A DNA stretch of 64,000 nucleotides, taken from Streptomyces exfoliatus. GTDB lineage: Bacteria > Actinomycetota > Actinomycetes > Streptomycetales > Streptomycetaceae. The position numbers and the translations under genes are program-made. A model generated the notes under the pieces. It saw nothing but the letters and a program-made list of their open reading frames with translations. It did no database searches and had not been told where the DNA came from. This document shows, piece after piece, positions 1 through 64,000 of the stretch; position 1 is the first letter of the stretch, and each line of letters starts with the position of its first letter. The stretch is from positions 38,991-102,990 of the forward strand of contig NZ_JNZP01000023.1 in NCBI RefSeq assembly GCF_000725545.1, given 5' to 3'.

Positions 1-2648
1 GTCGCCTGGTCCATCGCTCCACAGGCGTCCGTGACCCGGTCCATTGCCTGGAGAAAACCGGCGTCGTCGGTGGCCTCGCCCACGGCCGTGAAAGCGGCGC
101 TGTACCGAAGTTCCACGGTCCGCAGCGCCTCGATGCGTTCCAGGCCGCCCGCCGCCGCCCACGCCTGGTGCTGGAGCCGGGACACCGCAGCCGAGGGCTC
201 GGGCGCCGGGCGGTCCGGCACCAGGGCCGGCCGGGAGACCCGTCCGGACGCCGCGGACACGTCCACGGCGAGTGCTGTCGCTCCGATCCAGGTCACGACG
301 GCGCCGACCGCGGCCAGGCGGACAGCACGCCGCCACTTCGGACGGAGCGGCCGCTCCTCGACCGGCGCGGGCCGCGCGTCCGGGTGCGGCCCGCCCTTGC
401 GCCTGGTGGTCACCCGACGCACGAGCAGCGCGACGCCCCGGCCCGCGAGCCCGACGCCGCGACCCACGAAGGCGGCCAGGCCCGCCACCGGCGTGCCCAG
501 GGCCACGGCGTAAGGAAGGTGGGCCTCCCGCGAGAGCGACCAGGCCACCGCCGACGACCCGCTGCCCGCGTTCGCCCGGACCAGGATGTGCGCGGCCACC
601 ACGCCCAACAATGCGGTGATACCCGCCGCCATCAGTCCGGTTGTCAGCCACCCGGAGTCGGTGAGCGCGGCGACGACGGCGGCGGTCAGGGCCATTGCGG
701 CGCAGATCACCAGGACCGGCACCATCATCTGTGCGAGGCGGAGCGGCCCGACCGCCCCCGAGTCTCCGAGCTCCGCGTCCCGCAGCCAGGCCAGCGCCAC
801 GGCCAGCCCGGCCGAGCAGGCGATTCCGCCCGTCAGCCCGCCTGCCAGCCCGGCGACGGGCGACTGTCCCCCTCCACGTGCCCCTTCGCCGCCTGGGCGC
901 GAGGCGGCGACCAGCGCGAGCACGGGCAGTGCCCAGAGAAGTACCTGCGCCCACCACAGACTCCCGGCACCCGTGAGCGTTCCGGGCAGCAGGCCCAGCA
1001 CGGCGACGACGTGCCACAGCGGCCCGAGGTCCGAGGGCGGCAGTCCTGGCAGTCCGTACGAGGCCAGCACCCCGGCCGTCGTGAACGGCCAGCCGTCCGT
1101 GAGGACCTCGCCCACGGACCGCCACCAGTATTGGACCGAGGCGTACGCGAGCGCGGGCACCGCCAGGCCCGCAAGCATGGCCGGCCCCGGCGGATGTTCC
1201 CGCCGGGCCCGCAGCCACCACTCGGCGTTCTGCGTGGTCCACGTCATCAGCAGGACCAGCGCAGCCACCAGGATCAGCAGTGCCTCGGGGTGGGCGGGCA
1301 GCCACTGGTTCATCGCGGCGCGCGGCCCGGTCAGTTCCCCCACCACCACGCCGAGCCCGAGCCACAGGCCAACGGACCACCCCGAGGGGACCGTCCGCCC
1401 TGCCCGGAGCGCGTACAGCACGGCACGCCACAGCGCGACGCCGCCGATGCCGACAACCAGGCCCGCGACGAGCACGGCACCGGGCCACAGGAACTCGTAC
1501 AACAGCGCGTTCAGGTGCCAGACCAGGATGTCGGCTGCCAGCCCCGTGAGGAGGAGAGGCAGCGCCCTCAGCGTGAATAGCACCTTCGGGTCGGCCAGGG
1601 AGGCGCGGCGCAGGGCCGGCGCAGGGTGCGTGCGCCAGAGCGCGGCGAACCGGACGAACGGTCTCCGCCACCCTTCCCCGGCGTGCTGGCGGGCGGCGCC
1701 GTCCTCCCACGGCTGCGCGCTCGCACCCCAGCGGGCGGCCATGAGGTCGGCGTAGATCTCGCGGTGGCGCAGGATCTCCAGTCGGGAGAGGTAGACCGCC
1801 AGGACCAGCAGGCCGCCGAGTAGTTGGGCGTGCGTGTTGAACGGGGCGTACATGCCCCGGACCTCCGCCGAGCCGCGCAGGAGGAGGACGTCCAGGCCGA
1901 CGGCCGTCCACGGCAGCAGTACCAGCACGAGGAACACCCGCCACAGGGCTACGGTGGCGTAGGTGATGCCGATGTCCTTGTGGTGCAGGTGCGCCAGCTC
2001 GTGCAGCACCACAGCACGGAACCGCTCCTGTTCGCCGTCAGCGGTGACCACCAGGCCGCCGTCCAGGCGGATCACGGGCCGGCGCGGGCGGCCGAATGCG
2101 ACGGCGCCGGTCGTCCGCGAGGCCGGATCGACAACAAAGCGGGGCGTGCGGTTGAGTCCGGCAACGGTCACCAGCTCGTCCAGCAGTGGCCGGAGGCGGC
2201 CGTGCACGTCCACGATGTCCAGGGGGACGACCCTGGTACGCCGGGTCCGCCACAGCGGCAGCAGCCGGTAGACGGCGGATGCCGCGGCGAGCGCCACGAG
2301 CCCGACGCCGACCGACACGAGGGTGAAGTCCTGCGCGAACCGAGCCGTGCATTCCTCCAGCGCGGCGGGCTGACGCCGGGACTGGACGAAGCTCGCGTTC
2401 GCCGACACGCTCGGGTCGATCCCCGCCGCCAGGTAACAGGCCACCTCCAGATTGGCCTTCTCGGGTGAGGCGAGGAGGTGCCAGACAGTCCGGGGGATCA
2501 TGCTCACGCTGGCCGCGGCCAGCAGGGCCAAGATCAGCACGAAACGCAAGGTGGTGCCGGCCACGAGGACCCGCTCGTCGAGCGGGGCGGCGTCGGCAGG
2601 CTGCTCGGCGGCCCCTGCGCCGGGGGCGCCGGAGGATAAGACAACCAT
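1..2648 (-). CDS. M48-type metalloprotease, large polytopic membrane protein (3' end outside window)
   Basis: The frame stays open from an ATG at 2648 to the left edge, at least 882 codons, so the C-terminus is missing. The first part has a membrane segment (LRFVLILALLAAASV), a second near residue 125, and then VVLHELAHLHKD around residue 220. HELAH is the HExxH zinc site of M48 (HtpX/Ste24-like) peptidases, and a downstream RHREIYADLMAARW segment fits the third-ligand helix. The remaining 500 or more residues alternate hydrophobic stretches with charged loops and end in an apparently extracytoplasmic domain. That is far longer than ordinary M48 proteins of about 300 residues. The start overlaps the stop of the upstream gene (ATGA), so the two are probably translationally coupled. 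The substrate is unknown. The peptidase call is fairly sure; the role of the C-terminal half is not. Confidence 0.8.
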   Translation of the reverse strand, partial: MVVLSSGAPGAGAAEQPADAAPLDERVLVAGTTLRFVLILALLAAASVSMIPRTVWHLLASPEKANLEVACYLAAGIDPSVSANASFVQSRRQPAALEECTARFAQDFTLVSVGVGLVALAAASAVYRLLPLWRTRRTRVVPLDIVDVHGRLRPLLDELVTVAGLNRTPRFVVDPASRTTGAVAFGRPRRPVIRLDGGLVVTADGEQERFRAVVLHELAHLHHKDIGITYATVALWRVFLVLVLLPWTAVGLDVLLLRGSAEVRGMYAPFNTHAQLLGGLLVLAVYLSRLEILRHREIYADLMAARWGASAQPWEDGAARQHAGEGWRRPFVRFAALWRTHPAPALRRASLADPKVLFTLRALPLLLTGLAADILVWHLNALLYEFLWPGAVLVAGLVVGIGGVALWRAVLYALRAGRTVPSGWSVGLWLGLGVVVGELTGPRAAMNQWLPAHPEALLILVAALVLLMTWTTQNAEWWLRARREHPPGPAMLAGLAVPALAYASVQYWWRSVGEVLTDGWPFTTAGVLASYGLPGLPPSDLGPLWHVVAVLGLLPGTLTGAGSLWWAQVLLWALPVLALVAASRPGGEGARGGGQSPVAGLAGGLTGGIACSAGLAVALAWLRDAELGDSGAVGPLRLAQMMVPVLVICAAMALTAAVVAALTDSGWLTTGLMAAGITALLGVVAAHILVRANAGSGSSAVAWSLSREAHLPYAVALGTPVAGLAAFVGRGVGLAGRGVALLVRRVTTRRKGGPHPDARPAPVEERPLRPKWRRAVRLAAVGAVVTWIGATALAVDVSAASGRVSRPALVPDRPAPEPSAAVSRLQHQAWAAAGGLERIEALRTVELRYSAAFTAVGEATDDAGFLQAMDRVTDACGAMDQA

Positions 2649-3301
2649 CAGTCCCCGGCCGGCCGTGTGGGTTCGTCCGGCTGTTCCGGCCCCTCCGGTA
2701 CTCCGTCCCGCCTTGTGAATTCGTTCGGTTGTACCGGTGCGTCCGGCAACGCGGACCCGCTCGGGCGGACCGGTGTACGCGGAGCGAGCAGTTCGGGTGG
2801 GCCGTCTGGCTCAACCTCCGCTACGACCGCCGCCTCGGGCTCAGGCTCGGCCAGTACCAGCCGGGTCACCACCGCGTCGGCGATGACCGCCGCGCGCTCC
2901 GGCTCCAGCCCGCGCTGCGCGGCCATCGTCAGCACCGACCGTTGTACGAGCACGAGCTGCTCACGCGTCAGCGGTGGGATCACGACCGGCTCGGAGGCCG
3001 ACCTGCGGAAGACCCTGCGCAGGGCGGCGCCGGTCCTGGCGACCCGGTTCTGCACCCAGGTCCCGACAATCTGCTGCGTGGCCTGGTCCACCGCCAGCCA
3101 CACCACCGGGGTCACCAGCGCGGCGACCTCACCGAGCCCGAAGCCCAGAGGCTCCCGCCGCCGGACCTCGCCGCCCAGCCGCTGCACAGCCGTGGCGTCA
3201 TCGAACCCGGCGAGACCCGCCAGCAGCGGCAGTTCCTCCGGGGCAACCTCGGTTACCACTTGCCGGACCAAATCGCGTACACGAAGCGCTTCAACGTCCA
3301 C
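2648..3301 (-). CDS. conserved hypothetical protein, partner of the M48 protease
   Basis: A 217-residue protein if it starts at GTG 3301, which has GGAGG four bases upstream; the same frame stays open further upstream, so a longer form is possible. It has no clear signal peptide or membrane helix. The N-terminal half is rich in hydrophobic, possibly helical sequence (LVTPVVWLAVDQATQQIVG). The C-terminal 60 residues are rich in Pro and Glu and look disordered. I do not recognise the family. The 4-base overlap with the M48 gene suggests one transcript and a shared task, perhaps a regulator or adaptor of the protease; that is inference from position only. Confidence 0.6.
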   Translation of the reverse strand: MDVEALRVRDLVRQVVTEVAPEELPLLAGLAGFDDATAVQRLGGEVRRREPLGFGLGEVAALVTPVVWLAVDQATQQIVGTWVQNRVARTGAALRRVFRRSASEPVVIPPLTREQLVLVQRSVLTMAAQRGLEPERAAVIADAVVTRLVLAEPEPEAAVVAEVEPDGPPELLAPRTPVRPSGSALPDAPVQPNEFTRRDGVPEGPEQPDEPTRPAGD

Positions 3302-3413
3302 GACACCTCCACCGAGCCGCCGACCGACGACGCGAAACCAGAGAGTAGCGCTCCGGCGCCGCGCGGGGATCAGAACGCCATCTTCCGGAACGTGGCCGCG
3401 AGCCCAGTGGCGC

Positions 3414-3572
3414 TCAGCCCGCGGCGGCGCAGGTACCGAAGATCTCGGGGGTGTGGTCGACGTCCACGAAGCCGTGCTCCGCGGCGATCGCGTCGGCCCA
3501 CCGCTCGACAGCCGGGCCGCCGACCTCCACCGCCCGGCCGCAGCCACGGCACACCAGGTTGTCGTGACACCG
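3414..3572 (-). pseudogene. C-terminal remnant of a Fur-family regulator
   Basis: This frame encodes about 52 residues, including CHDNLVCRGCGRAVEVGG and FVDVDHTPEIFGTCAAAG, then TGA at 3416-3414. That is the dimerisation and metal-binding end of a Fur-family protein, with the typical His/CxxC segment followed by the HTxEIFGxC block. A TGA lies immediately upstream (3575-3573). I find no winged-helix DNA-binding half in any frame of the next 230 bases. The N-terminal two thirds are therefore gone and the fragment is presumed non-functional. Confidence 0.7.
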
Positions 3573-3808
3573 TCAGCTGACGGCCGGCGGCCTCGTCCAG
3601 GTCAGCGAGTTCACCCCTGACGACCAGCACTGGGCCTCTCGACGAGTAGCCCAGTGTCTCGTACGGCGACTTCCGGTCACGCTAAGCAATTGCCACTGGC
3701 CCCGCTGCAGTCTGCGTGCGTCAGCGGTCGCGCCCCGTTCGCCCGTTCGCGAGCGACCGGTCAGGATCGAAGAAGCGGAATCCGGCGGCCGACCGTAGCG
3801 TCGATCGC
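3573..3808. other. intergenic region with no intact gene
   Basis: About 235 bases between the Fur remnant and the VOC gene. Minus-strand frames give short open stretches (for example LVVRGELADLDEAAGRQL) without a start, ribosome-binding site or recognisable family. The right end carries the probable -10 box of the VOC gene (TAGCGT at about 3796). Confidence 0.4.
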
Positions 3809-4225
3809 ATGAACATCAACCTCTCGCAGTGCTTCATCGCCGTCGACGACCACGACAAGGCGCTCGCCTTCTACCGCGACGCCCTCGGTCTGGAAGTACG
3901 CAAGGACGTCGGTTTCGAAGGGATGCGCTGGGTGACCGTCGGGTCGCCCGCGCAGCCGGACGTGGACATCGTCCTGGAACCGCCGCTCGCCGACCCCAGC
4001 GCCTCCGCCGCCGACCGGCAGGCGATGACCGAGCTGCTCGCCAAGGGCCTGCTGCGCGCCGTGATCTTCTCCACGGACGACGTGGACGCCACCTTCGAAC
4101 ACATCCGGGCGGCGGGCGGCGACGTCCTCCAGGAGCCGGTCGACCAGCCGTACGGCGTCCGCGACTGCGCGTTCCGCGACCCGGCCGGCAACGTGGTCCG
4201 GTTCAGCAAGCCCCGCACCGCGTAG
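3809..4225 (+). CDS. VOC (glyoxalase/bleomycin-resistance) family protein
   Basis: A 138-residue protein made of two beta-alpha-beta-beta-beta modules, as in single-chain VOC proteins. Landmarks are the opening NINLSQCFIAVDDHDKALAFYRDALGLEV and the closing VRDCAFRDPAGNVVRFSKP, which gives the usual last-strand ligand region. VOC members include glyoxalases, dioxygenases and antibiotic-binding proteins; nothing here fixes the substrate. The ATG at 3809 is chosen because the protein then begins at the first strand. TAGCGT lies 7-8 bases upstream with no Shine-Dalgarno, which suggests a leaderless transcript. It stands alone, with the next gene 80 bases downstream. Confidence 0.8.
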   Translation: MNINLSQCFIAVDDHDKALAFYRDALGLEVRKDVGFEGMRWVTVGSPAQPDVDIVLEPPLADPSASAADRQAMTELLAKGLLRAVIFSTDDVDATFEHIRAAGGDVLQEPVDQPYGVRDCAFRDPAGNVVRFSKPRTA

Positions 4226-4305
4226 GCCTCCCCCCCAGCGCGTGACCCGCCCGGCCCTCCCGCGCGCGTGCCAGCATGTGTGCGTGCCCAACAGGGAGGC
4301 GGAGC

Positions 4306-5058
4306 ATGCCGGTTGAACGCGTCTGGCTGGACGTGCCGTACGCCGAGAAGGACGCGGCGAAACGCGGCGGGGCCCGTTGGGATCCCGCCGCCAAACGGTG
4401 GTACGCGCCCCGGCCCGGGATGGCCGAACTGGCCCGGTGGGCCGCCGCCGCGGACGTCCCCGAGCTGCTGCCCGGCGAGGACCGGACCCTCGGCGACGGC
4501 CTCTTCGTCGATCTCGTGCCGCGGACCTGCTGGTTCACCCACGTCCGCTCCTGCGTGGCGCAGACGGACTGGGAGCGGCTGCGCCGGATGGTCACCCGCC
4601 GCGCCGGGCGGCGCTGCGAGGCCTGCGGGGCGGGCGAGGACCGGGAGACCCGCCGGTGGCTGGAGGTCCACGAGCGGTGGACCTTCGACGCGGCCGCCCG
4701 CGTCCAGATCCTCAAGCGGCTCATCTGCCTCTGCACCGACTGCCACACCGTCACCCACTTCGGCCTCGCCCAGGTGCGCGGCGTCGAGGAGCAGGCCTTC
4801 GCCCACCTGGTGAAGGTCACGGGGATGAGCGAGCCGCAGGCCCGCGAGCACGTCCGCGCCGCCTTCGACGTATGGGAGGACCGCTCCCGGTACGCCTGGG
4901 AGCTCGACCTCGGCATCCTCACCGGGGCGGGCATCGCCCTCGCCCCGCCGCCGGGGGCGGGCGAACGGGCCCAAGCCGCCGCCTCCGTGCCCCGCCAGTC
5001 GCCTCCCCCGCCCGCCCGCTCCGGCTTCCCCGCCCGCAAGGGCGGTGAGCGGGCATGA
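4306..5058 (+). CDS. DUF5710 domain protein with HNH-like zinc motif
   Basis: A 250-residue protein starting at ATG 4306 behind AGGGAGG. The N-terminus (VWLDVPYAEKDAAKRGGARWDPAAKRWYA) is the DUF5710 module, a short fold found fused to primases, nucleases and topoisomerase-like enzymes. The middle holds RCEACG and, about 45 residues on, CLCTDCHTVTHFG. Together these give two CxxC pairs and a His, reminiscent of an HNH or zinc-ribbon fold. The C-terminus is Pro/Ala-rich. The combination suggests a nucleic-acid-binding protein; nuclease activity is a guess because a complete HNH triad cannot be assigned by eye. Confidence 0.7.
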   Translation: MPVERVWLDVPYAEKDAAKRGGARWDPAAKRWYAPRPGMAELARWAAAADVPELLPGEDRTLGDGLFVDLVPRTCWFTHVRSCVAQTDWERLRRMVTRRAGRRCEACGAGEDRETRRWLEVHERWTFDAAARVQILKRLICLCTDCHTVTHFGLAQVRGVEEQAFAHLVKVTGMSEPQAREHVRAAFDVWEDRSRYAWELDLGILTGAGIALAPPPGAGERAQAAASVPRQSPPPPARSGFPARKGGERA

Positions 5059-5093
5059 CGAGCCCCCTCCCCCCGCCTCTGACCGGCCGGCCC

Positions 5094-5594
5094 TCAGGCC
5101 GGTCCTGCCGGGAGCCCCGCCCAGGCCGTCAGCGTCTCGTAATCGGTCGCCGTGAGCCCACGGCAGGGGTCCACGCGGTGGAGCAGCGCCCGGCCCGGGT
5201 GGTGGGCGGTGACCCACTCGCGGTCGGCGGCGCCTATCTCGTCATCGACCCACGCGAACGGCCGCCCGGCGGCGTACGCCACGAGCGCCGCCGTCTTCCA
5301 GTGGCGGCCCGCCGCCGGCGCGGGATCCTCGTCCGGCCACCGCACCAGGGGCAGAGCGGGCAGCCCGAGGCGCGGGGCGATCCAGGAGTTCGCGTCCTCC
5401 TGCCAGGTCGTCGCCCACACCAGCGCGTACGGCAGTGCCGCGAGCCGCGGTCCCTGCGCGGGGTCGAGCCGCGCGAGGAGCGGGCTCACGGACGCGGGCG
5501 GGGCGGGCGGGTACGTGGGGTGAGCCCCGCCGCTCGCCCCGAAGGGGATGAGCGGCCCGTCCACGTCCAGGAAGAGCAGCGGCGCGATCGTCAT
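5094..5594 (-). CDS. HAD-like hydrolase, hypothetical
   Basis: A 166-residue protein starting at ATG 5594. It opens with MTIAPLLFLDVDGPLIPFG: the DVDG block matches HAD motif I (DxDG). A later FAWVDDEIG supplies the acidic motif IV seen in HAD phosphatases. It is short for a capped HAD enzyme, so it probably has only the core domain. No signal peptide or membrane segment is visible. It is transcribed divergently from the MarR gene, across the repeat-rich spacer at 5618-5740. The substrate is unknown. Confidence 0.7.
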   Translation of the reverse strand: MTIAPLLFLDVDGPLIPFGASGGAHPTYPPAPPASVSPLLARLDPAQGPRLAALPYALVWATTWQEDANSWIAPRLGLPALPLVRWPDEDPAPAAGRHWKTAALVAYAAGRPFAWVDDEIGAADREWVTAHHPGRALLHRVDPCRGLTATDYETLTAWAGLPAGPA

Positions 5595-5617
5595 GCCTCC
5601 ATCGTGACGAAGCCGGA

Positions 5618-5740
5618 GCATGCCCGAGGTCCGGGGCACGACCGAGGTCCGGGGCACGACCGAGGTCCGGAGCATGCCCGAGGTCGGGGTACGACCGAGG
5701 TCGGGTGCGACCGCAGTCCGGAGCACGACCGGGGTCCGGG
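5618..5740. repeat. imperfect ~18-bp tandem repeat array
   Basis: About seven head-to-tail copies of a unit close to GCACGACCGAGGTCCGGG, drifting to GCATGCCCGAGGTCGGGG and similar. The array fills the space between the divergent HAD-like and MarR genes. The core CCGAGGTC also recurs downstream of dtd (13419-13493). It has no coding role that I can support. Confidence 0.8.
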
Positions 5741-5806
5741 CCCCGGCCCCCACTCGTCCGCTTCTCGATAATCCGCGACGGATCGACCCTGGTTACCCTG
5801 GGAGGC

Positions 5807-6292
5807 ATGACAGCCATGGCACCCACCCGGACCGAGCCCGACCTCTCCTACCTCCTCGACCACACCAGCCACGTGTTGCGGACCCGGATGGCCGCCGAAC
5901 TCGGCGCCATCGGGCTCACCCCCCGCATGCACTGCGTCCTGACCCACGCCCTGGAGGAGGAGCGCACCCAGGCGCAGCTCGCGGAGATCGGTGACATGGA
6001 CAAGACCACCATGGTGGTCACCGTCGACGCCCTGGAGAAGGCCGGGCTCGCCGAGCGCCGGCCGTCGAGCACCGACCGGCGGGCGCGGATCATCGCCGTG
6101 ACGGAGGCGGGGGCGAAGGTCGCCAGGGAGAGCCAGAAGATCGTCGACGGCGTGCACCAGGGCGCCCTCTCCTCCCTCCCCGACGACGAGCGCACCGCCC
6201 TGCTGCGCGCCCTGAACCGCCTGGCCACCGGCCACCTGGAGACCCCGGTCGAGGGCCCGAAGGCGACCCGCCGCGCACGCCAGCGCGCCTGA
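5807..6292 (+). CDS. MarR family transcriptional regulator
   Basis: A 161-residue regulator with the MarR layout: an N-terminal dimerisation helix (LSYLLDHTSHVLRTRMAAEL), a winged helix centred on QAQLAEIGDMDKTTMVVTVDALEKAGLAERRPSSTDRRARIIAVTEAG split over residues 55-100, and a C-terminal helix. The DxRxR-type wing (STDRRARI) is intact. ATG 5807 sits directly after GGGAGG; ATG 5816 is an alternative with better spacing. The gene lies 90 bases upstream of a DHA2 exporter in the same direction. That is the usual arrangement for a repressor controlling its own drug pump. Confidence 0.88.
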   Translation: MTAMAPTRTEPDLSYLLDHTSHVLRTRMAAELGAIGLTPRMHCVLTHALEEERTQAQLAEIGDMDKTTMVVTVDALEKAGLAERRPSSTDRRARIIAVTEAGAKVARESQKIVDGVHQGALSSLPDDERTALLRALNRLATGHLETPVEGPKATRRARQRA

Positions 6293-6344
6293 CCCCCGGA
6301 ACACGTTCCGTAAAAAATAGTCTGCAACAAAACCTTCTGCTAAT

Positions 6345-6378
6345 GTCACTCCTGTTGCCCCCACCGAACAGGAGTGAC
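6345..6378 (+). promoter_or_regulatory. 10-bp inverted repeat masking the exporter ribosome-binding site
   Basis: GTCACTCCTG (6345-6354) and CAGGAGTGAC (6369-6378) are perfect complements around a 14-base loop. The right arm contains the AGGAG Shine-Dalgarno of the DHA2 gene at 6383. The element could be a MarR operator, an RNA hairpin limiting translation, or both. Confidence 0.6.
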
Positions 6379-6382
6379 CCTC

Positions 6383-7891
6383 ATGCCCTCCCCGGCCCGC
6401 CCCTCCACCCGCGCCCTCTCCCCCGGAGTCGCCCTCGGCGTCCTCTCCACGGGCATGCTCATGACCGTCCTCGACGGCAGCATCGTCACCGTCGCGATGC
6501 CCGCCATTCAGGGCGACCTCGGCTTCACCCCCGTCGGCCTCAGCTGGGTCGTCAACGCCTACCTCATCGCCTTCGGCTCGCTCCTCCTCCTCGCCGGCCG
6601 CCTCGGCGACCTGATCGGGCGCAAGCGGATGTTCCTCGCGGGCACCGGGATCTTCACCGCCGCCTCCCTCCTCGCCGGGGTCGCCGCCTCCCCCGAGGTC
6701 CTCATCGCCGCCCGCTTCCTCCAGGGCGTCGGCAGCGCGATGTCCTCCGCGGTCGGGCTCGGCATCCTCGTCACCCTCTTCACCGCGCCCCGCGAACGGG
6801 CCCGGGCCATCGCCGTGTTCAGCTTCACCGGCGCCGCCGGCGCCTCCCTCGGCCAGGTCCTCGGCGGTGTCCTCACCGACGCGCTCACCTGGAACTGGAT
6901 CTTCTTCATCAACCTGCCCATCGGCATCGCCACCCTCCTCGTGGCCCTCCGCGCCCTCCCCTCCGACCGCGGCCTCGGGCTCGGCGCCGGCGCCGACGTC
7001 ATCGGCGCGCTGCTCGTCACCACGGGTCTCATGACCGGCATCTACGCGGTCGTCAAGATCGAGGAGTACGGGGCCGGTTCGGCGCACACCCTGGGTCTCG
7101 GGGCCCTCGCCCTCGTCCTCCTGGCCGGGTTCCTCGTCCGCCAGGCGAAGGCGGCGAACCCGCTCATGCCGCTGCGCGTCCTCCGCTCGCGGAGCGTCTC
7201 CGGCGCCAACGCCGTCCAGATGCTGATGGTCGCCGCGCTCTTCTCCTTCCAGATCCTCGTCGCCCTCTACCTGCAGAAGGTCCGCGGCTACGGAGCCGCC
7301 GAGACCGGCCTCGCGATGCTGCCCGCCGCGCTCGTCATCGGCGCCGTCTCGCTCGGCGTCTCGGCCCGCCTCATCGCCCGCTTCGGCGAGCGGAACATCC
7401 TCCTCACCGGCCTCCTCCTGCTCGTCGGCGTCCTCGGCCTGCTGACCCGCCTCCCCGTCCAGGCCGACTACGTCACCGACCTGCTCCCCGTGATGCTGCT
7501 CGCCGCCGGCTTCGGCCTGGCGCTCCCCGCCCTCACCTCGCTCGCCATGTCGGGTGCCGAGGAGAAGGACGCGGGTCTGGCCTCCGGTCTCTTCAACACC
7601 ACCCAGCAGATCGGCATGGCGCTCGGTGTCGCGGTCCTCTCCACCCTGGCCGCCTCCCGCACCGAGTCCCTCACCGAGGCGGGCAGGCCCGCCGCCGAGG
7701 CCCTGACCGGCGGCTACCACCTGGCGTTCGGCGTCGGCGCCGGTCTCCTCCTCGTCGCCCTGGCCCTCACGTTCACCGTCCTGCGCCGCCCGACCGCCCA
7801 CCGTCCGGAAGCCCCGCAGGCGGCCGAAGCGGTCCAGGCACCCGAGGCGACCACGGCGCCGAACCCCCCGAAGGCCCTCGCGACCCACTGA
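6383..7891 (+). CDS. DHA2 family MFS drug exporter (14 TM)
   Basis: A 502-residue polytopic protein of the major facilitator superfamily. Motif C-like and DHA2 features are visible: LDGSIVTVAMPAIQGDLG in TM1, WVVNAYLIAFGSLLLLAGRLGDLIGRKR split across TM2 and motif A (GRLGDLIGRKR), and a long hydrophobic series consistent with 14 helices. DHA2 proteins use the proton gradient to expel drugs or dyes. ATG 6383 is preferred over GTG 6374 because AGGAG lies 8 bases upstream. The C-terminal 35 residues are Ala/Pro-rich and cytoplasmic. It is probably repressed by the MarR protein just upstream; its substrate is not deducible. Confidence 0.9.
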   Translation: MPSPARPSTRALSPGVALGVLSTGMLMTVLDGSIVTVAMPAIQGDLGFTPVGLSWVVNAYLIAFGSLLLLAGRLGDLIGRKRMFLAGTGIFTAASLLAGVAASPEVLIAARFLQGVGSAMSSAVGLGILVTLFTAPRERARAIAVFSFTGAAGASLGQVLGGVLTDALTWNWIFFINLPIGIATLLVALRALPSDRGLGLGAGADVIGALLVTTGLMTGIYAVVKIEEYGAGSAHTLGLGALALVLLAGFLVRQAKAANPLMPLRVLRSRSVSGANAVQMLMVAALFSFQILVALYLQKVRGYGAAETGLAMLPAALVIGAVSLGVSARLIARFGERNILLTGLLLLVGVLGLLTRLPVQADYVTDLLPVMLLAAGFGLALPALTSLAMSGAEEKDAGLASGLFNTTQQIGMALGVAVLSTLAASRTESLTEAGRPAAEALTGGYHLAFGVGAGLLLVALALTFTVLRRPTAHRPEAPQAAEAVQAPEATTAPNPPKALATH

Positions 7892-7961
7892 GAAGCGCGG
7901 TGCAGGGCACGGCCCCGAAGGCGGCGACGAGCACGGCGGCGAGCACGGCGACAACGGCGCC

Positions 7962-8109
7962 ATGAGAGCCGACCGACTCGTCGCCGCCCTGCTCTTCCGA
8001 TGGGCCGCCGGCCGTCGGGGGAGCGTTCCCCGTACTCCTGGAACCGCCCGATGCGCGGGCGGCCCTGAGCCGTATCGGCATCGAACTCACCTCGCTGTAC
8101 GAGGTGTAG
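7962..8109 (+). pseudogene. WYL-domain (DeoR-type) regulator remnant, internally deleted
   Basis: Frame 1 gives MRADRLVAALL, the characteristic N-terminus of WYL/DeoR regulators. A different frame then gives FPVLLEPPDARAALSRIGIELTSLY and the stop TAG at 8107-8109, which is the characteristic C-terminus. About 250 intervening codons are missing, and the two ends are out of frame. The helix-turn-helix and WYL ligand domain are lost. The remnant lies between the exporter and the convergent HelD gene. Confidence 0.65.
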
Positions 8110-8117
8110 AGGCCGCC

Positions 8118-10094
8118 TCACTCCGGCCTCAGCCACCCCGGAAGCTCTGCCGCGTGCACCAGGGTCAGCCTGGACACCGCCCGGGTGAGCACCACGTACA
8201 GCCGGTTCGCTCCGCGCGCCTCGGCCGCCACGATCGCGGCGGGCTCGACCACCACGACGTGGTCGAACTCCAGGCCCTTGACGCCCGTCGCGGGCAGCAC
8301 CGTCACCCGCTCCCCCGCCCCGCAGGCGCGCACCGCCTCCCGCACCGGGCCGGCCAGGCCGTCGGCCGTGATCACGCCCACCGAGCCCTCTCGCGCGAGC
8401 GCGTCCCGCACGGCCTCGCGGGTCGCGGCGAGGAGGTCCGTCGTCCGCCGGACCTCCACCTCACCGTCCCTCCGGACGGAGCGGCCCGCCGGTACGTCCG
8501 CGCCGAGGTGCGGAAGGAGCCGGTTGGCGAGGTCCACGATGGCCGCCGGGACGCGGTGGCCGAGGGTCAGCGGCACCACGGGCGCCTCGGCCTTGCCCAG
8601 GTGGGCGAGTTGCTCACGCCAGCTGCGGGCGGCCCACGGGGTGGTGCCCTGGGCGAGGTCCCCGAGGACGGTGAGCGAGCCGAAGGCGGTGCGGCGGGCG
8701 ATGGCCCGGCACTGCATGGGCGAAAGGTCCTGGGCCTCGTCGACGACGACGTGGCCGTAGCTCTCGGGACGTTCGACGAGGCCGGCCAGCTCGTCGAGCA
8801 GGACGAGGTCGGCGGCGGTCCAGCGCGCCGAGCGGTACGAGCGCGGCGGCCGGTCCCACCGGATCGCGGCCCGCTCGGCCTCCGTCAGAACGGGATCGGA
8901 AGGGTCGGCCAGCACCCCCGCGAGCACCTCCTCCGGGCTCGTCCTCGGCCAGCACGCGTCGAGGAACGCGGTCACCGCCCGCGCCCGCTCGATCCGCCGC
9001 GCCCAGGCCGCGCCCATCGGCCCCGACCGGCGCTCGGCTCGCAGCTGGAGGGCCCGTACGACCCGGGCGCGGACCCGCTCGCGGCCCGTCGCGTAGGGCG
9101 GCGCCTCCTCCCGTACGGCCGCGACGATCTCGGCGAGCAGGGCGGCCGGCAGCCGCCAGTGGTACGAGCCGTCGGGGACGGCGAGGTCGGCCGCCGGGGC
9201 CGGATCGACCCGGCCGTACAACGCGCGGTGCAGCACCCGGGCCATCCGGGCGTCGTGCTTGACGAGGGCGGCGGCCTCGCCGTCCTCGGCGCGCACCGGA
9301 TGGCGGGCGATCTCCTCGTCGAGTGTGGCCTGCCGGATGCCGGTCTCGCCGAGCGCCGGGAGCACCTCGGAGATGTACGAGAGGAAAGCGCGGTGCGGGC
9401 CGAGGACGAGGAGGCCGGAGCGGCGGATCCGCTGCGGGTGGGTGTAGAGGAGGTACGCGGCCCGGTGCAGGCCCACGGCGGTCTTGCCGGTGCCGGGCGC
9501 GCCCTGGACGCACAGGGAGGCGGCCGGTTCGGAGCGTACGAGGTCGTCCTGGTCGGGCTGGATCGTGGCAGCGATGTCCCGCATGGGCCCGACCCGTGGG
9601 CGCTCGATCTCCCCGGCGAGGAGGGCGCTGACCGTCACCGCCCCGCCGGCCGTGAGGTGTTCGTCCTCCAGGGCGGTCAGGTCCTCCGAGGCGCCCCGGC
9701 TCTGCGGGGCCCATCCGAAGCGGCGGCGCCGGAGGACGCCCTGCGGGTCGTGGGCGCCGGCCTGGTAGTAGGCGCGGGAGACGGGGGCGCGCCAGTCGAC
9801 GACGAGCGGCGGGGCGGCGGGGTCCTCGGCGATCCGGCGGCGGCCGATGTGGTGGGTCTGCCCGTCCTCGCGGTCGAGGCGTCCGAAGAACAGGGGGCCC
9901 GGCGGCTGCTCCCGCATCTCCTTGGCGCGGCTGCGGAGGTGTCTGCCGAGCGCCTCGGCGTCGGCGCCGGACGCGGCGGTGTCCTCGCCGGTGACGACCT
10001 GTTCGGCCACGTCCTCGGTCATCCGGGTCAGGGCGGCGCGGCAGGCGTCGTGGTGGGAGCGTTCGCGCACGAGCTCAAGGTCCAGTGACGTCAT
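8118..10094 (-). CDS. HelD-like UvrD/Rep superfamily helicase
   Basis: A 658-residue SF1 helicase-like protein. The N-terminal 130 residues form the RNAP-contacting region of HelD proteins (LFFGRLDREDG, VVDWRAPVSRAYY). Walker A is GAPGTGKTA at about 198-206. Motif II is DEAQDLSPMQ, and motifs V/VI lie near the C-terminus (GVKGLEFDHVVVVEP, LYVVLTRAVSRLTLVHA). HelD proteins bind RNA polymerase, release stalled complexes and in actinomycetes can protect against rifamycins. I see no rifamycin-associated element upstream. TTAGGCT lies 7 bases before ATG 10094, so the mRNA may be leaderless. A TAACG/CGTTA palindrome overlaps this promoter. The upstream TetR gene reads in the same direction. Confidence 0.85.
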   Translation of the reverse strand: MTSLDLELVRERSHHDACRAALTRMTEDVAEQVVTGEDTAASGADAEALGRHLRSRAKEMREQPPGPLFFGRLDREDGQTHHIGRRRIAEDPAAPPLVVDWRAPVSRAYYQAGAHDPQGVLRRRRFGWAPQSRGASEDLTALEDEHLTAGGAVTVSALLAGEIERPRVGPMRDIAATIQPDQDDLVRSEPAASLCVQGAPGTGKTAVGLHRAAYLLYTHPQRIRRSGLLVLGPHRAFLSYISEVLPALGETGIRQATLDEEIARHPVRAEDGEAAALVKHDARMARVLHRALYGRVDPAPAADLAVPDGSYHWRLPAALLAEIVAAVREEAPPYATGRERVRARVVRALQLRAERRSGPMGAAWARRIERARAVTAFLDACWPRTSPEEVLAGVLADPSDPVLTEAERAAIRWDRPPRSYRSARWTAADLVLLDELAGLVERPESYGHVVVDEAQDLSPMQCRAIARRTAFGSLTVLGDLAQGTTPWAARSWREQLAHLGKAEAPVVPLTLGHRVPAAIVDLANRLLPHLGADVPAGRSVRRDGEVEVRRTTDLLAATREAVRDALAREGSVGVITADGLAGPVREAVRACGAGERVTVLPATGVKGLEFDHVVVVEPAAIVAAEARGANRLYVVLTRAVSRLTLVHAAELPGWLRPE

Positions 10095-10105
10095 TCCGAG
10101 AAGCC

Positions 10106-10120
10106 TAACGGAAAACGTTA
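10106..10120. promoter_or_regulatory. candidate TetR operator in the helD promoter
   Basis: TAACG-gaaaa-CGTTA, a 5-bp inverted repeat, touches the TTAGGCT -10-like box of the helicase gene on the minus strand. Its position between tetR and helD makes it a plausible operator for the adjacent regulator; this is inference. Confidence 0.4.
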
Positions 10121-10171
10121 CTGGGTTACATTCTTTACTTGTTCACGCAGCGGGTGCGGGCCGGCCGGCAC

Positions 10172-10804
10172 TCAGTAAGGAAGCCCCTCGCGCAGCGCAT
10201 GGAACGCGAGCTCCGCCGCCGCCACCGCGTCCGCCTCCACCGCCTCGACCGTCTCCCCGCCCGCGATCCGGGCCGTGTTCTCCTCCGCGAGGATGCGCAG
10301 CACGGTCACGATCTGCCCGGCGGCGAGCCGTGCGCCCAGAGGGTCACCGGCGAGCGCGTCCGCGAGGGCCGCCTCCGACCTCAGCTGATAGGCGTGCATG
10401 CGGGCCACCAGGGCCGGCGTGCCGTACAGCAGCCGCAGATACGCCAGGACGGCCGGATGGTCGCAGAGTCCGGTGACGGGATCGCGCCGGGCGAGCCCGT
10501 CGCGCAGGTGCGCGTACAGCGCGTCGAGCGGGGCGGTGCCGGTGCGGCGCCCGGCGACCACCACACGGGCCGCCTCGTCCTCGTGATCGGCGAACCGGTG
10601 GAGGGCCAGGTCCTCCTTGGCGGGGAAGTACCGGAAGAGCGTCGGCTTCGAGACTTCCGCCGCGGCGGCCACCTCGGCGACCGAGACCGCGTCGAAGCCC
10701 CGTTCCAGGAAGAGCGCGACGGCGGCGTCGGACAGGGCCTGCCGGGTGCGCTCCTTCTTCCGCTCGCGCAGCCCGTCACCCCTGCCGCCCTCGCCACCTG
10801 CCAT
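10172..10804 (-). CDS. TetR/AcrR family transcriptional regulator
   Basis: A 210-residue protein with the TetR N-terminal helix-turn-helix: RKKERTRQALSDAAVALF, then FDAVSVAEVAAAAEVSKPTLFRYFPAKEDL split over residues 35-65. The C-terminal ligand-binding domain is all-helical and Ala/Leu-rich, typical of the family. ATG 10804 has GGAGG 9 bases upstream; an in-frame start 8 codons earlier is possible. It lies 77 bases upstream of the HelD-like gene in the same orientation and may regulate it. The ligand is unknown. Confidence 0.88.
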   Translation of the reverse strand: MAGGEGGRGDGLRERKKERTRQALSDAAVALFLERGFDAVSVAEVAAAAEVSKPTLFRYFPAKEDLALHRFADHEDEAARVVVAGRRTGTAPLDALYAHLRDGLARRDPVTGLCDHPAVLAYLRLLYGTPALVARMHAYQLRSEAALADALAGDPLGARLAAGQIVTVLRILAEENTARIAGGETVEAVEADAVAAAELAFHALREGLPY

Positions 10805-10930
10805 GACCCGCCGCCTCCCGGCACTCACACGCCCGACGTTCGATCCTAGTGACGCGCGAGGCCCGGGCGGAAACGCGTCCCCGATCCCGTACCGCAGGGG
10901 TATCGGGATCGGCAGCGGAAGAGGGACGGG

Positions 10931-12175
10931 TCAGAAGATGTCCGGCGAGAAGGGCCGCAGCGGCGTACGGAACAGCAGGTCGGCGCGCGCGGCGGCGCCC
11001 GCCGTCAGTTCCTCGACGCGCCCGAGCCGGCAGAGCCGTACCGCCGACTCGTCACCGAAGGCGAGCGTGCCCAGCTCGGCGATGTCGAAGGCGAGATCGG
11101 CGGTCTCGTCCGTACGGGCGCACGAGACGCCGTCCGGGGAGGCGTCGAGCCGGTAGCGGCCGCCCGCGAACCCGTCCCGGTCCCGCACGTCGAGGACGAG
11201 GCCGTCCGTCACCGGGTACGTCCGGCTCTCCAGGAGCCGGACGACGTCCAGGACCCGGACCCACAGCATGTCCGCGTGCGTCAGCGTCCTCGCGGCGCGC
11301 GGGTCCGGCAGCAGCAGCGGCAGCGGGTCGTCGGGGGCCCGGTACCCGGAGCGGACCGTGTTGATCCAGTCGATGGAGCAGAGGAAGTGCCAGAGGGCGC
11401 GCTCGGCGGCCGGGGTGCAGGCGATCAGGTCCCGCACCGTCGCGGTGTTCAGCGGCTGCTTGGCGTCGTCCCACTTGTCGTCGGCCGTGTAGGCCACATA
11501 GCCCTCGACCTCGCCGGACTCCGCGCGGTACACCGCGTGGAACCGCTCGCGCCACGGCTCCTCCTGCACGCCGAGGCCGGTACGAAGCTCCCAGTCACGC
11601 GTACTGCGGCTGGTCATCCCGGCCCGGACGGCGGCGAGACGCGCGTGCACCTCCGGGCCGACCTTGCGGATCTCCTCGGCGTCGGTCAGGTCGATCCGGC
11701 CGCCGTCCTCCGGGCGGCCCGAGCGGCGCGGGTCGAGCCCCGCCCTGCGGACGTCCACGCTCCACTCGGTGATCCAGCTCGCCGCGCCGAAGCCGAACCG
11801 CCCGTAGATGGGGTACTCGGCGGCGATCAGCGTCGCGACCGCGTCGCCCCGCTCCTTCGCGTCGGACAGGTCGGCGGCCATCATCCGGCTGAGCAGGCCG
11901 CGCCTGCGGTGCGTCGGGGAAACCGTGACCTGGCTGATCGCGTCGGCGGTGACACTGCCCCCGCCGACCGTGCTGACCTCCTGCCGGAACGACCGGAAGG
12001 TGGCGACGATCCGGCCACGGTCGAAGGCGCCCAGCGTCCGCGCCAGGTCGACGTGCGCAAGCCGGTCGGCGGCCTCCTCGTCGGACACGACGGGCGGGCG
12101 GAGGAACCCGGTGCGCAGGGCCCGCTGCCAGTCGGGGAACTCGGACTCCGCCACCGTGCGTACGTCGACAGTCAT
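10931..12175 (-). CDS. Eis-like GNAT family N-acetyltransferase
   Basis: A 414-residue protein with the three-part Eis architecture. It has an N-terminal GNAT domain with the acetyl-CoA loop [18 protein letters not shown], a second degenerate GNAT-like region, and a C-terminal sterol-carrier-like domain ending in a free Phe (FSPDIF). In Eis proteins the C-terminal carboxylate is part of the active site, so this ending supports the call. Eis proteins acetylate aminoglycosides or other amines; the substrate here is unknown. TAGGGT lies 6 bases before the ATG, consistent with leaderless transcription. It stands as a single-gene unit, 126 bases downstream of tetR. Confidence 0.88.
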
Positions 12176-12238
12176 CCTCCGACCCTACGCACGGCCCTTT
12201 CGCGCCCGCACCCGAGTTTCCGCACGCTCCTGACCGGG

Positions 12239-12862
12239 TCAGGCCAGCAGGTCGTCGACCTGGGCCTCGCCCTCCCGGTAGCGGCGGGCGATCTCCGCGC
12301 TGCAGTCGTCGGCGGTCCGCTGGAGGTGCTGCCGACGCCGGGAGATCTGCTGCTCGTAGCCCGCGAGCCGCCCCATCGCCGTGTGCAGCTCGTCGTCCGT
12401 ACGGGCCGACAGGTCCGACAGCTCGACCTCCGACAGCATCTCGGACGCGAGCCGCCGGTACTCCTCGCTCCGCGGCGTCGACAGCGTCACGTGCCGGGCC
12501 GAACTGCGATGCCGCGACGGCACGTCGGCCAGGATCTCGGAGAGCCGGTCCAGGACCGGTGACTCGGGATCGGTCCGCCGCGCCAGCTCGGCCCGCAGGA
12601 TGTCGATCCGCCCCTGGAGCATCCTCCGCACATAGCTCAGGTCGGCCTCGTCGCTCTGCGCCTCCCGGCGCAGCGCCCGCAGCTCGGGCAGCCGCAGCGC
12701 CCCGAGGTCCGGCTGCGCCCGGTCCGGCAGGGCCGGTTCGGCGGTCCGCTGCACGGGTGGGCGCGTGGCCGGGCCTCCGCCCGGTCCACCGCCGCCCCTG
12801 GTTCCGGCGCGGATCAGAGGTACGGGGCCGAACGGCGTCGGCCCGGTGCCATGTGCACTCAT
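12239..12862 (-). CDS. rsiG: RsiG, c-di-GMP-dependent anti-sigma factor for WhiG
   Basis: A 207-residue cytoplasmic protein with a Gly/Pro-rich N-terminal tail and an antiparallel coiled coil. Both helices carry the c-di-GMP motif E(x3)S(x2)R(x3)Q(x3)[17 protein letters not shown] in helix 1 and [16 protein letters not shown] in helix 2. These paired motifs are diagnostic of RsiG. It holds the sporulation sigma factor WhiG inactive when loaded with c-di-GMP and so times the switch from hyphal growth to spore formation. GAGGGG lies 9 bases before ATG 12862. It is divergent from dtd. whiG itself is not in the window. Confidence 0.93.
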
Positions 12863-13001
12863 GAGAATCGTCCCCTCGACCGGTGCGGAGCCGCACCGCC
12901 TGACACGCATGGTGCCACTCCTGCCCGCGCGCGTGCAGGCGCTCTGCACCCGTTCGGCCCCTCATCCACCGGCCTGCGGGCGACTCGGTAGGTTGGGGCG
13001 C

Positions 13002-13427
13002 ATGCGTGCAGTGGTGCAGAGGGTCGACGGCGCGAGTGTCGTCGTCGCAGGGGAGACCGTCGGTGAGATCACCGGCGAGGGGCTGTGTGTGCTGGTCGGG
13101 GTGACCCACGAGGACACCCCGGAGAAGGCCGCCCAATTGGCCAGAAAGCTCTGGTCCGTCCGGGTACTGGACGACGAGAAGTCATGCTCGGACGTGAACG
13201 CGCCGCTGCTCGTGATCTCTCAGTTCACGCTCTACGGGGACGCCCGCAAGGGCCGCCGGCCCACCTGGAACGCCGCCGCGCCCGGCCCCGTCGCCGAACC
13301 CCTCGTGGACGAGGTCGTGCACCGTCTGCGGGAACTCGGCGCGCACGTGGAGACGGGCCGCTTCGGAGCGGACATGCGCGTCTCACTCACGAACCACGGC
13401 CCGTTCACGGTACTGATCGAGGTCTGA
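13002..13427 (+). CDS. dtd: D-aminoacyl-tRNA deacylase
   Basis: A 141-residue protein matching DTD throughout. It begins [15 protein letters not shown], contains the catalytic SQFTLYGD segment near residue 77, and has the cross-subunit NHGPFTV block (the Gly-Pro motif) near the C-terminus. The enzyme hydrolyses D-amino acids and glycine mischarged on tRNA. The ATG at 13002 follows TAGGTT by 7 bases without a Shine-Dalgarno, indicating a leaderless message. The stop codon lies in the first copy of the repeat array at 13419-13493. Confidence 0.95.
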
Positions 13428-13493
13428 CCCCGAGGTCTGACCCCGAGGTCTCTGACCCGAGGTCCGACCCCCGAGGTCTCTGACCCCGAGGTC
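13419..13493. repeat. tandem copies of the dtd 3' end (GAGGTCTGACCCC)
   Basis: Six degenerate copies of GAGGTCTGACCCC, 13-15 bp each. The first copy is the real end of dtd (Glu-Val-stop), and the rest extend into the spacer before ygfZ. The core resembles the array at 5618-5740. Confidence 0.8.
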
Positions 13494-13506
13494 GCGTCCT
13501 ACGGCC

Positions 13507-14472
13507 CTACGGCTCGACGACGACCTCCTGCGCCGCCGCCGTCGTCCCGACGATCAGCGGCGCGTCCACGGGTACGTTCCGCTTCACCAGGGCGAGGGCG
13601 ATCGGCCCCAGCTCGTGGTGGCGGGCGGAGGTCGTCACGAAGCCGAGCTGTCGGCCCTCCTCCCCGTCGGCCGCGAGCCGCACCGGGGTGCCGTGCCCCG
13701 GCAGGAGCACCTCGCTGCCGTCCAGGTGGAGGAAGACGAGGCGGCGCGGCGGCTTCCCCAGGTTCTGCACCCGGGCGACGGTCTCCTGCCCCCGGTAGCA
13801 GCCCTTCTGGAGGTGGACGGCGCTGCCGATGAGACCGACCTCGTGCGGGATCGTCCGGTGGTCGGTCTCGAAGCCGAGCCGCGGCCGGTGCGCCTCGACG
13901 CGCAGCGCCTCGTACGCCAGGATCCCGGCGGCCGGCCCGTGGGAGTCGGCGAAGGACTCCAGGTCCGGGCGCGGCAGGAACAGGTCGCGGCCGTACGGGG
14001 TCTCCCGTACGACGACACCCTCGGGCACCTCGGCGATGGAACCGGCCGGAAGGTGCACGAGCGCGATCTCGTCCGTACGGTCGGCGACCTCCACCCGGTA
14101 GAAGAACTTCATCGACTCCAGGTACGCGACGAGCTCCTCCCGCGTCCCCGGCTCGACGTGCGCCCACAGCGTCTCGCCGTCGTCGACGAGGTACAGGGCG
14201 TGCTCGATGTGCCCGTTCGCGGAGAGTACGAGCGCCTCGGTGGCCCGGTGGGGCGGCAGGTCCGTCACGTGCTGGGTGACGAGCAGGTGCAGCCAGCTCA
14301 GCCGGTCGTCACCGGTGACCGTGACGACACCACGGTGCGAGAGGTCGACGAAGCCGTGGCCTTCGGCGAGGGTGCGCTGTTCACGGAACAGGTCGCCGTA
14401 GTGCGCGGCGACACCTTCGTCGCGGCCTTCGGCGGCGACGGCACCCGGGAGCGACAGCAGAGGGCTCTTCAT
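13507..14472 (-). CDS. ygfZ: YgfZ/GcvT family folate-binding protein
   Basis: A 321-residue protein with the GcvT-like fold. The YgfZ signature KGCYRGQE is intact at residues 223-230, including the invariant Cys. YgfZ proteins use tetrahydrofolate and support iron-sulfur cluster assembly or repair. It lies 21 bases downstream of the Nur-type regulator on the same strand and is probably the last gene of a nitrobindin-nur-ygfZ run. No signal peptide or membrane segment is present. Confidence 0.9.
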   Translation of the reverse strand: MKSPLLSLPGAVAAEGRDEGVAAHYGDLFREQRTLAEGHGFVDLSHRGVVTVTGDDRLSWLHLLVTQHVTDLPPHRATEALVLSANGHIEHALYLVDDGETLWAHVEPGTREELVAYLESMKFFYRVEVADRTDEIALVHLPAGSIAEVPEGVVVRETPYGRDLFLPRPDLESFADSHGPAAGILAYEALRVEAHRPRLGFETDHRTIPHEVGLIGSAVHLQKGCYRGQETVARVQNLGKPPRRLVFLHLDGSEVLLPGHGTPVRLAADGEEGRQLGFVTTSARHHELGPIALALVKRNVPVDAPLIVGTTAAAQEVVVEP

Positions 14473-14493
14473 GAGGGAAAGCCTACGACTCGC

Positions 14494-14928
14494 CTACGAC
14501 TCCGCGCCGGTTGCCTTCCCAGCGCAGTCCCCGCACCGCCCGAAGATCGCGAAGTGCTTCATGTCCGTCTCGAAGCCGAAGGTCTCCCGGAGCTTCCCGG
14601 TGAACTCGGCGGCCACCTCGACGTCCGCCTCGATCACCCCGGAACAGTCCCGGCAGACCAGGTGCAGATGGTGGTGCCGGTCGGCGAGGTGGTACGTCGG
14701 AGCCCCGTGCCCCAGATGGGCGTGGCTCACCAGCCCGAGCTCCTCCAGGAGCTCCAGGGTCCGGTAGACGGTGGAGATGTTCACCCCCGACGCGGTCCTG
14801 CGGACCTCGACGAGGATGTCGTCGGGCGTCGCGTGCTCCAGCGCGTCGACGGCCTCCAGGACAAGCTGACGCTGCGGCGTCAGCCGATAGCCGCGCTGCC
14901 GCAGGTCGCTTTTCCAGTCGGTGCTCAC
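14494..14928 (-). CDS. nur: Fur family regulator, probable nickel sensor Nur
   Basis: A 144-residue Fur protein. The winged helix covers residues 8-80 (GYRLTPQRQLVLEAV, VNISTVYRTLELLEELGLV). The hinge and metal region carries a dense histidine run, HHHLHLVC, at 85-92, then CRDC, His125 and CGDC at 132-135. In S. coelicolor the Fur paralogue in this neighbourhood (beside nitrobindin and ygfZ) is Nur, which represses nickel uptake and sodF with Ni(II). The assignment rests on that synteny plus the His-rich site. If wrong, it is another metal- or peroxide-sensing Fur. GTG 14928 has GGAGG 5 bases upstream; the preceding GTG is an alternative. Confidence 0.75.
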   Translation of the reverse strand: MSTDWKSDLRQRGYRLTPQRQLVLEAVDALEHATPDDILVEVRRTASGVNISTVYRTLELLEELGLVSHAHLGHGAPTYHLADRHHHLHLVCRDCSGVIEADVEVAAEFTGKLRETFGFETDMKHFAIFGRCGDCAGKATGAES

Positions 14929-14973
14929 CACGCCCTCCAGTGTAGGAGGGCGCGGCACGCGCCTAATAGGTCT

Positions 14974-15546
14974 CTAGCGGAAGAACGCGATGCCGTCGTC
15001 AGGCAGGTCGCCGAGGTTGCGGGCCATGTCGGCGACCTCCTCCGGCGTCACGACCTTCTTCAGGTGCGCCGACATGTACGGCCGCAGCGGGACCTCGGGG
15101 GTCGCCTTCTCGCCCACCCACATGAGGTCGCTCTTGACGTAGCCGTAGAGGCGCTTGCCACCGGAGTACGGGCCGGAGGCCGCGGTCCTGGCGACGGCGT
15201 CCGTCGCCAGGTCGATCTGCGGCTTCTGGTCGGCGAGCTCGCCGTACCAGATCTCGACGACGCCGTCGTCGCGGACCATGACGACCTCGACCTTGCGGTC
15301 CTTGTCGATGCGCCAGTAGCCGCTCTCGCTCTCCAGCGGGCGGACCTTGTTGCCCTCGTTGTCCAGGACCCAGGAGTGGGAGTGGTACTCGACGAAGTCC
15401 CGGCCGTCGTGGCTGAACGTCACGGACTGGCCGAAGTTGCACTTCTCGGCGCCGGGGAAGTCGGAGACGCCCGCGCCCTCCCACGTGCCGAGCAGGAACG
15501 CGAGGGGGACGAGGTCCGGATTGAGGTCGGACGGGATCTCGATCAT
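14974..15546 (-). CDS. nitrobindin family heme-binding protein
   Basis: A 190-residue beta-barrel of the FABP-like/nitrobindin family. The N-terminal GTWEGAG (20-26) is the family signature. The proximal heme ligand is expected at His161 in YMSAHLKKV. Nitrobindins bind ferric heme, isomerise peroxynitrite and react with NO. Start ATG 15546 gives the standard length. No strong Shine-Dalgarno is visible. It lies 45 bases upstream of nur. Confidence 0.9.
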   Translation of the reverse strand: MIEIPSDLNPDLVPLAFLLGTWEGAGVSDFPGAEKCNFGQSVTFSHDGRDFVEYHSHSWVLDNEGNKVRPLESESGYWRIDKDRKVEVVMVRDDGVVEIWYGELADQKPQIDLATDAVARTAASGPYSGGKRLYGYVKSDLMWVGEKATPEVPLRPYMSAHLKKVVTPEEVADMARNLGDLPDDGIAFFR

Positions 15547-15574
15547 GAGCAGCTCTGGCGTTCTCTAGAAGTGG

Positions 15575-15673
15575 TTAGCGCTGGCCCTGGTACAGCTTCT
15601 TCACAGCCAGTCCGGTGAAGGCGAGCACGCCGACGGCGACCAGGACCAGCAAGATTTCGAAGAAAATGATCAC
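15575..15673 (-). CDS. 32-residue single-span membrane peptide
   Basis: GTG 15673 with GAGGAG 6 bases upstream encodes a 32-residue product, mostly one hydrophobic helix (IIFFEILLVLVAVGVLAFTG) with a basic tail KKLYQGQR. The good ribosome-binding site and clean helix support it as a real gene; I recall similar short proteins annotated in other Streptomyces. It probably sits in the membrane with the tail inside. Function unknown. A strong terminator lies upstream at 15708-15744, so it has its own promoter, or depends on readthrough. Confidence 0.65.
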   Translation of the reverse strand: MIIFFEILLVLVAVGVLAFTGLAVKKLYQGQR

Positions 15674-15707
15674 GGGGTGCTCCTCGACTGAGCGGTGAAG
15701 GCGGAAC

Positions 15708-15744
15708 GGGCCGGACCCCAGCTTAGTGGGCTGGGGTCCGGCCC
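15708..15744. terminator. strong intrinsic-type hairpin
   Basis: GGGCCGGACCCCAGC (15708-15722) pairs perfectly with GCTGGGGTCCGGCCC (15730-15744) across a 7-base loop. It lies just past the stop of the 15783 gene on the minus strand and ends the three-paralogue operon. Confidence 0.85.
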
Positions 15745-15782
15745 ACTCGGTGAGGTGGGTCTCGCGGACGATCAGTGCACGG

Positions 15783-16619
15783 TCAGCCGAGCAGCTGCGC
15801 CTGAAGGGCGAGCGTCTGCTGGAAGGGCACGGCCAGCACCCCGCCCTTCCGGGTCTGGGTGACCATCGCGAGCGTGTCACCGGCCGTGATGTAGGCCCAG
15901 CGGGTCTGCTCGGGCCCGTAGGGCTTCTTCTCCTGGTACGCGTAGGCGGTCACTTCCGGCACCCTGACGTCGCCCGAGGCTCCGTCGATGATCTCCGCCT
16001 CCGCGACCCCGAGCGGCAGCTCCTCGTCCGCGTCCCCGCTCTTCAGGGAGTCGATCCTGAAGCGGTCGGCGTAGGCGACGGAGGAGAACCTCAGCAGGTG
16101 GACGCGGGTCGTCGTGCCGTCCGGCGTCGTCCAGCCCCGGGCCGCGATGTGGCGGAGGGGCGAGTCGCCGAGGGCCGCCTTCAGCCGCGCGCGCTCCTCC
16201 TTCCCGTAGCCCGCGAGGTAGGCGTCGTCGGAGACCCATCCGCCGTTCAGCTTCGGGTCGACGGTGGCGCCGGCCGGGGCGGGCAGCAGCAGCTGCCGGA
16301 GGTCGGCGTAGTGGATCTCGCCCTCGTTGCCCTCGGTGAAGGGACGCGGCCGGTCAGCCGGGAGGGCGGGCAGCCGGAGCTGCGGGTACTCCCAACGGCC
16401 GTCGCTCTCGGTCGCGAGACCGGGCACTTCGGTCCGGTCGAGCGCGGTGATCCCCATGGCGGTCCCGGCGCCCACGCCGCCGCACACGGCGACGGCGACC
16501 GTCCAGCGGGCGACGGCCCACAGGACGCGGCGGGTCCGGCCGGGGGCGGCGGGAGCGGGCGCCGGAGCCTCCTCCGCCACCGGGACGGGCTCCACCGTCA
16601 TGGTCGACTGCTCGGTCAT
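15783..16619 (-). CDS. membrane-anchored extracytoplasmic protein, third paralogue of operon
   Basis: A 278-residue protein. Residues 1-35 are cytoplasmic and Pro/Ala-rich, a membrane helix follows (VLWAVARWTVAVAVCGGVGAG), and the rest is outside the cell. It shares with its two upstream neighbours a motif just after the anchor region, DLRQLLLPAPAGA, and a later short RxW element (HIAARGW). I know no biochemical function for this family. ATG 16619 overlaps the upstream stop (ATGA), so the genes are coupled. The terminator at 15708-15744 closes the unit. Confidence 0.7.
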   Translation of the reverse strand: MTEQSTMTVEPVPVAEEAPAPAPAAPGRTRRVLWAVARWTVAVAVCGGVGAGTAMGITALDRTEVPGLATESDGRWEYPQLRLPALPADRPRPFTEGNEGEIHYADLRQLLLPAPAGATVDPKLNGGWVSDDAYLAGYGKEERARLKAALGDSPLRHIAARGWTTPDGTTTRVHLLRFSSVAYADRFRIDSLKSGDADEELPLGVAEAEIIDGASGDVRVPEVTAYAYQEKKPYGPEQTRWAYITAGDTLAMVTQTRKGGVLAVPFQQTLALQAQLLG

Positions 16620-17410
16620 ACGTACTCCCCCGGGGACTCGATGTGACGGAGCTGCTTCTCCAGGAGGTCCGCCACCTCCTTCTTGTCGAACTCGGTGGCT
16701 CCGGCCGCGAAGACGGAGACCAGTACCTCGCCGTCGTACGCGGTGCAGGTCATGGCCCGCAGCCTGTCCTCCCACTGCCTGATGTCCTGCTCGCTGCCGT
16801 CGTCCGGCTTGTCGGGGTCGGGCACCATGTGGCAGACGGCGTTCTTCCCGTGGTCCTTTACCTTCGGCCCCTTGGGCAGCTCCATGAACTCGGCCAGGTC
16901 CTTGCGCATGTCGAAGAACTCGCGGACCGCCTTCTTGTCCTTCATCCGCAGGACGAACGTCTCCACCTGGAGGTCGCTCGCCTCCGTGGCGTACGAGCGC
17001 ATCGCCATGCCCTGGACCCCGAGCTTGTCGACCTCCTTCTCGAACTCGCGGCGCTTCTTGCCGTAGAGGCCCTTGCTCGTCTGCTTGAACAGGGCCGCGG
17101 CCTCCTTGGCCGCCAGCTCACCGTCGTTGCCGTACCCCTCGATGTCCGCGCCGAGCACGTACCCCTCCGGGACGGGCAGGAGCAGCTTGCTCAGCGGAGT
17201 GGCGGCGCGCCCCTTGGCCAGACCGGTGACCGGGTCGGGGGCCGGGGTCGCGGCTGGCTCCTCCCACGCCACGGTGGGCGCCGTCCGGTCGGCGCCGTCG
17301 ACGGTGACGGCGGTGTACGCGACTCCGCCGCCGACGGCCCCGAGCACCAGCACGGCGGTCAGTACGTTCGCCAGGAGCCGGCGCTTGCGGCCCGTGCTCT
17401 TGTCGGTCAC
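16616..17410 (-). CDS. membrane-anchored extracytoplasmic protein, second paralogue
   Basis: A 264-residue protein starting at GTG 17410, which overlaps the upstream stop as GTGA. A short basic N-terminus (TGRKRRLL) leads into one membrane helix (LTAVLVLGAVGGGVAYTAV). The outer domain has PLSKLLLPVPEGY, the counterpart of DLRxLLxPxP in its neighbours, then a Lys/Glu-rich helical middle and two cysteines (AVCHMVP, MTCTAYDG) that could form a disulfide. Function unknown. It is more diverged than the flanking paralogues. Confidence 0.7.
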   Translation of the reverse strand: MTDKSTGRKRRLLANVLTAVLVLGAVGGGVAYTAVTVDGADRTAPTVAWEEPAATPAPDPVTGLAKGRAATPLSKLLLPVPEGYVLGADIEGYGNDGELAAKEAAALFKQTSKGLYGKKRREFEKEVDKLGVQGMAMRSYATEASDLQVETFVLRMKDKKAVREFFDMRKDLAEFMELPKGPKVKDHGKNAVCHMVPDPDKPDDGSEQDIRQWEDRLRAMTCTAYDGEVLVSVFAAGATEFDKKEVADLLEKQLRHIESPGEYV

Positions 17411-18291
17411 ATGCGCTCCAGCTGCTGCTCGGCCAGAGAACGGATGTCCTTCTCGGCGATCTTCCGGGTGTCGGACATGATGATCATGATGGCGATGTCG
17501 CCATGCTGGATGTAGGCCCGGGCCATGTAGAGGTCCAGGTATCCCGGCTTCCGCTTCACCGGGAAGACGTAGTAGCGGCCGTTGCCCGACCCCTTCACCT
17601 CCTCGCCGGAGGAGCCGGACCTGTCCTCGCGGCTCGCGATGCGCTGCTGGTTCTCCACGTGCTCGGCGGCACCGGCCCGGGAGCCGGACCGGTACTGGAC
17701 CAGTTGGATGGTGACGGACCGGAGCTCACCCGACATCCAGGACCGCGTCGCGACCCGCCGGATCCCGAGGTCGAGCTGATTCGCCAGCATGTTGCTGGGA
17801 CCCTTGTAGCCGGAGGCGTGCACGGCCAGTGACTCCCAGCCGTCCTCGCCGTCCGCCCTCGCGCCCTTCGGCCGCGGCACGAGCAGCTTCCGGAGGTCGC
17901 CGTTCGCCTTCACCTGCCGGTCCTCCGCCGCGGAGAGCGGCTCGGGCTCCTCGCCCTTCGGGAGCGGCTTCGGGTAGGCGAGGCCCGGCTGGTTGAGCGC
18001 GGGCAGCGGGGTCGGGGCGCGTTCGGCCTGGATGCCGTAGCCGGTGGCGGTGCCGCCGACGAGGCCGATGACGGCGGCGACGGCGATCAGGCCGGCGGTC
18101 CTGAGGACACGGCGGCGCGGCCGTACGGCCGACGGTGTGTCCGGAGTGCCCTCCGGCGTGTCAGGCCGTGTGTCCGGAACCACACCCGGCGCGCCGGCCT
18201 CCGTGGCGACCGGAGGGACGGTTTCCGCCCCGGTCCCGGCCTCCGGCGGCGGTGTCGAATCCGGATTTTGGATACTTTCTTCAATGCTCAA
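17407..18291 (-). CDS. membrane-anchored extracytoplasmic protein, first paralogue
   Basis: A 294-residue protein if it starts at TTG 18291 (GGGGGGA upstream); GTG 18303 is an alternative. It has a Pro/Thr-rich cytoplasmic tail of about 60 residues, the anchor helix AGLIAVAAVIGLVGGTATGYG, then an outer domain with DLRKLLVPRPKGA, VATRSW and a C-terminal helical stretch. Same architecture as the two downstream genes. This is the promoter-proximal member; the transcript reads away from the divergent DsrE-like gene. Function unknown. Confidence 0.68.
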   Translation of the reverse strand: MSIEESIQNPDSTPPPEAGTGAETVPPVATEAGAPGVVPDTRPDTPEGTPDTPSAVRPRRRVLRTAGLIAVAAVIGLVGGTATGYGIQAERAPTPLPALNQPGLAYPKPLPKGEEPEPLSAAEDRQVKANGDLRKLLVPRPKGARADGEDGWESLAVHASGYKGPSNMLANQLDLGIRRVATRSWMSGELRSVTIQLVQYRSGSRAGAAEHVENQQRIASREDRSGSSGEEVKGSGNGRYYVFPVKRKPGYLDLYMARAYIQHGDIAIMIIMSDTRKIAEKDIRSLAEQQLERM

Positions 18292-18394
18292 GAGTCCCCC
18301 CACGAGACCTGAAGCGCGGATTCCGTCACCCGCGCACCTACCTGACACGTGAGTGGCGCATGAGGTTGCAGTGGCGCGCATTACAGTTCGGTAT

Positions 18395-18760
18395 ATGGCG
18401 AAGAAGCTCGTGATCAAGGTGACCGCAGGGGCCGACGCCCCCGAACGCTGCTCGCAGGCCTTCACGGTGGCCGCCGTCGCCGCCGCGAGCGGCGTCGAGG
18501 TCTCGCTCTGGCTGACCGGCGAGTCCGCCTGGTTCGCCCTCCCCGGCCGGGCCGCCGAATTCGAACTCCCCCACGCGGCACCGCTGCCGGACCTGATCGA
18601 CTCGATCCTCGCGGCCGGCGGCCGCATCACGGTCTGCACCCAGTGCGCGGCCCGCCGCGACATGGTGGAGACGGACCTCCTGGAGGGCTTCCGCATCGCA
18701 GGGGCCCAGGTCTTCGTCCAGGAGGCCATGGCCGACGAGACCCAGGCCCTCGTCTACTGA
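18395..18760 (+). CDS. DsrE-like family protein
   Basis: A 121-residue soluble protein starting at ATG 18395. TACAGT lies 8 bases upstream without a Shine-Dalgarno, so it is probably leaderless. The sequence has the DsrE/peroxiredoxin-like pattern: a first strand KKLVIKVTAG, a helix with ERCSQAFTVAAVAAASG, and later ITVCTQCAARRDM holding CxxC. DsrE-type proteins relay sulfur in tRNA thiolation or sulfur oxidation. The conserved Cys near the end of the fold fits, and sulfur genes lie 1.5-3 kb downstream. Its stop overlaps the next start (TGATG), giving a two-gene operon. Confidence 0.65.
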   Translation: MAKKLVIKVTAGADAPERCSQAFTVAAVAAASGVEVSLWLTGESAWFALPGRAAEFELPHAAPLPDLIDSILAAGGRITVCTQCAARRDMVETDLLEGFRIAGAQVFVQEAMADETQALVY

Positions 18761-19890
18761 TGCCCGTGTGGCGCAGGTTCTTCCGGCCGCGACGTACGGA
18801 TGAACTGGCTCTGATCGACGCGGACATCACGGCGTTCGGCGAGGAACTCGCCCGCCACGTGTTCGTCCCGACCGGGCAGGACTCCGACGCGCTCGCCCTG
18901 GCGGACTTCGAACGGGCCCTGAACGCCTACGAGCTGGCCAAGCGCGCCTTCGTCGGCGACCGCGACCGGGACGACGCCGAGGACGTCCTGAGCGCGCTGG
19001 AGGAAGGGCGGCACGCGCTCGCCCGCGCGGACGCACGGGCGTCCGGTCGGCCGCTGCCCGCACGGCGGACCCTCTGCTTCTTCGACCCCCGGCACGGCCC
19101 GGCGACCACCGCGGTCCGCTGGTCGCCACCCGAGGGGGCGGCGCGGCTCGTCGACGTGTGCGCGGCGGACGGGGTACGGCTCCGGGAAGGCAACCCGCCC
19201 ATCGCCACGGGCCGGCCACCGGTCGTCGCACGCGCGGTGCCCTCGCCCCGTGCCCGCCGCACCGACCACCCCGCGCAGGGCGCCCTGGCCCCCGTGCCGG
19301 GGCAGGGGTCGCACCGGCGGCCGTACAGGATCTGGCCCTCGGACACGCCGGCCGCGCAGCGCGCGGAGGGGCGGGGGGACAGCCGGTTCGAGCTCGTCAG
19401 GCCGGACGCCTCGACGCCGGTGATCCTGGTGGTCCGGCTGCTCGACGCGAGCGGGTCGGCCGAGCGCTTCGGCCACGAGAGCCTCGCCGGTCACGAGGGG
19501 AGGCGGAACCTCCTCAAGCGCGGCGCCTCCGGGCGGCGGGCCGTCGTACCGCTTCCTCCGGACGGCCACGAGACGGTGCGGCTCGGCGTCGGGACGCGCG
19601 GCTCATGGCGTGCGTGGCTGCACGCACCCGACCTGGTACCGGAGATCGGGCCGCAGCTGACCTCGAAGGGCTCGTACGTCTTCCGCCACTCCGGCGGCCC
19701 GGCCACGATCCGGGTCGGCCAGCGCGGCGGCGGAACCCTGTGGGTCGGAGAACTCACCGACGGATTCGACCGGGGTGAGCGGCTGATCGCCGGTAAGGGA
19801 ACGTGCGCCGGTGAAGGCCGCCTGAAGGGCCCCGCCCTGATCCACGTCAGTTCCAGCGCCGACTGGCACGTGACGCTTTCAGCGTCCTAG
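18760..19890 (+). CDS. hypothetical protein, helical N-terminus with beta-rich C-terminus
   Basis: A 376-residue protein translationally coupled to the DsrE-like gene. The first 105 residues are charged and helical (ELALIDADITAFGEELARH, ALADFERALNAYELAKRAF), probably a coiled coil. A Pro/Arg-rich linker follows. The last 150 residues are beta-strand-like with repeated Gly-Thr motifs (GSYVFRHSGGPATIRVGQRGG), suggesting a jelly-roll or similar binding domain. No catalytic motif, signal peptide or membrane helix is visible. I do not recognise the family. Its TAG overlaps the stop of the convergent DUF3099 gene in CTAG. Confidence 0.65.
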   Translation: MPVWRRFFRPRRTDELALIDADITAFGEELARHVFVPTGQDSDALALADFERALNAYELAKRAFVGDRDRDDAEDVLSALEEGRHALARADARASGRPLPARRTLCFFDPRHGPATTAVRWSPPEGAARLVDVCAADGVRLREGNPPIATGRPPVVARAVPSPRARRTDHPAQGALAPVPGQGSHRRPYRIWPSDTPAAQRAEGRGDSRFELVRPDASTPVILVVRLLDASGSAERFGHESLAGHEGRRNLLKRGASGRRAVVPLPPDGHETVRLGVGTRGSWRAWLHAPDLVPEIGPQLTSKGSYVFRHSGGPATIRVGQRGGGTLWVGELTDGFDRGERLIAGKGTCAGEGRLKGPALIHVSSSADWHVTLSAS

Positions 19891-20162
19891 GGCCCGTCTT
19901 TCGGATCCCGACGCTTCTTGCCGTCCAGCTCGTCCCACCACTCGTCCGACGTCGGGTCCCCCGAAGGGTCGTCCCACCAGCGGTCCTCGGGGCCCCTGCG
20001 GTTCGCGACCATCGCGGCGACCGGCGGGATCAGCATGGCGACCACGCACATGCCGATGGCGACCGGCATCGAGAAGAGCCGCACGACGGCCCAGGCGCCC
20101 ACGAAGAGGACCAGGCAGGCGCCCATCATCCAGAAGTAGACGTGGCGACGGCGTGCGTACAC
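19887..20162 (-). CDS. DUF3099 family membrane protein
   Basis: A 91-residue protein from GTG 20162. It begins YARRRHVYFWMMGACLVLFVG and has two membrane helices separated by a short turn (VVRLFSMPVAIGMCVVAMLIPPVAAMV), then an acidic Trp-rich cytoplasmic tail (WWDDPSGD, EWWDEL). This is the DUF3099 pattern of actinobacteria. TACGCT lies 6 bases before the GTG, suggesting a leaderless start. Function unknown. Confidence 0.8.
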   Translation of the reverse strand: MYARRRHVYFWMMGACLVLFVGAWAVVRLFSMPVAIGMCVVAMLIPPVAAMVANRRGPEDRWWDDPSGDPTSDEWWDELDGKKRRDPKDGP

Positions 20163-20187
20163 ACCTTCAGCGTACGACCGGGCGCCG

Positions 20188-20214
20188 CTGTCGGCGGCCG
20201 GAGGCCGCCGACAG
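20188..20214. terminator. 12-bp GC hairpin between DUF3099 and DUF1416 genes
   Basis: CTGTCGGCGGCC (20188-20199) and GGCCGCCGACAG (20203-20214) pair perfectly with a 3-base loop. It lies downstream of the DUF1416 gene on the minus strand, immediately before the DUF3099 promoter. Confidence 0.7.
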
Positions 20215-20222
20215 AAGGAAGA

Positions 20223-20286
20223 CCGAAGGGCCGTGCCTCTAGTCCTGGAAATGGCGTCCAACCCCCCAGGAGGCACGGCCCTTCGG
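20223..20286. terminator. 17-bp long-loop hairpin after DUF1416 gene
   Basis: CCGAAGGGCCGTGCCTC (20223-20239) pairs perfectly with GAGGCACGGCCCTTCGG (20270-20286) across a 30-base loop. It follows the DUF1416 stop by 20 bases; with the hairpin at 20188-20214 it forms a double terminator. Confidence 0.8.
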
Positions 20287-20305
20287 CCGGTTCAACGGTG
20301 CGGGA

Positions 20306-20593
20306 TCACACCGCGATGGCGACCTCGGCGAGGCCACCGTGCTGGGCCACGACCTGGCGGTCGGCGGTGCCGCCCGGGACCAGGGCGCGGACGGTCCACG
20401 TGCCCTCGGCCGCGTAGAAGCGGAACTGGCCGGTGGCGGAGGTCGGGACCTCGGCCGTGAACTCGCCGGTCGAGTCCAGGAGGCGGACGTAACCGGTGAC
20501 GGGCTGGCCGTCCTTGGTCACGAAGCCCTGGATGGTGGTCTCACCGGGCTTGATCGTCGAGGCGTCGGGGCCGCCGGGCTGCGCTCCACACAT
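20306..20593 (-). CDS. DUF1416 domain protein
   Basis: A 95-residue protein beginning MCGAQPGGPDASTIKPGETTIQGFV, split here for length; the rest is an Ig-like or transthyretin-like beta sandwich (VTGYVRLLDSTGEF, FRFYAAEGTWTVRALVP). DUF1416 genes are almost always directly downstream of the thiosulfate sulfurtransferase, as here (52 bases). This suggests a role in the same sulfur-transfer function. No catalytic motif is known. Confidence 0.88.
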   Translation of the reverse strand: MCGAQPGGPDASTIKPGETTIQGFVTKDGQPVTGYVRLLDSTGEFTAEVPTSATGQFRFYAAEGTWTVRALVPGGTADRQVVAQHGGLAEVAIAV

Positions 20594-20645
20594 GTCGTTC
20601 TGTCCTTACGGTCGAGGGGTCCGGAGGAGGGGAGGATCCGGGGAG

Positions 20646-21491
20646 TTACTTGTTGGCGCCGAGCTCGATCGGCACGCCGACGAGGGAGCCGTACTCGGTC
20701 CACGAGCCGTCGTAGTTCTTGACGTTCGTGACCTCGAGCAGCTCGTGCAGGACGAACCAGGTGAGCGCGGAGCGCTCACCGATGCGGCAGTAGGCGATGG
20801 TGTCCTTCGCCAGATCGACCTGCTCGGCCTCGTAGAGGGCCTTGAGCTCGTCGTCCGACTTGAAGGTGCCGTCGTCGTTGGCGTTCTTCGACCACGGGAT
20901 GTTGCGGGCGCTCGGCACGTGGCCGGGGCGCTGCGACTGCTCCTGCGGGAGGTGCGCCGGCGCGAGCAGCTTGCCGGAGAACTCGTCGGGCGAGCGGACG
21001 TCGACCAGGTTCTGGGCGCCGATCGCGGCCACGACGTCGTCGCGGAAGGCACGGATCGAGGAGTCCTGGGCCTTGGCCTTGTACTCGGTGGCCGGGCGGG
21101 ACGGGATCTCGGAGCCGTCGACCAGGTCGCGGGAGTCGAGCTCCCACTTCTTGCGGCCGCCGTCGAGGAGCTTCACGTCCTGGTGGCCGTAGAGCTTGAA
21201 GTACCAGTAGGCGTACGAGGCGAACCAGTTGTTGTTGCCGCCGTAGAGGACGACCGTGGTGTCGTTCGCGATGCCCTTGGCCGAGAGGAGCTTCTCGAAG
21301 CCCTCCTGGTCGATGAAGTCGCGGCGGACCGGGTCCTGCAGGTCCTGGGTCCAGTCGATCCGGATGGCGTTGCGGATGTGGTTCTTCTCGTAGGCCGAGG
21401 TGTCTTCGTCGACCTCGACGAGGGCGACCTGCGGGTTGTCGAGGTTGGCCTCGACCCAGTCCGCGTCGACCAGGACGTCGCTGCGAGCCAT
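20646..21491 (-). CDS. thiosulfate/3-mercaptopyruvate sulfurtransferase
   Basis: A 281-residue tandem-rhodanese protein. The first domain is inactive and the second has the active loop CRIGERS with catalytic Cys235. The two-domain form and the CRIGERS loop are typical of actinobacterial thiosulfate sulfurtransferases (CysA/SseA type), which move sulfane sulfur to acceptors. GGAGGAGA precedes ATG 21491. The 160-base leader contains the cysteine leader peptide at 21651-21731, so expression is probably tuned by cysteine or sulfur supply. Forms an operon with the DUF1416 gene. Confidence 0.92.
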   Translation of the reverse strand: MARSDVLVDADWVEANLDNPQVALVEVDEDTSAYEKNHIRNAIRIDWTQDLQDPVRRDFIDQEGFEKLLSAKGIANDTTVVLYGGNNNWFASYAYWYFKLYGHQDVKLLDGGRKKWELDSRDLVDGSEIPSRPATEYKAKAQDSSIRAFRDDVVAAIGAQNLVDVRSPDEFSGKLLAPAHLPQEQSQRPGHVPSARNIPWSKNANDDGTFKSDDELKALYEAEQVDLAKDTIAYCRIGERSALTWFVLHELLEVTNVKNYDGSWTEYGSLVGVPIELGANK

Positions 21492-21650
21492 GCTGTTCTC
21501 CTCCGGGGCAGTGTGCGGCGGTGTGGTGCGGGTGTGGTGCGGTACGCGTCATCGCGTGCGTACGGACAGCGGACGTGCGTACGGCTACACAGGGCGGCCC
21601 TGACCTCGCGGTGGGAGGGCCTGAGGAATACGGGAGCTGGTGGGTCCCGC

Positions 21651-21731
21651 TCAGACGGAACGACAGAGCATGGCGGCGACGCGGCACAGGTCTACTGCCC
21701 GCCGCTTCGTGAGATCCGCCTGTCGCTTCAT
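21651..21731 (-). CDS. 26-residue leader peptide upstream of sulfurtransferase
   Basis: ATG 21731 to TGA 21651 encodes 26 residues beginning MKRQADLTKRRAVDLCRV and ending AAMLCRSV. Two Cys-Arg pairs (LCR...LCR) sit eight residues apart. Short actinobacterial leader peptides of this form occur ahead of sulfur genes and are thought to work by cysteine-dependent ribosome attenuation. TACGAT lies 7 bases before the ATG with a GTGACA -35-like box 18 bases further up, so the peptide is probably translated from a leaderless mRNA. About 160 bases separate it from the sulfurtransferase start. Confidence 0.7.
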   Translation of the reverse strand: MKRQADLTKRRAVDLCRVAAMLCRSV

Positions 21732-22001
21732 GCCCTCGATCGTAGGGACGGACAGGCGGCCGTGTCACCGGTGTGTCGTATTTTGAGACGCGATCGTCCG
21801 AGATGCGAGACGCGATCACGGCACGAAGGGGCCCGGGACGCCCGTGGCACCGGGCGTCAGGGCGTGTTTCTACTGTTCGGACAGCGGCGTCTCAGCATGT
21901 GACCAACGGGTAGGTGCCGGGCCGTCCGAGCACCTTCCGGGTCGGCCGAGCGCCCGCCGGGGACGTGCGAGAGCGCCTCGCGGGTCGCCCCCGCAGCCGC
22001 C
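21732..22001. other. intergenic region upstream of the sulfur operon
   Basis: No gene seen. It contains the leader-peptide promoter and two direct copies of GAGACGCGATC (21785-21795, 21807-21817) spaced by two helical turns, which could bind a regulator. Confidence 0.5.
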
Positions 22002-22688
22002 TCAGCCAGCGAGGACGATGTCTCTGCCGCTCACCGTGACGGCGAGACCCTCCGGGCGCGGCTCGACCTTCTCCACCTTCATGCCGGCGATGACGCCGAT
22101 CGGGCGCTCGAAGTCGGTCCGCTCGCGGACCATCTCCTCGATGCCCGGGATGCCCTCGCCGGGCACCTCGTCGGCGCGGACCTTGATGGTGTCGCCGTTC
22201 ACCACGGTCACCGTCGAGAGCACCGTACGGGTCAGGGTGCGGCCCATGACCGTCACTCCGCCGGTCACCTTCACCTTGCCGTTGCCGCCGTAGGCGACGG
22301 TGGCCTCCCGGTCCGAAGCGGCGGTGAGGTCCGCGTACGAGATGAGGGCGGTGCCGCTCGCCGAACCCGCCTTCGCGCCCGCCCAGTCGCCGGTCACGGT
22401 GACGTCCCGCAGCGCCATGGTCAGCTCGTCGACCCGGATGCGCTTGCTGCCCGCCGTCGCCGAGACGCCGGTCGCCTTCACGTCGATCTCGTCGAACCGC
22501 TGGTCCGCGACCTGGGTGAGGAACGGGAAGCCCTTGATGTCGACCTCGATCGACTCGGTCCGGGCGGCCGAGAGCTTCACCCGGCCCGACGCCTCCGACT
22601 CGGCGTAGGCCACGGCCAGCCGGTCGATCCCGACGAGGACCCCGCCCAGCACGACGGCCACGATCAACAGAATCCGCAGTGCTCGCAT
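22002..22688 (-). CDS. LmeA/DUF2993 family phospholipid-binding protein
   Basis: A 228-residue protein. An N-terminal hydrophobic helix (LRILLIVAVVLGGVLVGIDRL) acts as signal or anchor. The rest is a beta-rich DUF2993 domain with IKGFPFLTQVADQRFDEIDV, which is the hallmark GFPFLTQ element. In mycobacteria LmeA binds phosphatidylinositol and helps lipoglycan maturation; a similar envelope-lipid role is likely here. ATG 22688 follows GGGGGA by about 10 bases. Confidence 0.85.
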   Translation of the reverse strand: MRALRILLIVAVVLGGVLVGIDRLAVAYAESEASGRVKLSAARTESIEVDIKGFPFLTQVADQRFDEIDVKATGVSATAGSKRIRVDELTMALRDVTVTGDWAGAKAGSASGTALISYADLTAASDREATVAYGGNGKVKVTGGVTVMGRTLTRTVLSTVTVVNGDTIKVRADEVPGEGIPGIEEMVRERTDFERPIGVIAGMKVEKVEPRPEGLAVTVSGRDIVLAG

Positions 22689-22730
22689 GGGCTGTGCGTC
22701 CCCCGATTGGAATGGAAATGGATAAAAGTT

Positions 22731-22770
22731 CCGGCCCCCCGACACGAAGATCGACGTGTCGAGGGGCCGG
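22731..22770. terminator. 16-bp hairpin after the 22844 membrane gene
   Basis: CCGGCCCCCCGACACG (22731-22746) pairs with CGTGTCGAGGGGCCGG (22755-22770), with one mismatch, across an 8-base loop. It lies downstream of the 22844 gene on the minus strand. Confidence 0.75.
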
Positions 22771-22843
22771 TTGGTTCCCAAGCCCTCCCCGGATCCGGGT
22801 CCGGTCAGGGCTGGATCAGGGCCCGGTCAGGGCCGGAGCGGGG

Positions 22844-24064
22844 TCAGGCCAGGGCCCGGCCGAGCAGGTAGACGGCGGGCGCGGCGGCCGTCAGCGGCAG
22901 CGCCACCCCGGCCGTCATGTGCACGAAGCGCGACGGGTAGTCGTAGCTGGCCACCCGCAGGCCGACGAGGGCGCAGACGCCCGCCCCGAGGCCGAGCAGC
23001 GCCCCCGAGGTCCCCAGGTCGGTGAACCCGCCGGCCGCGATCCCCGCGCCCGCCGAGGCGAGCAGCGCGACGACCAGGGACACCGGGCCGGGCAGCGGCA
23101 GCGCGCGGGCCACGACGGCGGCCGCGACCGCGATCCCGCCGACGACCACCGCGTCCGGGGCCGCGCCCAGGTGCCCGGTGGCGATGACGGTGAGCGCCGC
23201 CGAGGCGATGGTGGCCATCAGGCCGTACATGCGCTCGTCCGGGTCGGCGTGACTGCGCAGCTGGAGGACGAGACAGAGCAGCACCCAGACGCCGAGCGTG
23301 CCGAGGATCGCGGCGGCCGCGTGCTCCCGGCCGGTGGCGAGCAGGGCGGCGTCGGCGGCGAGGCCGCCGGCGAAGGCGAGGGCGATGCCCTGCCGGGCCG
23401 GCCACATGCCGTTGAGCCGGAACCAGCCGGCGGCGGTGAGGCCCTGGAGCAGCACGAGCGGGACGAGCAGGCCGTAGGTGCCGAGGGCGGCGCCGCCGGC
23501 GAGGAGCAGTCCGAGGACGGCCGTCAGCGCGGCGGGCTGCATCCCGGGCTCGATCACGGGCGAGCGACCCTCGGCGCGGGCGCGCTGGGCGTCGGTGATC
23601 CGGGTGTTCCCCGAGGTGGTGGGCGAGGAGAACGCGGGGCCCGCCGCCTCGGCGACGGGTGCCTGGACGGAAGCCTGGACGGGTGCCTGGACGGGCGCCG
23701 AGGCTGGGGCCTCCGCCTGCCCCCCGTACGACGGGTACGGCTCGTACGACTGCTGCCCGTACCCCTGCTCGTACGACTGCTGCCCGTACCCCTGCTCGTA
23801 CGGCTGCTGCTGGTGCGGCTGCTCGTACGGCTGCTGCTGGTAGGGCTGCTCGTACGCCCCCTGCGTCCCGTACGTCTCCTGCGTCCCGTACGTCTCCTGC
23901 GCACCATGGGACTGCGCCCGCGCCGCCTGGACCTGGTCGTAGGAGACCGCCGGCTGGTACTGGGTGTCCCAGGTCTGGCCCTCCCACGTCTGCGTGACGT
24001 CGTGGCCCTGCCCGTTCGCGTACGGGTCGTACTGCTGCCCGCCGTGTTGCTGGTCGTTGCTCAT
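22844..24064 (-). CDS. polytopic membrane protein with Gln/Tyr-rich N-terminus
   Basis: A 406-residue protein. The first 130 residues are low complexity, with repeats of QQPYEQ, QGYGQQSYE and ETYGTQ followed by a Pro-Val-Gln run, surely disordered and cytoplasmic. The remainder holds about nine hydrophobic helices. The tail repeat may drive clustering. No family is recognised. ATG 24064 is chosen; GTG 24079 overlaps the upstream moaD stop (GTGA), but GGAGG lies too close to serve it. Downstream, CCCTGACC-type repeats copy the context of its own stop codon. Confidence 0.65.
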   Translation of the reverse strand: MSNDQQHGGQQYDPYANGQGHDVTQTWEGQTWDTQYQPAVSYDQVQAARAQSHGAQETYGTQETYGTQGAYEQPYQQQPYEQPHQQQPYEQGYGQQSYEQGYGQQSYEPYPSYGGQAEAPASAPVQAPVQASVQAPVAEAAGPAFSSPTTSGNTRITDAQRARAEGRSPVIEPGMQPAALTAVLGLLLAGGAALGTYGLLVPLVLLQGLTAAGWFRLNGMWPARQGIALAFAGGLAADAALLATGREHAAAAILGTLGVWVLLCLVLQLRSHADPDERMYGLMATIASAALTVIATGHLGAAPDAVVVGGIAVAAAVVARALPLPGPVSLVVALLASAGAGIAAGGFTDLGTSGALLGLGAGVCALVGLRVASYDYPSRFVHMTAGVALPLTAAAPAVYLLGRALA

Positions 24065-24075
24065 GTTCCTGGGGT

Positions 24076-24330
24076 TCACCCTCCTGCGAACGGGGGGAGC
24101 ACCTCGACCGTGCCGCCCTCGGCAAGCCGTACCGTCTCATGGCTCCTGGTCCCGACGGGGTCGCCGTCGACCAGGAACGAGCACCGCCGGAGGACCTGGA
24201 CCAGTTCACCCGGGTGCTTCGCGCGGGCCGCGTCGAGCGCGTCCGCGAGGTGCTCGGCGTCGTACGACTCCTCCGCGACACCGGCGGCGGCCTTGGCCGC
24301 GGCCCAGTAGCGGATGGTTCCCGCTGCCAT
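24076..24330 (-). CDS. MoaD/ThiS family sulfur carrier protein
   Basis: An 84-residue beta-grasp protein ending in Gly-Gly (PPFAGG). That is the terminus adenylated and converted to thiocarboxylate in MoaD, the small subunit of molybdopterin synthase, and related sulfur carriers. It starts AAGTIRYWAAAKAAAGV, matching the first strand of MoaD. GGGAG is 8 bases before ATG 24330. No other molybdopterin gene is nearby, so it could serve another thiolation pathway. Confidence 0.88.
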   Translation of the reverse strand: MAAGTIRYWAAAKAAAGVAEESYDAEHLADALDAARAKHPGELVQVLRRCSFLVDGDPVGTRSHETVRLAEGGTVEVLPPFAGG

Positions 24331-24375
24331 AGCGGCGCTCCCTTCGTTCGTGTGCGCGCCGTCCCCCATGATGGG

Positions 24376-25152
24376 CTATGCGCGGGTGAGCCAGTCCCCG
24401 AGCCGGGTGAGGAGTTCCCCGTTCGCCGCGTTCTCGGCGTGCCCCATGCCCCGCTCCACCCACAGCTCGGCTTCTCCGGCCCCGGCCAGCATCCGCGGGT
24501 GGTCGAGCGGGAAGTACGGGTCCCGGTCGCCGTGCACGATGAGCAGCGGGGTCGGCGCGATGAGCGGCACCGCCTCCACCGGCGAGAGGGGTACGGGGTC
24601 CCAGGCGCGTCGGTCGATCCGGGTCCGCAGCCCGTACCGCCCGACGAGGCGGCCCGCCGGACGGGTGACCACCCAGTGGAGGCGGCGCATCGGCGCCGTC
24701 CCCCGGTAGTACCAGCGGGCGGGTGCGGAGACGGCGGCCACCGCGTCGGCGCGTCCGGCCGACTCCCGGTCGAGGGCCGCGTGGCGCAGGACCACGGAGC
24801 CGCCCATGGAGAAGCCGACCGTCGCCACGCGCGCGTGGCCGAGCTCACGGGCCCAGCGGACGGCGGCGGACAGGTCGAGGACCTCCCGGTCCCCGACGGT
24901 GGACCGGCCGCCGGAGCCGCCGTGCCCGCGGAAGGAGAAGGTGACGACGGCCGCGCCGCGCTCCGCGAAGGCGCGGGCGGCGCGCCGGACGGCGGGCCGG
25001 TCGGCCGACCCGGTGAACCCGTGCGCGACGACGACGGCCGTATCGGTGACACTTGCGGTGGAGCGTTCGTAAACCGCCTCGATACGGACACCGTCATCCG
25101 TACGCAACATGACCCGACGGGATCCGGAAGTGATCAGGGAGACATCCACCAT
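24376..25152 (-). CDS. alpha/beta hydrolase
   Basis: A 258-residue soluble hydrolase. The nucleophile elbow is GFSMGG (Ser in VATVGFSMGGSVVL), an oxyanion HGFTGS lies near residue 40, a later HGDRDPYFPLDH supplies the acid, and GMGHAEN the catalytic His. So the triad appears complete. The family hydrolyses esters, lipids or peptides; no substrate clue is visible. ATG 25152 has GAGAGGG about 10 bases upstream; ATG 25182 is possible. It is divergent from glnR. Confidence 0.85.
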   Translation of the reverse strand: MVDVSLITSGSRRVMLRTDDGVRIEAVYERSTASVTDTAVVVAHGFTGSADRPAVRRAARAFAERGAAVVTFSFRGHGGSGGRSTVGDREVLDLSAAVRWARELGHARVATVGFSMGGSVVLRHAALDRESAGRADAVAAVSAPARWYYRGTAPMRRLHWVVTRPAGRLVGRYGLRTRIDRRAWDPVPLSPVEAVPLIAPTPLLIVHGDRDPYFPLDHPRMLAGAGEAELWVERGMGHAENAANGELLTRLGDWLTRA

Positions 25153-25247
25153 GTGAAATCGACCCTCTCCCTCTGAACTCATGTGGGCTATTCTGCTGGG
25201 CAGAGGATCCGGGCGACGCAGCCCCCGGGTCCTTTTGCGTTTTCCGA

Positions 25248-25269
25248 CCGTTGTTACGGACGGATGAAC
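25248..25269. promoter_or_regulatory. candidate PhoP- or GlnR-type box upstream of glnR
   Basis: Read on the minus strand, GTTCATCCGTC and CGTAACAACGG sit as adjacent 11-base units resembling PHO-box direct repeats. On the plus strand GTTAC followed by TGAAC also resembles half of a GlnR box. The match is weak; listed because glnR is a known target of PhoP in S. coelicolor. Confidence 0.3.
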
Positions 25270-25352
25270 AAAAGCTCTCAGGGCGCGAGAGAGCGCAGTG
25301 ATCTGTACGAAGCAGTGCACGTCCTCGCAGGGACCGAGGAGGAACCGACGTT

Positions 25353-25409
25353 ATGAGCGAGCGTACGAAGCACGACCGAGCGACGACCGAAGTAGGTGCG
25401 GCGCGATGA
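25353..25409 (+). CDS. 18-residue upstream ORF coupled to glnR
   Basis: ATG 25353 follows GAGGAGG with good spacing and encodes [18 protein letters not shown]. Its TGA (25407-25409) overlaps the glnR ATG (25406) as ATGA. glnR has no good Shine-Dalgarno of its own, so translation of this peptide could feed ribosomes into glnR. Whether it is conserved or made is not known. Confidence 0.55.
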
Positions 25410-26215
25410 GTTCTCTGCTGCTCCTCACCAACGCACTCCAGCCGTCGACCGAGGTGCTTCCCGCACTCGGCCTGCTGCTGCACAACGTCCGGGTCGCCCC
25501 GGCCGAGGGCCCCGCCCTCGTGGACACCCCCGGCGCGGACGTCATCCTCGTCGACGGCCGGCGCGACCTCCCGCAGGTGCGCTCGCTCTGTCAGCTGCTT
25601 CGGTCCACGGGGCCCGGCTGTCCGCTGGTCCTCGTCGTCACGGAGGGCGGCCTCGCGGCCGTCACCGCCGACTGGGGCATCGACGACGTCCTCCTCGACA
25701 CCGCGGGCCCGGCCGAGGTCGAGGCCCGCCTCCGGCTCGCGATGGGCCGGCAGCAGATCGTCGCCGACGACTCCCCGATGGAGATCCGCAACGGCGACCT
25801 GTCGGTCGACGAGGCGACGTACAGCGCGAAGCTCAAGGGCCGGGTCCTGGACCTGACCTTCAAGGAGTTCGAGCTGCTCAAGTACCTCGCGCAGCACCCG
25901 GGCCGGGTCTTCACGCGCGCCCAGCTCCTCCAGGAGGTCTGGGGGTACGACTACTTCGGCGGCACCCGTACGGTCGACGTCCACGTGCGGCGGCTGCGGG
26001 CCAAGCTGGGCCCCGAGCACGAGTCGCTCATCGGCACCGTCCGCAACGTCGGCTACCGCTTCGTCACCCCGGAGAAGGTCGAGCGGGCCGCGGAGGAGGC
26101 CCGCGCCAAGGAAGAGGCCCGGACCGGTGCCCGCGTCAAGGACGCCACGGGGGATGTCACCCCCGCGGAGGACAGGAACGTGGCGGACGCCACAGTGCGA
26201 CCTGCCGGTAGGTAG
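25406..26215 (+). CDS. glnR: GlnR, global nitrogen regulator (orphan OmpR-type)
   Basis: A 269-residue regulator. The receiver-like domain keeps Asp50 ([11 protein letters not shown]) but lacks the usual N-terminal acidic pair and invariant Lys, as expected for GlnR, which works without phosphorylation. The C-terminal winged helix ([33 protein letters not shown]) binds GlnR boxes. It controls glutamine synthetase, ammonium and nitrate genes and cross-talks with PhoP. The last 50 residues are a charged extension. It begins within an ATGA overlap with the upstream ORF, followed 24 bases later by a LacI-type gene. Confidence 0.95.
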
Positions 26216-26239
26216 GTCACCCCGCGTAGACTGCCGCGC

Positions 26240-27265
26240 GTGGCCAAGGTGACGCGGGATGACGTAGCTCGACTGGCAGGTACTTCGACCGCGGTCGTGA
26301 GCTACGTCATCAACAACGGACCCAGGCCGGTCGCCCCGGCCACGCGCGAGCGTGTCCTCGCCGCCATCAAGGAGCTGGGCTACCGCCCCGACCGGGTGGC
26401 CCAGGCCATGGCGTCCCGGCGCACGGACCTCATAGGCATGATCGTCCCGGACGCGCGGCAGCCGTTCTTCGCGGAGATGGCCCACGCCGTCGAGCAGGCC
26501 GCCGCCGAGCGCGGGAAGATGGTCCTCGTCGGCAACTCCGACTACCGGACCGAGCGCGAGGTCCACTACCTGCGCGCCTTCCTCGGCATGCGGGTCTCCG
26601 GACTGATCCTGGTCAGCCAGGGCATGAGCGAGCAGGCCGCGAGCGAGATCGAGGCCTGGGACGCGCGCGTGGTGCTGCTGCACGAGCGGCCCGAGGCGAT
26701 CGACGACGTGGCCGTCGTGACCGACGACATCGGCGGCGCCCAGCTCGCCACCCGTCACCTCCTGGAGCACGGTCACCCGTACGTGGCGTGCCTCGGCGGC
26801 GTCCCGAACACCCCGGCCGTCGGCGACCCCGTCGCCGACCACGAGGAGGGCTGGCGGCGGGCCATGCTGGAGGCGGGCCTCTCGATCGAGGGCCGGCTCT
26901 TCCAGGCTCCGTACAACCGCTACGACGCCTACCAGGTGGCCCTGAAGCTGCTCGCCGGCCCGGACAGGCCGCCGGCCATCTTCTGCTCCACCGACGACCA
27001 GGCCTTCGGCGTGCTCCGGGCGGCCCGCGAGCTGCGCATCGAGGTGCCCACGGAGCTGGCGGTCGCCGGCTTCGACGACGTGAAGGAGGCGGCGCTCACC
27101 GACCCGCCGCTGACCACGATCTCCTCGGACCGTCCGGCGATGGCCCGAGCGGCGGTGGACCTCGTCCTTGACGACTCGCTCCGGGTGGCGGGCTCGCGCC
27201 GCGAGCGCGTGAAGCTCTTCCCCTCGGCCCTGGTCGTCCGCCGCTCCTGCGGCTGCGGCGAGTAG
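26240..27265 (+). CDS. LacI family transcriptional regulator
   Basis: A 341-residue repressor. The N-terminal helix-turn-helix ([23 protein letters not shown]) and hinge helix are intact, then a periplasmic-binding-protein-like ligand domain from residue 60 ([36 protein letters not shown]). The C-terminus has an unusual SCGCGE tail. TAGACT is 7 bases before GTG 26240, so the gene is probably leaderless with its own promoter. No sugar transporter or glycosidase is adjacent, so it is likely a distal regulator; effector unknown. Confidence 0.9.
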
Positions 27266-27266
27266 A

Positions 27267-27282
27267 CGCCTACGCGTAGGCG
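27267..27282. terminator. 16-bp palindrome after the LacI gene
   Basis: CGCCTACGCGTAGGCG is a perfect palindrome directly after the TAG of the LacI-type gene. With no loop it is a weak hairpin; it may equally be a protein-binding site. Confidence 0.4.
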
Positions 27283-27337
27283 CCCACAGGGCAGGACCCC
27301 GGCCTTTATATAGGGCATACGGGGTTCTGTCGGGCTT

Positions 27338-27370
27338 CTCAGCCGGTCCTCAGACGGCTCTCATGTACGG
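27338..27370 (+). promoter_or_regulatory. three 11-bp direct repeats before the HtrA operon
   Basis: CTCAGCCGGTC, CTCAGACGGCT and CTCATGTACGG follow one another with exact 11-base spacing, ending 17 bases before the htrA-like start. Direct repeats with one-turn spacing are the usual target of OmpR-family response regulators, and one is encoded two genes downstream. Confidence 0.6.
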
Positions 27371-27387
27371 CTCCGAGAGTCGTAGCC

Positions 27388-28488
27388 ATGACGGACTTCC
27401 AGGAGCAGCAGCCGCAGCAGCCCTACTACCCGCCGCAGCCGCCGAGGCCGCCGTACGACCCGAACCCCTCGTACGACCCCGCGCAGCCGATCGTCACCGA
27501 GCCGGGTACGACGGTCTGGCCGTCCGGCGGGCACGTGCCGCCGCCCGTGGACCCGCCCCTCGTCGCCACCGTCCCCGCACCCGCGCCCACCCCCCGGCGC
27601 CGCACCAGGCGCGGTGTCGGCCTCATGGCGGCCGTGGCCATCGCGGCCGCGGCGGTCGGCGGCGGCGCGGCGACGCTGGTCCAGGAGCTCACCTCCGACA
27701 CCCCCGCCGTCGCCTCCTCCTCCGTGAGCGGCACCAACGTCTCCGCGAGCAGCACGGGCACGGTCGCCGGCGTCGCCGAGGCCGTCTCCCCCTCCATCGT
27801 CGAGATCTCCGCCGGCTCGAACGCGGGCAAGTCCACCGGCTCGGGCGTCATCATCACCGCCGACGGCGAGATCGTCACCAACAACCACGTGATCTCCGGC
27901 GCCTCCGAGATCACCGTGCGGCTCAGCGACGGCAAGAGCTACCAGGCCGACGTCGTCGGCACCGACCCGGACAAGGACCTGGCCCTCATCAAGCTGAAGG
28001 GCGCCTCAGGGCTCAAGACGGCCACGCTCGGCGACTCCTCCAAGGTCCGGGTCGGCGACCAGGTCGTGGCGATCGGCTCCCCCGAGGGCCTGACCGGCAC
28101 CGTCACCAGCGGCATCGTCTCCGCGCTCGACCGGGACGTGACCGTCGCGAAGGACGACGACGGCAGCGGCAGCGGGCAGCGGGAACAGCAGCAGTACGAC
28201 CCCCGGCAGGGCTGGCCGTTCGAGTTCGGCGGACAGCAGTTCAACGGCGACACCGGCTCGTCGAAGACCACGTACAAGGCGATCCAGACCGACGCCTCGC
28301 TCAATCCGGGGAATTCCGGCGGCGCGCTGATCAATATGAACGGCGAGATCATCGGAATCAATTCGGCCATGTATTCGCCCAGTTCTTCGAACGGCTCCAC
28401 GGCCGGAAGCGTGGGCCTCGGATTCGCGATCCCGGTCGACACCCTGAAGGCCGACCTGGACAGCCTCCGCGCGGGCGGCGACAACTGA
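27388..28488 (+). CDS. HtrA/DegP-like S1C serine protease, membrane-anchored, no PDZ
   Basis: A 366-residue protein. A Pro/Gln/Tyr-rich cytoplasmic tail of about 70 residues precedes one membrane helix ([20 protein letters not shown]). The trypsin-like domain has His167 (TNNHVIS), Asp197 (DKDLALIK) and Ser310 (NPGNSGGAL). The protein ends soon after the protease domain, so the usual PDZ domain is absent. HtrA proteases degrade or refold damaged envelope proteins. The following response regulator and kinase make a three-gene stress unit like mycobacterial pepD-mprAB, and the direct repeats upstream suggest feedback control by that pair. Confidence 0.92.
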
Positions 28489-28520
28489 CCGGCACCGGGG
28501 CGGCATGCGACGCTGAGGCC

Positions 28521-29249
28521 ATGACGGGACAGCAGAACGAAGCCGAGCGCATCCTCATCGTCGACGACGAGCCCGCCGTCCGTGAGGCCCTGCGCCGCAG
28601 CCTCGCCTTCGAGGGGTACGGCACGCAGGACGCCGTCGACGGCCTCGACGCGCTCTCCCGCATGGAGTCGTACGCCCCCGATCTCGTCGTCCTCGACGTC
28701 CAGATGCCCCGCATGGACGGGCTGACGGCCGCCCGCCGGATCAGGGCCTCCGGATCCACCGTGCCGATCCTGATGCTCACCGCCCGCGACACCGTCGGCG
28801 ACCGGGTCACCGGGCTCGACGCGGGCGCCGACGACTACCTGGTGAAGCCCTTCGAGCTGGACGAGCTGTTCGCCCGCATCAGGGCCCTGCTCCGGCGCAG
28901 CTCGTACGCCTCCGCCACGGCGGCCGCCCCGGCCGAGACCGACGTGCTCGCCTTCGAGGACCTGCGGATGGACCTGGCCACCCGCGAGGTGACCCGCGGC
29001 GGGCGGACGGTGGAGCTGACGCGGACGGAGTTCACCCTCCTGGAGATGTTCCTGGCGCACCCGCGGCAGGTCCTCACCCGGGAGCAGATCCTCAAGGCCG
29101 TGTGGGGCTTCGACTTCGAGCCCAGTTCGAACTCCCTGGACGTGTACGTGATGTATCTGCGGCGCAAGACGGAGGCCGGCGGCGAGCCGCGCCTCGTGCA
29201 CACGGTGCGGGGCGTGGGCTACGCGCTGCGCGGAGGAGGCGGGGAGTGA
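28521..29249 (+). CDS. OmpR/PhoB family response regulator (MprA-like)
   Basis: A 242-residue regulator with a complete receiver: acidic pair DD at 15-16, phospho-acceptor Asp59 ([13 protein letters not shown]), Thr in MLTARD and Lys in YLVKPFE. A winged helix follows ([31 protein letters not shown]). It lies 32 bases after the protease gene and its stop overlaps the kinase start as GTGA. It probably binds the 11-bp direct repeats at 27338-27370 and senses envelope stress through the downstream kinase. Confidence 0.92.
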
Positions 29250-30637
29250 GCAGTCCGCTGGCCTGGTTCCGCTCACGGCCCCTGCGGTCACGGCTCGCGC
29301 TGCTCACCGCCTTCGCGGTGGCCGTCGCCGTCGCCGCCGCTTCGCTCGCCTGCTGGTTCGTGACCCGCGCACAGCTGGAGACCGAGATGGACTCTTCGCT
29401 GCGCAGTACCCGGCTCGACGCGAACGGGGTGCAGAGCCTGCTCGCCCTCTGCCGGCAGGGGGGCACCCCGCCTCCGGTGGCGGGCTCGTACACCGTGCAG
29501 GTGATCCTCGCCAACGGCAGCGTCTGCACCTCGGGCAAGGCCGCCATCCCGGCGGGCGCGGGCGACCTCGCGGTGGCGCGGGGACAGCTGGAGTACGCCC
29601 TGCACACCGTGAAGGACGACAGCGGACGGGAGATGCGGGTCTACACCTACCCGCAGGACGGCCCGATCGGGCTCGCCGTCTCCGTCGCCCGGCCGCTCGA
29701 CGAGATCGACAACTCGATGTCCACCCTGCGCTGGGTGCTCCTCCTGGTCTCCGGGATCGGGGTCGTCGGCGCGGGCGCGGCCGGCCTGTGGGTCGCGCGG
29801 ACCGGCCTCGAACCGGTGAACCGGCTGACCGGGGCCGTCGAACACGTCGCCGCGACCGAGGACCTGACCGTCCGCATCCCGGTGGAGGGCGAGGACGAGA
29901 TCGCCCGCCTCTCCCGCTCCTTCAACGCGATGACCGCGGCGCTCGCGACCTCCCGTGACCGGCAGGCGCAGCTCATCGCGGACGCGGGCCACGAGCTCCG
30001 CACGCCGCTCACCTCCCTCCGTACGAACGTCGAACTCCTCGCGCGCAGCGAGGAGACGGGCCGGGCGATCCCGCCGGAGGACCGGCGGGCCCTGATGGCC
30101 TCGGTGAAGGCGCAGATGACGGAGCTGGCCGCGCTGATCGGCGATCTCCAGGAACTGGCCCGCCCGGACGCGGCGGCACCGGGCCCCCTCGAAGTGGTCC
30201 CGCTGCACACGATCCTGCGGACGGCCCTGGACCGGGCGCGGCTGCGCGGCCCGGAGCTGGCCTTCGTCACGGACCTGGCGCCCTGGTACGTACGGGCGGA
30301 ACCGGCGGCCCTGGAGCGGGCCCTGATGAACGTCCTGGACAACGCGGTGAAGTTCTCGCCGCCCCGGGGCACGGTCGAGGTGACCCTGATGCGCGGCGAA
30401 CTGACCGTCCGCGACCAGGGTCCCGGCATCGCCCCGGACGAGCTCCCGCACGTCTTCGACCGCTTCTGGCGCTCCCCCTCGGCCCGCAGCCTCCCGGGCT
30501 CGGGCCTGGGCCTGTCGATCGTGGCCCGTACGGTCCACCACGCGGGCGGCACGGTCGCCCTCACGCCGGCGGAGGGCGGCGGGACGGTGGCGACGGTACG
30601 GCTGCCGGGGGCGCCGACGCCGCCGCCGGAGGGGTGA
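29246..30637 (+). CDS. sensor histidine kinase (MprB-like)
   Basis: A 463-residue kinase starting at GTG 29246. It has two membrane helices ([19 protein letters not shown] and [19 protein letters not shown]) flanking an extracytoplasmic sensor of about 120 residues with two Cys (LCRQGG, SVCTSG). Then come a HAMP domain, the phosphorylated His249 in [11 protein letters not shown], and the ATP-binding N box ([10 protein letters not shown]), G1 (DQGPGIAP) and G2 (GSGLGLSIV). It pairs with the preceding regulator by translational overlap. The signal is probably misfolded or damaged envelope material. Confidence 0.92.
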
Positions 30638-30704
30638 CGCGCCCCTGACCGGGGTGGGAGAAAACCCTTCGGCGATCGGCCGCCGTCCGGGGCAGAGTGA
30701 CGCC

Positions 30705-31508
30705 ATGGACGACGGACGCGGACTGGCCCCCGACGGAACGATCCTGCGCGAAGGCGCCCTGGAGCGCGTGCCCCCGGCGTTCGCGCCGGTCGTCGAGGCG
30801 GCGCGGGCCGGGATCTCCGGCACGTTCGGGCCGGACCGTCTGCACAGCGCCTACCTGTACGGCAGCCTTCCCCGCGGCACCGCGGTCCCGGGCGTCTCAG
30901 ACCTCGACCTCGAACTGGCCCTGCACGACGAACCCACGGCGGCCGACCAGGCGGACGCCCGCGCCCTGGAAGCCGCGCTCGACCGGGACTTCCCCGTGAT
31001 CGACGGCGTCGGCATCGTGCTCTCCCACACCCGGACGGTGCTCAGCGAAGCCGAGCGCCACGACGGGGGCTTCTTCATCGCCTGCCTCTGCACGCCGCTC
31101 ATCGGCCCCGACCTCGCCGACGAGTTGCCCCGGTACCGCCCCACCTCGCTCCTGGCCCGCGAGACGAACGGCGACCTCGGCCGGCTCATCCCCGGCTGGC
31201 GCACCCGGGCCGCCGAAGGCACGGACCCGCACGTCCTCCGGCGGCGGGTCGGCCGAAGGCTCGTCCGTACCGGCTTCACCCTCGTCATGCCCCGGTGGGG
31301 CGGCTGGACCAGCGACCTCGACCGGCAGGCCGCCGTCTTCGGCGGCTTCTACCCGGATCGCGCCGAACAGATGCGGCTCGCCGTGACGACGGGCCGCTCG
31401 GTCGCGCCCGACCCGGCGGTCCTCGGGATGCTCATCGACGACCTGGCGCCCTGGCTGGCGGCCGAGTACGCGCGCGTACACGGCGAAAAGAGTCCGCGCG
31501 CCCTCTAG
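30705..31508 (+). CDS. nucleotidyltransferase domain protein (ANT-like)
   Basis: A 267-residue protein with the polymerase-beta-like nucleotidyltransferase signature GSLPRGTAVPGVSDLDLEL, giving GS and the catalytic DxD. The rest is helical, as in aminoglycoside adenylyltransferases and related minimal nucleotidyltransferases. A resistance function is possible but not shown; many family members have no known substrate. ATG 30705 has little Shine-Dalgarno; the CAGAGT upstream suggests a leaderless mRNA. The TAG stop lies inside the palindrome at 31505-31571. Confidence 0.75.
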   Translation: MDDGRGLAPDGTILREGALERVPPAFAPVVEAARAGISGTFGPDRLHSAYLYGSLPRGTAVPGVSDLDLELALHDEPTAADQADARALEAALDRDFPVIDGVGIVLSHTRTVLSEAERHDGGFFIACLCTPLIGPDLADELPRYRPTSLLARETNGDLGRLIPGWRTRAAEGTDPHVLRRRVGRRLVRTGFTLVMPRWGGWTSDLDRQAAVFGGFYPDRAEQMRLAVTTGRSVAPDPAVLGMLIDDLAPWLAAEYARVHGEKSPRAL

Positions 31509-31571
31509 GGCCTTTCGTTTGGATCATGCCGGGCTCGCGGGGTCCGGCCTGATCCAAACGAAAGACCCTAG
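31505..31571. repeat. 28-bp-arm palindromic element with both stop codons
   Basis: Left arm 31505-31532 (begins CTAGGGCCTTTCGTTTGGAT) and right arm 31544-31571 are complementary at 26 of 28 positions, with an 11-base loop. The CTAG at each tip provides the TAG of both convergent genes (30705 and 31568). It serves as a bidirectional terminator and looks like a small dispersed palindromic element. Confidence 0.75.
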
Positions 31572-32422
31572 TTGTGCCGGAGCAGGGCTTCCACGAGTCC
31601 GGCGCGGGTGTTCGGGTAGTCCATGGGGACGATCCCGAGCCCCGTACGGCCGGACATCTCGGCGCCGTCGAGGAAGCCGTGGACGCGCGGGTTCAGCCGG
31701 TCGGAGTTCCAGCGGGGCGGCAGGTAGGCGGAGGTGCTGGTGAAGTTCACGTAGAGGCGGCCGGGCTGTTCGACGGCGGCGCGGAAGTGGGCCTCGATCT
31801 TCGGGTACTTGGCGTCGGGCAGCGCGTTCCAGTCGTCCTGGACGGCGAAGAGGGAGCCGTCCCCCCATCTCACGCCCGGCAGTCCGCCGTTGTCGGCGAG
31901 GAGGACGACCCGGCCGCGGGCCTCGCCGAGGAGCGGCAGCCCGGAGCCGATGCGGAAGAGGGAGCGCCAGCCCCGCCCGTCGAGGTAGTCGTCGAACACC
32001 GCGCGGAAGGTGGCGTCGGACTCCTCGGAGTACTCCTGCCGGACCCGCATGAGGACGGTCTCGGAGGGGTGCGCGGCGAGGAAGTCGCGGCAGGCGACGA
32101 GGACGTCCCCGAACATCATGTTCTGGTACGAGGGGCCGTGGTGGATGGCGAAGGACCCGCCGGTCACCCGGCACCGGATGTCCAGGAAGCGGATGCCGCT
32201 GTCCAACTGCTGGGCGATGGTGGTGTTCTGGCACTCGGACCAGAGGCCGCCGAACCGGGCGCCCGAGTCGTGGGTGCCGGGGATGGTGAGCTGCCGCAGG
32301 GCCGTCCCGTCGCCGTGCGCGGCCATCCAGGCGCGTACGTCCACGGCGGAGGCGCTGGGCGCCCCGAGCATCACTCCGGCCCCGGCGGCGAGGGCCCCCA
32401 CGAGAAAGCGTCGTCGCTCCAT
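31568..32422 (-). CDS. secreted PI-PLC X domain phosphodiesterase
   Basis: A 284-residue protein with an N-terminal signal (MERRRFLVGALAAGAGVMLG) cut near ASA-VD; the RRRF start hints at a Tat route. The mature part is a phosphatidylinositol-specific phospholipase C X domain with His51 (TIPGTHDSG) and a second catalytic His at 94-95 (FAIHHGPSY). No Y domain is present, as in bacterial enzymes. It cleaves phosphoinositides or related lipids outside the cell. It stands alone, convergent to the nucleotidyltransferase gene. Confidence 0.9.
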   Translation of the reverse strand: MERRRFLVGALAAGAGVMLGAPSASAVDVRAWMAAHGDGTALRQLTIPGTHDSGARFGGLWSECQNTTIAQQLDSGIRFLDIRCRVTGGSFAIHHGPSYQNMMFGDVLVACRDFLAAHPSETVLMRVRQEYSEESDATFRAVFDDYLDGRGWRSLFRIGSGLPLLGEARGRVVLLADNGGLPGVRWGDGSLFAVQDDWNALPDAKYPKIEAHFRAAVEQPGRLYVNFTSTSAYLPPRWNSDRLNPRVHGFLDGAEMSGRTGLGIVPMDYPNTRAGLVEALLRHN

Positions 32423-32481
32423 GCCCGGATGATGTCAGGGTCACGACAAAGACGCCAGAGGTCTTCCGGACGTACGCGAAA

Positions 32482-32515
32482 GGGGCGGCGGCCCGTCGGA
32501 ACGGTCCGCCGCCCC
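32482..32515. terminator. hairpin after the 5'-nucleotidase gene
   Basis: GGGGCGGCGGCCCGT (32482-32496) pairs with ACGGTCCGCCGCCCC (32501-32515), one mismatch, 4-base loop. It lies 44 bases past the nucleotidase stop on the minus strand. Confidence 0.8.
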
Positions 32516-32558
32516 CTCGCTCAGGGGCCCCGGAAGGGCTGCTCAGTTCTGCGTACGG

Positions 32559-34388
32559 CTACTTGATGACCGTGATGCGGTCCGTCGCCGGCGGGGCCAG
32601 CGGCGCGGCGGCCGAGGAGTGGGCCGTCAGGTAGGCGGTGAACATGTCCAGGTCGGACGCGCCGACAAGCTTGTTCTTGTGCTCCTTCAGGACGGCGAAG
32701 CCGTCGCCGCCACCGGCCAGGAACTCGTTCATCGCGACCCGGTAGGTCTTGGCCGGGTCGATCGCCTCACCGTTGAGCCGCACCGAGCCGACCACGATCC
32801 GGTCGGCACCGGTCTTCGTCATGTCCAGGGTGTAGGTGAAGTTCTTCGACACCTGGAGGATCTTCGGGGCGCCCAGGTTGGCGCCGCTGACCTGCTGCTG
32901 GAGCGTGGTGATGAGCTGGGCGCCGGTCAGGTCGACCGCCGTCATCATGTTGGTGAACGGCTGGACGGTGTACGCCTCGCCGTAGGTCACGACCCCGTCG
33001 CCCTCGGCGCCGGACGCCTTGCGGGTCAGCGGCGCGCGGACGCCGCCCGGGTTCATCAGGGCGAGCTGCGCGCCGCCCTTGTCGGCCGGGGCCATGCCCT
33101 CCAGCTGCGCGTCCGCGATCAGGTTGCCCATCGGCTTCTCGTACACCCCCGCGTCGAGGGGGTTCTCGATGTCGGCGGAGATGTGGCCGACAGGACGGCC
33201 GGCGATCGGCGCGGCCAGGTCCTTCCAGCGCTTGATCAGCTTGCTCATGTCGTCGGCCGGGGCCACGGTACGGGTGACGACGTGGTTCGCGGAGGCGACG
33301 GCGGTGCGGACGATGTCCTTCGTACGACGGTCGTAGGTGAGCGTCGTGTCGGTGTAGAGCCTGCCGAAGGAAGCCGCCGAGGTGACCGTGCGCGGCTTGC
33401 CCGCCGGGTCCGCGATGGTGCACGCGTACGCCTGGTGGGTGTGGCCGGTGACGAGGGCGTCGACCTGCGGGCTGACGTTCTTGGCGATGTCGACGATCGG
33501 GCCGGAGATGCCGTTGCCGGGACCCGGGCTGTCACAGTCGTAGTTGTACGCGCCCGAGGCCGGCAGGCCGCCCTCGTGGAGCAGGGCGACGATCGACTTC
33601 ACGCCCTTGCGCTCGAGCACCTTGGCGTACTTGTTGATCGTCTCGACCTCGTCGCCGAACTCCAGGCCCTTGATGCCCTCGGCCGACACGATGTTGGCGG
33701 TGCCCTCGAGGGTGACGCCGATGAAGCCGATCTTGACGCCGTCCTTCTCCCAGACGAAGTACGGGTCGAGCAGCGGCTTGCCGCTCTTCTCGTCCGTCAC
33801 GTTGGCCGCGAGGTAGGGGAAGTCCGCCCCCTCGAAGGTCTTGCCCTCCTCGAAGCAGCCCTCGGTCGGGTGACAGCCGCCGTTCTGTATCCGGGCCAGC
33901 TCGCGCGCGCCCTCGTCGAACTCGTGGTTGCCGACCGAGCTCACGTCGAGCTTCAGCTTGTTCAGCGCCTCGATGGTCGGCTCGTCGTGGAACAGCCCGG
34001 AGACCAGCGGCGAGGCGCCGATCATGTCGCCCGCGGCCGCGGTGACGGAGTAGCGGTTGCCCTCGCGGGCCTGCCGCAGGTGCGTGGCGAGGTACTCGAC
34101 GCCGCCGACGTCATTGATCGTCTCGGGAGTGCCGTCCTCCTTGAGGCGGGTGAGCCGGCCCGAAGAGCCGGTCGGCGGCTCCAGGTTGCCGTGCAGGTCG
34201 TTGAAGGACAGCAGCTGGACGTCGACCATCCGGCCCCATCCCTTGCCGTTCCCGTACCCGGCGGCGAACTCGTCCCCGGACGCCCCGGCCGACGGCATCG
34301 TGGCGACGAGCGCCCCGACCGTCGCAAGCCCCGCCCCGGTGGCGAGAATCCGCCGCACGGTCTTGTTCTTCCTCGATGCCACTGCCAT
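32559..34388 (-). CDS. secreted 5'-nucleotidase / 2',3'-cyclic nucleotide phosphodiesterase
   Basis: A 609-residue exported enzyme with a Sec/Tat-like signal (KNKTVRRILATGAGLATVGA). The metallophosphoesterase domain shows FNDLHGNLEP, GDMIGASP, GNHEFD and GHTHQ, which form the two-metal site. The C-terminal substrate domain has NPGGVRAPL and YTVQPFTN. It releases phosphate from nucleotides outside the cell, which fits the phosphate-related block downstream. ATG 34388 follows GGGAG closely. The gene is divergent from mshD; no convincing PHO box is seen in the 153-base spacer. No cell-wall anchor is present. Confidence 0.92.
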   Translation of the reverse strand: MAVASRKNKTVRRILATGAGLATVGALVATMPSAGASGDEFAAGYGNGKGWGRMVDVQLLSFNDLHGNLEPPTGSSGRLTRLKEDGTPETINDVGGVEYLATHLRQAREGNRYSVTAAAGDMIGASPLVSGLFHDEPTIEALNKLKLDVSSVGNHEFDEGARELARIQNGGCHPTEGCFEEGKTFEGADFPYLAANVTDEKSGKPLLDPYFVWEKDGVKIGFIGVTLEGTANIVSAEGIKGLEFGDEVETINKYAKVLERKGVKSIVALLHEGGLPASGAYNYDCDSPGPGNGISGPIVDIAKNVSPQVDALVTGHTHQAYACTIADPAGKPRTVTSAASFGRLYTDTTLTYDRRTKDIVRTAVASANHVVTRTVAPADDMSKLIKRWKDLAAPIAGRPVGHISADIENPLDAGVYEKPMGNLIADAQLEGMAPADKGGAQLALMNPGGVRAPLTRKASGAEGDGVVTYGEAYTVQPFTNMMTAVDLTGAQLITTLQQQVSGANLGAPKILQVSKNFTYTLDMTKTGADRIVVGSVRLNGEAIDPAKTYRVAMNEFLAGGGDGFAVLKEHKNKLVGASDLDMFTAYLTAHSSAAAPLAPPATDRITVIK

Positions 34389-34541
34389 GTCTCCCACTCG
34401 TCCCCTTGCCCCGTTTCGTCGGGCCTTGGTCTGCTCCCCGTTGCGCGTGCAGCCTAGAGTCAACGCGCGTAGCGCAACAGGGGGTGGCTGGTTACAAGAC
34501 AGTTGCCGCTGGCTGACGAAGTGTCGCCGTAGGCTCGTGCC

Positions 34542-35468
34542 ATGACTTCCGACGCGGCACCGGCCCTCGAACCCGGACGGCAGATCCACACCTACGACGA
34601 GCTCGCCCCCGAGCAGGTCCAGGACGTACTGGAGCTGCTGGAGGCCGCCGACCACGCCGACGGCGTGCACGCGGTATCCGAGCAGGGCCGGCTGTACCTG
34701 CGCCACGGCCGCCGCGAGGGCGTGCGCCACTTCCTCCTCACCGTCGGCCCCCGCCTGTACGGCTACGCCCAGCTGGAGGAGACCGACCCGATCGAGGCAC
34801 CGGCCGCCGAACTCGTCGTCCACCCGTCGCACCGGGGCCGCGGCCACGGCCGGGCGCTCGGCACCGCCCTGCTCGCCGCCTCCGGCAAGCGGCTGCGCGT
34901 CTGGGCGCACGGCGGCAAGTCCGCCGCCCGGCACCTCGCCCAGGTCCTCGGCCTGACGCTCTTCCGCGAACTGCGCCAGCTCCGGCGCGCGCTGACCCCG
35001 CTGGACATCCCGGAGCCGGTGTACCCCGAGGGCGTGACCGTCCGCACCTTCGTACCCGGCCAGGACGACGAGGCCTGGCTCGCGGTCAACGCCGCCGCCT
35101 TCGCCCACCACCCGGAGCAGGGCTCGCTCACCCAGCGGGACCTGGACGACCGGATGGCCGAGCCGTGGTTCGACCCGAAGGGCTTCTTCCTCGCCGAGAA
35201 GGACGGCCGGCTGATCGGCTTCCACTGGACGAAGACCCATGCCGAGGAGCAGCTCGGCGAGGTGTACGTGGTCGGCATCCTGCCCGACGCGCAGGGCGGC
35301 GGCCTCGGCAAGGCGCTCACCGCGACCGGCCTGCGGCACCTGGCGGCGCAGGGCCTGCCGACGGCGATGCTGTACGTGGACGCGGACAACACCTCGGCGG
35401 TACGGGTCTACGAGGGCCTGGGCTTCGCCACCCACGAGGTGGACCTGATGTACCGCACGGAGTCGTAA
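34542..35468 (+). CDS. mshD: mycothiol synthase (acetyltransferase)
   Basis: A 308-residue protein of two GNAT domains. The acetyl-CoA loops are VVHPSHRGRGHGRALG in the first domain and GILPDAQGGGLGKALTATG in the second. It acetylates cysteinyl-glucosaminyl-inositol in the last step of mycothiol synthesis, the main thiol of actinobacteria. TAGGCT is 6 bases before ATG 34542, so transcription is probably leaderless. Length and sequence match MshD along its whole extent. Confidence 0.95.
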   Translation: MTSDAAPALEPGRQIHTYDELAPEQVQDVLELLEAADHADGVHAVSEQGRLYLRHGRREGVRHFLLTVGPRLYGYAQLEETDPIEAPAAELVVHPSHRGRGHGRALGTALLAASGKRLRVWAHGGKSAARHLAQVLGLTLFRELRQLRRALTPLDIPEPVYPEGVTVRTFVPGQDDEAWLAVNAAAFAHHPEQGSLTQRDLDDRMAEPWFDPKGFFLAEKDGRLIGFHWTKTHAEEQLGEVYVVGILPDAQGGGLGKALTATGLRHLAAQGLPTAMLYVDADNTSAVRVYEGLGFATHEVDLMYRTES

Positions 35469-35483
35469 GACCCGGAGGACAGA

Positions 35484-35531
35484 GGGCGGTTGAGACCGCC
35501 CGGCCGGAAGGGGGCGGTTGACACCGCCCCC
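35484..35531 (+). terminator. two tandem hairpins after mshD
   Basis: GGGCGGT-TGAG-ACCGCCC (35484-35501) and GGGGGCGGT-TGAC-ACCGCCCCC (35510-35531) are near-identical stems in tandem, the second followed by TTCTTT. Together they form a double terminator. Confidence 0.85.
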
Positions 35532-35538
35532 TTCTTTG

Positions 35539-35576
35539 CACCACCCTTTCACTACTTGATTAGTGAAAGGGTGGTG
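35539..35576. promoter_or_regulatory. 38-bp perfect operator palindrome of the GntR/ABC operon
   Basis: CACCACCCTTTCACTA (35539-35554) and TAGTGAAAGGGTGGTG (35561-35576) are perfect inverted repeats around CTTGAT, ending 9 bases before the chosen GntR start. The length and position fit an autoregulatory site for the YtrA-type repressor. Confidence 0.75.
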
Positions 35577-35585
35577 AAAGGGATC

Positions 35586-35972
35586 GTGCTCGAGTACCGC
35601 ATCGACCGGCGCAGCGGCGTCGCCACCTACCTCCAGATCGTCCAGCAGACGAAACAGGCCCTCCGGATGGGCCTCCTGGAACCGGGCGACCGGCTGCCCA
35701 CCGCGCGCGAGGTCGTCGAAGCGACGGCCATCAACCCCAACACGGTCCTCAAGGCCTACCGCGAACTCGAACGCGAAGGCCTCGTCGAGGCCCGCCGCGG
35801 CCTCGGCACCTTCGTCCGCGCCACCCTCGGCACCGGCCCCGCCGACTCGCCCCTGCGTGGCGAACTCACCGACTGGGCCCGCCGCGCGCGCGCCGCCGGC
35901 CTGGAGCGCGAGGACGTGGCCGCGCTCTTCACTTCCGTACTGAAGGAACACTTCGAGGGGGACGACACATGA
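35586..35972 (+). CDS. GntR family regulator, YtrA subfamily
   Basis: A 128-residue regulator starting at GTG 35586; in-frame GTGs at 35571 and 35574 lie within the operator. The winged helix (RSGVATYLQIVQQTKQAL, ATAINPNTVLKAYRELEREG) is typical. The short all-helical C-terminus of about 50 residues defines the YtrA subfamily, which usually represses adjacent ABC transporter genes. It overlaps the ATPase gene by four bases (ATGA). The palindrome immediately upstream is its likely target. Such systems often respond to cell-envelope-active compounds. Confidence 0.88.
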   Translation: MLEYRIDRRSGVATYLQIVQQTKQALRMGLLEPGDRLPTAREVVEATAINPNTVLKAYRELEREGLVEARRGLGTFVRATLGTGPADSPLRGELTDWARRARAAGLEREDVAALFTSVLKEHFEGDDT

Positions 35973-36811
35973 CCGAGGACCCGGCCCTGACGGCCGAAGG
36001 CCTGGGCAAGAAATACGGGGGAAGAGGCCGCGGCTGGGCCCTCCGGGGGTGCGACTTCGCCCTCCCCGCCGGGCGGATCTGCGCCCTCGTCGGCCCCAAC
36101 GGTGCCGGCAAGTCCACCCTCCTCGCCCTCGCCGCCGGGCTCCTGCGCCCCACCGAGGGCACCATCGGCGCCCCGGCCCGCGAACACCTCGCGTACGTCG
36201 CCCAGGACAAGCCGCTCCACCCCCGGCTCAGCGTCGCCGACACCCTCCGCATGGGCCGCGAACTCAACCCCGGTCGGTGGGACTCCGCTCTCGCCAAGCG
36301 GGTCGTCGAGGGCGGAGGCTTCTCCTCCGACACCCTCGTGCGCCACCTCTCCGGCGGCCAGCGCACCCGCGTCGCGCTCGCGCTCGCCCTCGGCAAGCGG
36401 CCCGGACTGCTGCTCCTCGACGAGCCGATGGCCGACCTCGACCCGCTCGCCCGCCATCAGCTGATGGGCGTGCTCATGGCCGACGCCGCCGAGCACGGAA
36501 CCACCGTCGTCATGTCGTCGCACATCCTCACCGAACTGGAGGGCGCCTGCGACCACCTCCTCCTGCTGCACGGCGGCCGGGTCCGCCTCGACGGTGCCGT
36601 CGACGAACTCCTCGCCGCCCACACCCTGCTCACCGGACCCGTGGCCGACCTCGCCCCGCACACGGTCGTCGAGTCCCGGGCGACAGGCCGTCAGCTCACG
36701 GCGCTGATACGCCACGAGGGACCGGTCGAAGGCCCCTGGGAGACGTCGGAACCCTCCCTGGAGGACCTCCTCCTCGCCCACCTCCGCACCACCGAAGGAG
36801 CCCCGGCATGA
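35969..36811 (+). CDS. ABC transporter ATP-binding protein
   Basis: A 280-residue ATPase: Walker A GPNGAGKST at 42-50, signature LSGGQ at 127-131, Walker B LLLLDEP at 147-153 and the switch His in MSSHIL. The C-terminal 70 residues are an extension seen in exporters of this class. It is coupled at both ends by ATGA overlaps, upstream to the GntR repressor and downstream to the permease. Together these form a three-gene exporter operon of the YtrA-controlled type; cargo unknown. Confidence 0.92.
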   Translation: MTEDPALTAEGLGKKYGGRGRGWALRGCDFALPAGRICALVGPNGAGKSTLLALAAGLLRPTEGTIGAPAREHLAYVAQDKPLHPRLSVADTLRMGRELNPGRWDSALAKRVVEGGGFSSDTLVRHLSGGQRTRVALALALGKRPGLLLLDEPMADLDPLARHQLMGVLMADAAEHGTTVVMSSHILTELEGACDHLLLLHGGRVRLDGAVDELLAAHTLLTGPVADLAPHTVVESRATGRQLTALIRHEGPVEGPWETSEPSLEDLLLAHLRTTEGAPA

Positions 36812-37788
36812 GCGCCCTCGCCCTGAAGGGCCCCTACTGGGTGACGGTCCGCCAGTACCGCCGGACGCTGTGGCTGACGGGGGCGCTGGTGCTCCTGACG
36901 CTCGCGGTGATCGGGGGGCTGCGGATCTGGGACCTGCAGACACCCGACGTGTACCTGCAGGACGGGTACTCGGCCCCCTCGGACGAGAACAGGGGGTTCA
37001 GGACGCTCACGCTGGCCATGGACTACCTCGGCCTGGGCATCCTCTTCGTCCCGCTCCTGGCCGGCGCCTTCGTCGCAGGTCCGCTCGTCGCCCGCGAGTT
37101 CGAGTCGGGCACGTACAAGGTGTCCCTCACCCAGTCGCTGAGCCCTGCGACCTGGCTCCGCGCGAAGCTCCTCACCGCGACCGCCGTCGCCCTGCTCGCC
37201 ACGGTCGCCCTCATGGGCGCCTTCCGGATCGGCTGGAGCCGCATGGCTCCCTCCGGGTACCCGAGCTGGGACCCGCACCCGTACGCGGCCACCGGCATCG
37301 TCCACTTCGCGTACGTCCTCGCGGCCGTCGCCGTCGGCGCCCTCCTCGGCCAGCTGATCCGCCGCACCCTCGTCGCCATGTCGGCCACCGGCCTGGTCAT
37401 GGGCGTGGCCCTGCTCGTCATGGGCGCCTACCGCTGGTCCATCCTGCCGGTGAAGACGGTCACCGCCCCGGCAGGCCCCTCCCTCTGGGCACCCGGGCAC
37501 GGCTTGGTCATGGAGACGGGCCTCCTCACCTCCTCCGGAACCCGCTTCGACCGCATGATCTGCTGGGAGGAGGCGTCGCGGACCCCGGGCACGGACGGCG
37601 GCGGGGACCTCTGGAGCAAGATCGAGGCCCAGTGCCTGGCCCGGAACGACGTCACCGGCCAGTACGTCGACTACCACCCCGAGTCCCATTTCTGGTCCAC
37701 GCAGCTCATCGAGACCGGCGTCCTCCTCGCCCTCGCCGTCCTCGCGGCCTTCGCCGCCTTCCGCGTGCTGCGCGCCCGTCACCCGTAG
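36808..37788 (+). CDS. ABC transporter permease
   Basis: A 326-residue protein with six predicted helices. TM1 is TLWLTGALVLLTLAVIGGL, followed by an outside loop of about 40 residues and TM2 LGLGILFVPLLAGAFVAGP. A cytoplasmic VAREFESGTYKVSLTQSLSP segment (split in function, not in sequence) is the classic coupling motif of ABC-2 permeases. A second large external loop contains two Cys (MICWEEA, AQCLARN). Its 3' end is copied twice in the following 60 bases. Confidence 0.88.
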   Translation: MSALALKGPYWVTVRQYRRTLWLTGALVLLTLAVIGGLRIWDLQTPDVYLQDGYSAPSDENRGFRTLTLAMDYLGLGILFVPLLAGAFVAGPLVAREFESGTYKVSLTQSLSPATWLRAKLLTATAVALLATVALMGAFRIGWSRMAPSGYPSWDPHPYAATGIVHFAYVLAAVAVGALLGQLIRRTLVAMSATGLVMGVALLVMGAYRWSILPVKTVTAPAGPSLWAPGHGLVMETGLLTSSGTRFDRMICWEEASRTPGTDGGGDLWSKIEAQCLARNDVTGQYVDYHPESHFWSTQLIETGVLLALAVLAAFAAFRVLRARHP

Positions 37789-37851
37789 GAAGCCCGTCAC
37801 CCGTAGGGGGCGCGGCGCCCGTGAGAAGCCCGGCGTCCGTCACCCGTAAGG
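37774..37851. repeat. copies of the ABC permease 3' end
   Basis: GCCCGTCACCCGTAGG at 37774-37789 contains the permease stop. An identical copy lies at 37792-37807 and a near-copy (TCCGTCACCCGTAAGG) at 37836-37851, all downstream of the gene. Confidence 0.8.
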
Positions 37852-37853
37852 AG

Positions 37854-37895
37854 GAATCGGGGGCGGGGTCCTGACAAGGGCCCCGCCCCCGATTC
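37854..37895. terminator. 15-bp hairpin before ppk
   Basis: GAATCGGGGGCGGGG (37854-37868) pairs perfectly with CCCCGCCCCCGATTC (37881-37895) across a 12-base loop. It ends the ABC operon. Confidence 0.85.
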
Positions 37896-38061
37896 CCGCA
37901 CGACATGTCGTCGTTACCGGCCATTCAGACGCGCTTGCGACGCTCACGCAATGAAGCGCTCCGTGTCCGTGCCCGCCCGGGCCCTCCCCAAAGGGAGACT
38001 TCCCTCCCCCACGGCCCGCTCCGACGCGCCCGACGACCCCTTCGCGCGGAAGAATGGGGCC

Positions 38062-40317
38062 ATGAGCCAGCAGCCCGCCGAGGTCCCGGTCCAGACCTCC
38101 GCCACGCCGTCCGCCCCGTCGTCCGCCGCGTCGTCCCTCGGTTCCATAGCCGCGCACCGCGCGCAGATCGTGAACGGCACCGTCGTGACCGATCTCGCCC
38201 CCGATCTGGACACCGATCCCGACACCTACGAGGGCGACAGCGGGCTCGGCGACGACCTGCCGCAGGGCCGCTTCCTCGACCGGGAACGCAGCTGGCTCGC
38301 GTTCAACGAGCGCGTCCTCGAACTCGCCGAGGACCCGACCACACCCCTCCTCGAACGAGCGAACTTCCTCGCGATCTTCGCCTCGAACCTCGACGAGTTC
38401 TTCATGGTCCGGGTCGCCGGCCTCAAGCGCCGCATCGCGACCGGCGTCGCCACCCGCTCCGCCTCCGGGCTCCAGCCCCGCGAGGTCCTGGACCTGATCT
38501 GGACGCGCTCGCGCGAGCTGATGGCCCGGCACGCCGCCTGCTTCCAGCAGGACGTCGCCCCGGCGCTGGCCGACGAGGGCATCCACCTCATCCGCTGGCC
38601 CGAGCTCACGGAGAAGGAGCAGGCGCGCCTCTTCACCCTGTTCCGGCAGCAGATCTTCCCGGTCCTCACGCCGCTGGCCGTGGACCCGGCGCACCCCTTC
38701 CCGTACATCTCCGGCCTGAGCCTCAACCTCGCCGTGGTCGTGCGCAATCCGGTGAGCGGCCACCGCCACTTCGCGCGCGTGAAGGTGCCGCCGCTGCTCA
38801 CCCGCTTCCTGGAGGCCTCCCCGCAGCGCTACGTCCCCCTGGAGGACGTGATCGCGGCGCACCTGGAGGAGCTGTTCCCCGGCATGGAGGTGCTGGCGCA
38901 CCACATGTTCCGGGTGACCAGGAACGAGGACCTGGAGGTCGAGGAGGACGACGCCGAGAACCTGCTCCAGGCCCTGGAGAAGGAGCTCATGCGGCGCCGC
39001 TTCGGGCCGCCGGTGCGCCTGGAGGTCGAGGAGTCCATCGACCCGTACGTCCTCGACCTGCTCGTACGCGAGCTGAAGGTGTCCGACGCCGAGGTGTACC
39101 CGCTGCCCGGCCCGCTGGACCTGACCGGGCTCTTCGGGATCGCCGGGCAGGACCGGCCCGAGCTGAAGTACCCGAAGTTCATCGCCGGCACCCACCGGGA
39201 CCTCGCCGAGGTGGAGTCGGCGTCCGCGCCGGACGTCTTCGCGGCGCTGCGCGAGCGGGACGTGCTCCTGCACCACCCGTACGACTCGTTCTCGACGTCC
39301 GTGCAGGCCTTCCTGGAGCAGGCGGCGGCCGACCCCGACGTCCTCGCGATCAAGCAGACGCTGTACCGGACCTCGGGCGACTCCCCGATAGTCGACGCCC
39401 TCATCGACGCCGCCGAGTCCGGCAAGCAGGTCCTCGTCCTCGTCGAGATCAAGGCCCGCTTCGACGAGCAGGCCAACATCAAGTGGGCGCGCAAGCTGGA
39501 GGAGTCCGGCTGCCACGTCGTGTACGGCCTCGTCGGCCTGAAGACCCACTGCAAGCTGTCGCTCGTCGTACGGCAGGAGGGCGAGCTGCTCCGCCGCTAC
39601 TCGCACGTCGGCACCGGCAACTACCACCCGAAGACGGCCCGGCTGTACGAGGACCTCGGCCTGCTCACCGCCGACCCGCAGGTCGGCGCGGACCTCTCCG
39701 ACCTGTTCAACCGGCTCTCCGGCTACTCCCGCCGCGAGACGTACCGCCGTCTGCTCACCGCCCCGAAGTCGCTGCGGGACGGACTGGTCTCCCGGATCAC
39801 CAAGGAGATCGTCCACCACCGCGCCGGACGGCCCGCCTACGTACGGATCAAGGTCAACTCCCTGGTCGACGAGGCGATCATCGACGCCTGCTACCAGGCC
39901 TCGCGCGCCGGCGTCCCCGTCGACATCTGGGTCCGCGGCATCTGCGCCGTGCGCCCCGGGGTCACCGGCCTCTCGGAGAACATCCGGGTCCGTTCGATCC
40001 TCGGCCGCTTCCTGGAGCACTCCCGGGTCTTCGCCTTCGGCAACGGCGGCGAACCCGAGGTCTGGTTCGGCAGCGCCGACATGATGCACCGCAACCTGGA
40101 CCGCCGGATCGAGGCCCTCGTACGGGTCTCCGACCCGGCCCACCGGGCCGCGCTCACCCGGCTCCTGGAGACCGGGATGTCCGACACCACCTCCTCCTGG
40201 CACCTCGGACCCGACGGGAACTGGACGCGGCACGCGACCGACCCCGACGGCCGCCCCCTGCGGCACGTCCAGGAGATGCTCATCGACGCGCGGAGGCGCC
40301 GGCGTGCACAACCCTGA
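38062..40317 (+). CDS. ppk: polyphosphate kinase 1
   Basis: A 751-residue enzyme that reversibly builds polyphosphate from ATP. The conserved core starts at [21 protein letters not shown] split near residue 68, and continues with [33 protein letters not shown] carries the autophosphorylated histidine of the family, and a second conserved block is [13 protein letters not shown]. The N-terminal 60 residues are a disordered Pro/Ser tail. ATG 38062 (MSQQPAEV) matches other Streptomyces starts; the frame is open to ATG 37951, which would add 37 residues. The CHAD gene overlaps its 3' end by 14 bases. In S. lividans ppk is PhoP-controlled; only weak 11-base repeats are seen here. Confidence 0.95.
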
Positions 40318-41311
40318 CCACTCTGACCACGGACGGGACGTCTCGGCCGGCGAGGTCCTGGCCCCCTACCTGCACGCCCGGGCCGCGGACTTCCTCCGCG
40401 GCCTCCGGCTGCACGCCGAGAGCGGCTCGGACACGGCCGGATCCGAGGAGGCGACCCGCACCCTGCGCGGCGCCGCCCGCCGGATCGGCGCCACGCTCCA
40501 CACCTTCCGGCCGCTGCTCGACACGGCCTGGGCGGACCAGCTGCGCACCGAGCTGGCCTGGCTCTCCGGCACCCTGGCCCTGGAGCAGGCCTGCACGTCC
40601 CGGCTCGTCCGCCTGGTGGACGCGCTGTCCCGCCTGTCGAGCGGTACGGGTACGGGGCACGGCGGCGCCGTACCCGCCGCCCGGGGCAGTGAGGCGGCCG
40701 GCCTCACCGTGGGAGCCGCCCGGGCCGGCGCCCTCCTCGAACGCCAGCTGACCCTGGCCCGTACACGAGCCCACTCGGCGTCCCTGCAGGCACTCGGCTC
40801 GGCCCGCTTCCACGCCGTCGCCGACGCCGTCGCCCTCCTCGCCTCCGAAGTGCCGCTCGGCCCCGTCGGCGCGGCCCCCGCCATCGAGGTCCTCGACGGC
40901 CCCGCCGAGGTCGCCGAACGGCGCCTCCTGGAGGCGGTGGCGGCCCTGCCCCTGACCAGGGCCGCCCACCCGTACAACGCGGACGCCCTCGCGCTCGCCG
41001 CCGGGGAAGGACAGGACGCGCCCTGGCACCAGACCCGGCTCCTGCTGCGCCTGCACCGCTACGCCTGCGAGGCCCTGCACACCGGCGGCGAACCGCACTC
41101 CGTCCTGTACGAGGCGGCCCGCGCCCTGGACCGGCACCGGGACGCCGCCGAAGCCGCGACGGCCGCCGCCACCGCCGCCCGCACCCCCCGCATCGCCCCG
41201 GCGACCGCGTACGCCCTGGGGGTGCTCCACGCCGACCAGCGCCACGAGGTGGAGGCGGCCCGCTTCGCCTTCCAGCGCGCCTGGCACAGAACGACGGCAC
41301 CGGTCCCATGA
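40304..41311 (+). CDS. CHAD domain protein
   Basis: A 335-residue all-helical protein of the CHAD family, which binds polyphosphate through conserved His, Arg and Lys faces. Visible pieces are [22 protein letters not shown] and [20 protein letters not shown], each a helix pair of the fold. GTG 40304 lies inside the end of ppk behind GGAGG. Coupling to polyphosphate kinase makes a role in handling or localising polyphosphate likely. The middle and C-terminus are Ala-rich and more diverged than in typical CHAD proteins. Confidence 0.85.
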
Positions 41312-41724
41312 CCGCCGACGACCGGGGCCCGATCCTGGCGGCGGGCTGCGTCCTGTGGCGCCCGGCGCTTTCCGGCCACGGCATCGAGGTCGCGCTCGTC
41401 CACCGGCCGAAGTGGAACGACTGGTCGCACCCGAAGGGCAAGCGCAAACGCGGCGAGACGGCGGAGGCGTGCGCGCTGCGCGAGGTCCTGGAGGAGACGG
41501 GCCGGCACTGCGAGCTCGGCCCCCGCCTCCCCACGGTCCGCTACACGGTGGCGGGGCGCCCCAAGGAGGTCGTCTACTGGGCGGCCCGCGCCCTGGACGG
41601 CGCCTTCACCCCGACGAGAGAGATCGACGCGCTGCTCTGGCTGGCCCCCGCAGCGGCGAGATCCCGCCTCACCCAGCCCCGGGACCGGGAGCTCCTGGAC
41701 GCCGCCGTGGCCACCCGCCTCTGA
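41308..41724 (+). CDS. Nudix hydrolase
   Basis: A 138-residue Nudix protein. The box G(x5)E(x7)REVLEETG is complete: it opens GKRKRGETAEA and closes LREVLEETG. The start overlaps the CHAD stop as ATGA. Mycobacterial MutT1-type relatives carry an extra histidine-phosphatase domain; here only the Nudix domain is present. Likely substrates are oxidised nucleotides, dinucleoside polyphosphates or inositol/polyphosphate-type molecules; the ppk-CHAD context favours a phosphate-polymer link. Confidence 0.92.
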   Translation: MTADDRGPILAAGCVLWRPALSGHGIEVALVHRPKWNDWSHPKGKRKRGETAEACALREVLEETGRHCELGPRLPTVRYTVAGRPKEVVYWAARALDGAFTPTREIDALLWLAPAAARSRLTQPRDRELLDAAVATRL

Positions 41725-41751
41725 GCCGGCCACACCCGGGCTTACGGCACG

Positions 41752-41795
41752 GTTCACTTCCCGTTCACTCTCTTCGGCCGACCGCTTCACCTGTT
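41752..41795 (+). promoter_or_regulatory. PHO box of the pst operon
   Basis: Successive 11-base units GTTCACTTCCC, GTTCACTCTCT, TCGGCCGACCG and CTTCACCTGTT; three keep the TTCAC core of PhoP direct repeats. TAATTT follows as a -10-like box. This is the expected PhoP activation site about 125 bases before pstS. Confidence 0.9.
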
Positions 41796-41920
41796 CTGCC
41801 TAATTTCGGACGTACACGGTGCAGAGAGCACAGCGATGCACCTCCAACCGACACACGCCGCCGTAGAACGTTCAGGACACTCGGTCCACGACTGGCGGCT
41901 TCTGGAAGGAACACCCGAAA

Positions 41921-43063
41921 GTGAAGCTTTCGCGCAAGAACGGGCTTCGCGCCTCCGCGATCGGTGCCCTCGTCGTCTCCGGTGCGCTCGTCCTCTCGGC
42001 GTGTGGCTCGGACAACAACACGGAGACGCCGACCAAGGACGGCGGCACCAAGACCTCCGCCGCCGCGTCGGACATCGACTGTGCCGGAGCGAAGGGCCAG
42101 CTCCTCGCCGCCGGCTCCAGCGCGCAGAAGAACGCGATGGACCTGTGGGTCAAGAACTTCCAGGCCGCGTGTGAAGGCGTCGAGATCAACTACCAGGGCA
42201 TCGGCTCCGGTGGCGGCATCACCAAGTTCAACCAGGGCCAGGTCGCCTTCGCGGGCTCCGACTCCGCCCTGAAGGACGAAGAGGTCGCCGAGTCCCAGAA
42301 GATCTGCAAGGGCGGCAAGGGCGTCAACCTGCCCATGGTCGGCGGCCCCATCGCCATCGGCTACAAGCTGGAGGGCGTGGACAACCTGGTCCTGGACGCC
42401 TCCACCATCGCCAAGATCTTCGACAACAAGATCACCAAGTGGAACGACCCGGCGATCGCCAAGCTGAACCCGGGCGCCAAGCTCCCCGACAGCACGATCC
42501 AGGCCTTCCACCGCTCGGACGAGTCGGGCACCACCCAGAACCTCGGCAAGTACCTCTCCACCGCCGCCGCGGCAGACTGGAAGCACGACCCGAAGTCGAA
42601 GTCGTGGCCCGCCCAGGGCGGCCAGGCCGCGAACGGCTCCTCCGGTGTCGCCACCGCCGTCAAGGACGCCGAGGGCTCCATCGGCTACTTCGAGCTCTCG
42701 TACGCCACCTCGAACAAGATCTCCACCGTCAGCATCGCGACCGGCGCGGCCGCCCCGGTCGCCGCCACCTCGGAGAACGCCTCCAAGGCCATCGCCGCCG
42801 CCAAGGTCAAGGGCACCGGCAACGACGTCGCCCTCTCCCTGGACTACGCGACGAAGGCCGAGGGCGCCTACCCGATCGTCCTCGTCACCTACGAGATCGC
42901 CTGCGACAAGGGCAACAAGGCGGAGACCCTGCCGACCCTGAAGGCGTTCCTCAACTACACCGTGAGCGAGGAGGGCCAGAAGGTCCTCGCCGACGCCGGC
43001 TACGCCCCGCTCCCGGCCGAGATCGCGGCCAAGGTCCGCGCGATCGTCCCCACCCTGTCCTGA
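41921..43063 (+). CDS. pstS: phosphate ABC transporter substrate-binding lipoprotein
   Basis: A 380-residue lipoprotein. The signal sequence ends in LVLSACG, so the mature protein begins at a lipid-modified Cys. Phosphate-binding elements are AAGSSAQKNAM and FHRSDESGTTQNLGKYL, where the Ser/Asp/Arg ligands sit. It captures phosphate for the PstCA channel. GTG 41921 has AAGGA about 10 bases upstream. Expression is driven by the PHO box at 41752-41795, and the hairpin after the stop may keep its level above that of pstCAB. Confidence 0.96.
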   Translation: MKLSRKNGLRASAIGALVVSGALVLSACGSDNNTETPTKDGGTKTSAAASDIDCAGAKGQLLAAGSSAQKNAMDLWVKNFQAACEGVEINYQGIGSGGGITKFNQGQVAFAGSDSALKDEEVAESQKICKGGKGVNLPMVGGPIAIGYKLEGVDNLVLDASTIAKIFDNKITKWNDPAIAKLNPGAKLPDSTIQAFHRSDESGTTQNLGKYLSTAAAADWKHDPKSKSWPAQGGQAANGSSGVATAVKDAEGSIGYFELSYATSNKISTVSIATGAAAPVAATSENASKAIAAAKVKGTGNDVALSLDYATKAEGAYPIVLVTYEIACDKGNKAETLPTLKAFLNYTVSEEGQKVLADAGYAPLPAEIAAKVRAIVPTLS

Positions 43064-43070
43064 CCCCCGG

Positions 43071-43104
43071 CCGGGTCCGGCCCCCACCCAGGGGGCCGGC
43101 CCGG
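43071..43104 (+). promoter_or_regulatory. hairpin between pstS and pstC
   Basis: CCGGGTCCGGCCCCC and GGGGGCCGGCCCGG pair with one bulged T around ACCCA. It is a partial terminator or a 3' stabiliser that could uncouple pstS abundance from pstCAB. Confidence 0.6.
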
Positions 43105-43167
43105 CATCCGGTGCACCGCCGCCAGGAGCCCGTACACCCGTAGGGGCCCCGCAGACCGGAGAAGCAG

Positions 43168-44142
43168 ATGGCTACCACCACACCAGACATACAGAGGAGC
43201 CGGCGCGCCAAGAGCGCGGCCCGCCCCGGGGACCGCATCTTCAGCGGCCTCTCCCGCGGCTCCGGCATCACCCTCCTCGTGATCATGGCCGCGATCGCCG
43301 GCTTCCTCACCTACCGCGCCGTTCTCGCGATCTCGAAGGACAGCACGAACTTCTTCACCACCTTCGAGTGGAACCCGGCGGGCAACCCGCCGGTCTTCGG
43401 CATCGCCGTCCTCGCCTTCGGCACGGTCGTCTCGTCGATCATCGCGATGGCCATCGCCGTGCCCGTCGCGATCGGCATCGCGCTCTTCATCTCGCACTAC
43501 GCGCCGCGCAAGCTGGCCAAGCCGCTCGCGTACGTGGTCGACCTGCTCGCCGCCGTGCCCAGCATCATCTACGGCCTCTGGGGCGCGATCTTCCTCGTGC
43601 CGTACCTGGACGGCCTGAACCTCTGGCTCGACGAGTACATGGGCTGGACGTACATCTTCGACAAGGCCAACGAGGGCCCCGCCCGCTCGCTCTTCACCGT
43701 GGGCATCCTGCTGGCGATCATGATCCTGCCGATCATCACCAACGTCACCCGCGAGGTCTTCCTCCAGGCCCCGAAGATGCACGAGGAAGCCGCCCTCGCC
43801 CTCGGCGCCACGCGCTGGGAGGTCATCCGCATGTCGGTGCTGCCCTTCGGCCGCTCCGGCATCATCTCCGCCTCCATGCTGGGCCTCGGCCGCGCACTCG
43901 GCGAGACCATGGCCGTCGCCGTGGTCCTCTCCCCCAGCTTCCTGATCTCGGGCCACCTGCTCGACCCGGGCGGCGGCACCTTCGCGCAGAACATCGCCGC
44001 CAAGTTCAACGAGGCCAACGAGTACGGCCGGGACGCGCTCATCGCCTCCGGTCTCGTCCTCTTCGCCATCACCCTGCTGGTCAACGGCGCCGCCCGCTGG
44101 ATCATCGGCCGCCGCAAGGAGTACTCGGGGGCAGCGGCATGA
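43168..44142 (+). CDS. pstC: phosphate ABC transporter permease PstC
   Basis: A 324-residue permease with six helices and the EAA coupling loop EEAALALGATRWEVIRMSVLP split over residues 205-225. The N-terminal 25 residues are cytoplasmic. It forms the membrane channel with PstA. Its stop overlaps the pstA start as ATGA. It is separated from pstS by the hairpin at 43071-43104. Confidence 0.96.
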   Translation: MATTTPDIQRSRRAKSAARPGDRIFSGLSRGSGITLLVIMAAIAGFLTYRAVLAISKDSTNFFTTFEWNPAGNPPVFGIAVLAFGTVVSSIIAMAIAVPVAIGIALFISHYAPRKLAKPLAYVVDLLAAVPSIIYGLWGAIFLVPYLDGLNLWLDEYMGWTYIFDKANEGPARSLFTVGILLAIMILPIITNVTREVFLQAPKMHEEAALALGATRWEVIRMSVLPFGRSGIISASMLGLGRALGETMAVAVVLSPSFLISGHLLDPGGGTFAQNIAAKFNEANEYGRDALIASGLVLFAITLLVNGAARWIIGRRKEYSGAAA

Positions 44143-45212
44143 GCCACGCCATTCAGGATCGTCCGGTCACCGTGGCCTCCCGCCCCGGCTCGCTCTCCCA
44201 CGCCCGCCTCCCGCGCTGGACGCCGGCCGCCATCGCCGCCGGCTCGATCGCCGCGGGCATCGGCATCGGCCTCGCCGCCGGATGGCACAGCAAGATCCAG
44301 TGGGGCATGATCGCCGCGCTGCTCTTCGTCCTCGTCACGTACGCCGTGACGACCAAGGTCGAGGGCAGCCGCCAGGCCAAGGACCGCGTCGCCACCAGCC
44401 TCGTCTGGGTCTGCTTCGTCCTCGCCGTCGTCCCGCTGCTCTCCCTCGCCTGGGTCACCGTCAGCAAGGGCATGAGCGTCCTCGACGGCTACTTCCTGAC
44501 CCACTCGATGAACGGCGTCCTCGACGCCGAAGCCGGCGGCGGCGTCTACCACGCCCTCCTCGGCACCATCGAGCAGGTCGCCATCGCGACCCTGATCGCG
44601 GCCCCGATCGGCCTCCTCACCGCCGTCTACCTCGTCGAGTACGGCGGCGGGAAGCTCGCCCAGGCCGTCACCTTCTTCGTCGACGTCATGACGGGCATCC
44701 CGTCGATCGTCGCCGGCCTCTTCGTCCTCGCCACCTGGAACCTGATGCTGGGCTTCGGGCCCTCCGGTTTCGCCGGCGCGATGGCCCTGTCCATCCTGAT
44801 GATGCCGGTCGTGGTCCGCTCCACCGAGGAGATGCTCAAGCTCGTCCCGAACGAGCTCCGCGAGGCCTCCCTCGCCCTCGGCATCCCCAAGTGGCGCACC
44901 ATCCTGAAGGTGGTCCTGCCCACCGCGATCGGCGGCATCACCACGGGCGTCATGCTCGCGGTCGCCCGTATCACCGGTGAGACGGCCCCGGTCCTGCTCC
45001 TCGTGTTCGGTACGAAGCTCATCAACCCGAACCCCTTCGAAGGCGCGCAGTCCTCCCTGCCGCTCTACGTGTACGAGCAGTTCGCGGTCGGCACCGACGC
45101 CGCGATGGCCCGTGCCTGGGGCGCCGCGCTCGTCCTGATCGCCTTCGTCATGATCCTCAACCTGGTGGCCCGCGGCATCGCCCGCTGGAAGGCCCCGAAG
45201 ACCGCCCGCTGA
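44139..45212 (+). CDS. pstA: phosphate ABC transporter permease PstA
   Basis: A 357-residue permease. Two extra N-terminal helices ([33 protein letters not shown]) precede the six-helix core, making it longer than the E. coli protein. The EAA loop reads [21 protein letters not shown] (21 residues, around residue 245; shown split: REASLALGI and [12 protein letters not shown]). It is coupled to pstC by ATGA and followed by pstB after 25 bases. Confidence 0.95.
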
Positions 45213-45237
45213 CCAGCGGCAATTGGAAGTGATTCAC

Positions 45238-46014
45238 ATGGCCAAGCGCATCGACGTCAGCGGCCTCTCCGCCTACTACGGCGCCCACAAGGCGATCGAC
45301 GACATCTCCATGACCGTCGAGCCCCGCTCCGTGACGGCCTTCATCGGCCCGTCCGGCTGCGGCAAGTCCACCTTCCTGCGCACCCTGAACCGCATGCACG
45401 AGGTCACCCCCGGTGGCCGCGTCGAGGGCAAGGTGATGCTGGACGACGAGAACCTGTACGGGTCGAACGTCGACCCCGTCGCCGTGCGCCGCACGGTCGG
45501 CATGGTCTTCCAGCGCCCCAACCCCTTCCCCACCATGTCGATCTTCGACAACGTGGCGGCGGGCCTGCGCCTCAACGGCAAGTACAAGAAGGCCGAGCTC
45601 AACGACATCGTCGAGCGGTCCCTCAAGGGCGCCAACCTCTGGAACGAGGTCAAGGACCGCCTCAACAAGCCCGGCTCCGGCCTCTCCGGCGGCCAGCAGC
45701 AGCGCCTGTGCATCGCCCGCGCCATCGCCGTCGAGCCCGACGTCCTGCTCATGGACGAGCCCTGCTCGGCCCTGGACCCGATCTCGACCCTGGCGATCGA
45801 GGACCTCATCGGCGAGCTGAAGGAGCGCTTCACGATCGTCATCGTGACGCACAACATGCAGCAGGCCGCCCGCGTCTCGGACCGTACGGCGTTCTTCAAC
45901 CTGGCGGCCGTCGGCCAGCCCGGCAAGCTGATCGAGCTGGACGACACCGAGCGCATCTTCTCCAACCCGAGCGTCCAGGCGACCGAGGACTACATCTCCG
46001 GCCGCTTCGGATAG
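45238..46014 (+). CDS. pstB: phosphate ABC transporter ATP-binding protein PstB
   Basis: A 258-residue ATPase: Walker [10 protein letters not shown] at 37-45, signature [14 protein letters not shown], Walker [14 protein letters not shown] and the switch His in [26 protein letters not shown] (Q-loop region) is typical of PstB. ATG 45238 has GGAAGTGA upstream and is preferred over ATG 45223. It is the last gene of pstSCAB. No phoU follows directly; the DUF47 protein at 47369 is the nearest PhoU-like protein. Confidence 0.96.
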
Positions 46015-46364
46015 AGACGTCCAGCACGTGTGTGCCCACCACCGGGGTCAGTGACCACGCCCCCGGCCCAGGGCCACCACGTGCGGGGCACGCACGTCTG
46101 CGGTGCTGCATGGCGGTGCCACCGCATGACGAAGGGCCCGGCTCCCCCACAGGGGAGCCGGGCCCGACCATTTGTAGGACACGTGGTGGGCATGCGTTCC
46201 GCCGGGGCGGAACGGGTGGGCACGACGCCACCAGGACGGCGCCCCCTCAAGCCCGTCCACCACAGGGACCCGAGCCTGAACGGTCAGCCGAAGAACAGCT
46301 GCACCACACTGCATCCCCCGGGGGATAACCCCGGACCCCCAGCAACACCCGGCGGCACCGGCTG
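46015..46364. other. 350-bp intergenic region between convergent pstB and pit
   Basis: No gene seen. It holds the strong hairpin at 46134-46165, further GC palindromes (CGTTCCGCC with GGCGGAACG at about 46194-46213, and CCCCCGGGGG near 46315), and a duplicate of the pit 3' end. It looks like accumulated terminators and local duplications. Confidence 0.6.
46134..46165. terminator. bidirectional terminator between pstB and pit
   Basis: GGGCCCGGCTCCCC (46134-46147) pairs perfectly with GGGGAGCCGGGCCC (46152-46165) with a 4-base loop. It lies between convergent genes and can serve both. Confidence 0.88.
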
Positions 46365-46389
46365 TCAGCCGAAGAACAGCTGCACCACA
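46283..46389. repeat. 26-bp direct repeat copying the pit 3' end
   Basis: The 26 bases at 46364-46389 (pit codons for VVQLFFG plus the stop) are repeated exactly at 46283-46308, 81 bp away and downstream of the gene. Confidence 0.85.
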
Positions 46390-47363
46390 TAGAAGCTCGT
46401 CGCAGCGACAAGGGCCGCCGCCGGCATCGTGATGAACCAGCCGAGGATGATGTTCTTGGCGACACCCCACCGCACCGCGTTGACCCGCTTCGTCGCACCC
46501 ACGCCCATGATCGCGGAGGTGATGACATGGGTCGTCGAGATCGGCGCGTGGAAGAGGAACGCGGAGCCGAACATGATCGACGCGCCCGTGGTCTCCGCCG
46601 CGAAGCCCTGCGGCGGGTCCAGCTCGATGATCTTCCGGCCGAGGGTCCGCATGATGCGCCAGCCGCCCGCGTACGTACCGAGCGAGAGCATCACGGCACA
46701 GGCGATCTTCACCCACACCGGGATGTCGTCGCCGGCCTGCTGCACGTCGGCGATGACCAGGGCCATCACCACGATGCCCATGGTCTTCTGCGCGTCCTGC
46801 AGACCGTGACCGAGCGCCATGCCGGCCGCGGACACCGTCTGCGCGATACGGAAGCCGCGCTTGGCCTTGTGCGGGTTGGCCTTGCGGAACATCCACATGA
46901 TCGCGCACATGACCAGGTACCCGGCGAGGAGACCGACCACCGGCGAGATGAACATCGGGATGACGACCTTGTCGAGGACGCCGCCCCAGAGCACCTCGGT
47001 GCCCCCGGCGAGCGCCGCACCCACCATGCCGCCGAACAGGGCGTGCGAGGAGGAGGACGGCAGGCCGAAGTACCAGGTGATCAGGTTCCAGATGATCGCG
47101 CCGACGAGCGCCGCGAAGAGGATGCCCATCCCCTTGTCGCCGGTCGGGGTCTCGATGAGCCCCTCACTGACCGTCTTGGCGACCCCGCTGCCCATGAAGG
47201 CACCGGCGAGGTTCATGACGGCCGCCATCGCGAGCGCCGCCCGGGGCGTCAGCGCCCGGGTCGACACCGAGGTCGCGATGGCGTTGGCGGAGTCGTGGAA
47301 GCCGTTCGTATACGTGAAGCCGAGCGCGACACCGATGGTCACGATCAGAGCGAAGGTGTCCAC
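46365..47363 (-). CDS. pit: PiT family inorganic phosphate transporter
   Basis: A 332-residue polytopic protein. Both PiT signature regions are present: YTNGFHDSANAIATSVSTRAL near the N-terminus (shown for location; GFHDSANAIA is the key part) and the second repeat SAFLFHAPISTTHVITSAIMG near residue 275. These low-affinity transporters import metal-phosphate with protons. Six bases upstream ends the DUF47 gene, the usual Pit partner. It faces the high-affinity pst operon convergently, so two phosphate systems share one terminator region. Confidence 0.93.
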   Translation of the reverse strand: MDTFALIVTIGVALGFTYTNGFHDSANAIATSVSTRALTPRAALAMAAVMNLAGAFMGSGVAKTVSEGLIETPTGDKGMGILFAALVGAIIWNLITWYFGLPSSSSHALFGGMVGAALAGGTEVLWGGVLDKVVIPMFISPVVGLLAGYLVMCAIMWMFRKANPHKAKRGFRIAQTVSAAGMALGHGLQDAQKTMGIVVMALVIADVQQAGDDIPVWVKIACAVMLSLGTYAGGWRIMRTLGRKIIELDPPQGFAAETTGASIMFGSAFLFHAPISTTHVITSAIMGVGATKRVNAVRWGVAKNIILGWFITMPAAALVAATSFYVVQLFFG

Positions 47364-47368
47364 GAAGC

Positions 47369-47989
47369 TCAGGACTCCTTGACCGCGATGGTCTCCACCG
47401 TGTTGGCCACGTGCTCGAAGGCGTCGGCCGCCTCTTCCAGCACATCGACGACCTGCTTGAGCTTCAGCACCTCGATGGCGTCGTACTTGCCGTTGAAGAG
47501 CTGGGCGAGCAGCTTGCGGTGGATCTGGTCCGCCTGGTTCTCCAGCCGGTTGACCTCGATCCAGTACTCGGTGAGGTCCTTCATCGTCCGCAGGTTCGGC
47601 ATGGCCTCGGCGGTCAGCTCGGCCGCCCGCGCCAGGACCTCGATCTGCTGCTCGACGCCCTTGGGGAGCTCTTCGATGTTGTAGAGGACGACGAGGTCGA
47701 CGGCCTCTTCCATGAAGTCCATGATGTCGTCGAGGGACGACGCGAGGTTGTAGATGTCCTCGCGGTCGAAGGGGGTGATGAAGGAGGAGTTCAGCTGGTG
47801 GAAGATCGCGTGGGTCGCGTCGTCGCCGGCGTGCTCCGCTGCCCGCATCCGCTCCGCGATCTCGGCCCGGGCGGAAGGCTCCGCTCCGAGCAGTTCCATC
47901 AGGAGCTTGGAGCCCGTGACGATGTTGTCCGCGGAAGCGGCGAACATGTCGTAGAAGCTCGTCTCCCTGGGGGTCAGACGAAATCGCAC
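47369..47989 (-). CDS. DUF47 (PhoU-like) Pit accessory protein
   Basis: A 206-residue helical-bundle protein related to PhoU. It has the paired acidic metal-binding motifs of the family, seen in REDIYNLASSLDDIMDFMEE and ADQIHRKLLAQLF. DUF47 proteins are encoded beside Pit transporters and regulate or assist them. GTG 47989 has GAGGA 7 bases upstream, and TAGCAT further upstream is a good -10 box. No PHO box is seen. Coupled to pit with a 5-base gap. Confidence 0.9.
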   Translation of the reverse strand: MRFRLTPRETSFYDMFAASADNIVTGSKLLMELLGAEPSARAEIAERMRAAEHAGDDATHAIFHQLNSSFITPFDREDIYNLASSLDDIMDFMEEAVDLVVLYNIEELPKGVEQQIEVLARAAELTAEAMPNLRTMKDLTEYWIEVNRLENQADQIHRKLLAQLFNGKYDAIEVLKLKQVVDVLEEAADAFEHVANTVETIAVKES

Positions 47990-48133
47990 GTGGGGTCCTC
48001 GGGGTGCTGGGTTTCGGTCAGGCTGATGCTAGGCGCATCATCCGGCCACGGCTAACCGGCGTCCTCTCAGTGTCGCCCATCAGGCACAGTGAACAGCACG
48101 GACCCCCGCCCGGATCGGCGGGGATCGGTACCA

Positions 48134-48152
48134 TATACCCACGAGGGGTATA
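48134..48152. promoter_or_regulatory. CsoR operator
   Basis: TATACCC-ACGAG-GGGTATA, a 7-bp inverted repeat with 5-base spacer, matches the classic copper-repressor operator and lies 30 bases before the CsoR start. It indicates autoregulation. Confidence 0.85.
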
Positions 48153-48182
48153 CACCCCCTTAATGGACAACGGGAGGACGCG

Positions 48183-48533
48183 ATGACGACCACCGAGGCG
48201 GACCAGGTTCCCGAGGCCGTCGGGGCCGTCGTGCCGGCCGACCACGACCACGGCGTGCACGGCTACCACAAGCAGAAGGACGAGCACCTCAAGCGGCTCC
48301 GCCGCATCGAGGGCCAGATCCGCGGTCTGCAGCGGATGGTCGACGAGGACGTCTACTGCATCGACATACTCACCCAGGTCTCCGCCTCGACGAAGGCACT
48401 CCAGTCCTTCGCGCTGCAGCTCCTGGAGGAGCACCTGCGCCACTGCGTCGCGGACGCGGCGGCGACCGGCGAGGGCATCGACGCCAAGGTCGAGGAGGCC
48501 ACGAAGGCCATCGCCCGCATGCTGCGCACCTGA
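48183..48533 (+). CDS. csoR: CsoR family copper-sensing repressor
   Basis: A 116-residue helical repressor. The metal ligands are Cys59 (DVYCIDIL), His84 and Cys88 (EEHLRHC), the C-H-C set of copper-binding CsoR. The N-terminus (about 30 residues) is His/Asp-rich (ADHDHGVHGYHK) and may add metal binding. The core GQIRGLQRMVDED is typical. GGGAGG lies before ATG 48183, and the operator at 48134-48152 supports self-repression. No copper ATPase or chaperone gene is adjacent, so its main targets are elsewhere. Confidence 0.92.
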   Translation: MTTTEADQVPEAVGAVVPADHDHGVHGYHKQKDEHLKRLRRIEGQIRGLQRMVDEDVYCIDILTQVSASTKALQSFALQLLEEHLRHCVADAAATGEGIDAKVEEATKAIARMLRT

Positions 48534-48612
48534 GTCCCGACCTCACCCGGTGCGGGACGCCCACCCGAGGCGTTCCCGCCCGTACGAGGCCCCGCCCCAC
48601 CGCCGGCGTCGC

Positions 48613-48657
48613 CAGCGGCCCTTCGACCGGCGTCACAGCGGCCCTTAGACCGGCATC
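48613..48657. repeat. 22-bp tandem repeat, two copies
   Basis: Starts CAGCGGCCCTT; copies at 48613-48634 and 48636-48657 differ at two positions. It lies directly downstream of the 58-codon gene on the minus strand. Confidence 0.75.
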
Positions 48658-48658
48658 G

Positions 48659-48835
48659 TCAGCGATCCTTCGCCCCCGCCACCCTCAGCACCTCGTCGAT
48701 CCGGTCGGCGCTGAGCCGCTCCCCGTCCGCGGCCGAGGCCGCGATGATCAGTTCGCCGCAGAGTTCGATCTCGGCGAGGGCGACGCAGTCGGGATCTGCG
48801 GGCACGGTTGCTGTACCGGGCGGGGCCACGCGCAT
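48659..48835 (-). CDS. 58-residue conserved hypothetical protein
   Basis: ATG 48835 follows AGGAAGAGG and encodes 58 residues with DCVALAEIELCGELIIAASA (helix) and ADRIDEVLRV. I recall similar short proteins in other Streptomyces genomes, but know no function. It is soluble, with two Cys. The frame stays open upstream, but this start has the ribosome-binding site. It stands alone, between csoR and a lipoprotein gene. Confidence 0.65.
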   Translation of the reverse strand: MRVAPPGTATVPADPDCVALAEIELCGELIIAASAADGERLSADRIDEVLRVAGAKDR

Positions 48836-48964
48836 CCACCTCTTCCTGCCGGCGGGGGTCTCCCAGCGGTCTGCCAGCGGTCTCCCAGCGTAGGGACGGC
48901 GACACGCACCGCGCATGACACGTCCGGACCATTTGCCGATGGCCCCTGCCCGCACCGGCCCGGC

Positions 48965-49807
48965 TCAGGCCTCGATCTTCCCGGCGTACAGATCCCGGCG
49001 GTCCGGGAGCGTGACCTCGACGGGGACCCCGAAGCCGTACAGCAGCGTCGTGGACGCGACCGCGACCGTACGGCCCTGGTTGCTGAAGCTGAACTGGTGG
49101 CGCACCTTCCGTAGCCGCCCCTCGCCGTCGAGGTACGCGTCGAAGGGCACCGCGTCGTCGGCGAACCCTTTCGCCGCCGCGGCGAGCGCCCCCCGCAGCT
49201 GCGGGGAGGCGGCCCGCGCGGCCACGGCGATGTCGGTGACCCCCCGGTAGTGGCTGACTTTCACCCCTGCCAGCTCGACCTCACCGAGGTACGTGACCTT
49301 CCGGGCGCCCCGCAGCAGCTCCGCCGCGGCGGCAGGATCCGTGGCGCCGCCCGTGACGAGGTTGCCGTCGTCGAGGGTGGTGGTGTCGACACGGACCCAC
49401 TTGTCGGCGGGCACCCCGGCCCCCCGGTTCTTCATGTAGAGGGCGCCGGGAGTGAGGAGCTCGGTGATGGGCCGGTGCGCGCTGGACCCGGCCGGGTCCT
49501 TCGGCAGCAGCACCTGGAGCCGGCCGGTGCGCCGCCGGAAGTCGTAGCCGCCCTCGCCCCGGATGGTGACCCGGGTGCCGCCCGCGGCCATCTCCATGGA
49601 GGTGCTCGCCTTGGCCGTGCCGGCCCTGGTCAGGACGTCGGCGGCGTTCCGTACGGTGAGCGTGGGGTCGGACGTGGGCTTCGGGTCCTCGGGGGCGCCG
49701 CACCCCGTGACCGCCGCGGTCCCGACGAGGGAGCCGACCAGGACGGCGGTGACGGCGAACGTCCCGCTCCCGCGACCGTGCGGACGCCCGCGCCGCTGCA
49801 CCACCAT
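48965..49807 (-). CDS. lipoprotein, LppX/LprG-like
   Basis: A 280-residue lipoprotein. The signal region FAVTAVLVGSLVGTAAVTGC ends in the lipobox VTGC. The mature domain resembles the LppX/LprG fold, a half-barrel that carries lipids (VTIRGEGGYDFRRRTGRLQVLL near residue 80, split in meaning; LYMKNRG, and a C-terminal DAYLDGEGRLRKVRHQF). Mycobacterial relatives move lipoglycans or phthiocerol lipids. Here the cargo is unknown. A short basic Arg-rich N-terminus precedes the signal. Confidence 0.8.
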   Translation of the reverse strand: MVVQRRGRPHGRGSGTFAVTAVLVGSLVGTAAVTGCGAPEDPKPTSDPTLTVRNAADVLTRAGTAKASTSMEMAAGGTRVTIRGEGGYDFRRRTGRLQVLLPKDPAGSSAHRPITELLTPGALYMKNRGAGVPADKWVRVDTTTLDDGNLVTGGATDPAAAAELLRGARKVTYLGEVELAGVKVSHYRGVTDIAVAARAASPQLRGALAAAAKGFADDAVPFDAYLDGEGRLRKVRHQFSFSNQGRTVAVASTTLLYGFGVPVEVTLPDRRDLYAGKIEA

Positions 49808-49939
49808 CGCCTGCCAACCCCCAACGCCTCACCGCTGTTTGCCCGGGACCCCGGCCTTTCCCGGGGCCCGCGGGCCCGGGGACGCCCGATCCGCATAACG
49901 ACGGCCGGGGCGTGCCGTCACGCGCAGTACGGTGGTGGG

Positions 49940-50104
49940 GTGCACGCGCAGTCCTCTTCACACGCCACCACGATGACGGAGCGCGGCTCGTTCGCGCTGG
50001 CACGCTGCAGCTGCGGCTGGACGGGTCCTGCCCGCAGGTCCCGCGACCGCGCCCGTACGGACGCGGCGGACCACCTGCGCTCGGCGGGCGTCTCCGCCCC
50101 CTGA
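49940..50104 (+). CDS. 54-residue conserved hypothetical protein
   Basis: GTG 49940 encodes a 54-residue basic protein with FALARCSCGWTGPARRSRDR. CxCGW is a half zinc-ribbon-like motif, and the Arg-rich stretch could bind nucleic acid. TACGGT lies 6 bases before the GTG, so it is probably leaderless. Function unknown. It is convergent with the PAP2 gene. Confidence 0.6.
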   Translation: MHAQSSSHATTMTERGSFALARCSCGWTGPARRSRDRARTDAADHLRSAGVSAP

Positions 50105-50134
50105 GGCCCGTCTTCCGGATCAGTCCCCGACGGG

Positions 50135-50863
50135 TCAGGCCGCGAGGTCGTTCCGGCCGGAGTCCGAGCCGGTGGCCGGGCCGCCGATGCGGGGCTCGGG
50201 GATGTCGACCGCCTCGGGGCGTCGCGGCCCCGCCGCCCGGCGGGAGCGGACGAGCCGGACACCGAGCCCCGAACGGGCGACGGCGGAGATCAGCGGGGTG
50301 AGCAGCGCGAGGGCCGGCGGGGCGAGGAGCAGGGCGATCGCGGTGCCGAGGGCGAAGCCGCCGATCACGTCGGTCGGGTAGTGGACGCCCATGTAGACGC
50401 GGGCGAAGCCCTCGGCGAGGGCGAGGCCGATGGCGGCGAGGCCGAATCCGCGGTGGGCGACGAAGAGTCCGACGCCGAGGGCCATCGCCAGGGTGGCGTG
50501 GTCACTGACGAAGGAGAAGTCGGTCTTCCCCGCGATGAGGACTTCGAGGCCCTGGTGGTCCTTGAACGGCCGGGGTCTCTCGACGAAGCCGCGGATGGGG
50601 ATGTTCACCAGGAGGGCGACACCGGCGGCCAGGGGGGCCCAGACGAGGCCGGCGACGCCCGAGACGGAGTCGGCGAGGGTGCCGCGGCGGCGGACGCTCC
50701 ACCAGCACCACAGCACGACGAGAGCCATCGCGAGCATGATCCCGTACTCGCCGACGAACTCCATGACGCGGTCGAACCACGGCGGGGCGGCCTTGGCCAG
50801 CCCGTTGATGTCGTAGAGCAGGCTGACATCGGGGTTCGAGCCGTCCGATGCGAGTCCAGGCAT
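50135..50863 (-). CDS. PAP2 superfamily phosphatase
   Basis: A 242-residue integral membrane phosphatase with about five helices. The acid phosphatase motifs are FVERPRPFKD (motif 1), FSFVSDHAT (motif 2, with SDHA replacing the usual SGH) and RVYMGVHYPTDVIGG (motif 3). Such enzymes dephosphorylate lipid phosphates such as undecaprenyl pyrophosphate or phosphatidic acid. The C-terminal 35 residues are a disordered cytoplasmic tail. ATG 50863 gives the full length. Confidence 0.9.
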   Translation of the reverse strand: MPGLASDGSNPDVSLLYDINGLAKAAPPWFDRVMEFVGEYGIMLAMALVVLWCWWSVRRRGTLADSVSGVAGLVWAPLAAGVALLVNIPIRGFVERPRPFKDHQGLEVLIAGKTDFSFVSDHATLAMALGVGLFVAHRGFGLAAIGLALAEGFARVYMGVHYPTDVIGGFALGTAIALLLAPPALALLTPLISAVARSGLGVRLVRSRRAAGPRRPEAVDIPEPRIGGPATGSDSGRNDLAA

Positions 50864-51097
50864 CTGCTGCGGCCCCTTGCTCTCGTGTCTGGTTTTCCAA
50901 CCCCCGTGGTCAGAGTGGTCGGATCAGGGAACGAACCGCCTGAGGCGCACGTTCCGCTCTCTCCCGTGGATCATGATGACGTTATCGAAGAGTGACGGTT
51001 CGGCGCAGCTCAGGGCCTGTGCATGACGGAGAGTTCCGGCCATGTCCGATACGACCTGAGGACCGACCCGCCGGGGCCGACGGTCCGTCTGCTCCGC

Positions 51098-52126
51098 TCA
51101 GGTCTGCGGGAGATGGGTCGGCAGCGCCGCCGCGCCCGCCTCGGTGACCCGGGTCGCACCGAAGTAGTCCGGGGTGTCGATCCGGCTGAAGCGGATCACC
51201 GCCCCGGTGCGCGGCGCGTCGATCATGTACCCGCCGCCCACGTAGATGCCGACGTGCCGGATCGCCCGCGAGTTGGTCAGGTCGTCCGAGAAGAACACGA
51301 GGTCGCCCGGGAGCAGCTCGTTCCTGCTCGGGTGCGGCCCGGCGTTGTACTGGTCGTTGGCGACGCGCGGCAGCTCGATCCCGACGCTCAGGTACGCGGC
51401 CTGGGTGAGCCCGGAGCAGTCGAACCGGCCGTTCTGCGCGGCCGTTCCCGTACCGCCCCACAGATACGGGGTGCCGAGCTTCTGCTGCGCGTAGTGGATC
51501 GCGCCGGCCGCCTGCCGGGAGGGGTCGACGCGGCCCGCGGGCCGGGCGAAGCTCTTCTCGAGTGACCGGATGATGCGCACGTAGTTCCGGGTCTCGCTGA
51601 TGGGGGGCACGCCGGCGTGCTTGATCACCCGGTACGCGCCCGCGTTGTACGCCGCCAGCATGTTGTTCGTCAGGTCGCCTGGCACGTTCTTCACGTAGCC
51701 GGCGAGCTCGCAGTCGTACGAGGCGGCGGACGGGATCGCGTCCTTGGGGTCCCAGATGTCCCGGTCTCCGTCCCCGTCGCCGTCCACTCCGTGACCGGCC
51801 CAGGTGCCGGGGATGAACTGGGCGATGCCGCGGGCGTCGGCATGGGAGACGGCCCGCGGGTTCCAGCCGCTCTCCTGGTAGAGCTGGGCGGCGAGCAGCG
51901 CCGGGTTGATGGCGGGACAGAGGTTTCCCCACTTCTGCACGAGCCCCTGGTAGAGAGCGGGCACAGAACCCTTGGCCAAGGCCACGGTGCCGTTCTTGGA
52001 GCTGCCCGCACCGCCGACGAGACCGGCCGCCGCCGAGTACGTACCGATGACGAGCAGTGCGACGAAGCCGATACAGACCCCGAAGGCCCCGCCGGCCACC
52101 AGCCATGCCTTGCCGGCCCTACGCAC
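51098..52126 (-). CDS. bifunctional peptidoglycan hydrolase: SLT + NlpC/P60
   Basis: A 342-residue protein with an N-terminal membrane anchor (WLVAGGAFGVCIGFVALLVIG). A lytic transglycosylase domain follows with catalytic Glu at about 85 (LYQESGWNP), GIAQFIPGTW and AYNAGAYRV. The C-terminal NlpC/P60 endopeptidase has Cys237 (FDCSG) and His in RHVGIYVG. This domain pair is the VirB1-like wall hydrolase of Gram-positive type IV secretion systems. It is divergent from a type IV secretion-like operon, which supports a shared task. GTG 52126 has AAGGGG 9 bases upstream; TTG 52132 is also possible. Confidence 0.92.
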   Translation of the reverse strand: MRRAGKAWLVAGGAFGVCIGFVALLVIGTYSAAAGLVGGAGSSKNGTVALAKGSVPALYQGLVQKWGNLCPAINPALLAAQLYQESGWNPRAVSHADARGIAQFIPGTWAGHGVDGDGDGDRDIWDPKDAIPSAASYDCELAGYVKNVPGDLTNNMLAAYNAGAYRVIKHAGVPPISETRNYVRIIRSLEKSFARPAGRVDPSRQAAGAIHYAQQKLGTPYLWGGTGTAAQNGRFDCSGLTQAAYLSVGIELPRVANDQYNAGPHPSRNELLPGDLVFFSDDLTNSRAIRHVGIYVGGGYMIDAPRTGAVIRFSRIDTPDYFGATRVTEAGAAALPTHLPQT

Positions 52127-52442
52127 CGTCAACCACCCCTTGGCTCATGGCAGTACGCCCCGGGCCCAGTCTAGGCGGACGCCGACGCCGCCCCAAGAGT
52201 GCAACAACGACAATCATTGCCCGGAGTCACTCTCCGTGATACACAGAGTGACCATACGCTTCTTCGCATAGAAACCGGCCACACCACCGCAGGTCAAGAC
52301 GGTCACATCGGTCAAGTGTGCGGGGATCGGGTAAAGAGTGCCGCCAAGCCGTCACACGCGGGCGGTTTCATCAGCGAAGATAGGGCGATGACCCATGCCA
52401 TCCGGCAGGGGCGACAACTACCCCATACGGGCGGTGAGTTAC
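52127..52442. other. 316-bp divergent promoter region with repeat elements
   Basis: No gene seen. It contains an inverted repeat GTCACTCT-n11-AGAGTGAC (52226-52252), three 9-bp direct repeats GGTCAAGAC, GGTCACATC and GGTCAAGTG (52292-52318), and a TAGACT -10-like box (minus strand, about 52170) for the hydrolase gene. The repeats are candidates for shared control of hydrolase and secretion-like operon. No riboswitch fold was recognised. Confidence 0.6.
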
Positions 52443-52751
52443 ATGTACCTGGCGGCTGAAAAAGGCGACATCACCACCATCATCGGTGGAATCGCCCCGA
52501 ACTGGGGCCCTTTCGGGAGTCTGGGCGCCGAAGCGAAGATCATGATCGAGGTCGTGATGGCCGTGGCCATCCTGCTCTGCCTCGGCATCGCCATCTGGGG
52601 AGCGGCCAAACAGCGCATCGGCGCGACCGCCCTCCGCGACACGTTCAGCGCGGAACAGGGCAAGGGCCTGATCGTGGCCGGCCTGACCGGCGTCTTCATC
52701 ATCGGCTCCCTGGGGACGCTCTTCACCATCGTGTACGGGATGGCCGTCTGA
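52443..52751 (+). CDS. two-helix membrane protein, VirB2/pilin-like
   Basis: A 102-residue protein from ATG 52443. A short N-terminus with Gly/Ile-rich TTIIGGIAPNWGPFG precedes helix 1 (MIEVVMAVAILLCLGIAIWG), a polar loop (AAKQRIGATALRDTFSAEQG) and helix 2 (LIVAGLTGVFIIGSLGTLFTI). The size and two-helix layout match VirB2/TrbC-type subunits of type IV secretion systems. First gene of the secretion-like operon. No signal peptide cleavage site is clear. Confidence 0.65.
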   Translation: MYLAAEKGDITTIIGGIAPNWGPFGSLGAEAKIMIEVVMAVAILLCLGIAIWGAAKQRIGATALRDTFSAEQGKGLIVAGLTGVFIIGSLGTLFTIVYGMAV

Positions 52752-52850
52752 TTCCCCGTCGGAACCGGCCCTCCTGAGATTGCGTTCCCTGATGTCCAGT
52801 CATGTTGCAGCACTGCCCGTACCGCGAACCAGTGAGGGGGCGTACCCGGC

Positions 52851-53687
52851 ATGAGTCCCGGTGACGAGCACGACAGCTTCGGCGGCGTGGGCGGCTCGGG
52901 CCAGACCCGGACCCGCCTGCCCGAGGGCAACAGCGGCGACGTCTACGGCGGCGCCCGCCGCCCCGTCCGCAGCCCCCGCTCCCTCATCACGGTCGTGGGC
53001 GTGGTGGTCCTCCTCATCGCGGCCATCGCCTTCGCCAACCGCGGCGGCGCCGACCCGGCGGACGCGTCGGACCCCACCTCCGGCACCCCGGGCAAGACGG
53101 CCCCCACGGCGGCGACGGGCGTCCGCCCCGTCACGGGCAAGAACGGCGCGATCCCCACGGGCCACGCCCACGACGAACAGGGCGCCCAGAGCGCGGCGAC
53201 GAACTACGCGGTGGCGCTGGGCTCGACGGGCATGTTCCAGGACGGCCCCCGCGAGGACATCGTGCGCGCGACCCACGACCCCGCCGTCGCGGACGACCTG
53301 CTGAAGCGGCTGGACACCTCCTACTCGGAAGGCTTCCTGACCAGCATCGGACTCGACGCGAACGGCGCCGCCCCCACCGGCCTGACCTTCGTGTCCCGCA
53401 CGGTCCCGGTCGGCGCCAAGGTCGTGGAGTACACGGAGACCTCCGCGACCGTGGAGGTCTGGTGCACCGGCCTCCTCGGCCTGGCCGGAGCGGGCTCGAC
53501 CAAGCCCGTCACCTCCGCGTGGTTCACCCTCACCGAGAAGCTCACCTGGGTCGGGGACGACTGGCGCGTCACGTCGTCGACCCAGACCGAAGGCCCCACA
53601 CCGGTCAACGGCGACAACCGCGCCTCCATGGCCGACGAGATCGCCGCGGCGGTCGAGGGATACGGAGGCTTCACCTATGCCCGCTGA
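52851..53687 (+). CDS. single-span membrane protein, TcpC/VirB8-like
   Basis: A 278-residue protein. Its 40-residue cytoplasmic tail precedes one helix (LITVVGVVVLLIAAIAFAN), a Pro/Thr linker and an extracytoplasmic domain with EVWCTGLLGLAGAGS and SAWFTLTEKLTWVGDDWRV. That is the alpha+beta NTF2-like pattern of VirB8/TcpC proteins. In type IV systems this part scaffolds the channel. GAGGGGG precedes ATG 52851. It overlaps the next gene by 11 bases. Confidence 0.65.
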   Translation: MSPGDEHDSFGGVGGSGQTRTRLPEGNSGDVYGGARRPVRSPRSLITVVGVVVLLIAAIAFANRGGADPADASDPTSGTPGKTAPTAATGVRPVTGKNGAIPTGHAHDEQGAQSAATNYAVALGSTGMFQDGPREDIVRATHDPAVADDLLKRLDTSYSEGFLTSIGLDANGAAPTGLTFVSRTVPVGAKVVEYTETSATVEVWCTGLLGLAGAGSTKPVTSAWFTLTEKLTWVGDDWRVTSSTQTEGPTPVNGDNRASMADEIAAAVEGYGGFTYAR

Positions 53688-55011
53688 CCGCAGCATCGCG
53701 GGGCGCGCGGCGGCCACCGCAGCCGTCGCCCTCCTCTCCGTACCGTTCCTGTCGCTCTCGGCCGCCCAGGCCGCGCCCACGCCGACCCCGACGGCGCCCA
53801 CCCCGTCCCCGAGCGCCTCCAACAACGACTGCGGCCTCATCGTGGGGCAGGCCCGGGACCTGTGCGAGAAAGGCCAGCCCGGTGGAGGCGGTGGCGCCTC
53901 CGTCACCGAACCCACGGCCGCGCTCGACCCGCTGTCGTCCCTCGCCCGCGGCTGCGCCGACGCCGCCATCGCCACCATCGACTACCTCTCCAAGGCCGTC
54001 AAAGAGACCGCCGACGTCGACTTCACCAACACGGAGTTCCTCGGCCGGTACGCGATCGTCTTCGCCGCCTCCACCTTCCTCACCCTCCTCCTCTGGCTCC
54101 TCGCCGTCGCCAAGCGGGCCGTCCGCGGCGTCCCCCTCACCACCGCGCTCTCCGAAGCCATCGGCTTCCTCTGGCTGACCGTCCTGGCCTCCGCCTTCAC
54201 GCCCCTGATCCTCTACACCGTCGTCAACGCCACCGACGCCGTCACCGAGGTCATCGCCTCCGGCACCGGCCAGCAGACCGACGTCTTCTTCGGCAGCTTC
54301 AAGCAGGCCCTCCAGAAGGGCGACAGCATCGGTGGCGGCCCCATCATGCTGATCATCGTGTCCCTGGTGACCGTCGTCGCCGCGGGCGTGCTCTACCTGG
54401 AGCTGTTCCTCCGCGCCGTGATGCTCTACGTCGGCGCGCTCCTCGGCGTCGTCGTCTACTCCGGCCTCGTCGACAAGAACATGTGGGGCCACGTCCGCCG
54501 CTGGGCCGGCATCATGATCGCGATCATCCTCGTCAAGCCGGTCATCGTCATCGTCCTCGGCCTGGCGGGCGCGCTCTCCTCCGGCACCGGCCCCGACTCG
54601 TTCTCCGCCGTCGTCTCCGGCCTCGCGATCATCCTGCTCGCGATCTTCGCCTCCGCGATGATCTACCGCTTCGTCCCCGGCTTCGGCGACGAGATCGCCG
54701 CCTCCCGGAACAACCGCCTCCACCGCGCGGGCGAGAACACCGCCGCCGCCGTCATGACCTCCCCCGCCTCCCTCGTCTCCCAGGGAATCAAGACCCACAG
54801 CTCCCGCGGCGACGGCGGCCAGTCCTCCCAGGGCTCCGGCCCCCGCCCCGCCAACCCCATGTCCGGCGGCATGGCCGCCCACAGCAGCCGCGGCGGAAGC
54901 GGCGGCGGGAGCGGCGGCGGCGCCACTCCCCCACCCGCACCCCGTAGCAGCAGCCCCACCGCGGGCACCCCGCACAGCAACCGCAAGAACTCTGGAGGTG
55001 GAGGGCGTTGA
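53677..55011 (+). CDS. polytopic membrane protein, VirB6/TrbL-like
   Basis: A 444-residue protein. A signal peptide (AAATAAVALLSVPFLSLSAAQA, shown as location) precedes a Pro/Thr region and a Cys-bearing segment. Then come five to six helices (YAIVFAASTFLTLLLWLLAV, IMLIIVSLVTVVAAGVLYLE, IIAIILVKPVIVIVLGLAG-like), and a C-terminal cytoplasmic tail of about 100 residues rich in Ser, Gly and Pro. This is the architecture of VirB6/TrbL channel proteins. Its stop overlaps the next start (TTGA). Confidence 0.7.
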   Translation: MPADRSIAGRAAATAAVALLSVPFLSLSAAQAAPTPTPTAPTPSPSASNNDCGLIVGQARDLCEKGQPGGGGGASVTEPTAALDPLSSLARGCADAAIATIDYLSKAVKETADVDFTNTEFLGRYAIVFAASTFLTLLLWLLAVAKRAVRGVPLTTALSEAIGFLWLTVLASAFTPLILYTVVNATDAVTEVIASGTGQQTDVFFGSFKQALQKGDSIGGGPIMLIIVSLVTVVAAGVLYLELFLRAVMLYVGALLGVVVYSGLVDKNMWGHVRRWAGIMIAIILVKPVIVIVLGLAGALSSGTGPDSFSAVVSGLAIILLAIFASAMIYRFVPGFGDEIAASRNNRLHRAGENTAAAVMTSPASLVSQGIKTHSSRGDGGQSSQGSGPRPANPMSGGMAAHSSRGGSGGGSGGGATPPPAPRSSSPTAGTPHSNRKNSGGGGR

Positions 55012-56561
55012 CGACCCAGTCCCAGCCGGTCGCGCCCCGCCGCACGTATCTCGTGGGCCGCGCCCGGCCCAACGCGATCGTCGGCAAGAACCGCGAGACC
55101 GGCGAGATCGCCCTGATCATCGTCGGCGCCTTCCTCGGCATGATGAGCGGACTCCTCGTCCCCCTCCTCCCCCTGCGGATCGCGCTCCTCGCCGGCCTGC
55201 CCATGCTCGCGATCGCCGCCGTGTACCTCCCGTACAAGCACCGCACCTTCTACAAGTGGTTCGAGATCAACCGCAGCTACAAGCGGATGCTCAAGCGCGG
55301 CACGGCCTACCGCTCCGTCGTCTCCGAGGCCGGCACCCGTCTCGACGGCCGCGAGGTCGAGGTCGGCCCGCCGCCCGGCATCGGCCGCGTCGGCTGGCTC
55401 GCCGCCCCCTTCGGCCCCGACGAGATCGCCGTCCTCCTGCACGCCGACCGCCGCACCGTCACCGCCGCCATCGAGATCGAGGGCCCCGGCGTCGGCCTGC
55501 GCGACAGCGAGGACCAGGAGGCCCTGGTCGACCGCTTCGGCACCCTCCTCAAGCACGTCGCCAACGGCGACGGCTTCGTCACCCGCCTCCAGATGCTCGC
55601 CCGCACCCTCCCCGCCGACCCCGACGCCCACGCCAAGGACGTCGGCCAGCGAGGCGACCCGCACGCGCCCGCGTGGCTCATGGAGTCGTACGACCAGCTC
55701 CAGTCGATGGTCTCCACCTCCAGCGAGCAGCACCGCGCCTACCTCGTCGCCTGCATGCACTACACGCGCGAACTCGCCGCCGAGGCCAACGCCATGGCCC
55801 GCGCCGCCCGGCACGCCTCCGGCGCCCGCCGCCTCGACCGCGACGCCGGCCTCGCCGTCGTCATGGCCCGCGAGCTCACCGACATCTGCGCCCGCCTCGC
55901 CGAGGCCGACATCCGTGTCCGCCAGCCCCTCGGGCAGTCCCGGCTCGCCTCCCTCGTGCACTCCATGTACGACCCGGACCACCCCATCGACCACATCCAG
56001 GCCATGACGAAACGAAACGCTTGGCCAGCCGAACTCGACGCCATGGAACCGACGTACCTCCAGGCCAAGACCCGCGAGTCCTCGACCCGGGCCCCCTGGT
56101 GCCACGCCACGGCCTGGGTGAAGGAGTGGCCGATGACCCCGGTCGGCGTCAACTTCCTCGCCCCCCTCCTCGTCCACACCCCCGACGTCATCCGCACGGT
56201 CGCCGTCACCATGGACCTGGAACCGACCGAGGTCGCCATCGAGCGCATGCTCACGGAGAAGACCAACGACGAGGCCGACGCCAGCCGCGCCGCCAAGATG
56301 AACCGCACGGTCGACCCCCGCGACATCGCCGCCCACGGCCGGCTCGACCAGCGGGGTGAAGATCTCGCCAGCGGGGCTGCCGGAGTGAACCTGGTCGGGT
56401 ACATCACGGTGTCGTCGCGTTCCCCCGAGGCCCTGGCCCGGGACAAGCGCACGATCAGGGCCTCCGCCGGCAAGTCGTATCTGAAGCTGGAGTGGTGCGA
56501 CCGCGAGCACCACCGGGCCTTTGTGAACACCTTGCCGTTCGCGACCGGCATCCGCCGCTAA
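55008..56561 (+). CDS. SCO6880 family protein (VirB3-VirB4 N-terminal-like)
   Basis: A 517-residue protein from TTG 55008 behind GGAGG. Two N-terminal helices (IALIIVGAFLGMMSGLLVPL, LLAGLPMLAIAAVYLP) resemble VirB3/PrgI, followed by a long cytoplasmic domain like the N-terminal half of VirB4. No Walker motif is present here; the ATPase half is the next gene. The protein belongs to the family named after S. coelicolor SCO6880. This split, membrane-anchored arrangement is found in actinobacterial type IV-like systems. Confidence 0.75.
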   Translation: MTTQSQPVAPRRTYLVGRARPNAIVGKNRETGEIALIIVGAFLGMMSGLLVPLLPLRIALLAGLPMLAIAAVYLPYKHRTFYKWFEINRSYKRMLKRGTAYRSVVSEAGTRLDGREVEVGPPPGIGRVGWLAAPFGPDEIAVLLHADRRTVTAAIEIEGPGVGLRDSEDQEALVDRFGTLLKHVANGDGFVTRLQMLARTLPADPDAHAKDVGQRGDPHAPAWLMESYDQLQSMVSTSSEQHRAYLVACMHYTRELAAEANAMARAARHASGARRLDRDAGLAVVMARELTDICARLAEADIRVRQPLGQSRLASLVHSMYDPDHPIDHIQAMTKRNAWPAELDAMEPTYLQAKTRESSTRAPWCHATAWVKEWPMTPVGVNFLAPLLVHTPDVIRTVAVTMDLEPTEVAIERMLTEKTNDEADASRAAKMNRTVDPRDIAAHGRLDQRGEDLASGAAGVNLVGYITVSSRSPEALARDKRTIRASAGKSYLKLEWCDREHHRAFVNTLPFATGIRR

Positions 56562-56581
56562 GGCCGAAGGGGCACCGACCG

Positions 56582-57979
56582 ATGCGAGATCCGCTGTCCG
56601 TCCTCACCGACGCCTTCACCTCCTTCGTCTTCGGAAAGGTGGAGACGACCCGCCTGCCCGTCCGCACCTCCACCGGACAGGCCCAGGCCGTCTACCTGCC
56701 GACCGCCGCCCCCGGCCTCGGCGACTCCGGCGTCATCATCGGCCGCGAGGTCTACAGCGGAAAGGGGTACATCTACGACCCCTTCCAGCTGTACGGGCAG
56801 CAGCTCCCCGCCCCGCACTGGCTGGTCCTCGGCGAGTCCGGCAACGGCAAGTCGGCCCTGGAGAAGACGTACGTGCTCCGCCAGCTCCGCTTCCGCGACC
56901 GGCAGGTCGTCGTCCTCGACGCCCAGGGCGAGGACGGCGTCGGCGAGTGGAACCTCATCGCCCAGGAGCTGGGGATAACCCCCATCCGCCTGGACCCGAT
57001 GGTCGCCAACGACTCCGGGATCCGCCTCAACCCGCTCGACCCGTCGATCACCACGACCGGGCAGCTCGCCCTGCTCCGCACGATCATCGAGGTGGCGATG
57101 GGCCACGGCCTCGACGAGCGCGCCGGCTTCGCGCTCAAGGTCGCCCACGCCTACGTCACCGAGCACAAGACGGACCGCCAGCCGATCCTCACCGACATCG
57201 TCGAGCAGCTCCGCCACCCCAAGGCCGAATCGGCCGAGGCGATGAACGTCGACATAGACGACGTCCGCGCCTGGGGCCTGGACGTCGCCCTCGTCCTCGA
57301 CCGGCTCGTCGACGGCGACCTGCGCGGCATGTTCGACGGCCCGACGACCGTCGGCATCGACCTCGACGCGCCCCTGATCGTCTTCGACCTCTCCCACATC
57401 GACCGCAACTCCATCGCCATGCCCATCCTCATGGCCATCGTCGGCGTCTGGCTGGAACACACCTGGATCCGCCCCGACCGGAAGAAGCGCATCTTCCTCG
57501 TCGAGGAGGCCTGGCACATCATCAACAGCCCGTTCGTGGCGCAGCTCTTCCAGCGGCTGCTCAAGTTCGGCCGCCGCCTCGGCCTGTCGTTCGTCGCCGT
57601 CGTCCACCACCTCTCCGACGTGGTCGACGGAGCGGCCGCCAAGGAAGCGGCGGCGATCCTCAAGATGGCCTCCACCCGGACCATCTACGCCCAGAAGGCC
57701 GACGAGGCACGCAACACGGGCCGGGTCCTCGGCCTGCCCCGCTGGGCGGTGGAGATCATCCCGACCCTCACCCCCGGCATCGCGGTCTGGGACGTCAACG
57801 GCAACGTCCAGGTGGTCAAGCACCTCATCACCGAGAAGGAACGCCCGCTCGTCTACACGGACCGCGCCATGACCGAGTCCTCGGTCACCGATCCCGAACT
57901 GGAGTGGGAGACGGAACAGCGGGCGATCCTCATCGAGCAGCAGCAACTGAACGGCACTTCGCAGTCGACGGTGGCATAG
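56582..57979 (+). CDS. VirB4-like ATPase (ATP-binding half)
   Basis: A 465-residue soluble ATPase. Walker A is GESGNGKS (84-91) and Walker B KRIFLVEEAWH (about 305). LSFVAVVHHLSDV and RNTGRVLGLPRWAVEI are typical of the VirB4/TraG C-terminal region. It would power assembly or transport. ATG 56582 lies 20 bases after the previous stop. Together with the preceding protein it makes one complete VirB4 equivalent. Confidence 0.85.
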   Translation: MRDPLSVLTDAFTSFVFGKVETTRLPVRTSTGQAQAVYLPTAAPGLGDSGVIIGREVYSGKGYIYDPFQLYGQQLPAPHWLVLGESGNGKSALEKTYVLRQLRFRDRQVVVLDAQGEDGVGEWNLIAQELGITPIRLDPMVANDSGIRLNPLDPSITTTGQLALLRTIIEVAMGHGLDERAGFALKVAHAYVTEHKTDRQPILTDIVEQLRHPKAESAEAMNVDIDDVRAWGLDVALVLDRLVDGDLRGMFDGPTTVGIDLDAPLIVFDLSHIDRNSIAMPILMAIVGVWLEHTWIRPDRKKRIFLVEEAWHIINSPFVAQLFQRLLKFGRRLGLSFVAVVHHLSDVVDGAAAKEAAAILKMASTRTIYAQKADEARNTGRVLGLPRWAVEIIPTLTPGIAVWDVNGNVQVVKHLITEKERPLVYTDRAMTESSVTDPELEWETEQRAILIEQQQLNGTSQSTVA

Positions 57980-57983
57980 ACGC

Positions 57984-59549
57984 ATGGACACGGCACGGAA
58001 GGGAGGCGGCGGAGGCATCTCCGACGGGCTGCTGCTCAGCCTCTTCGGGCTCCTCCTCTGCCTCACGGTCCTGGTGTGGACGGCGACCGGCCTGGCCGGT
58101 CTCCTCTCCCACGGCGCCTGGCCGGAGGGCATCACCCTCACGGGCACGCCGTCGGCCCTCCGCTCCCTCGTGACCGCCCCGACGGACCTCCCGGCCGCCT
58201 GGCCGGCCACCCCGCCGGGACAGCTCTCCGGGTACGGGCTCTTCTGGGGCCTGCTGATCGGCGAGGCGATGATCCTGCTGGTCCTCGCCGTCTTCGCGCT
58301 GGGCACGCTGGCCCGCTGGCGAGCGGTCAGGACGAACAGGAAGGCGGGAGCGTACGGTCACGCCCACCCGGCTCCCGTACGGGACGGCCTGACCGCGCCC
58401 GCCCCGACCGAGCCCGTACGGGTCACCCCACCCCGCACGGAGACACCCCCTGCACCCGCACCGCCCCTGACCCCCACCCCGACACCCACACCCGCACCGG
58501 CACCCACACCCGCACCCGCACCGGCACCGGCACCGGCACCGGCACCGGCAGATCCGACACCGACACCCGTCATTCCCGCACCGCCCGCCGCACCCGCCCC
58601 AGTCGTCACACCCGCCCCGGCAGCGTCACCCCGTACCGTCTACGGCCCCCGGGAAACCCGTCACCCCGCCGCCGTGCAGGCGATCCGGGACGCCGAGGGC
58701 CCCGTCCTCGTCGTCACCTCCGACCCCACCGTCTGGTCGACGACGAAGGACGCGCGCGGCAAGCTCGGCCCGGTCCTGGTCCACGACCCCGGCCACCTGT
58801 GCGACACCCCCGCCCGGCTCCACTGGTCCCCGTCCGAGCACTGCGAGGACCCGGACGTGGCCGCGCAGCGAGCCGTGGCCCTGCTCGCCCCCGTCCGCCC
58901 GCACTCCCGCCTGGACGCGGCCACCGCCGACACCGCGGAAACGCTCCTGCGCTGCTGGCTGCACGCCGCCGCCGTCGACGGCCGCCCCTTCCGCCAAGTC
59001 CACCGCTGGGCACAGGGCGCCGGTGCCCACGAGCCGGTACGGATCCTCCGCAGCCACCCCAAGGCGGCGTCGGGTTACGCAGGCCTCCTGGAATCGGCCC
59101 TGACGGCACACCCCGAAAGCCGCCGCCTGGCACAGGAACTGACGGCACGTGCGCTGGCGGCACTCTCCTCGATCCACATCCGGGAGGCCTGCACCCCGAA
59201 CCGAACGGATTCGCTCGCGCTGGCATCTTTCGTCCCCGAAGGGGGCACGCTGTACGTGGTGGGGGAACCGATCGAGGATCCCCGCACCGACCCCGGCGCG
59301 ATGCCGCTCCTGACGGCCCTCGCCGCAAGCGTGGTCGAGCACGGCCGCCGCATGGCCGCACGGTCATCCGACGGTCGGCTCGACCCACCACTGACGCTCG
59401 TCCTCGACGACGTCGCCGCCGTGGCCCCGCTCCCGCAGCTCCCGCAGCTCCTCGCCACCGGCCACGGCCAGGGCCTCCCGACCCTGGCCCTGATGCGCTC
59501 CGCCGAACAGGCCCGATCACGCTGGCCGGAGGACTCCCTCAGCCGCTGA
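57984..59549 (+). CDS. degenerate VirD4/TraG-like coupling protein
   Basis: A 521-residue protein. Two N-terminal helices (LLLSLFGLLLCLTVLVWTA, FWGLLIGEAMILLVLAVFAL) are followed by an Ala-Pro/Thr-Pro linker of about 80 residues coded by a CCGGCA-type microsatellite. The C-terminal domain matches VirD4: VLVVTSDPTVWSTTKDARGK-like segment, PVLVHDPGHL, and LTLVLDDVAAVAPLPQLPQL, which is the Walker B region. No Walker A is visible, and Walker B ends DD rather than DE, so it probably does not hydrolyse ATP. Last gene of the operon. Confidence 0.65.
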   Translation: MDTARKGGGGGISDGLLLSLFGLLLCLTVLVWTATGLAGLLSHGAWPEGITLTGTPSALRSLVTAPTDLPAAWPATPPGQLSGYGLFWGLLIGEAMILLVLAVFALGTLARWRAVRTNRKAGAYGHAHPAPVRDGLTAPAPTEPVRVTPPRTETPPAPAPPLTPTPTPTPAPAPTPAPAPAPAPAPAPADPTPTPVIPAPPAAPAPVVTPAPAASPRTVYGPRETRHPAAVQAIRDAEGPVLVVTSDPTVWSTTKDARGKLGPVLVHDPGHLCDTPARLHWSPSEHCEDPDVAAQRAVALLAPVRPHSRLDAATADTAETLLRCWLHAAAVDGRPFRQVHRWAQGAGAHEPVRILRSHPKAASGYAGLLESALTAHPESRRLAQELTARALAALSSIHIREACTPNRTDSLALASFVPEGGTLYVVGEPIEDPRTDPGAMPLLTALAASVVEHGRRMAARSSDGRLDPPLTLVLDDVAAVAPLPQLPQLLATGHGQGLPTLALMRSAEQARSRWPEDSLSR

Positions 59550-59560
59550 GGACCCGCCGG

Positions 59561-60121
59561 TCAGACCGGCCGCAGCAGCTCGTGCTCCAGCTCGTTCGCC
59601 ACCTCGCTCCCGTGCAGGGCGACCCGCACCCCGGTCGGCACGTACCCGAGTCGCCGGTACACCGCCTGGGCCCGGACGTTCTCGGCGTGCACGTACAGCC
59701 GCGCCCGCTCGATCCGCGGCTCGGTCAGCGACCAGGACCACTCCGCCGCCGCCTCGAACAGCGCGTCGATCACCCCGGTGCCGCGCGCCTCGTCCCGTAC
59801 GAACACCCCGACGACATGCGTCTGCTCGACCTCGGGAACATCGTCGAAGAACGTCTCGGTCCCGGCCCGCTCCACCAGCACCGACACCGTGCCCACCCAT
59901 CGCCCGTCCGGCGCCTCCGCGACGAACTGACGCACGCCGCCCGGCCCGTCCTCGGCGCCCCGCGCCGCCCGCTCCTGCCAGAAGGAGTCCGGGCGCTCGG
60001 CCGCGACCTCGTACGTCTCGAGGAAGGCGAGGTGCGCGACCGGGTCCTGGAGGGCTGCGAGCCGGAGCTCACGGATCCGCTGCCACTCGTCGGCGCGGGC
60101 GGCACGTACTGAATAGTCCAT
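59561..60121 (-). CDS. GNAT family N-acetyltransferase
   Basis: A 186-residue single-domain GNAT. It has the N-terminal helix pair (DEWQRIRELRLAALQD), the acetyl-CoA region VVGVFVRDEARGTGVIDALFE (the RxxGxG-like signature is RDEARGTG) and the late NVRAQAVYRRLGYVPTG element. Substrate unknown. It is convergent with the secretion-like operon, with only 11 bases between stops, and divergent from the ABC gene at 60258. Confidence 0.88.
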   Translation of the reverse strand: MDYSVRAARADEWQRIRELRLAALQDPVAHLAFLETYEVAAERPDSFWQERAARGAEDGPGGVRQFVAEAPDGRWVGTVSVLVERAGTETFFDDVPEVEQTHVVGVFVRDEARGTGVIDALFEAAAEWSWSLTEPRIERARLYVHAENVRAQAVYRRLGYVPTGVRVALHGSEVANELEHELLRPV

Positions 60122-60257
60122 GAGGCAGATCCTCCCGACGGCCCCGCCCCGCTGACAAGGCCTTTTATGCCTCGTCGTACCCCGGTACTACACGGCCGGC
60201 GACGCTCCCTCCCCCGGTCGGACGTCCGGCCGCCGCCCGCTCCGTACCGTCGGAAGC

Positions 60258-61160
60258 ATGATCCGAGCAGAGAACCTCACCAAGCGGTACGGCGACACCA
60301 CCGTCGTCCAGGACCTCGGTTTCACCGTCCGCCCCGGCGCCGTCACCGGCTTCCTCGGCCCCAACGGAGCCGGAAAGTCCACCACCCTCCGAATGATCCT
60401 CGGCCTCGACGCCCCCACCCGCGGCCACGCCACGATCGACGGGATCCCCTACGCCGCCCACACCGCCCCGCTGACCCGCGTCGGCGCCCTCCTCGAAGCC
60501 CGCTCCGTGCACCCGGGCCGCTCGGCCTACCACCACCTGATGGCCCTCGCCCACACCCACGGCATCCCCCACGCGCGCGTGGAGCGGGTTCTGGCCCTCG
60601 CCGGCCTCACCGGCGTCGCCCGCAAGCGCGTCAAAGGGTTCTCCCTCGGCATGGGCCAGCGCCTCGGCATCGCCGCCGCCCTCCTCGGCGACCCGGCCAC
60701 CGTCATCCTCGACGAGCCGGTCAACGGACTCGACCCGGAGGGCGTGCTCTGGATCCGCACCCTCCTCAAGTCCCTGGCCGCCGAAGGCCGTACCGTCCTC
60801 GTCTCCTCCCACCTCATGAGCGAGATGGCCCTCACCGCCGACCACCTGATCGTCATCGGGAAGGGACGGCTCCTCGCCGACACCACGGTCGACGAGCTCG
60901 TACGCACCTCCGGCGGCGCCTCCGTCAAGGTCGTCAGCCCGGAGGCGAGCCGGCTGCGTTCCCTGCTGCCGGGCGCCGGGTTCACCGTGGAGGCCCCCGA
61001 CACCCTCGTCGTCACCGGCCCGGACGCACCGGAGATCGGCCGCACGGCCGCCGCCCACGGCGTCCCCCTCCACGAACTCACCCCCCAGGCACCCTCCCTG
61101 GAGCAGGCGTTCATGGCCCTCACCCACGACTCCGTCGAATACCAGGGAGCCCCAGCATGA
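60258..61160 (+). CDS. ABC transporter ATP-binding protein (drug-exporter type)
   Basis: A 300-residue ATPase with Walker A GPNGAGKST at 34-42, a signature loop GFSLGMGQRLGIA, Walker B VILDEPVNGLDP and switch His in VSSHLMSE. It resembles the DrrA/CcmA-type ATPases of bacterial export. Its 3' end overlaps the permease start (ATGA). A downstream sensor kinase and LuxR-type regulator complete a four-gene group, common for antibiotic- or envelope-stress-responsive exporters. Confidence 0.92.
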   Translation: MIRAENLTKRYGDTTVVQDLGFTVRPGAVTGFLGPNGAGKSTTLRMILGLDAPTRGHATIDGIPYAAHTAPLTRVGALLEARSVHPGRSAYHHLMALAHTHGIPHARVERVLALAGLTGVARKRVKGFSLGMGQRLGIAAALLGDPATVILDEPVNGLDPEGVLWIRTLLKSLAAEGRTVLVSSHLMSEMALTADHLIVIGKGRLLADTTVDELVRTSGGASVKVVSPEASRLRSLLPGAGFTVEAPDTLVVTGPDAPEIGRTAAAHGVPLHELTPQAPSLEQAFMALTHDSVEYQGAPA

Positions 61161-61927
61161 CCACTCCGGCCCTCACCCACGCGCGCGTACTCCGCTCCGA
61201 GTGGCACAAACTGTGGACCGTCCGCTCCACCTGGACCACCGTCCTCACCGCGGCGGCCCTCCTCCTCGGCGTCGGCATCCTCATGGGCGCCACATACACG
61301 TCGGACGGCGGCGACTCCGACGTCGACACCGTCGTCCTCAGCCTCTACGGTTCCCAGCTCGGCGGGATCGCCCTCGCCGTCCTCGGCATCCTCGTCACTG
61401 CGGGCGAGTACGCGACGGGCATGATCCGCGCCTCCCTGACCGCCGTCCCGCGCCGCGCCCCCGTCCTGTGGGCCAAGGCGGCCGTCTACACGGCCACCGT
61501 CTTCGCGGTCTCGTTCCTCACCGCCCTGCTGACCTTCCTCACCGCCCAGGTCTTCCTCTCCGACACCGACCAGGCCGCCTCCCTCACCGACGACGGGGTC
61601 CTCGCCGCCATCGCGGGCAACGCCGCCGGCGTCACCCTCCTCGGCGTGCTCGCCCTCGGCCTCGGCGCCACCCTCCGCTCGGTGCCGGGCGCGATCGGCG
61701 CCTTCGTCGGCGGAGTCCTGATCGTGCCCGAGATCCTCGGGATGCTCCCGTACGAGGCGATGGACACGGCCCTCCGGTACTTCCCCACCCAGGCGGCCGG
61801 CGCCCTCGGCTCCGCGACGCCCCTGGCGGGCGCGGCCGCCCCAGGCGCCGCCCTGCTCGCCCTGTTCCTCTGGGCGGCCGCGGCACTGGTCGTCCCGGCC
61901 TGGCTGCTCAGGCGCCGGGACGTATGA
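61157..61927 (+). CDS. ABC transporter permease
   Basis: A 256-residue ABC-2-type permease with six helices (VLTAAALLLGVGILMG, GIALAVLGILVTAGEYATG with the coupling Glu-Tyr, AAVYTATVFAVSFLTALLTF, and so on). Characteristic LRSEWHKLWTVRSTW opens the protein. Pairs with the preceding ATPase by overlap. It is likely to export a drug or lipid; cargo unknown. Confidence 0.88.
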   Translation: MTTPALTHARVLRSEWHKLWTVRSTWTTVLTAAALLLGVGILMGATYTSDGGDSDVDTVVLSLYGSQLGGIALAVLGILVTAGEYATGMIRASLTAVPRRAPVLWAKAAVYTATVFAVSFLTALLTFLTAQVFLSDTDQAASLTDDGVLAAIAGNAAGVTLLGVLALGLGATLRSVPGAIGAFVGGVLIVPEILGMLPYEAMDTALRYFPTQAAGALGSATPLAGAAAPGAALLALFLWAAAALVVPAWLLRRRDV

Positions 61928-61940
61928 GGATGATGACGGG

Positions 61941-63215
61941 GTGACCACGGAGGAGACACCGCACACGACCGAGCCGGCGGGGCCGACGGCTCCGACCGGC
62001 CTCAGCAGGCACGTCCAGCGCCTCCTCGCCCGGCTCCGGGCCTTCGACACCCGGCGCCCCTGGGCGTGGGACACCACGGTGACCCTCCTGTGGACGACGG
62101 CGGCGCTCGTGGACGCGTCCGGAGGCTGGCGCACCATCGCCCGCGTCCCGACCGTGCCGGTCTGGCTCGTGGTCGTCCTCAGCGTGGCCTTCGCCCTGCC
62201 CCTCTACTGGCGCCGCCGCCATCCCCTGGCCGTCCTGGCCGTGATGGCCTGCGCGGCGCTCGTCAGCGACGTCTCCGGAGCCTTCCTCCAGGCCGGCTAC
62301 CTCCAGATGATCCCGGTCTTCCACCTCGCACTCACCCGCCCGCCCCGCGCGCTCCTGTGGGCCCTCGCCCTGATCCTTCCGCCGCTCGTGACGGGCGCGG
62401 TCCGGTACCCCCAGGACAGCTGGGACCAGCGCGTCGTCCCCACCCTGTGGGCGTACGCGCTCGTCGCCCTCCTCGGCATCGCGGTCCGCTCCCGGAAGGA
62501 CTACACGGCGGGCCTCGTCGACCGGGCCCGCCGCCTGGAGATCGAGCGCGACCAGGAGGTCCGGCTCGCCGCGGCGGCGGAACGCACGCGTATCGCCCGC
62601 GAGATGCACGACATCATCGGCCACAACCTGTCGGTCATCACCGGCCTCGCGGACGGCGGCCGTTACGCGGCGGCCAAGAACCCCGAACGCGCCGCCCAGG
62701 CCCTCGACGCCATCGGCACGACGAGCCGCGAGGCCCTGGGCGAGCTCCGCCGCCTCCTCGGCGTCCTCCGCGACGACGGACCGGAGGCGGCCCGCACGCC
62801 CCAGCCGACGCTGGCCGACCTGAACACCCTCATCACCGGCGTACGGAAGGCAGGCCTGCCGGTCCGGATCGACGTCCACGATGACCCGACCGCCCAACCC
62901 CTGCCGCCGGGAGCCCAGCTGACGGTCTACCGGGTCGTCCAGGAAGCCCTGACGAACACCCTGAAGCACGCGGGCGCGGGCGCGCAGGCGCGCATACTCC
63001 TCACGTACACGCCGAAGGACACACGGGTGGAGATCACCGACACGGGCAAGGCCGCCACCGGCGGGGGACAGGGCCCTGTCCCTGGCCATGGCCAGGGACT
63101 CTCGGGAATGCGCGAACGCGCCGCCCTCTACGACGGCACACTCGAAACCGGCCCGCTGCCGACCGGCGGCTGGCGCGTCATGCTCCGACTCCCCCGGGAG
63201 GACTCCCCCTCGTGA
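61941..63215 (+). CDS. sensor histidine kinase (HisKA_3, NarL-type)
   Basis: A 424-residue kinase from GTG 61941. It has a cytoplasmic N-terminus of about 45 residues, then five to six membrane helices to residue 183 and no large external sensor. HisKA_3 carries His223 in REMHDIIGHN, and the ATPase region has VVQEALTNTLKHA, ITDTGK and GQGLSGMRERAALY. Kinases of this form usually sense membrane stress or ligands through the membrane domain. Its stop overlaps the regulator start as GTGA. Confidence 0.93.
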   Translation: MTTEETPHTTEPAGPTAPTGLSRHVQRLLARLRAFDTRRPWAWDTTVTLLWTTAALVDASGGWRTIARVPTVPVWLVVVLSVAFALPLYWRRRHPLAVLAVMACAALVSDVSGAFLQAGYLQMIPVFHLALTRPPRALLWALALILPPLVTGAVRYPQDSWDQRVVPTLWAYALVALLGIAVRSRKDYTAGLVDRARRLEIERDQEVRLAAAAERTRIAREMHDIIGHNLSVITGLADGGRYAAAKNPERAAQALDAIGTTSREALGELRRLLGVLRDDGPEAARTPQPTLADLNTLITGVRKAGLPVRIDVHDDPTAQPLPPGAQLTVYRVVQEALTNTLKHAGAGAQARILLTYTPKDTRVEITDTGKAATGGGQGPVPGHGQGLSGMRERAALYDGTLETGPLPTGGWRVMLRLPREDSPS

Positions 63216-63880
63216 CGACCGTTCTCATCGCGGACGATCAGCCGATGCAGCGCTTCGGCTTCCGCATGCTGCTCGAAAGCCAGGACGACATGACGGTCGT
63301 CGGAGAGGCGACGAACGGCACCGAGGCGACCCGCCTGGTCGACCGCCACCGCCCCGACGTGGTCCTGATGGACATCCGGATGCCCGGCCTGGACGGCATC
63401 GAGGCGACCCGCCGCATCATCGCCACCGGCGCCCGCACCCGGATCCTGATCGTCACGACCTTCGACCTGGACGAGTACGCGTACGACGGCCTGCGCGCGG
63501 GCGCCAGCGGCTTCCTGGTGAAGGACGCCCAGCCGGAGGAACTCCTCGCGGGCATCCGTGCGGTCGCGAGCGGGGACGCCGTCGTCGCCCCGAGCCTCAC
63601 CCGCCGGCTCCTCGACGCCTACATCCATCACCTGCCCGCGTCCCCCACGGCGGCACCGCGCCCCGAAGATCCCCGCCTCGCCACTCTCACGGAGCGAGAA
63701 CGAGAGATCCTCACGGTCATCGGTCAGGGCTGGACGAACACGGAGATCGCCGAACGTCTGCATCTCGCGGAGTCGACGGTGAAGACCCACGTCGGACGCA
63801 TCCTGTCGAAGACGGGCACCCGCGACCGCGTACAGGCGGTCATCCTGGCGTACGACACCCAGCTGGTGATGCCGGCCTGA
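63212..63880 (+). CDS. LuxR/NarL family response regulator
   Basis: A 222-residue regulator. The receiver has acidic pair DD at 8-9, phospho-acceptor Asp54 (VVLMDIRMPGLDG), and Lys in FLVKDA. The LuxR helix-turn-helix is LTEREREILTVIGQG, then NTEIAERLHLAESTVKTHVG. It follows its cognate kinase and probably controls the preceding ABC exporter, whose promoter is at 60.1-60.25 kb. It ends 35 bases before the terminator shared with the rRNA operon. Confidence 0.93.
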   Translation: MTTVLIADDQPMQRFGFRMLLESQDDMTVVGEATNGTEATRLVDRHRPDVVLMDIRMPGLDGIEATRRIIATGARTRILIVTTFDLDEYAYDGLRAGASGFLVKDAQPEELLAGIRAVASGDAVVAPSLTRRLLDAYIHHLPASPTAAPRPEDPRLATLTEREREILTVIGQGWTNTEIAERLHLAESTVKTHVGRILSKTGTRDRVQAVILAYDTQLVMPA

Positions 63881-63914
63881 AAGACCGTGCCGACTATCTG
63901 ATGGTGAACGCAGA

Positions 63915-63944
63915 AAAGCCCCGCACCATGAGGTGCGGGGCTTT
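63915..63944. terminator. bidirectional terminator between regulator gene and 5S rRNA
   Basis: AAAGCCCCGCACC (63915-63927) and GGTGCGGGGCTTT (63932-63944) are perfect complements with a 4-base loop and A/T tracts at each outer end. It serves the response regulator (plus) and the ribosomal operon (minus). Confidence 0.92.
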
Positions 63945-63956
63945 CCCACAATGATT

Positions 63957-64000
63957 GTTCGGCGGCGTCCTACTCTCCCACAGGGTCCCCCCTGCAGTAC
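63957..64000 (-). rRNA. 5S ribosomal RNA, 3' end (5' part outside window)
   Basis: The reverse complement of the last 44 bases reads through GTGGGAGAGTAGGACGCCGC, the conserved 3' region of bacterial 5S rRNA, ending near CCGAAC. About 75 bases of the gene, and presumably 23S and 16S, lie to the right of the window. The exact 3' end may vary by one or two bases. Confidence 0.93.

What the first reader, a model, noticed from the sequence alone, without database searches (positions are those of the whole stretch)
51098..59549. Chromosomal type IV secretion-like system without a relaxase
The window has a six-gene coupled operon of VirB2-, VirB8-, VirB6-, VirB3/4- and VirD4-like proteins. Opposite it is a bifunctional SLT-NlpC/P60 hydrolase, the VirB1-like enzyme of Gram-positive conjugation. 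No relaxase, origin of transfer, integrase or attachment site is seen, and flanking genes are core genes. I recall the locus as cmdABCDEF in S. coelicolor, linked to differentiation and antibiotic production. The idea is that a conjugation machine has been domesticated for an envelope or hyphal function. The family calls come from architecture and motifs; the role is inference.
Basis: partly seen in the sequence, partly recalled or inferred. Interest (0 to 1): 0.75.

Follow-up and report, generated by a model that had tools for sequence, protein, structure and literature searches.

The report
Sporulation machine built from conjugation parts
Streptomyces and its relatives keep, in one fixed place on the chromosome, a membrane machine descended from a DNA-transfer apparatus; the part that would feed DNA into it has lost its engine or disappeared, which fits its known job in spore development.

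Summary
51098-59549 holds tgdA (SLT-NlpC/P60 hydrolase) opposite a tight six-gene operon, cmdF-E-D-C-B-A, ortholog of S. coelicolor SCO4131-4126. The locus, its sporulation phenotype and a 'type IV-like channel' idea were published in 2009. New here:
(2) The operon is core: 148 of 150 family genomes carry CmdC at 76% identity or more; its distances track AlaRS (r 0.89).
(3) The VirD4-like subunit, CmdA, is a dead coupling protein. None of 70 distinct C-terminal domains keeps the P-loop, against 13 of 13 related coupling proteins. Only the membrane anchor remains in 7 of 107 loci and nothing in 25, while CmdB keeps its P-loop in 107 of 107.
(4) cmd descends from plasmid conjugation systems; Frankiaceae show a separately derived, VirD4-less parallel.
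Best reading: a domesticated, VirB4-powered envelope machine that no longer takes substrates through a coupling ATPase. What it moves or builds is untested. 'No relaxase' alone proves little: linear-plasmid relatives show none annotated nearby either.

The parts
51098..52132 (-). tgdA (SCO4132 ortholog): N-terminal anchor or signal, SLT lytic transglycosylase and NlpC/P60 peptidase, VirB1-like wall hydrolase; residues E87, C239, H293 fit the usual catalytic positions (motif reading recalled)
   Evidence: Pfam SLT 6.2e-16, NLPC_P60 5.4e-25; opposite strand to CmdF in 87 of 87 loci where both found, median distance of match starts 351 bp; positions
52215..52253 (+). conserved upstream element TTGC...CGTGATACACAGAGTNAC between tgdA and cmdF; role unknown (promoter or operator)
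   Evidence: TGATACAC in 62 of 97 cmdF upstream regions; coordinates
52395..52751 (+). cmdF: small two-helix VirB2/pilin-like protein; likely start ATG 52443
   Evidence: 65-94% identical among cmd loci of alignment A6, hydrophobic-basic loop-hydrophobic by eye; homolog L049 hits T4SS_pilin 0.013: weak
52851..53687 (+). cmdE: bitopic protein with VirB8 (NTF2-like) domain, presumably outside
53677..55011 (+). cmdD: polytopic VirB6/TrbL-like protein
   Evidence: SCO6881_fam 4e-6, below cut-off; TrbL_4 in 3 and TrbL in 1 of 26 homologs
55008..56561 (+). cmdC: two N-terminal helices at a VirB3/PrgI-like position plus VirB4 N-terminal domain (SCO6880 family)
56582..57979 (+). cmdB: VirB4 C-terminal ATPase (frame open from 56492)
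   Evidence: AAA_10 4.7e-13; PDB 4ag5 VirB4 1.5e-5
56831..56854 (+). CmdB Walker A GESGNGKS, intact; its Lys is residue 90 counted from ATG 56582, matching the K90 mutated in the 2009 paper
   Evidence: GESGNGKS in 107 of 107 loci; coordinates; PMC2782261
57984..59549 (+). cmdA: degenerate VirD4/TraG-like coupling protein: N-terminal hydrophobic pair (about residues 10-110), Pro/Ala-rich linker, ATPase-like domain cut short at the C-terminus
   Evidence: TraG-D_C profile positions 1-50 of 126 only; alignment with intact relatives
58644..58667 (+). site of the lost Walker A in CmdA: GPRETRHP where relatives have GPPRSGKG/APPREGKT
   Evidence: coordinates
59397..59417 (+). CmdA Walker B remnant LVLDDVA (relatives LDE/GDE/VDE)
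   Evidence: coordinates

Best explanation
The tgdA-cmdFEDCBA locus is a type IV secretion apparatus captured from a Streptomyces-type plasmid conjugation system before the family diversified, fixed on the chromosome and turned into a developmental envelope machine. SHOWN by computation: VirB8 and VirB4 N-domain folds (predicted), intact split VirB4 ATPase, paired wall hydrolase, family-wide conservation, and loss of the coupling protein's ATP site, with loss of its whole ATPase-like domain or gene in some lineages. TAKEN FROM PRINT: cmdB transcription rises when aerial hyphae form; mutants branch, septate and segregate chromosomes abnormally and several overproduce actinorhodin; the CmdB Walker-A lysine (K90) is needed, unless the mutant protein was merely unstable; plasmid transfer is unaffected. 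INFERRED: TgdA opens peptidoglycan locally, CmdF-CmdE-CmdD-CmdC form a membrane-to-wall conduit or fibre, and CmdB hydrolyses ATP to extract CmdF pilin subunits or gate the conduit at growing tips or sporulation septa. Nothing is fed in by a VirD4 motor; CmdA, where kept, is at most a structural plug or adaptor, perhaps working through its membrane part.
For: Folds: CmdE; CmdC. ATPase; GESGNGKS in 107 of 107. Core: 148 of 150 family genomes at 76% identity or more, 17 of 17 genera, next best listed 43%; Mantel r 0.89, p 0.0002, n 30, CmdC vs AlaRS; at 0.42-0.63 of the contig length in 14 of 15 large contigs examined. CmdA decay: no P-loop at its site in 79 C-domains, 70 of them distinct, nor in 120 of 120 listed database proteins, vs 13 of 13 relatives with a K[STG] P-loop; Walker-B Glu replaced (LDD/LED/LDQ/LDR/LDN); intermediates such as GPRSDKGK (L099); anchor only in 7 and no cmdA in 25 of 107 distinct loci, 6 undecided at contig ends. 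Of those 25, 24 keep tgdA and cmdF-B; the 25th is a 5 kb contig with cmdC-B. Polarity: the sister is pMDJK44.2 (UFBoot 100), typed MOBF, with P-loop GPMGSGKT. Independent genetics: delta-cmdA is the only single mutant with wild-type-looking sporulation (PMC2782261), and a transposon screen recovered cmdBCDEF and tgdA, with cmdA not named (PMC6585502 passages).
Against: No substrate, pilus or complex is demonstrated. CmdA's ATPase-like domain is under purifying selection in Streptomyces (dN/dS 0.19-0.37 in 9 comparisons) and is no more relaxed than CmdD (0.20-0.50 in 10), so it is not mere debris and may still do something. VirB2 and VirB6 calls are weak; the VirB8 margin over other NTF2-like folds is modest and Foldseek alone ranks ARC6 first. 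In the 2009 paper only cmdB, D and E single mutants (and the full deletion) overproduced pigment, cmdA, C and F did not, so pigment does not single out cmdA. Four well-supported CmdC splits conflict with well-supported AlaRS splits, so inheritance is not shown to be perfectly vertical. One genome (G213/L109) has cmdF, C and B but no detectable cmdE, cmdD or tgdA, at odds with a strict complex unless it is assembly error or local loss.
Confidence: 0.65

Rival explanations
1. DNA pump: CmdB acts as a FtsK-like motor moving chromosomal DNA through a Cmd channel during sporulation septation (a suggestion of the 2009 authors).
For: [quoted passage not shown] the same paper predicts a RecA/FtsK-like motor domain in CmdB.
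Against: The DNA-receptor motor of T4SS, VirD4, is the part that decays; no PF08751/PF03432 relaxase in the genome; mutants also branch abnormally and delay aerial growth, which a pure segregation pump does not predict.
Confidence: 0.15
2. Two-step protein or pilin exporter: substrates cross by Sec/Tat and are then moved or anchored by the VirD4-less machine, as recalled for pertussis Ptl.
For: VirD4-less T4SS of this kind exist (recalled); the CmdE ortholog SCO4130 is listed as a glycoprotein, hence probably exposed outside (PMC6593405 passages).
Against: No obvious substrate gene in the operon; a monoderm envelope makes a second step less needed.
Confidence: 0.15
3. Decaying integrative element (defective ICE) still present by chance.
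For: An ICE survey that classes elements lacking integrase, coupling protein or relaxase as defective reported one near mid-chromosome in all strains of an 11-strain population (PMC9513070 passages); whether that is cmd could not be checked.
Against: 148 of 150 genomes keep it, ATPase motif 107 of 107, purifying selection and published phenotypes.
Confidence: 0.03

Closest known systems
cmdABCDEF (SCO4126-4131) and tgdA (SCO4132) of S. coelicolor (PMC2782261; PMC6585502)
   Same: Taken as the same locus: six co-directional genes, CmdB VirB4-like with K90 at the Walker-A lysine, hydrolase gene next door; sporulation and actinorhodin phenotypes published
   Different: The parts read of the 2009 paper call CmdB VirB4-like and propose a type-IV-like channel; they do not identify CmdA as a VirD4 relative, CmdE as VirB8 or CmdC as VirB4 N-domain, nor the decay of CmdA. 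S. coelicolor's own sequence was not compared here
Conjugation operons of Streptomycetaceae plasmids (pMDJK44.2 L076, linear plasmids L073-L075; SLP2.19-23 named in PMC2782261)
   Same: Order F, E, D, C, B, coupling protein, with a wall hydrolase upstream (SLT-C40 in L076; annotated M23 in two of the three linear ones)
   Different: Plasmids keep P-loop coupling proteins and their CmdC is 38-41% identical; an extra gene lies before the coupling protein in L075 and L076; in L076 the hydrolase is on the same strand
pIP501 T4SS (TraG-B1 transglycosylase/endopeptidase, TraM-B8, TraL-B6, TraE-B4)
   Same: Gram-positive machine with a bifunctional hydrolase contacting a VirB8 (PMC13037476 passages)
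   Different: Conjugative, with VirD4-like TraJ
VirD4-less T4SS of Gram-negatives (Ptl, Brucella VirB, Bartonella Trw; recalled)
   Same: T4SS function without a coupling protein
   Different: Diderm, protein export or adhesion in pathogens; here a developmental core system with a visible decay series of the coupling protein

Membership tests
Type IV secretion system (structural) | VirB4 ATPase with intact Walker A | tested here: met
Type IV secretion system (structural) | VirB8 fold on a bitopic membrane protein | tested here: met
   (predicted model; margin modest)
Type IV secretion system (structural) | VirB3/PrgI-like subunit | tested here: inconclusive
   two N-terminal helices in CmdC; PrgI 0.076 in one of five homologs
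Type IV secretion system (structural) | VirB6/TrbL channel protein | tested here: inconclusive
   TrbL_4 in 3, TrbL in 1 of 26; window protein not matched at E 0.01
Type IV secretion system (structural) | VirB2 pilin | tested here: inconclusive
   T4SS_pilin 0.013 in 1 of 20; topology by eye
Type IV secretion system (structural) | VirB1-like wall hydrolase linked to the operon | tested here: met
Conjugative T4SS / ICE | VirD4 coupling ATPase with P-loop | tested here: not met
Conjugative T4SS / ICE | relaxase | tested here: not met
   PF08751 and PF03432 absent from the genome; other relaxase families not searched
Conjugative T4SS / ICE | integrase and att site | tested here: inconclusive
   no integrase among ten neighbouring genes scanned; only tRNA of the window is 46 kb away; att repeats not searched
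Conjugative T4SS / ICE | oriT | not testable with these tools
   no model for this family's oriT
Type VII secretion (ESX) | EccC FtsK-type ATPase and WXG100 genes in the locus | tested here: not met
   no such Pfam family in the seven locus proteins or ten neighbours, although CmdC's family resembles EccE

The most novel reading that the evidence does not exclude
Filamentous, sporulating actinobacteria have at least twice (Streptomycetaceae and Frankiaceae) turned plasmid conjugation machines into permanent, VirD4-free developmental organelles that pair a VirB4-driven conduit with a dedicated wall hydrolase. In Streptomycetaceae the coupling protein is caught in every stage from dead ATPase, to bare membrane anchor, to gone.
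Probability: 0.5. Interest if true: 0.8.

Novelty: new variant of a known kind. Interest (0 to 1): 0.6.

Why it matters
It turns a vague 2009 annotation ('membrane proteins for differentiation') into a specific, testable machine: which T4SS parts are needed for hyphal development, and whether a T4SS can work without its coupling ATPase in a monoderm. It also gives a natural series of coupling-protein decay next to an invariant VirB4 motif, and warns annotators: database relatives of CmdA are named 'P-loop NTPase' or 'conjugative DNA transfer' although the P-loop is missing, and ICE screens may count the locus as a defective ICE.

Tried and rejected
Rejected readings: defective ICE (too conserved); ESX/T7SS (only CmdC's EccE likeness fits); 'no relaxase proves domestication' (linear plasmids show none annotated nearby either).

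Dead ends and dropped results: PDB profile searches by sequence for CmdE, CmdC and CmdD gave only chance-like matches. Pfam on CmdE homologs gave nothing meaningful. The first AlaRS/CmdC correlation (r -0.06) was wrong because AlaRS was misread in many loci; one search replaces it. In one search, all 10 CmdE rows and three CmdB rows (L209, L222, L177) were dropped: my window coordinates for CmdE were out of frame and the CmdB ORFs were mis-picked. One search looked for the P-loop only in the first 90 residues of each trimmed domain, which in L200 and L219 missed the site; one search repeated it on the whole frames of 78 loci and found the pattern in three (L199, L222, L042), each away from the site (N-terminal part or a later stretch), none at it. 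TgdA motif counts (SLT Glu 77, NlpC Cys 82, His 64 of 87) are lower bounds from narrow patterns and partial hits. cmdF's start was set one base early (52442 instead of 52443), which changes nothing stated. A simple promoter scan found nothing. Literature: searches; no listed title or passage that I read describes CmdA as a degenerate coupling protein, but only open-licence full texts were searched and the 2013 tgdA paper was seen only as a reference.
Full report
WHAT IS THERE. Seven genes at 51098-59549, exactly as reported. tgdA is on the minus strand; cmdF, cmdE, cmdD, cmdC, cmdB, cmdA follow on the plus strand, with overlaps or gaps of at most 20 bases from cmdE on. Pfam and NCBIfam recognise TgdA (SLT and NlpC/P60), CmdB (AAA_10, TraC/VirB4), CmdC (SCO6880 family) and, just below its cut-off, CmdA (TraG-D_C). 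The ten neighbours scanned are ordinary chromosomal genes. The window lies at the end of a 103 kb contig of a 7.9 Mb genome with no PF08751 or PF03432 relaxase and no TraG-D_C protein other than CmdA.

ALREADY IN PRINT. I read parts 1-3 of 4 of PMC2782261. SCO4126-4131 are co-transcribed, cmdB is induced at aerial growth, and mutants show abnormal branching, septation, spore yield and chromosome segregation. Blue pigment (actinorhodin) rises in cmdB, D, E and full deletions, not in cmdA, C, F. All single mutants except delta-cmdA looked poorly sporulating. CmdB is membrane-bound and VirB4-like, and K90 or K404 mutants do not complement (the authors allow for instability). SLP2 plasmid genes resemble SCO4127-4129; transfer of an SLP2-derived plasmid was unaffected; a type IV-like channel was raised. 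K90 is the Walker-A lysine of this window's CmdB when counted from ATG 56582. Passages of PMC6585502 add a transposon screen in which cmdBCDEF and tgdA (SCO4132) insertions raise actinorhodin to the same level; cmdA is not named. Passages of PMC6593405 list SCO4130, taken as the CmdE ortholog, as a glycoprotein.

CONSERVATION. In 197 genomes drawn from the class, 56 have a CmdC match; the 16 listed of the same genus have it at 85-100% and one genome of another family (G007, 6% contaminated) at 70%, then nothing above 39%. In 150 genomes of the own family, 149 match and 148 have an ortholog at 76% or more; the two exceptions are 71% and 76% complete. A scan with names gave the best 80 of at least 555 loci. 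Pooling 116 loci gives 107 distinct ones after nine duplicates. All have CmdB and CmdC (CmdC by the way they were found); CmdD in 105, CmdE 103, CmdF 97, TgdA 87, with contig ends counted as absences. TgdA is on the opposite strand to CmdF in all 87, median distance 351 bp, though up to 6.7 kb. CmdC distances correlate with AlaRS (r 0.89, p 0.0002, 30 genomes); 13 of 27 splits are shared, 7 of them strong in both, and four strong CmdC splits conflict with strong AlaRS splits.

THE COUPLING PROTEIN. Relatives on plasmids and in other families have GPPRSGKG, APPREGKT, GPMGSGKT, AVTGAGKS, GVPGSSKT and the like (13 of 13 with a K[STG] P-loop) and LDE, GDE or VDE at Walker B. In cmd loci no P-loop stands at that site in 79 C-terminal domains, 70 of them distinct including the window; the pattern [GA]xxxxGK[STG] is absent from all 120 listed database relatives, all of them close ones out of 3812 found. 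Relics such as GPRSDKGK (L099), PRGSDKGK (L104) and GPHSDKGP (L101) look like broken P-loops; in g92 none is recognisable. The Walker-B glutamate is replaced, and in the window's protein the last 76 of 126 TraG-D_C positions are unmatched. Of 107 loci, 69 have anchor plus domain, 7 only the anchor, 25 nothing, and 6 end too soon. The 25 are one close group of 24 (13 labelled Kitasatospora, nine labelled Streptomyces or Saccharothrix, two unnamed; CmdC nearest neighbours 93-99% identical and all within the group) plus L106, where what reads by eye like a ribosomal RNA operon follows cmdB. The seven anchor-only loci (one Yinghuangia, two Embleya, one labelled Streptomyces, three unnamed) are likewise each other's nearest. 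In six genomes with anchor-only or missing cmdA, three have no such domain anywhere and three only relatives at 27-33%. The remaining domain is still selected in Streptomyces (dN/dS 0.19-0.37 in 9 comparisons; CmdB 0.08-0.15 in 7 valid; CmdC 0.12-0.21 in 10; CmdF 0.10-0.21 in 9; CmdD 0.20-0.50 in 10), so CmdA is a pseudoenzyme there rather than a pseudogene.

ORIGIN. In a 40-sequence CmdC tree the cmd clade is sister to pMDJK44.2 (support 100), a plasmid typed MOBF whose cluster has an SLT-C40 hydrolase and a P-loop coupling protein; the linear-plasmid type joins next (96); Frankia sequences sit in another part of the tree across a fully supported split (midpoint rooted). The loss of the coupling motor is therefore most simply derived.

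FRANKIA PARALLEL. A second group in the class, f18, is Frankiaceae by its named relatives (Pseudofrankia, Frankia, Protofrankia at 81-86%). 32 of 35 genomes match and 31 have an ortholog-level copy, two of them split. All 11 loci read have a TgdA homolog on the opposite strand, CmdC and CmdB, with CmdE seen by tblastn in 8 and CmdD in 5; CmdB keeps the P-loop lysine (GAVGSRKS or GSVGSRKS); and no VirD4 is found in these 20 kb stretches: a profile built from 13 coupling proteins gives nothing better than 0.0085. So a VirD4-free, hydrolase-paired T4SS appears fixed twice, in two filamentous sporulating families (their lifestyle is recalled).

HOW IT PROBABLY WORKS. The parts kept nearly everywhere are a wall hydrolase, a small two-helix protein, a VirB8, a membrane VirB6-like protein and a VirB4 motor; the part discarded is the one that selects and pushes substrates in conjugation. 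The simplest machine left is one that opens the wall and uses ATP to build or gate a conduit or fibre. This agrees with the transposon screen (cmdB-F and tgdA hit, cmdA not named) and with the normal sporulation of delta-cmdA; the pigment data of 2009 fit only in part. Whether DNA, protein or only pilin moves is unknown.

VERDICT. Locus and T4SS hint already known; architecture, pseudo-coupling protein, its decay series, family-wide fixation and the Frankia parallel are, as far as the searches made here show, new. I file it as a domesticated, VirD4-less variant of a type IV secretion system, not as a conjugation system.

Noticed in passing
L050-L060 (Frankiaceae), e.g. L050:3786-7262: Large Pro-rich protein (open frames of about 650-1180 aa) with a MinD/ParA-like C-terminal look (reading by eye; Pfam found nothing for L050) between the hydrolase and the T4SS genes; found by motif in 10 of 11 loci.
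   Followed up: partly
[not shown]
   Followed up: partly
window 52215-52253: Conserved element upstream of cmdF, TTGC...CGTGATACACAGAGTNAC, found as TGATACAC in 62 of 97 loci, also in L109 where tgdA is not detected.
   Followed up: partly
L109 (G213:C1:3758800-3778799): cmdE, cmdD and tgdA not detectable while cmdF, C, B and the CmdA anchor remain: natural partial loss or assembly problem.
   Followed up: no
G172:C101:62191-63934 and G344:C156:169938-171739: Frankiaceae CmdC split in two pieces with a gap in the middle in both genomes.
   Followed up: no
L049 (G101:C7:134800-154700): Plasmid-type paralog cluster in a same-genus genome with intact coupling protein, a DUF4913-like gene and a giant Eco57I/ResIII protein.
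   Followed up: partly
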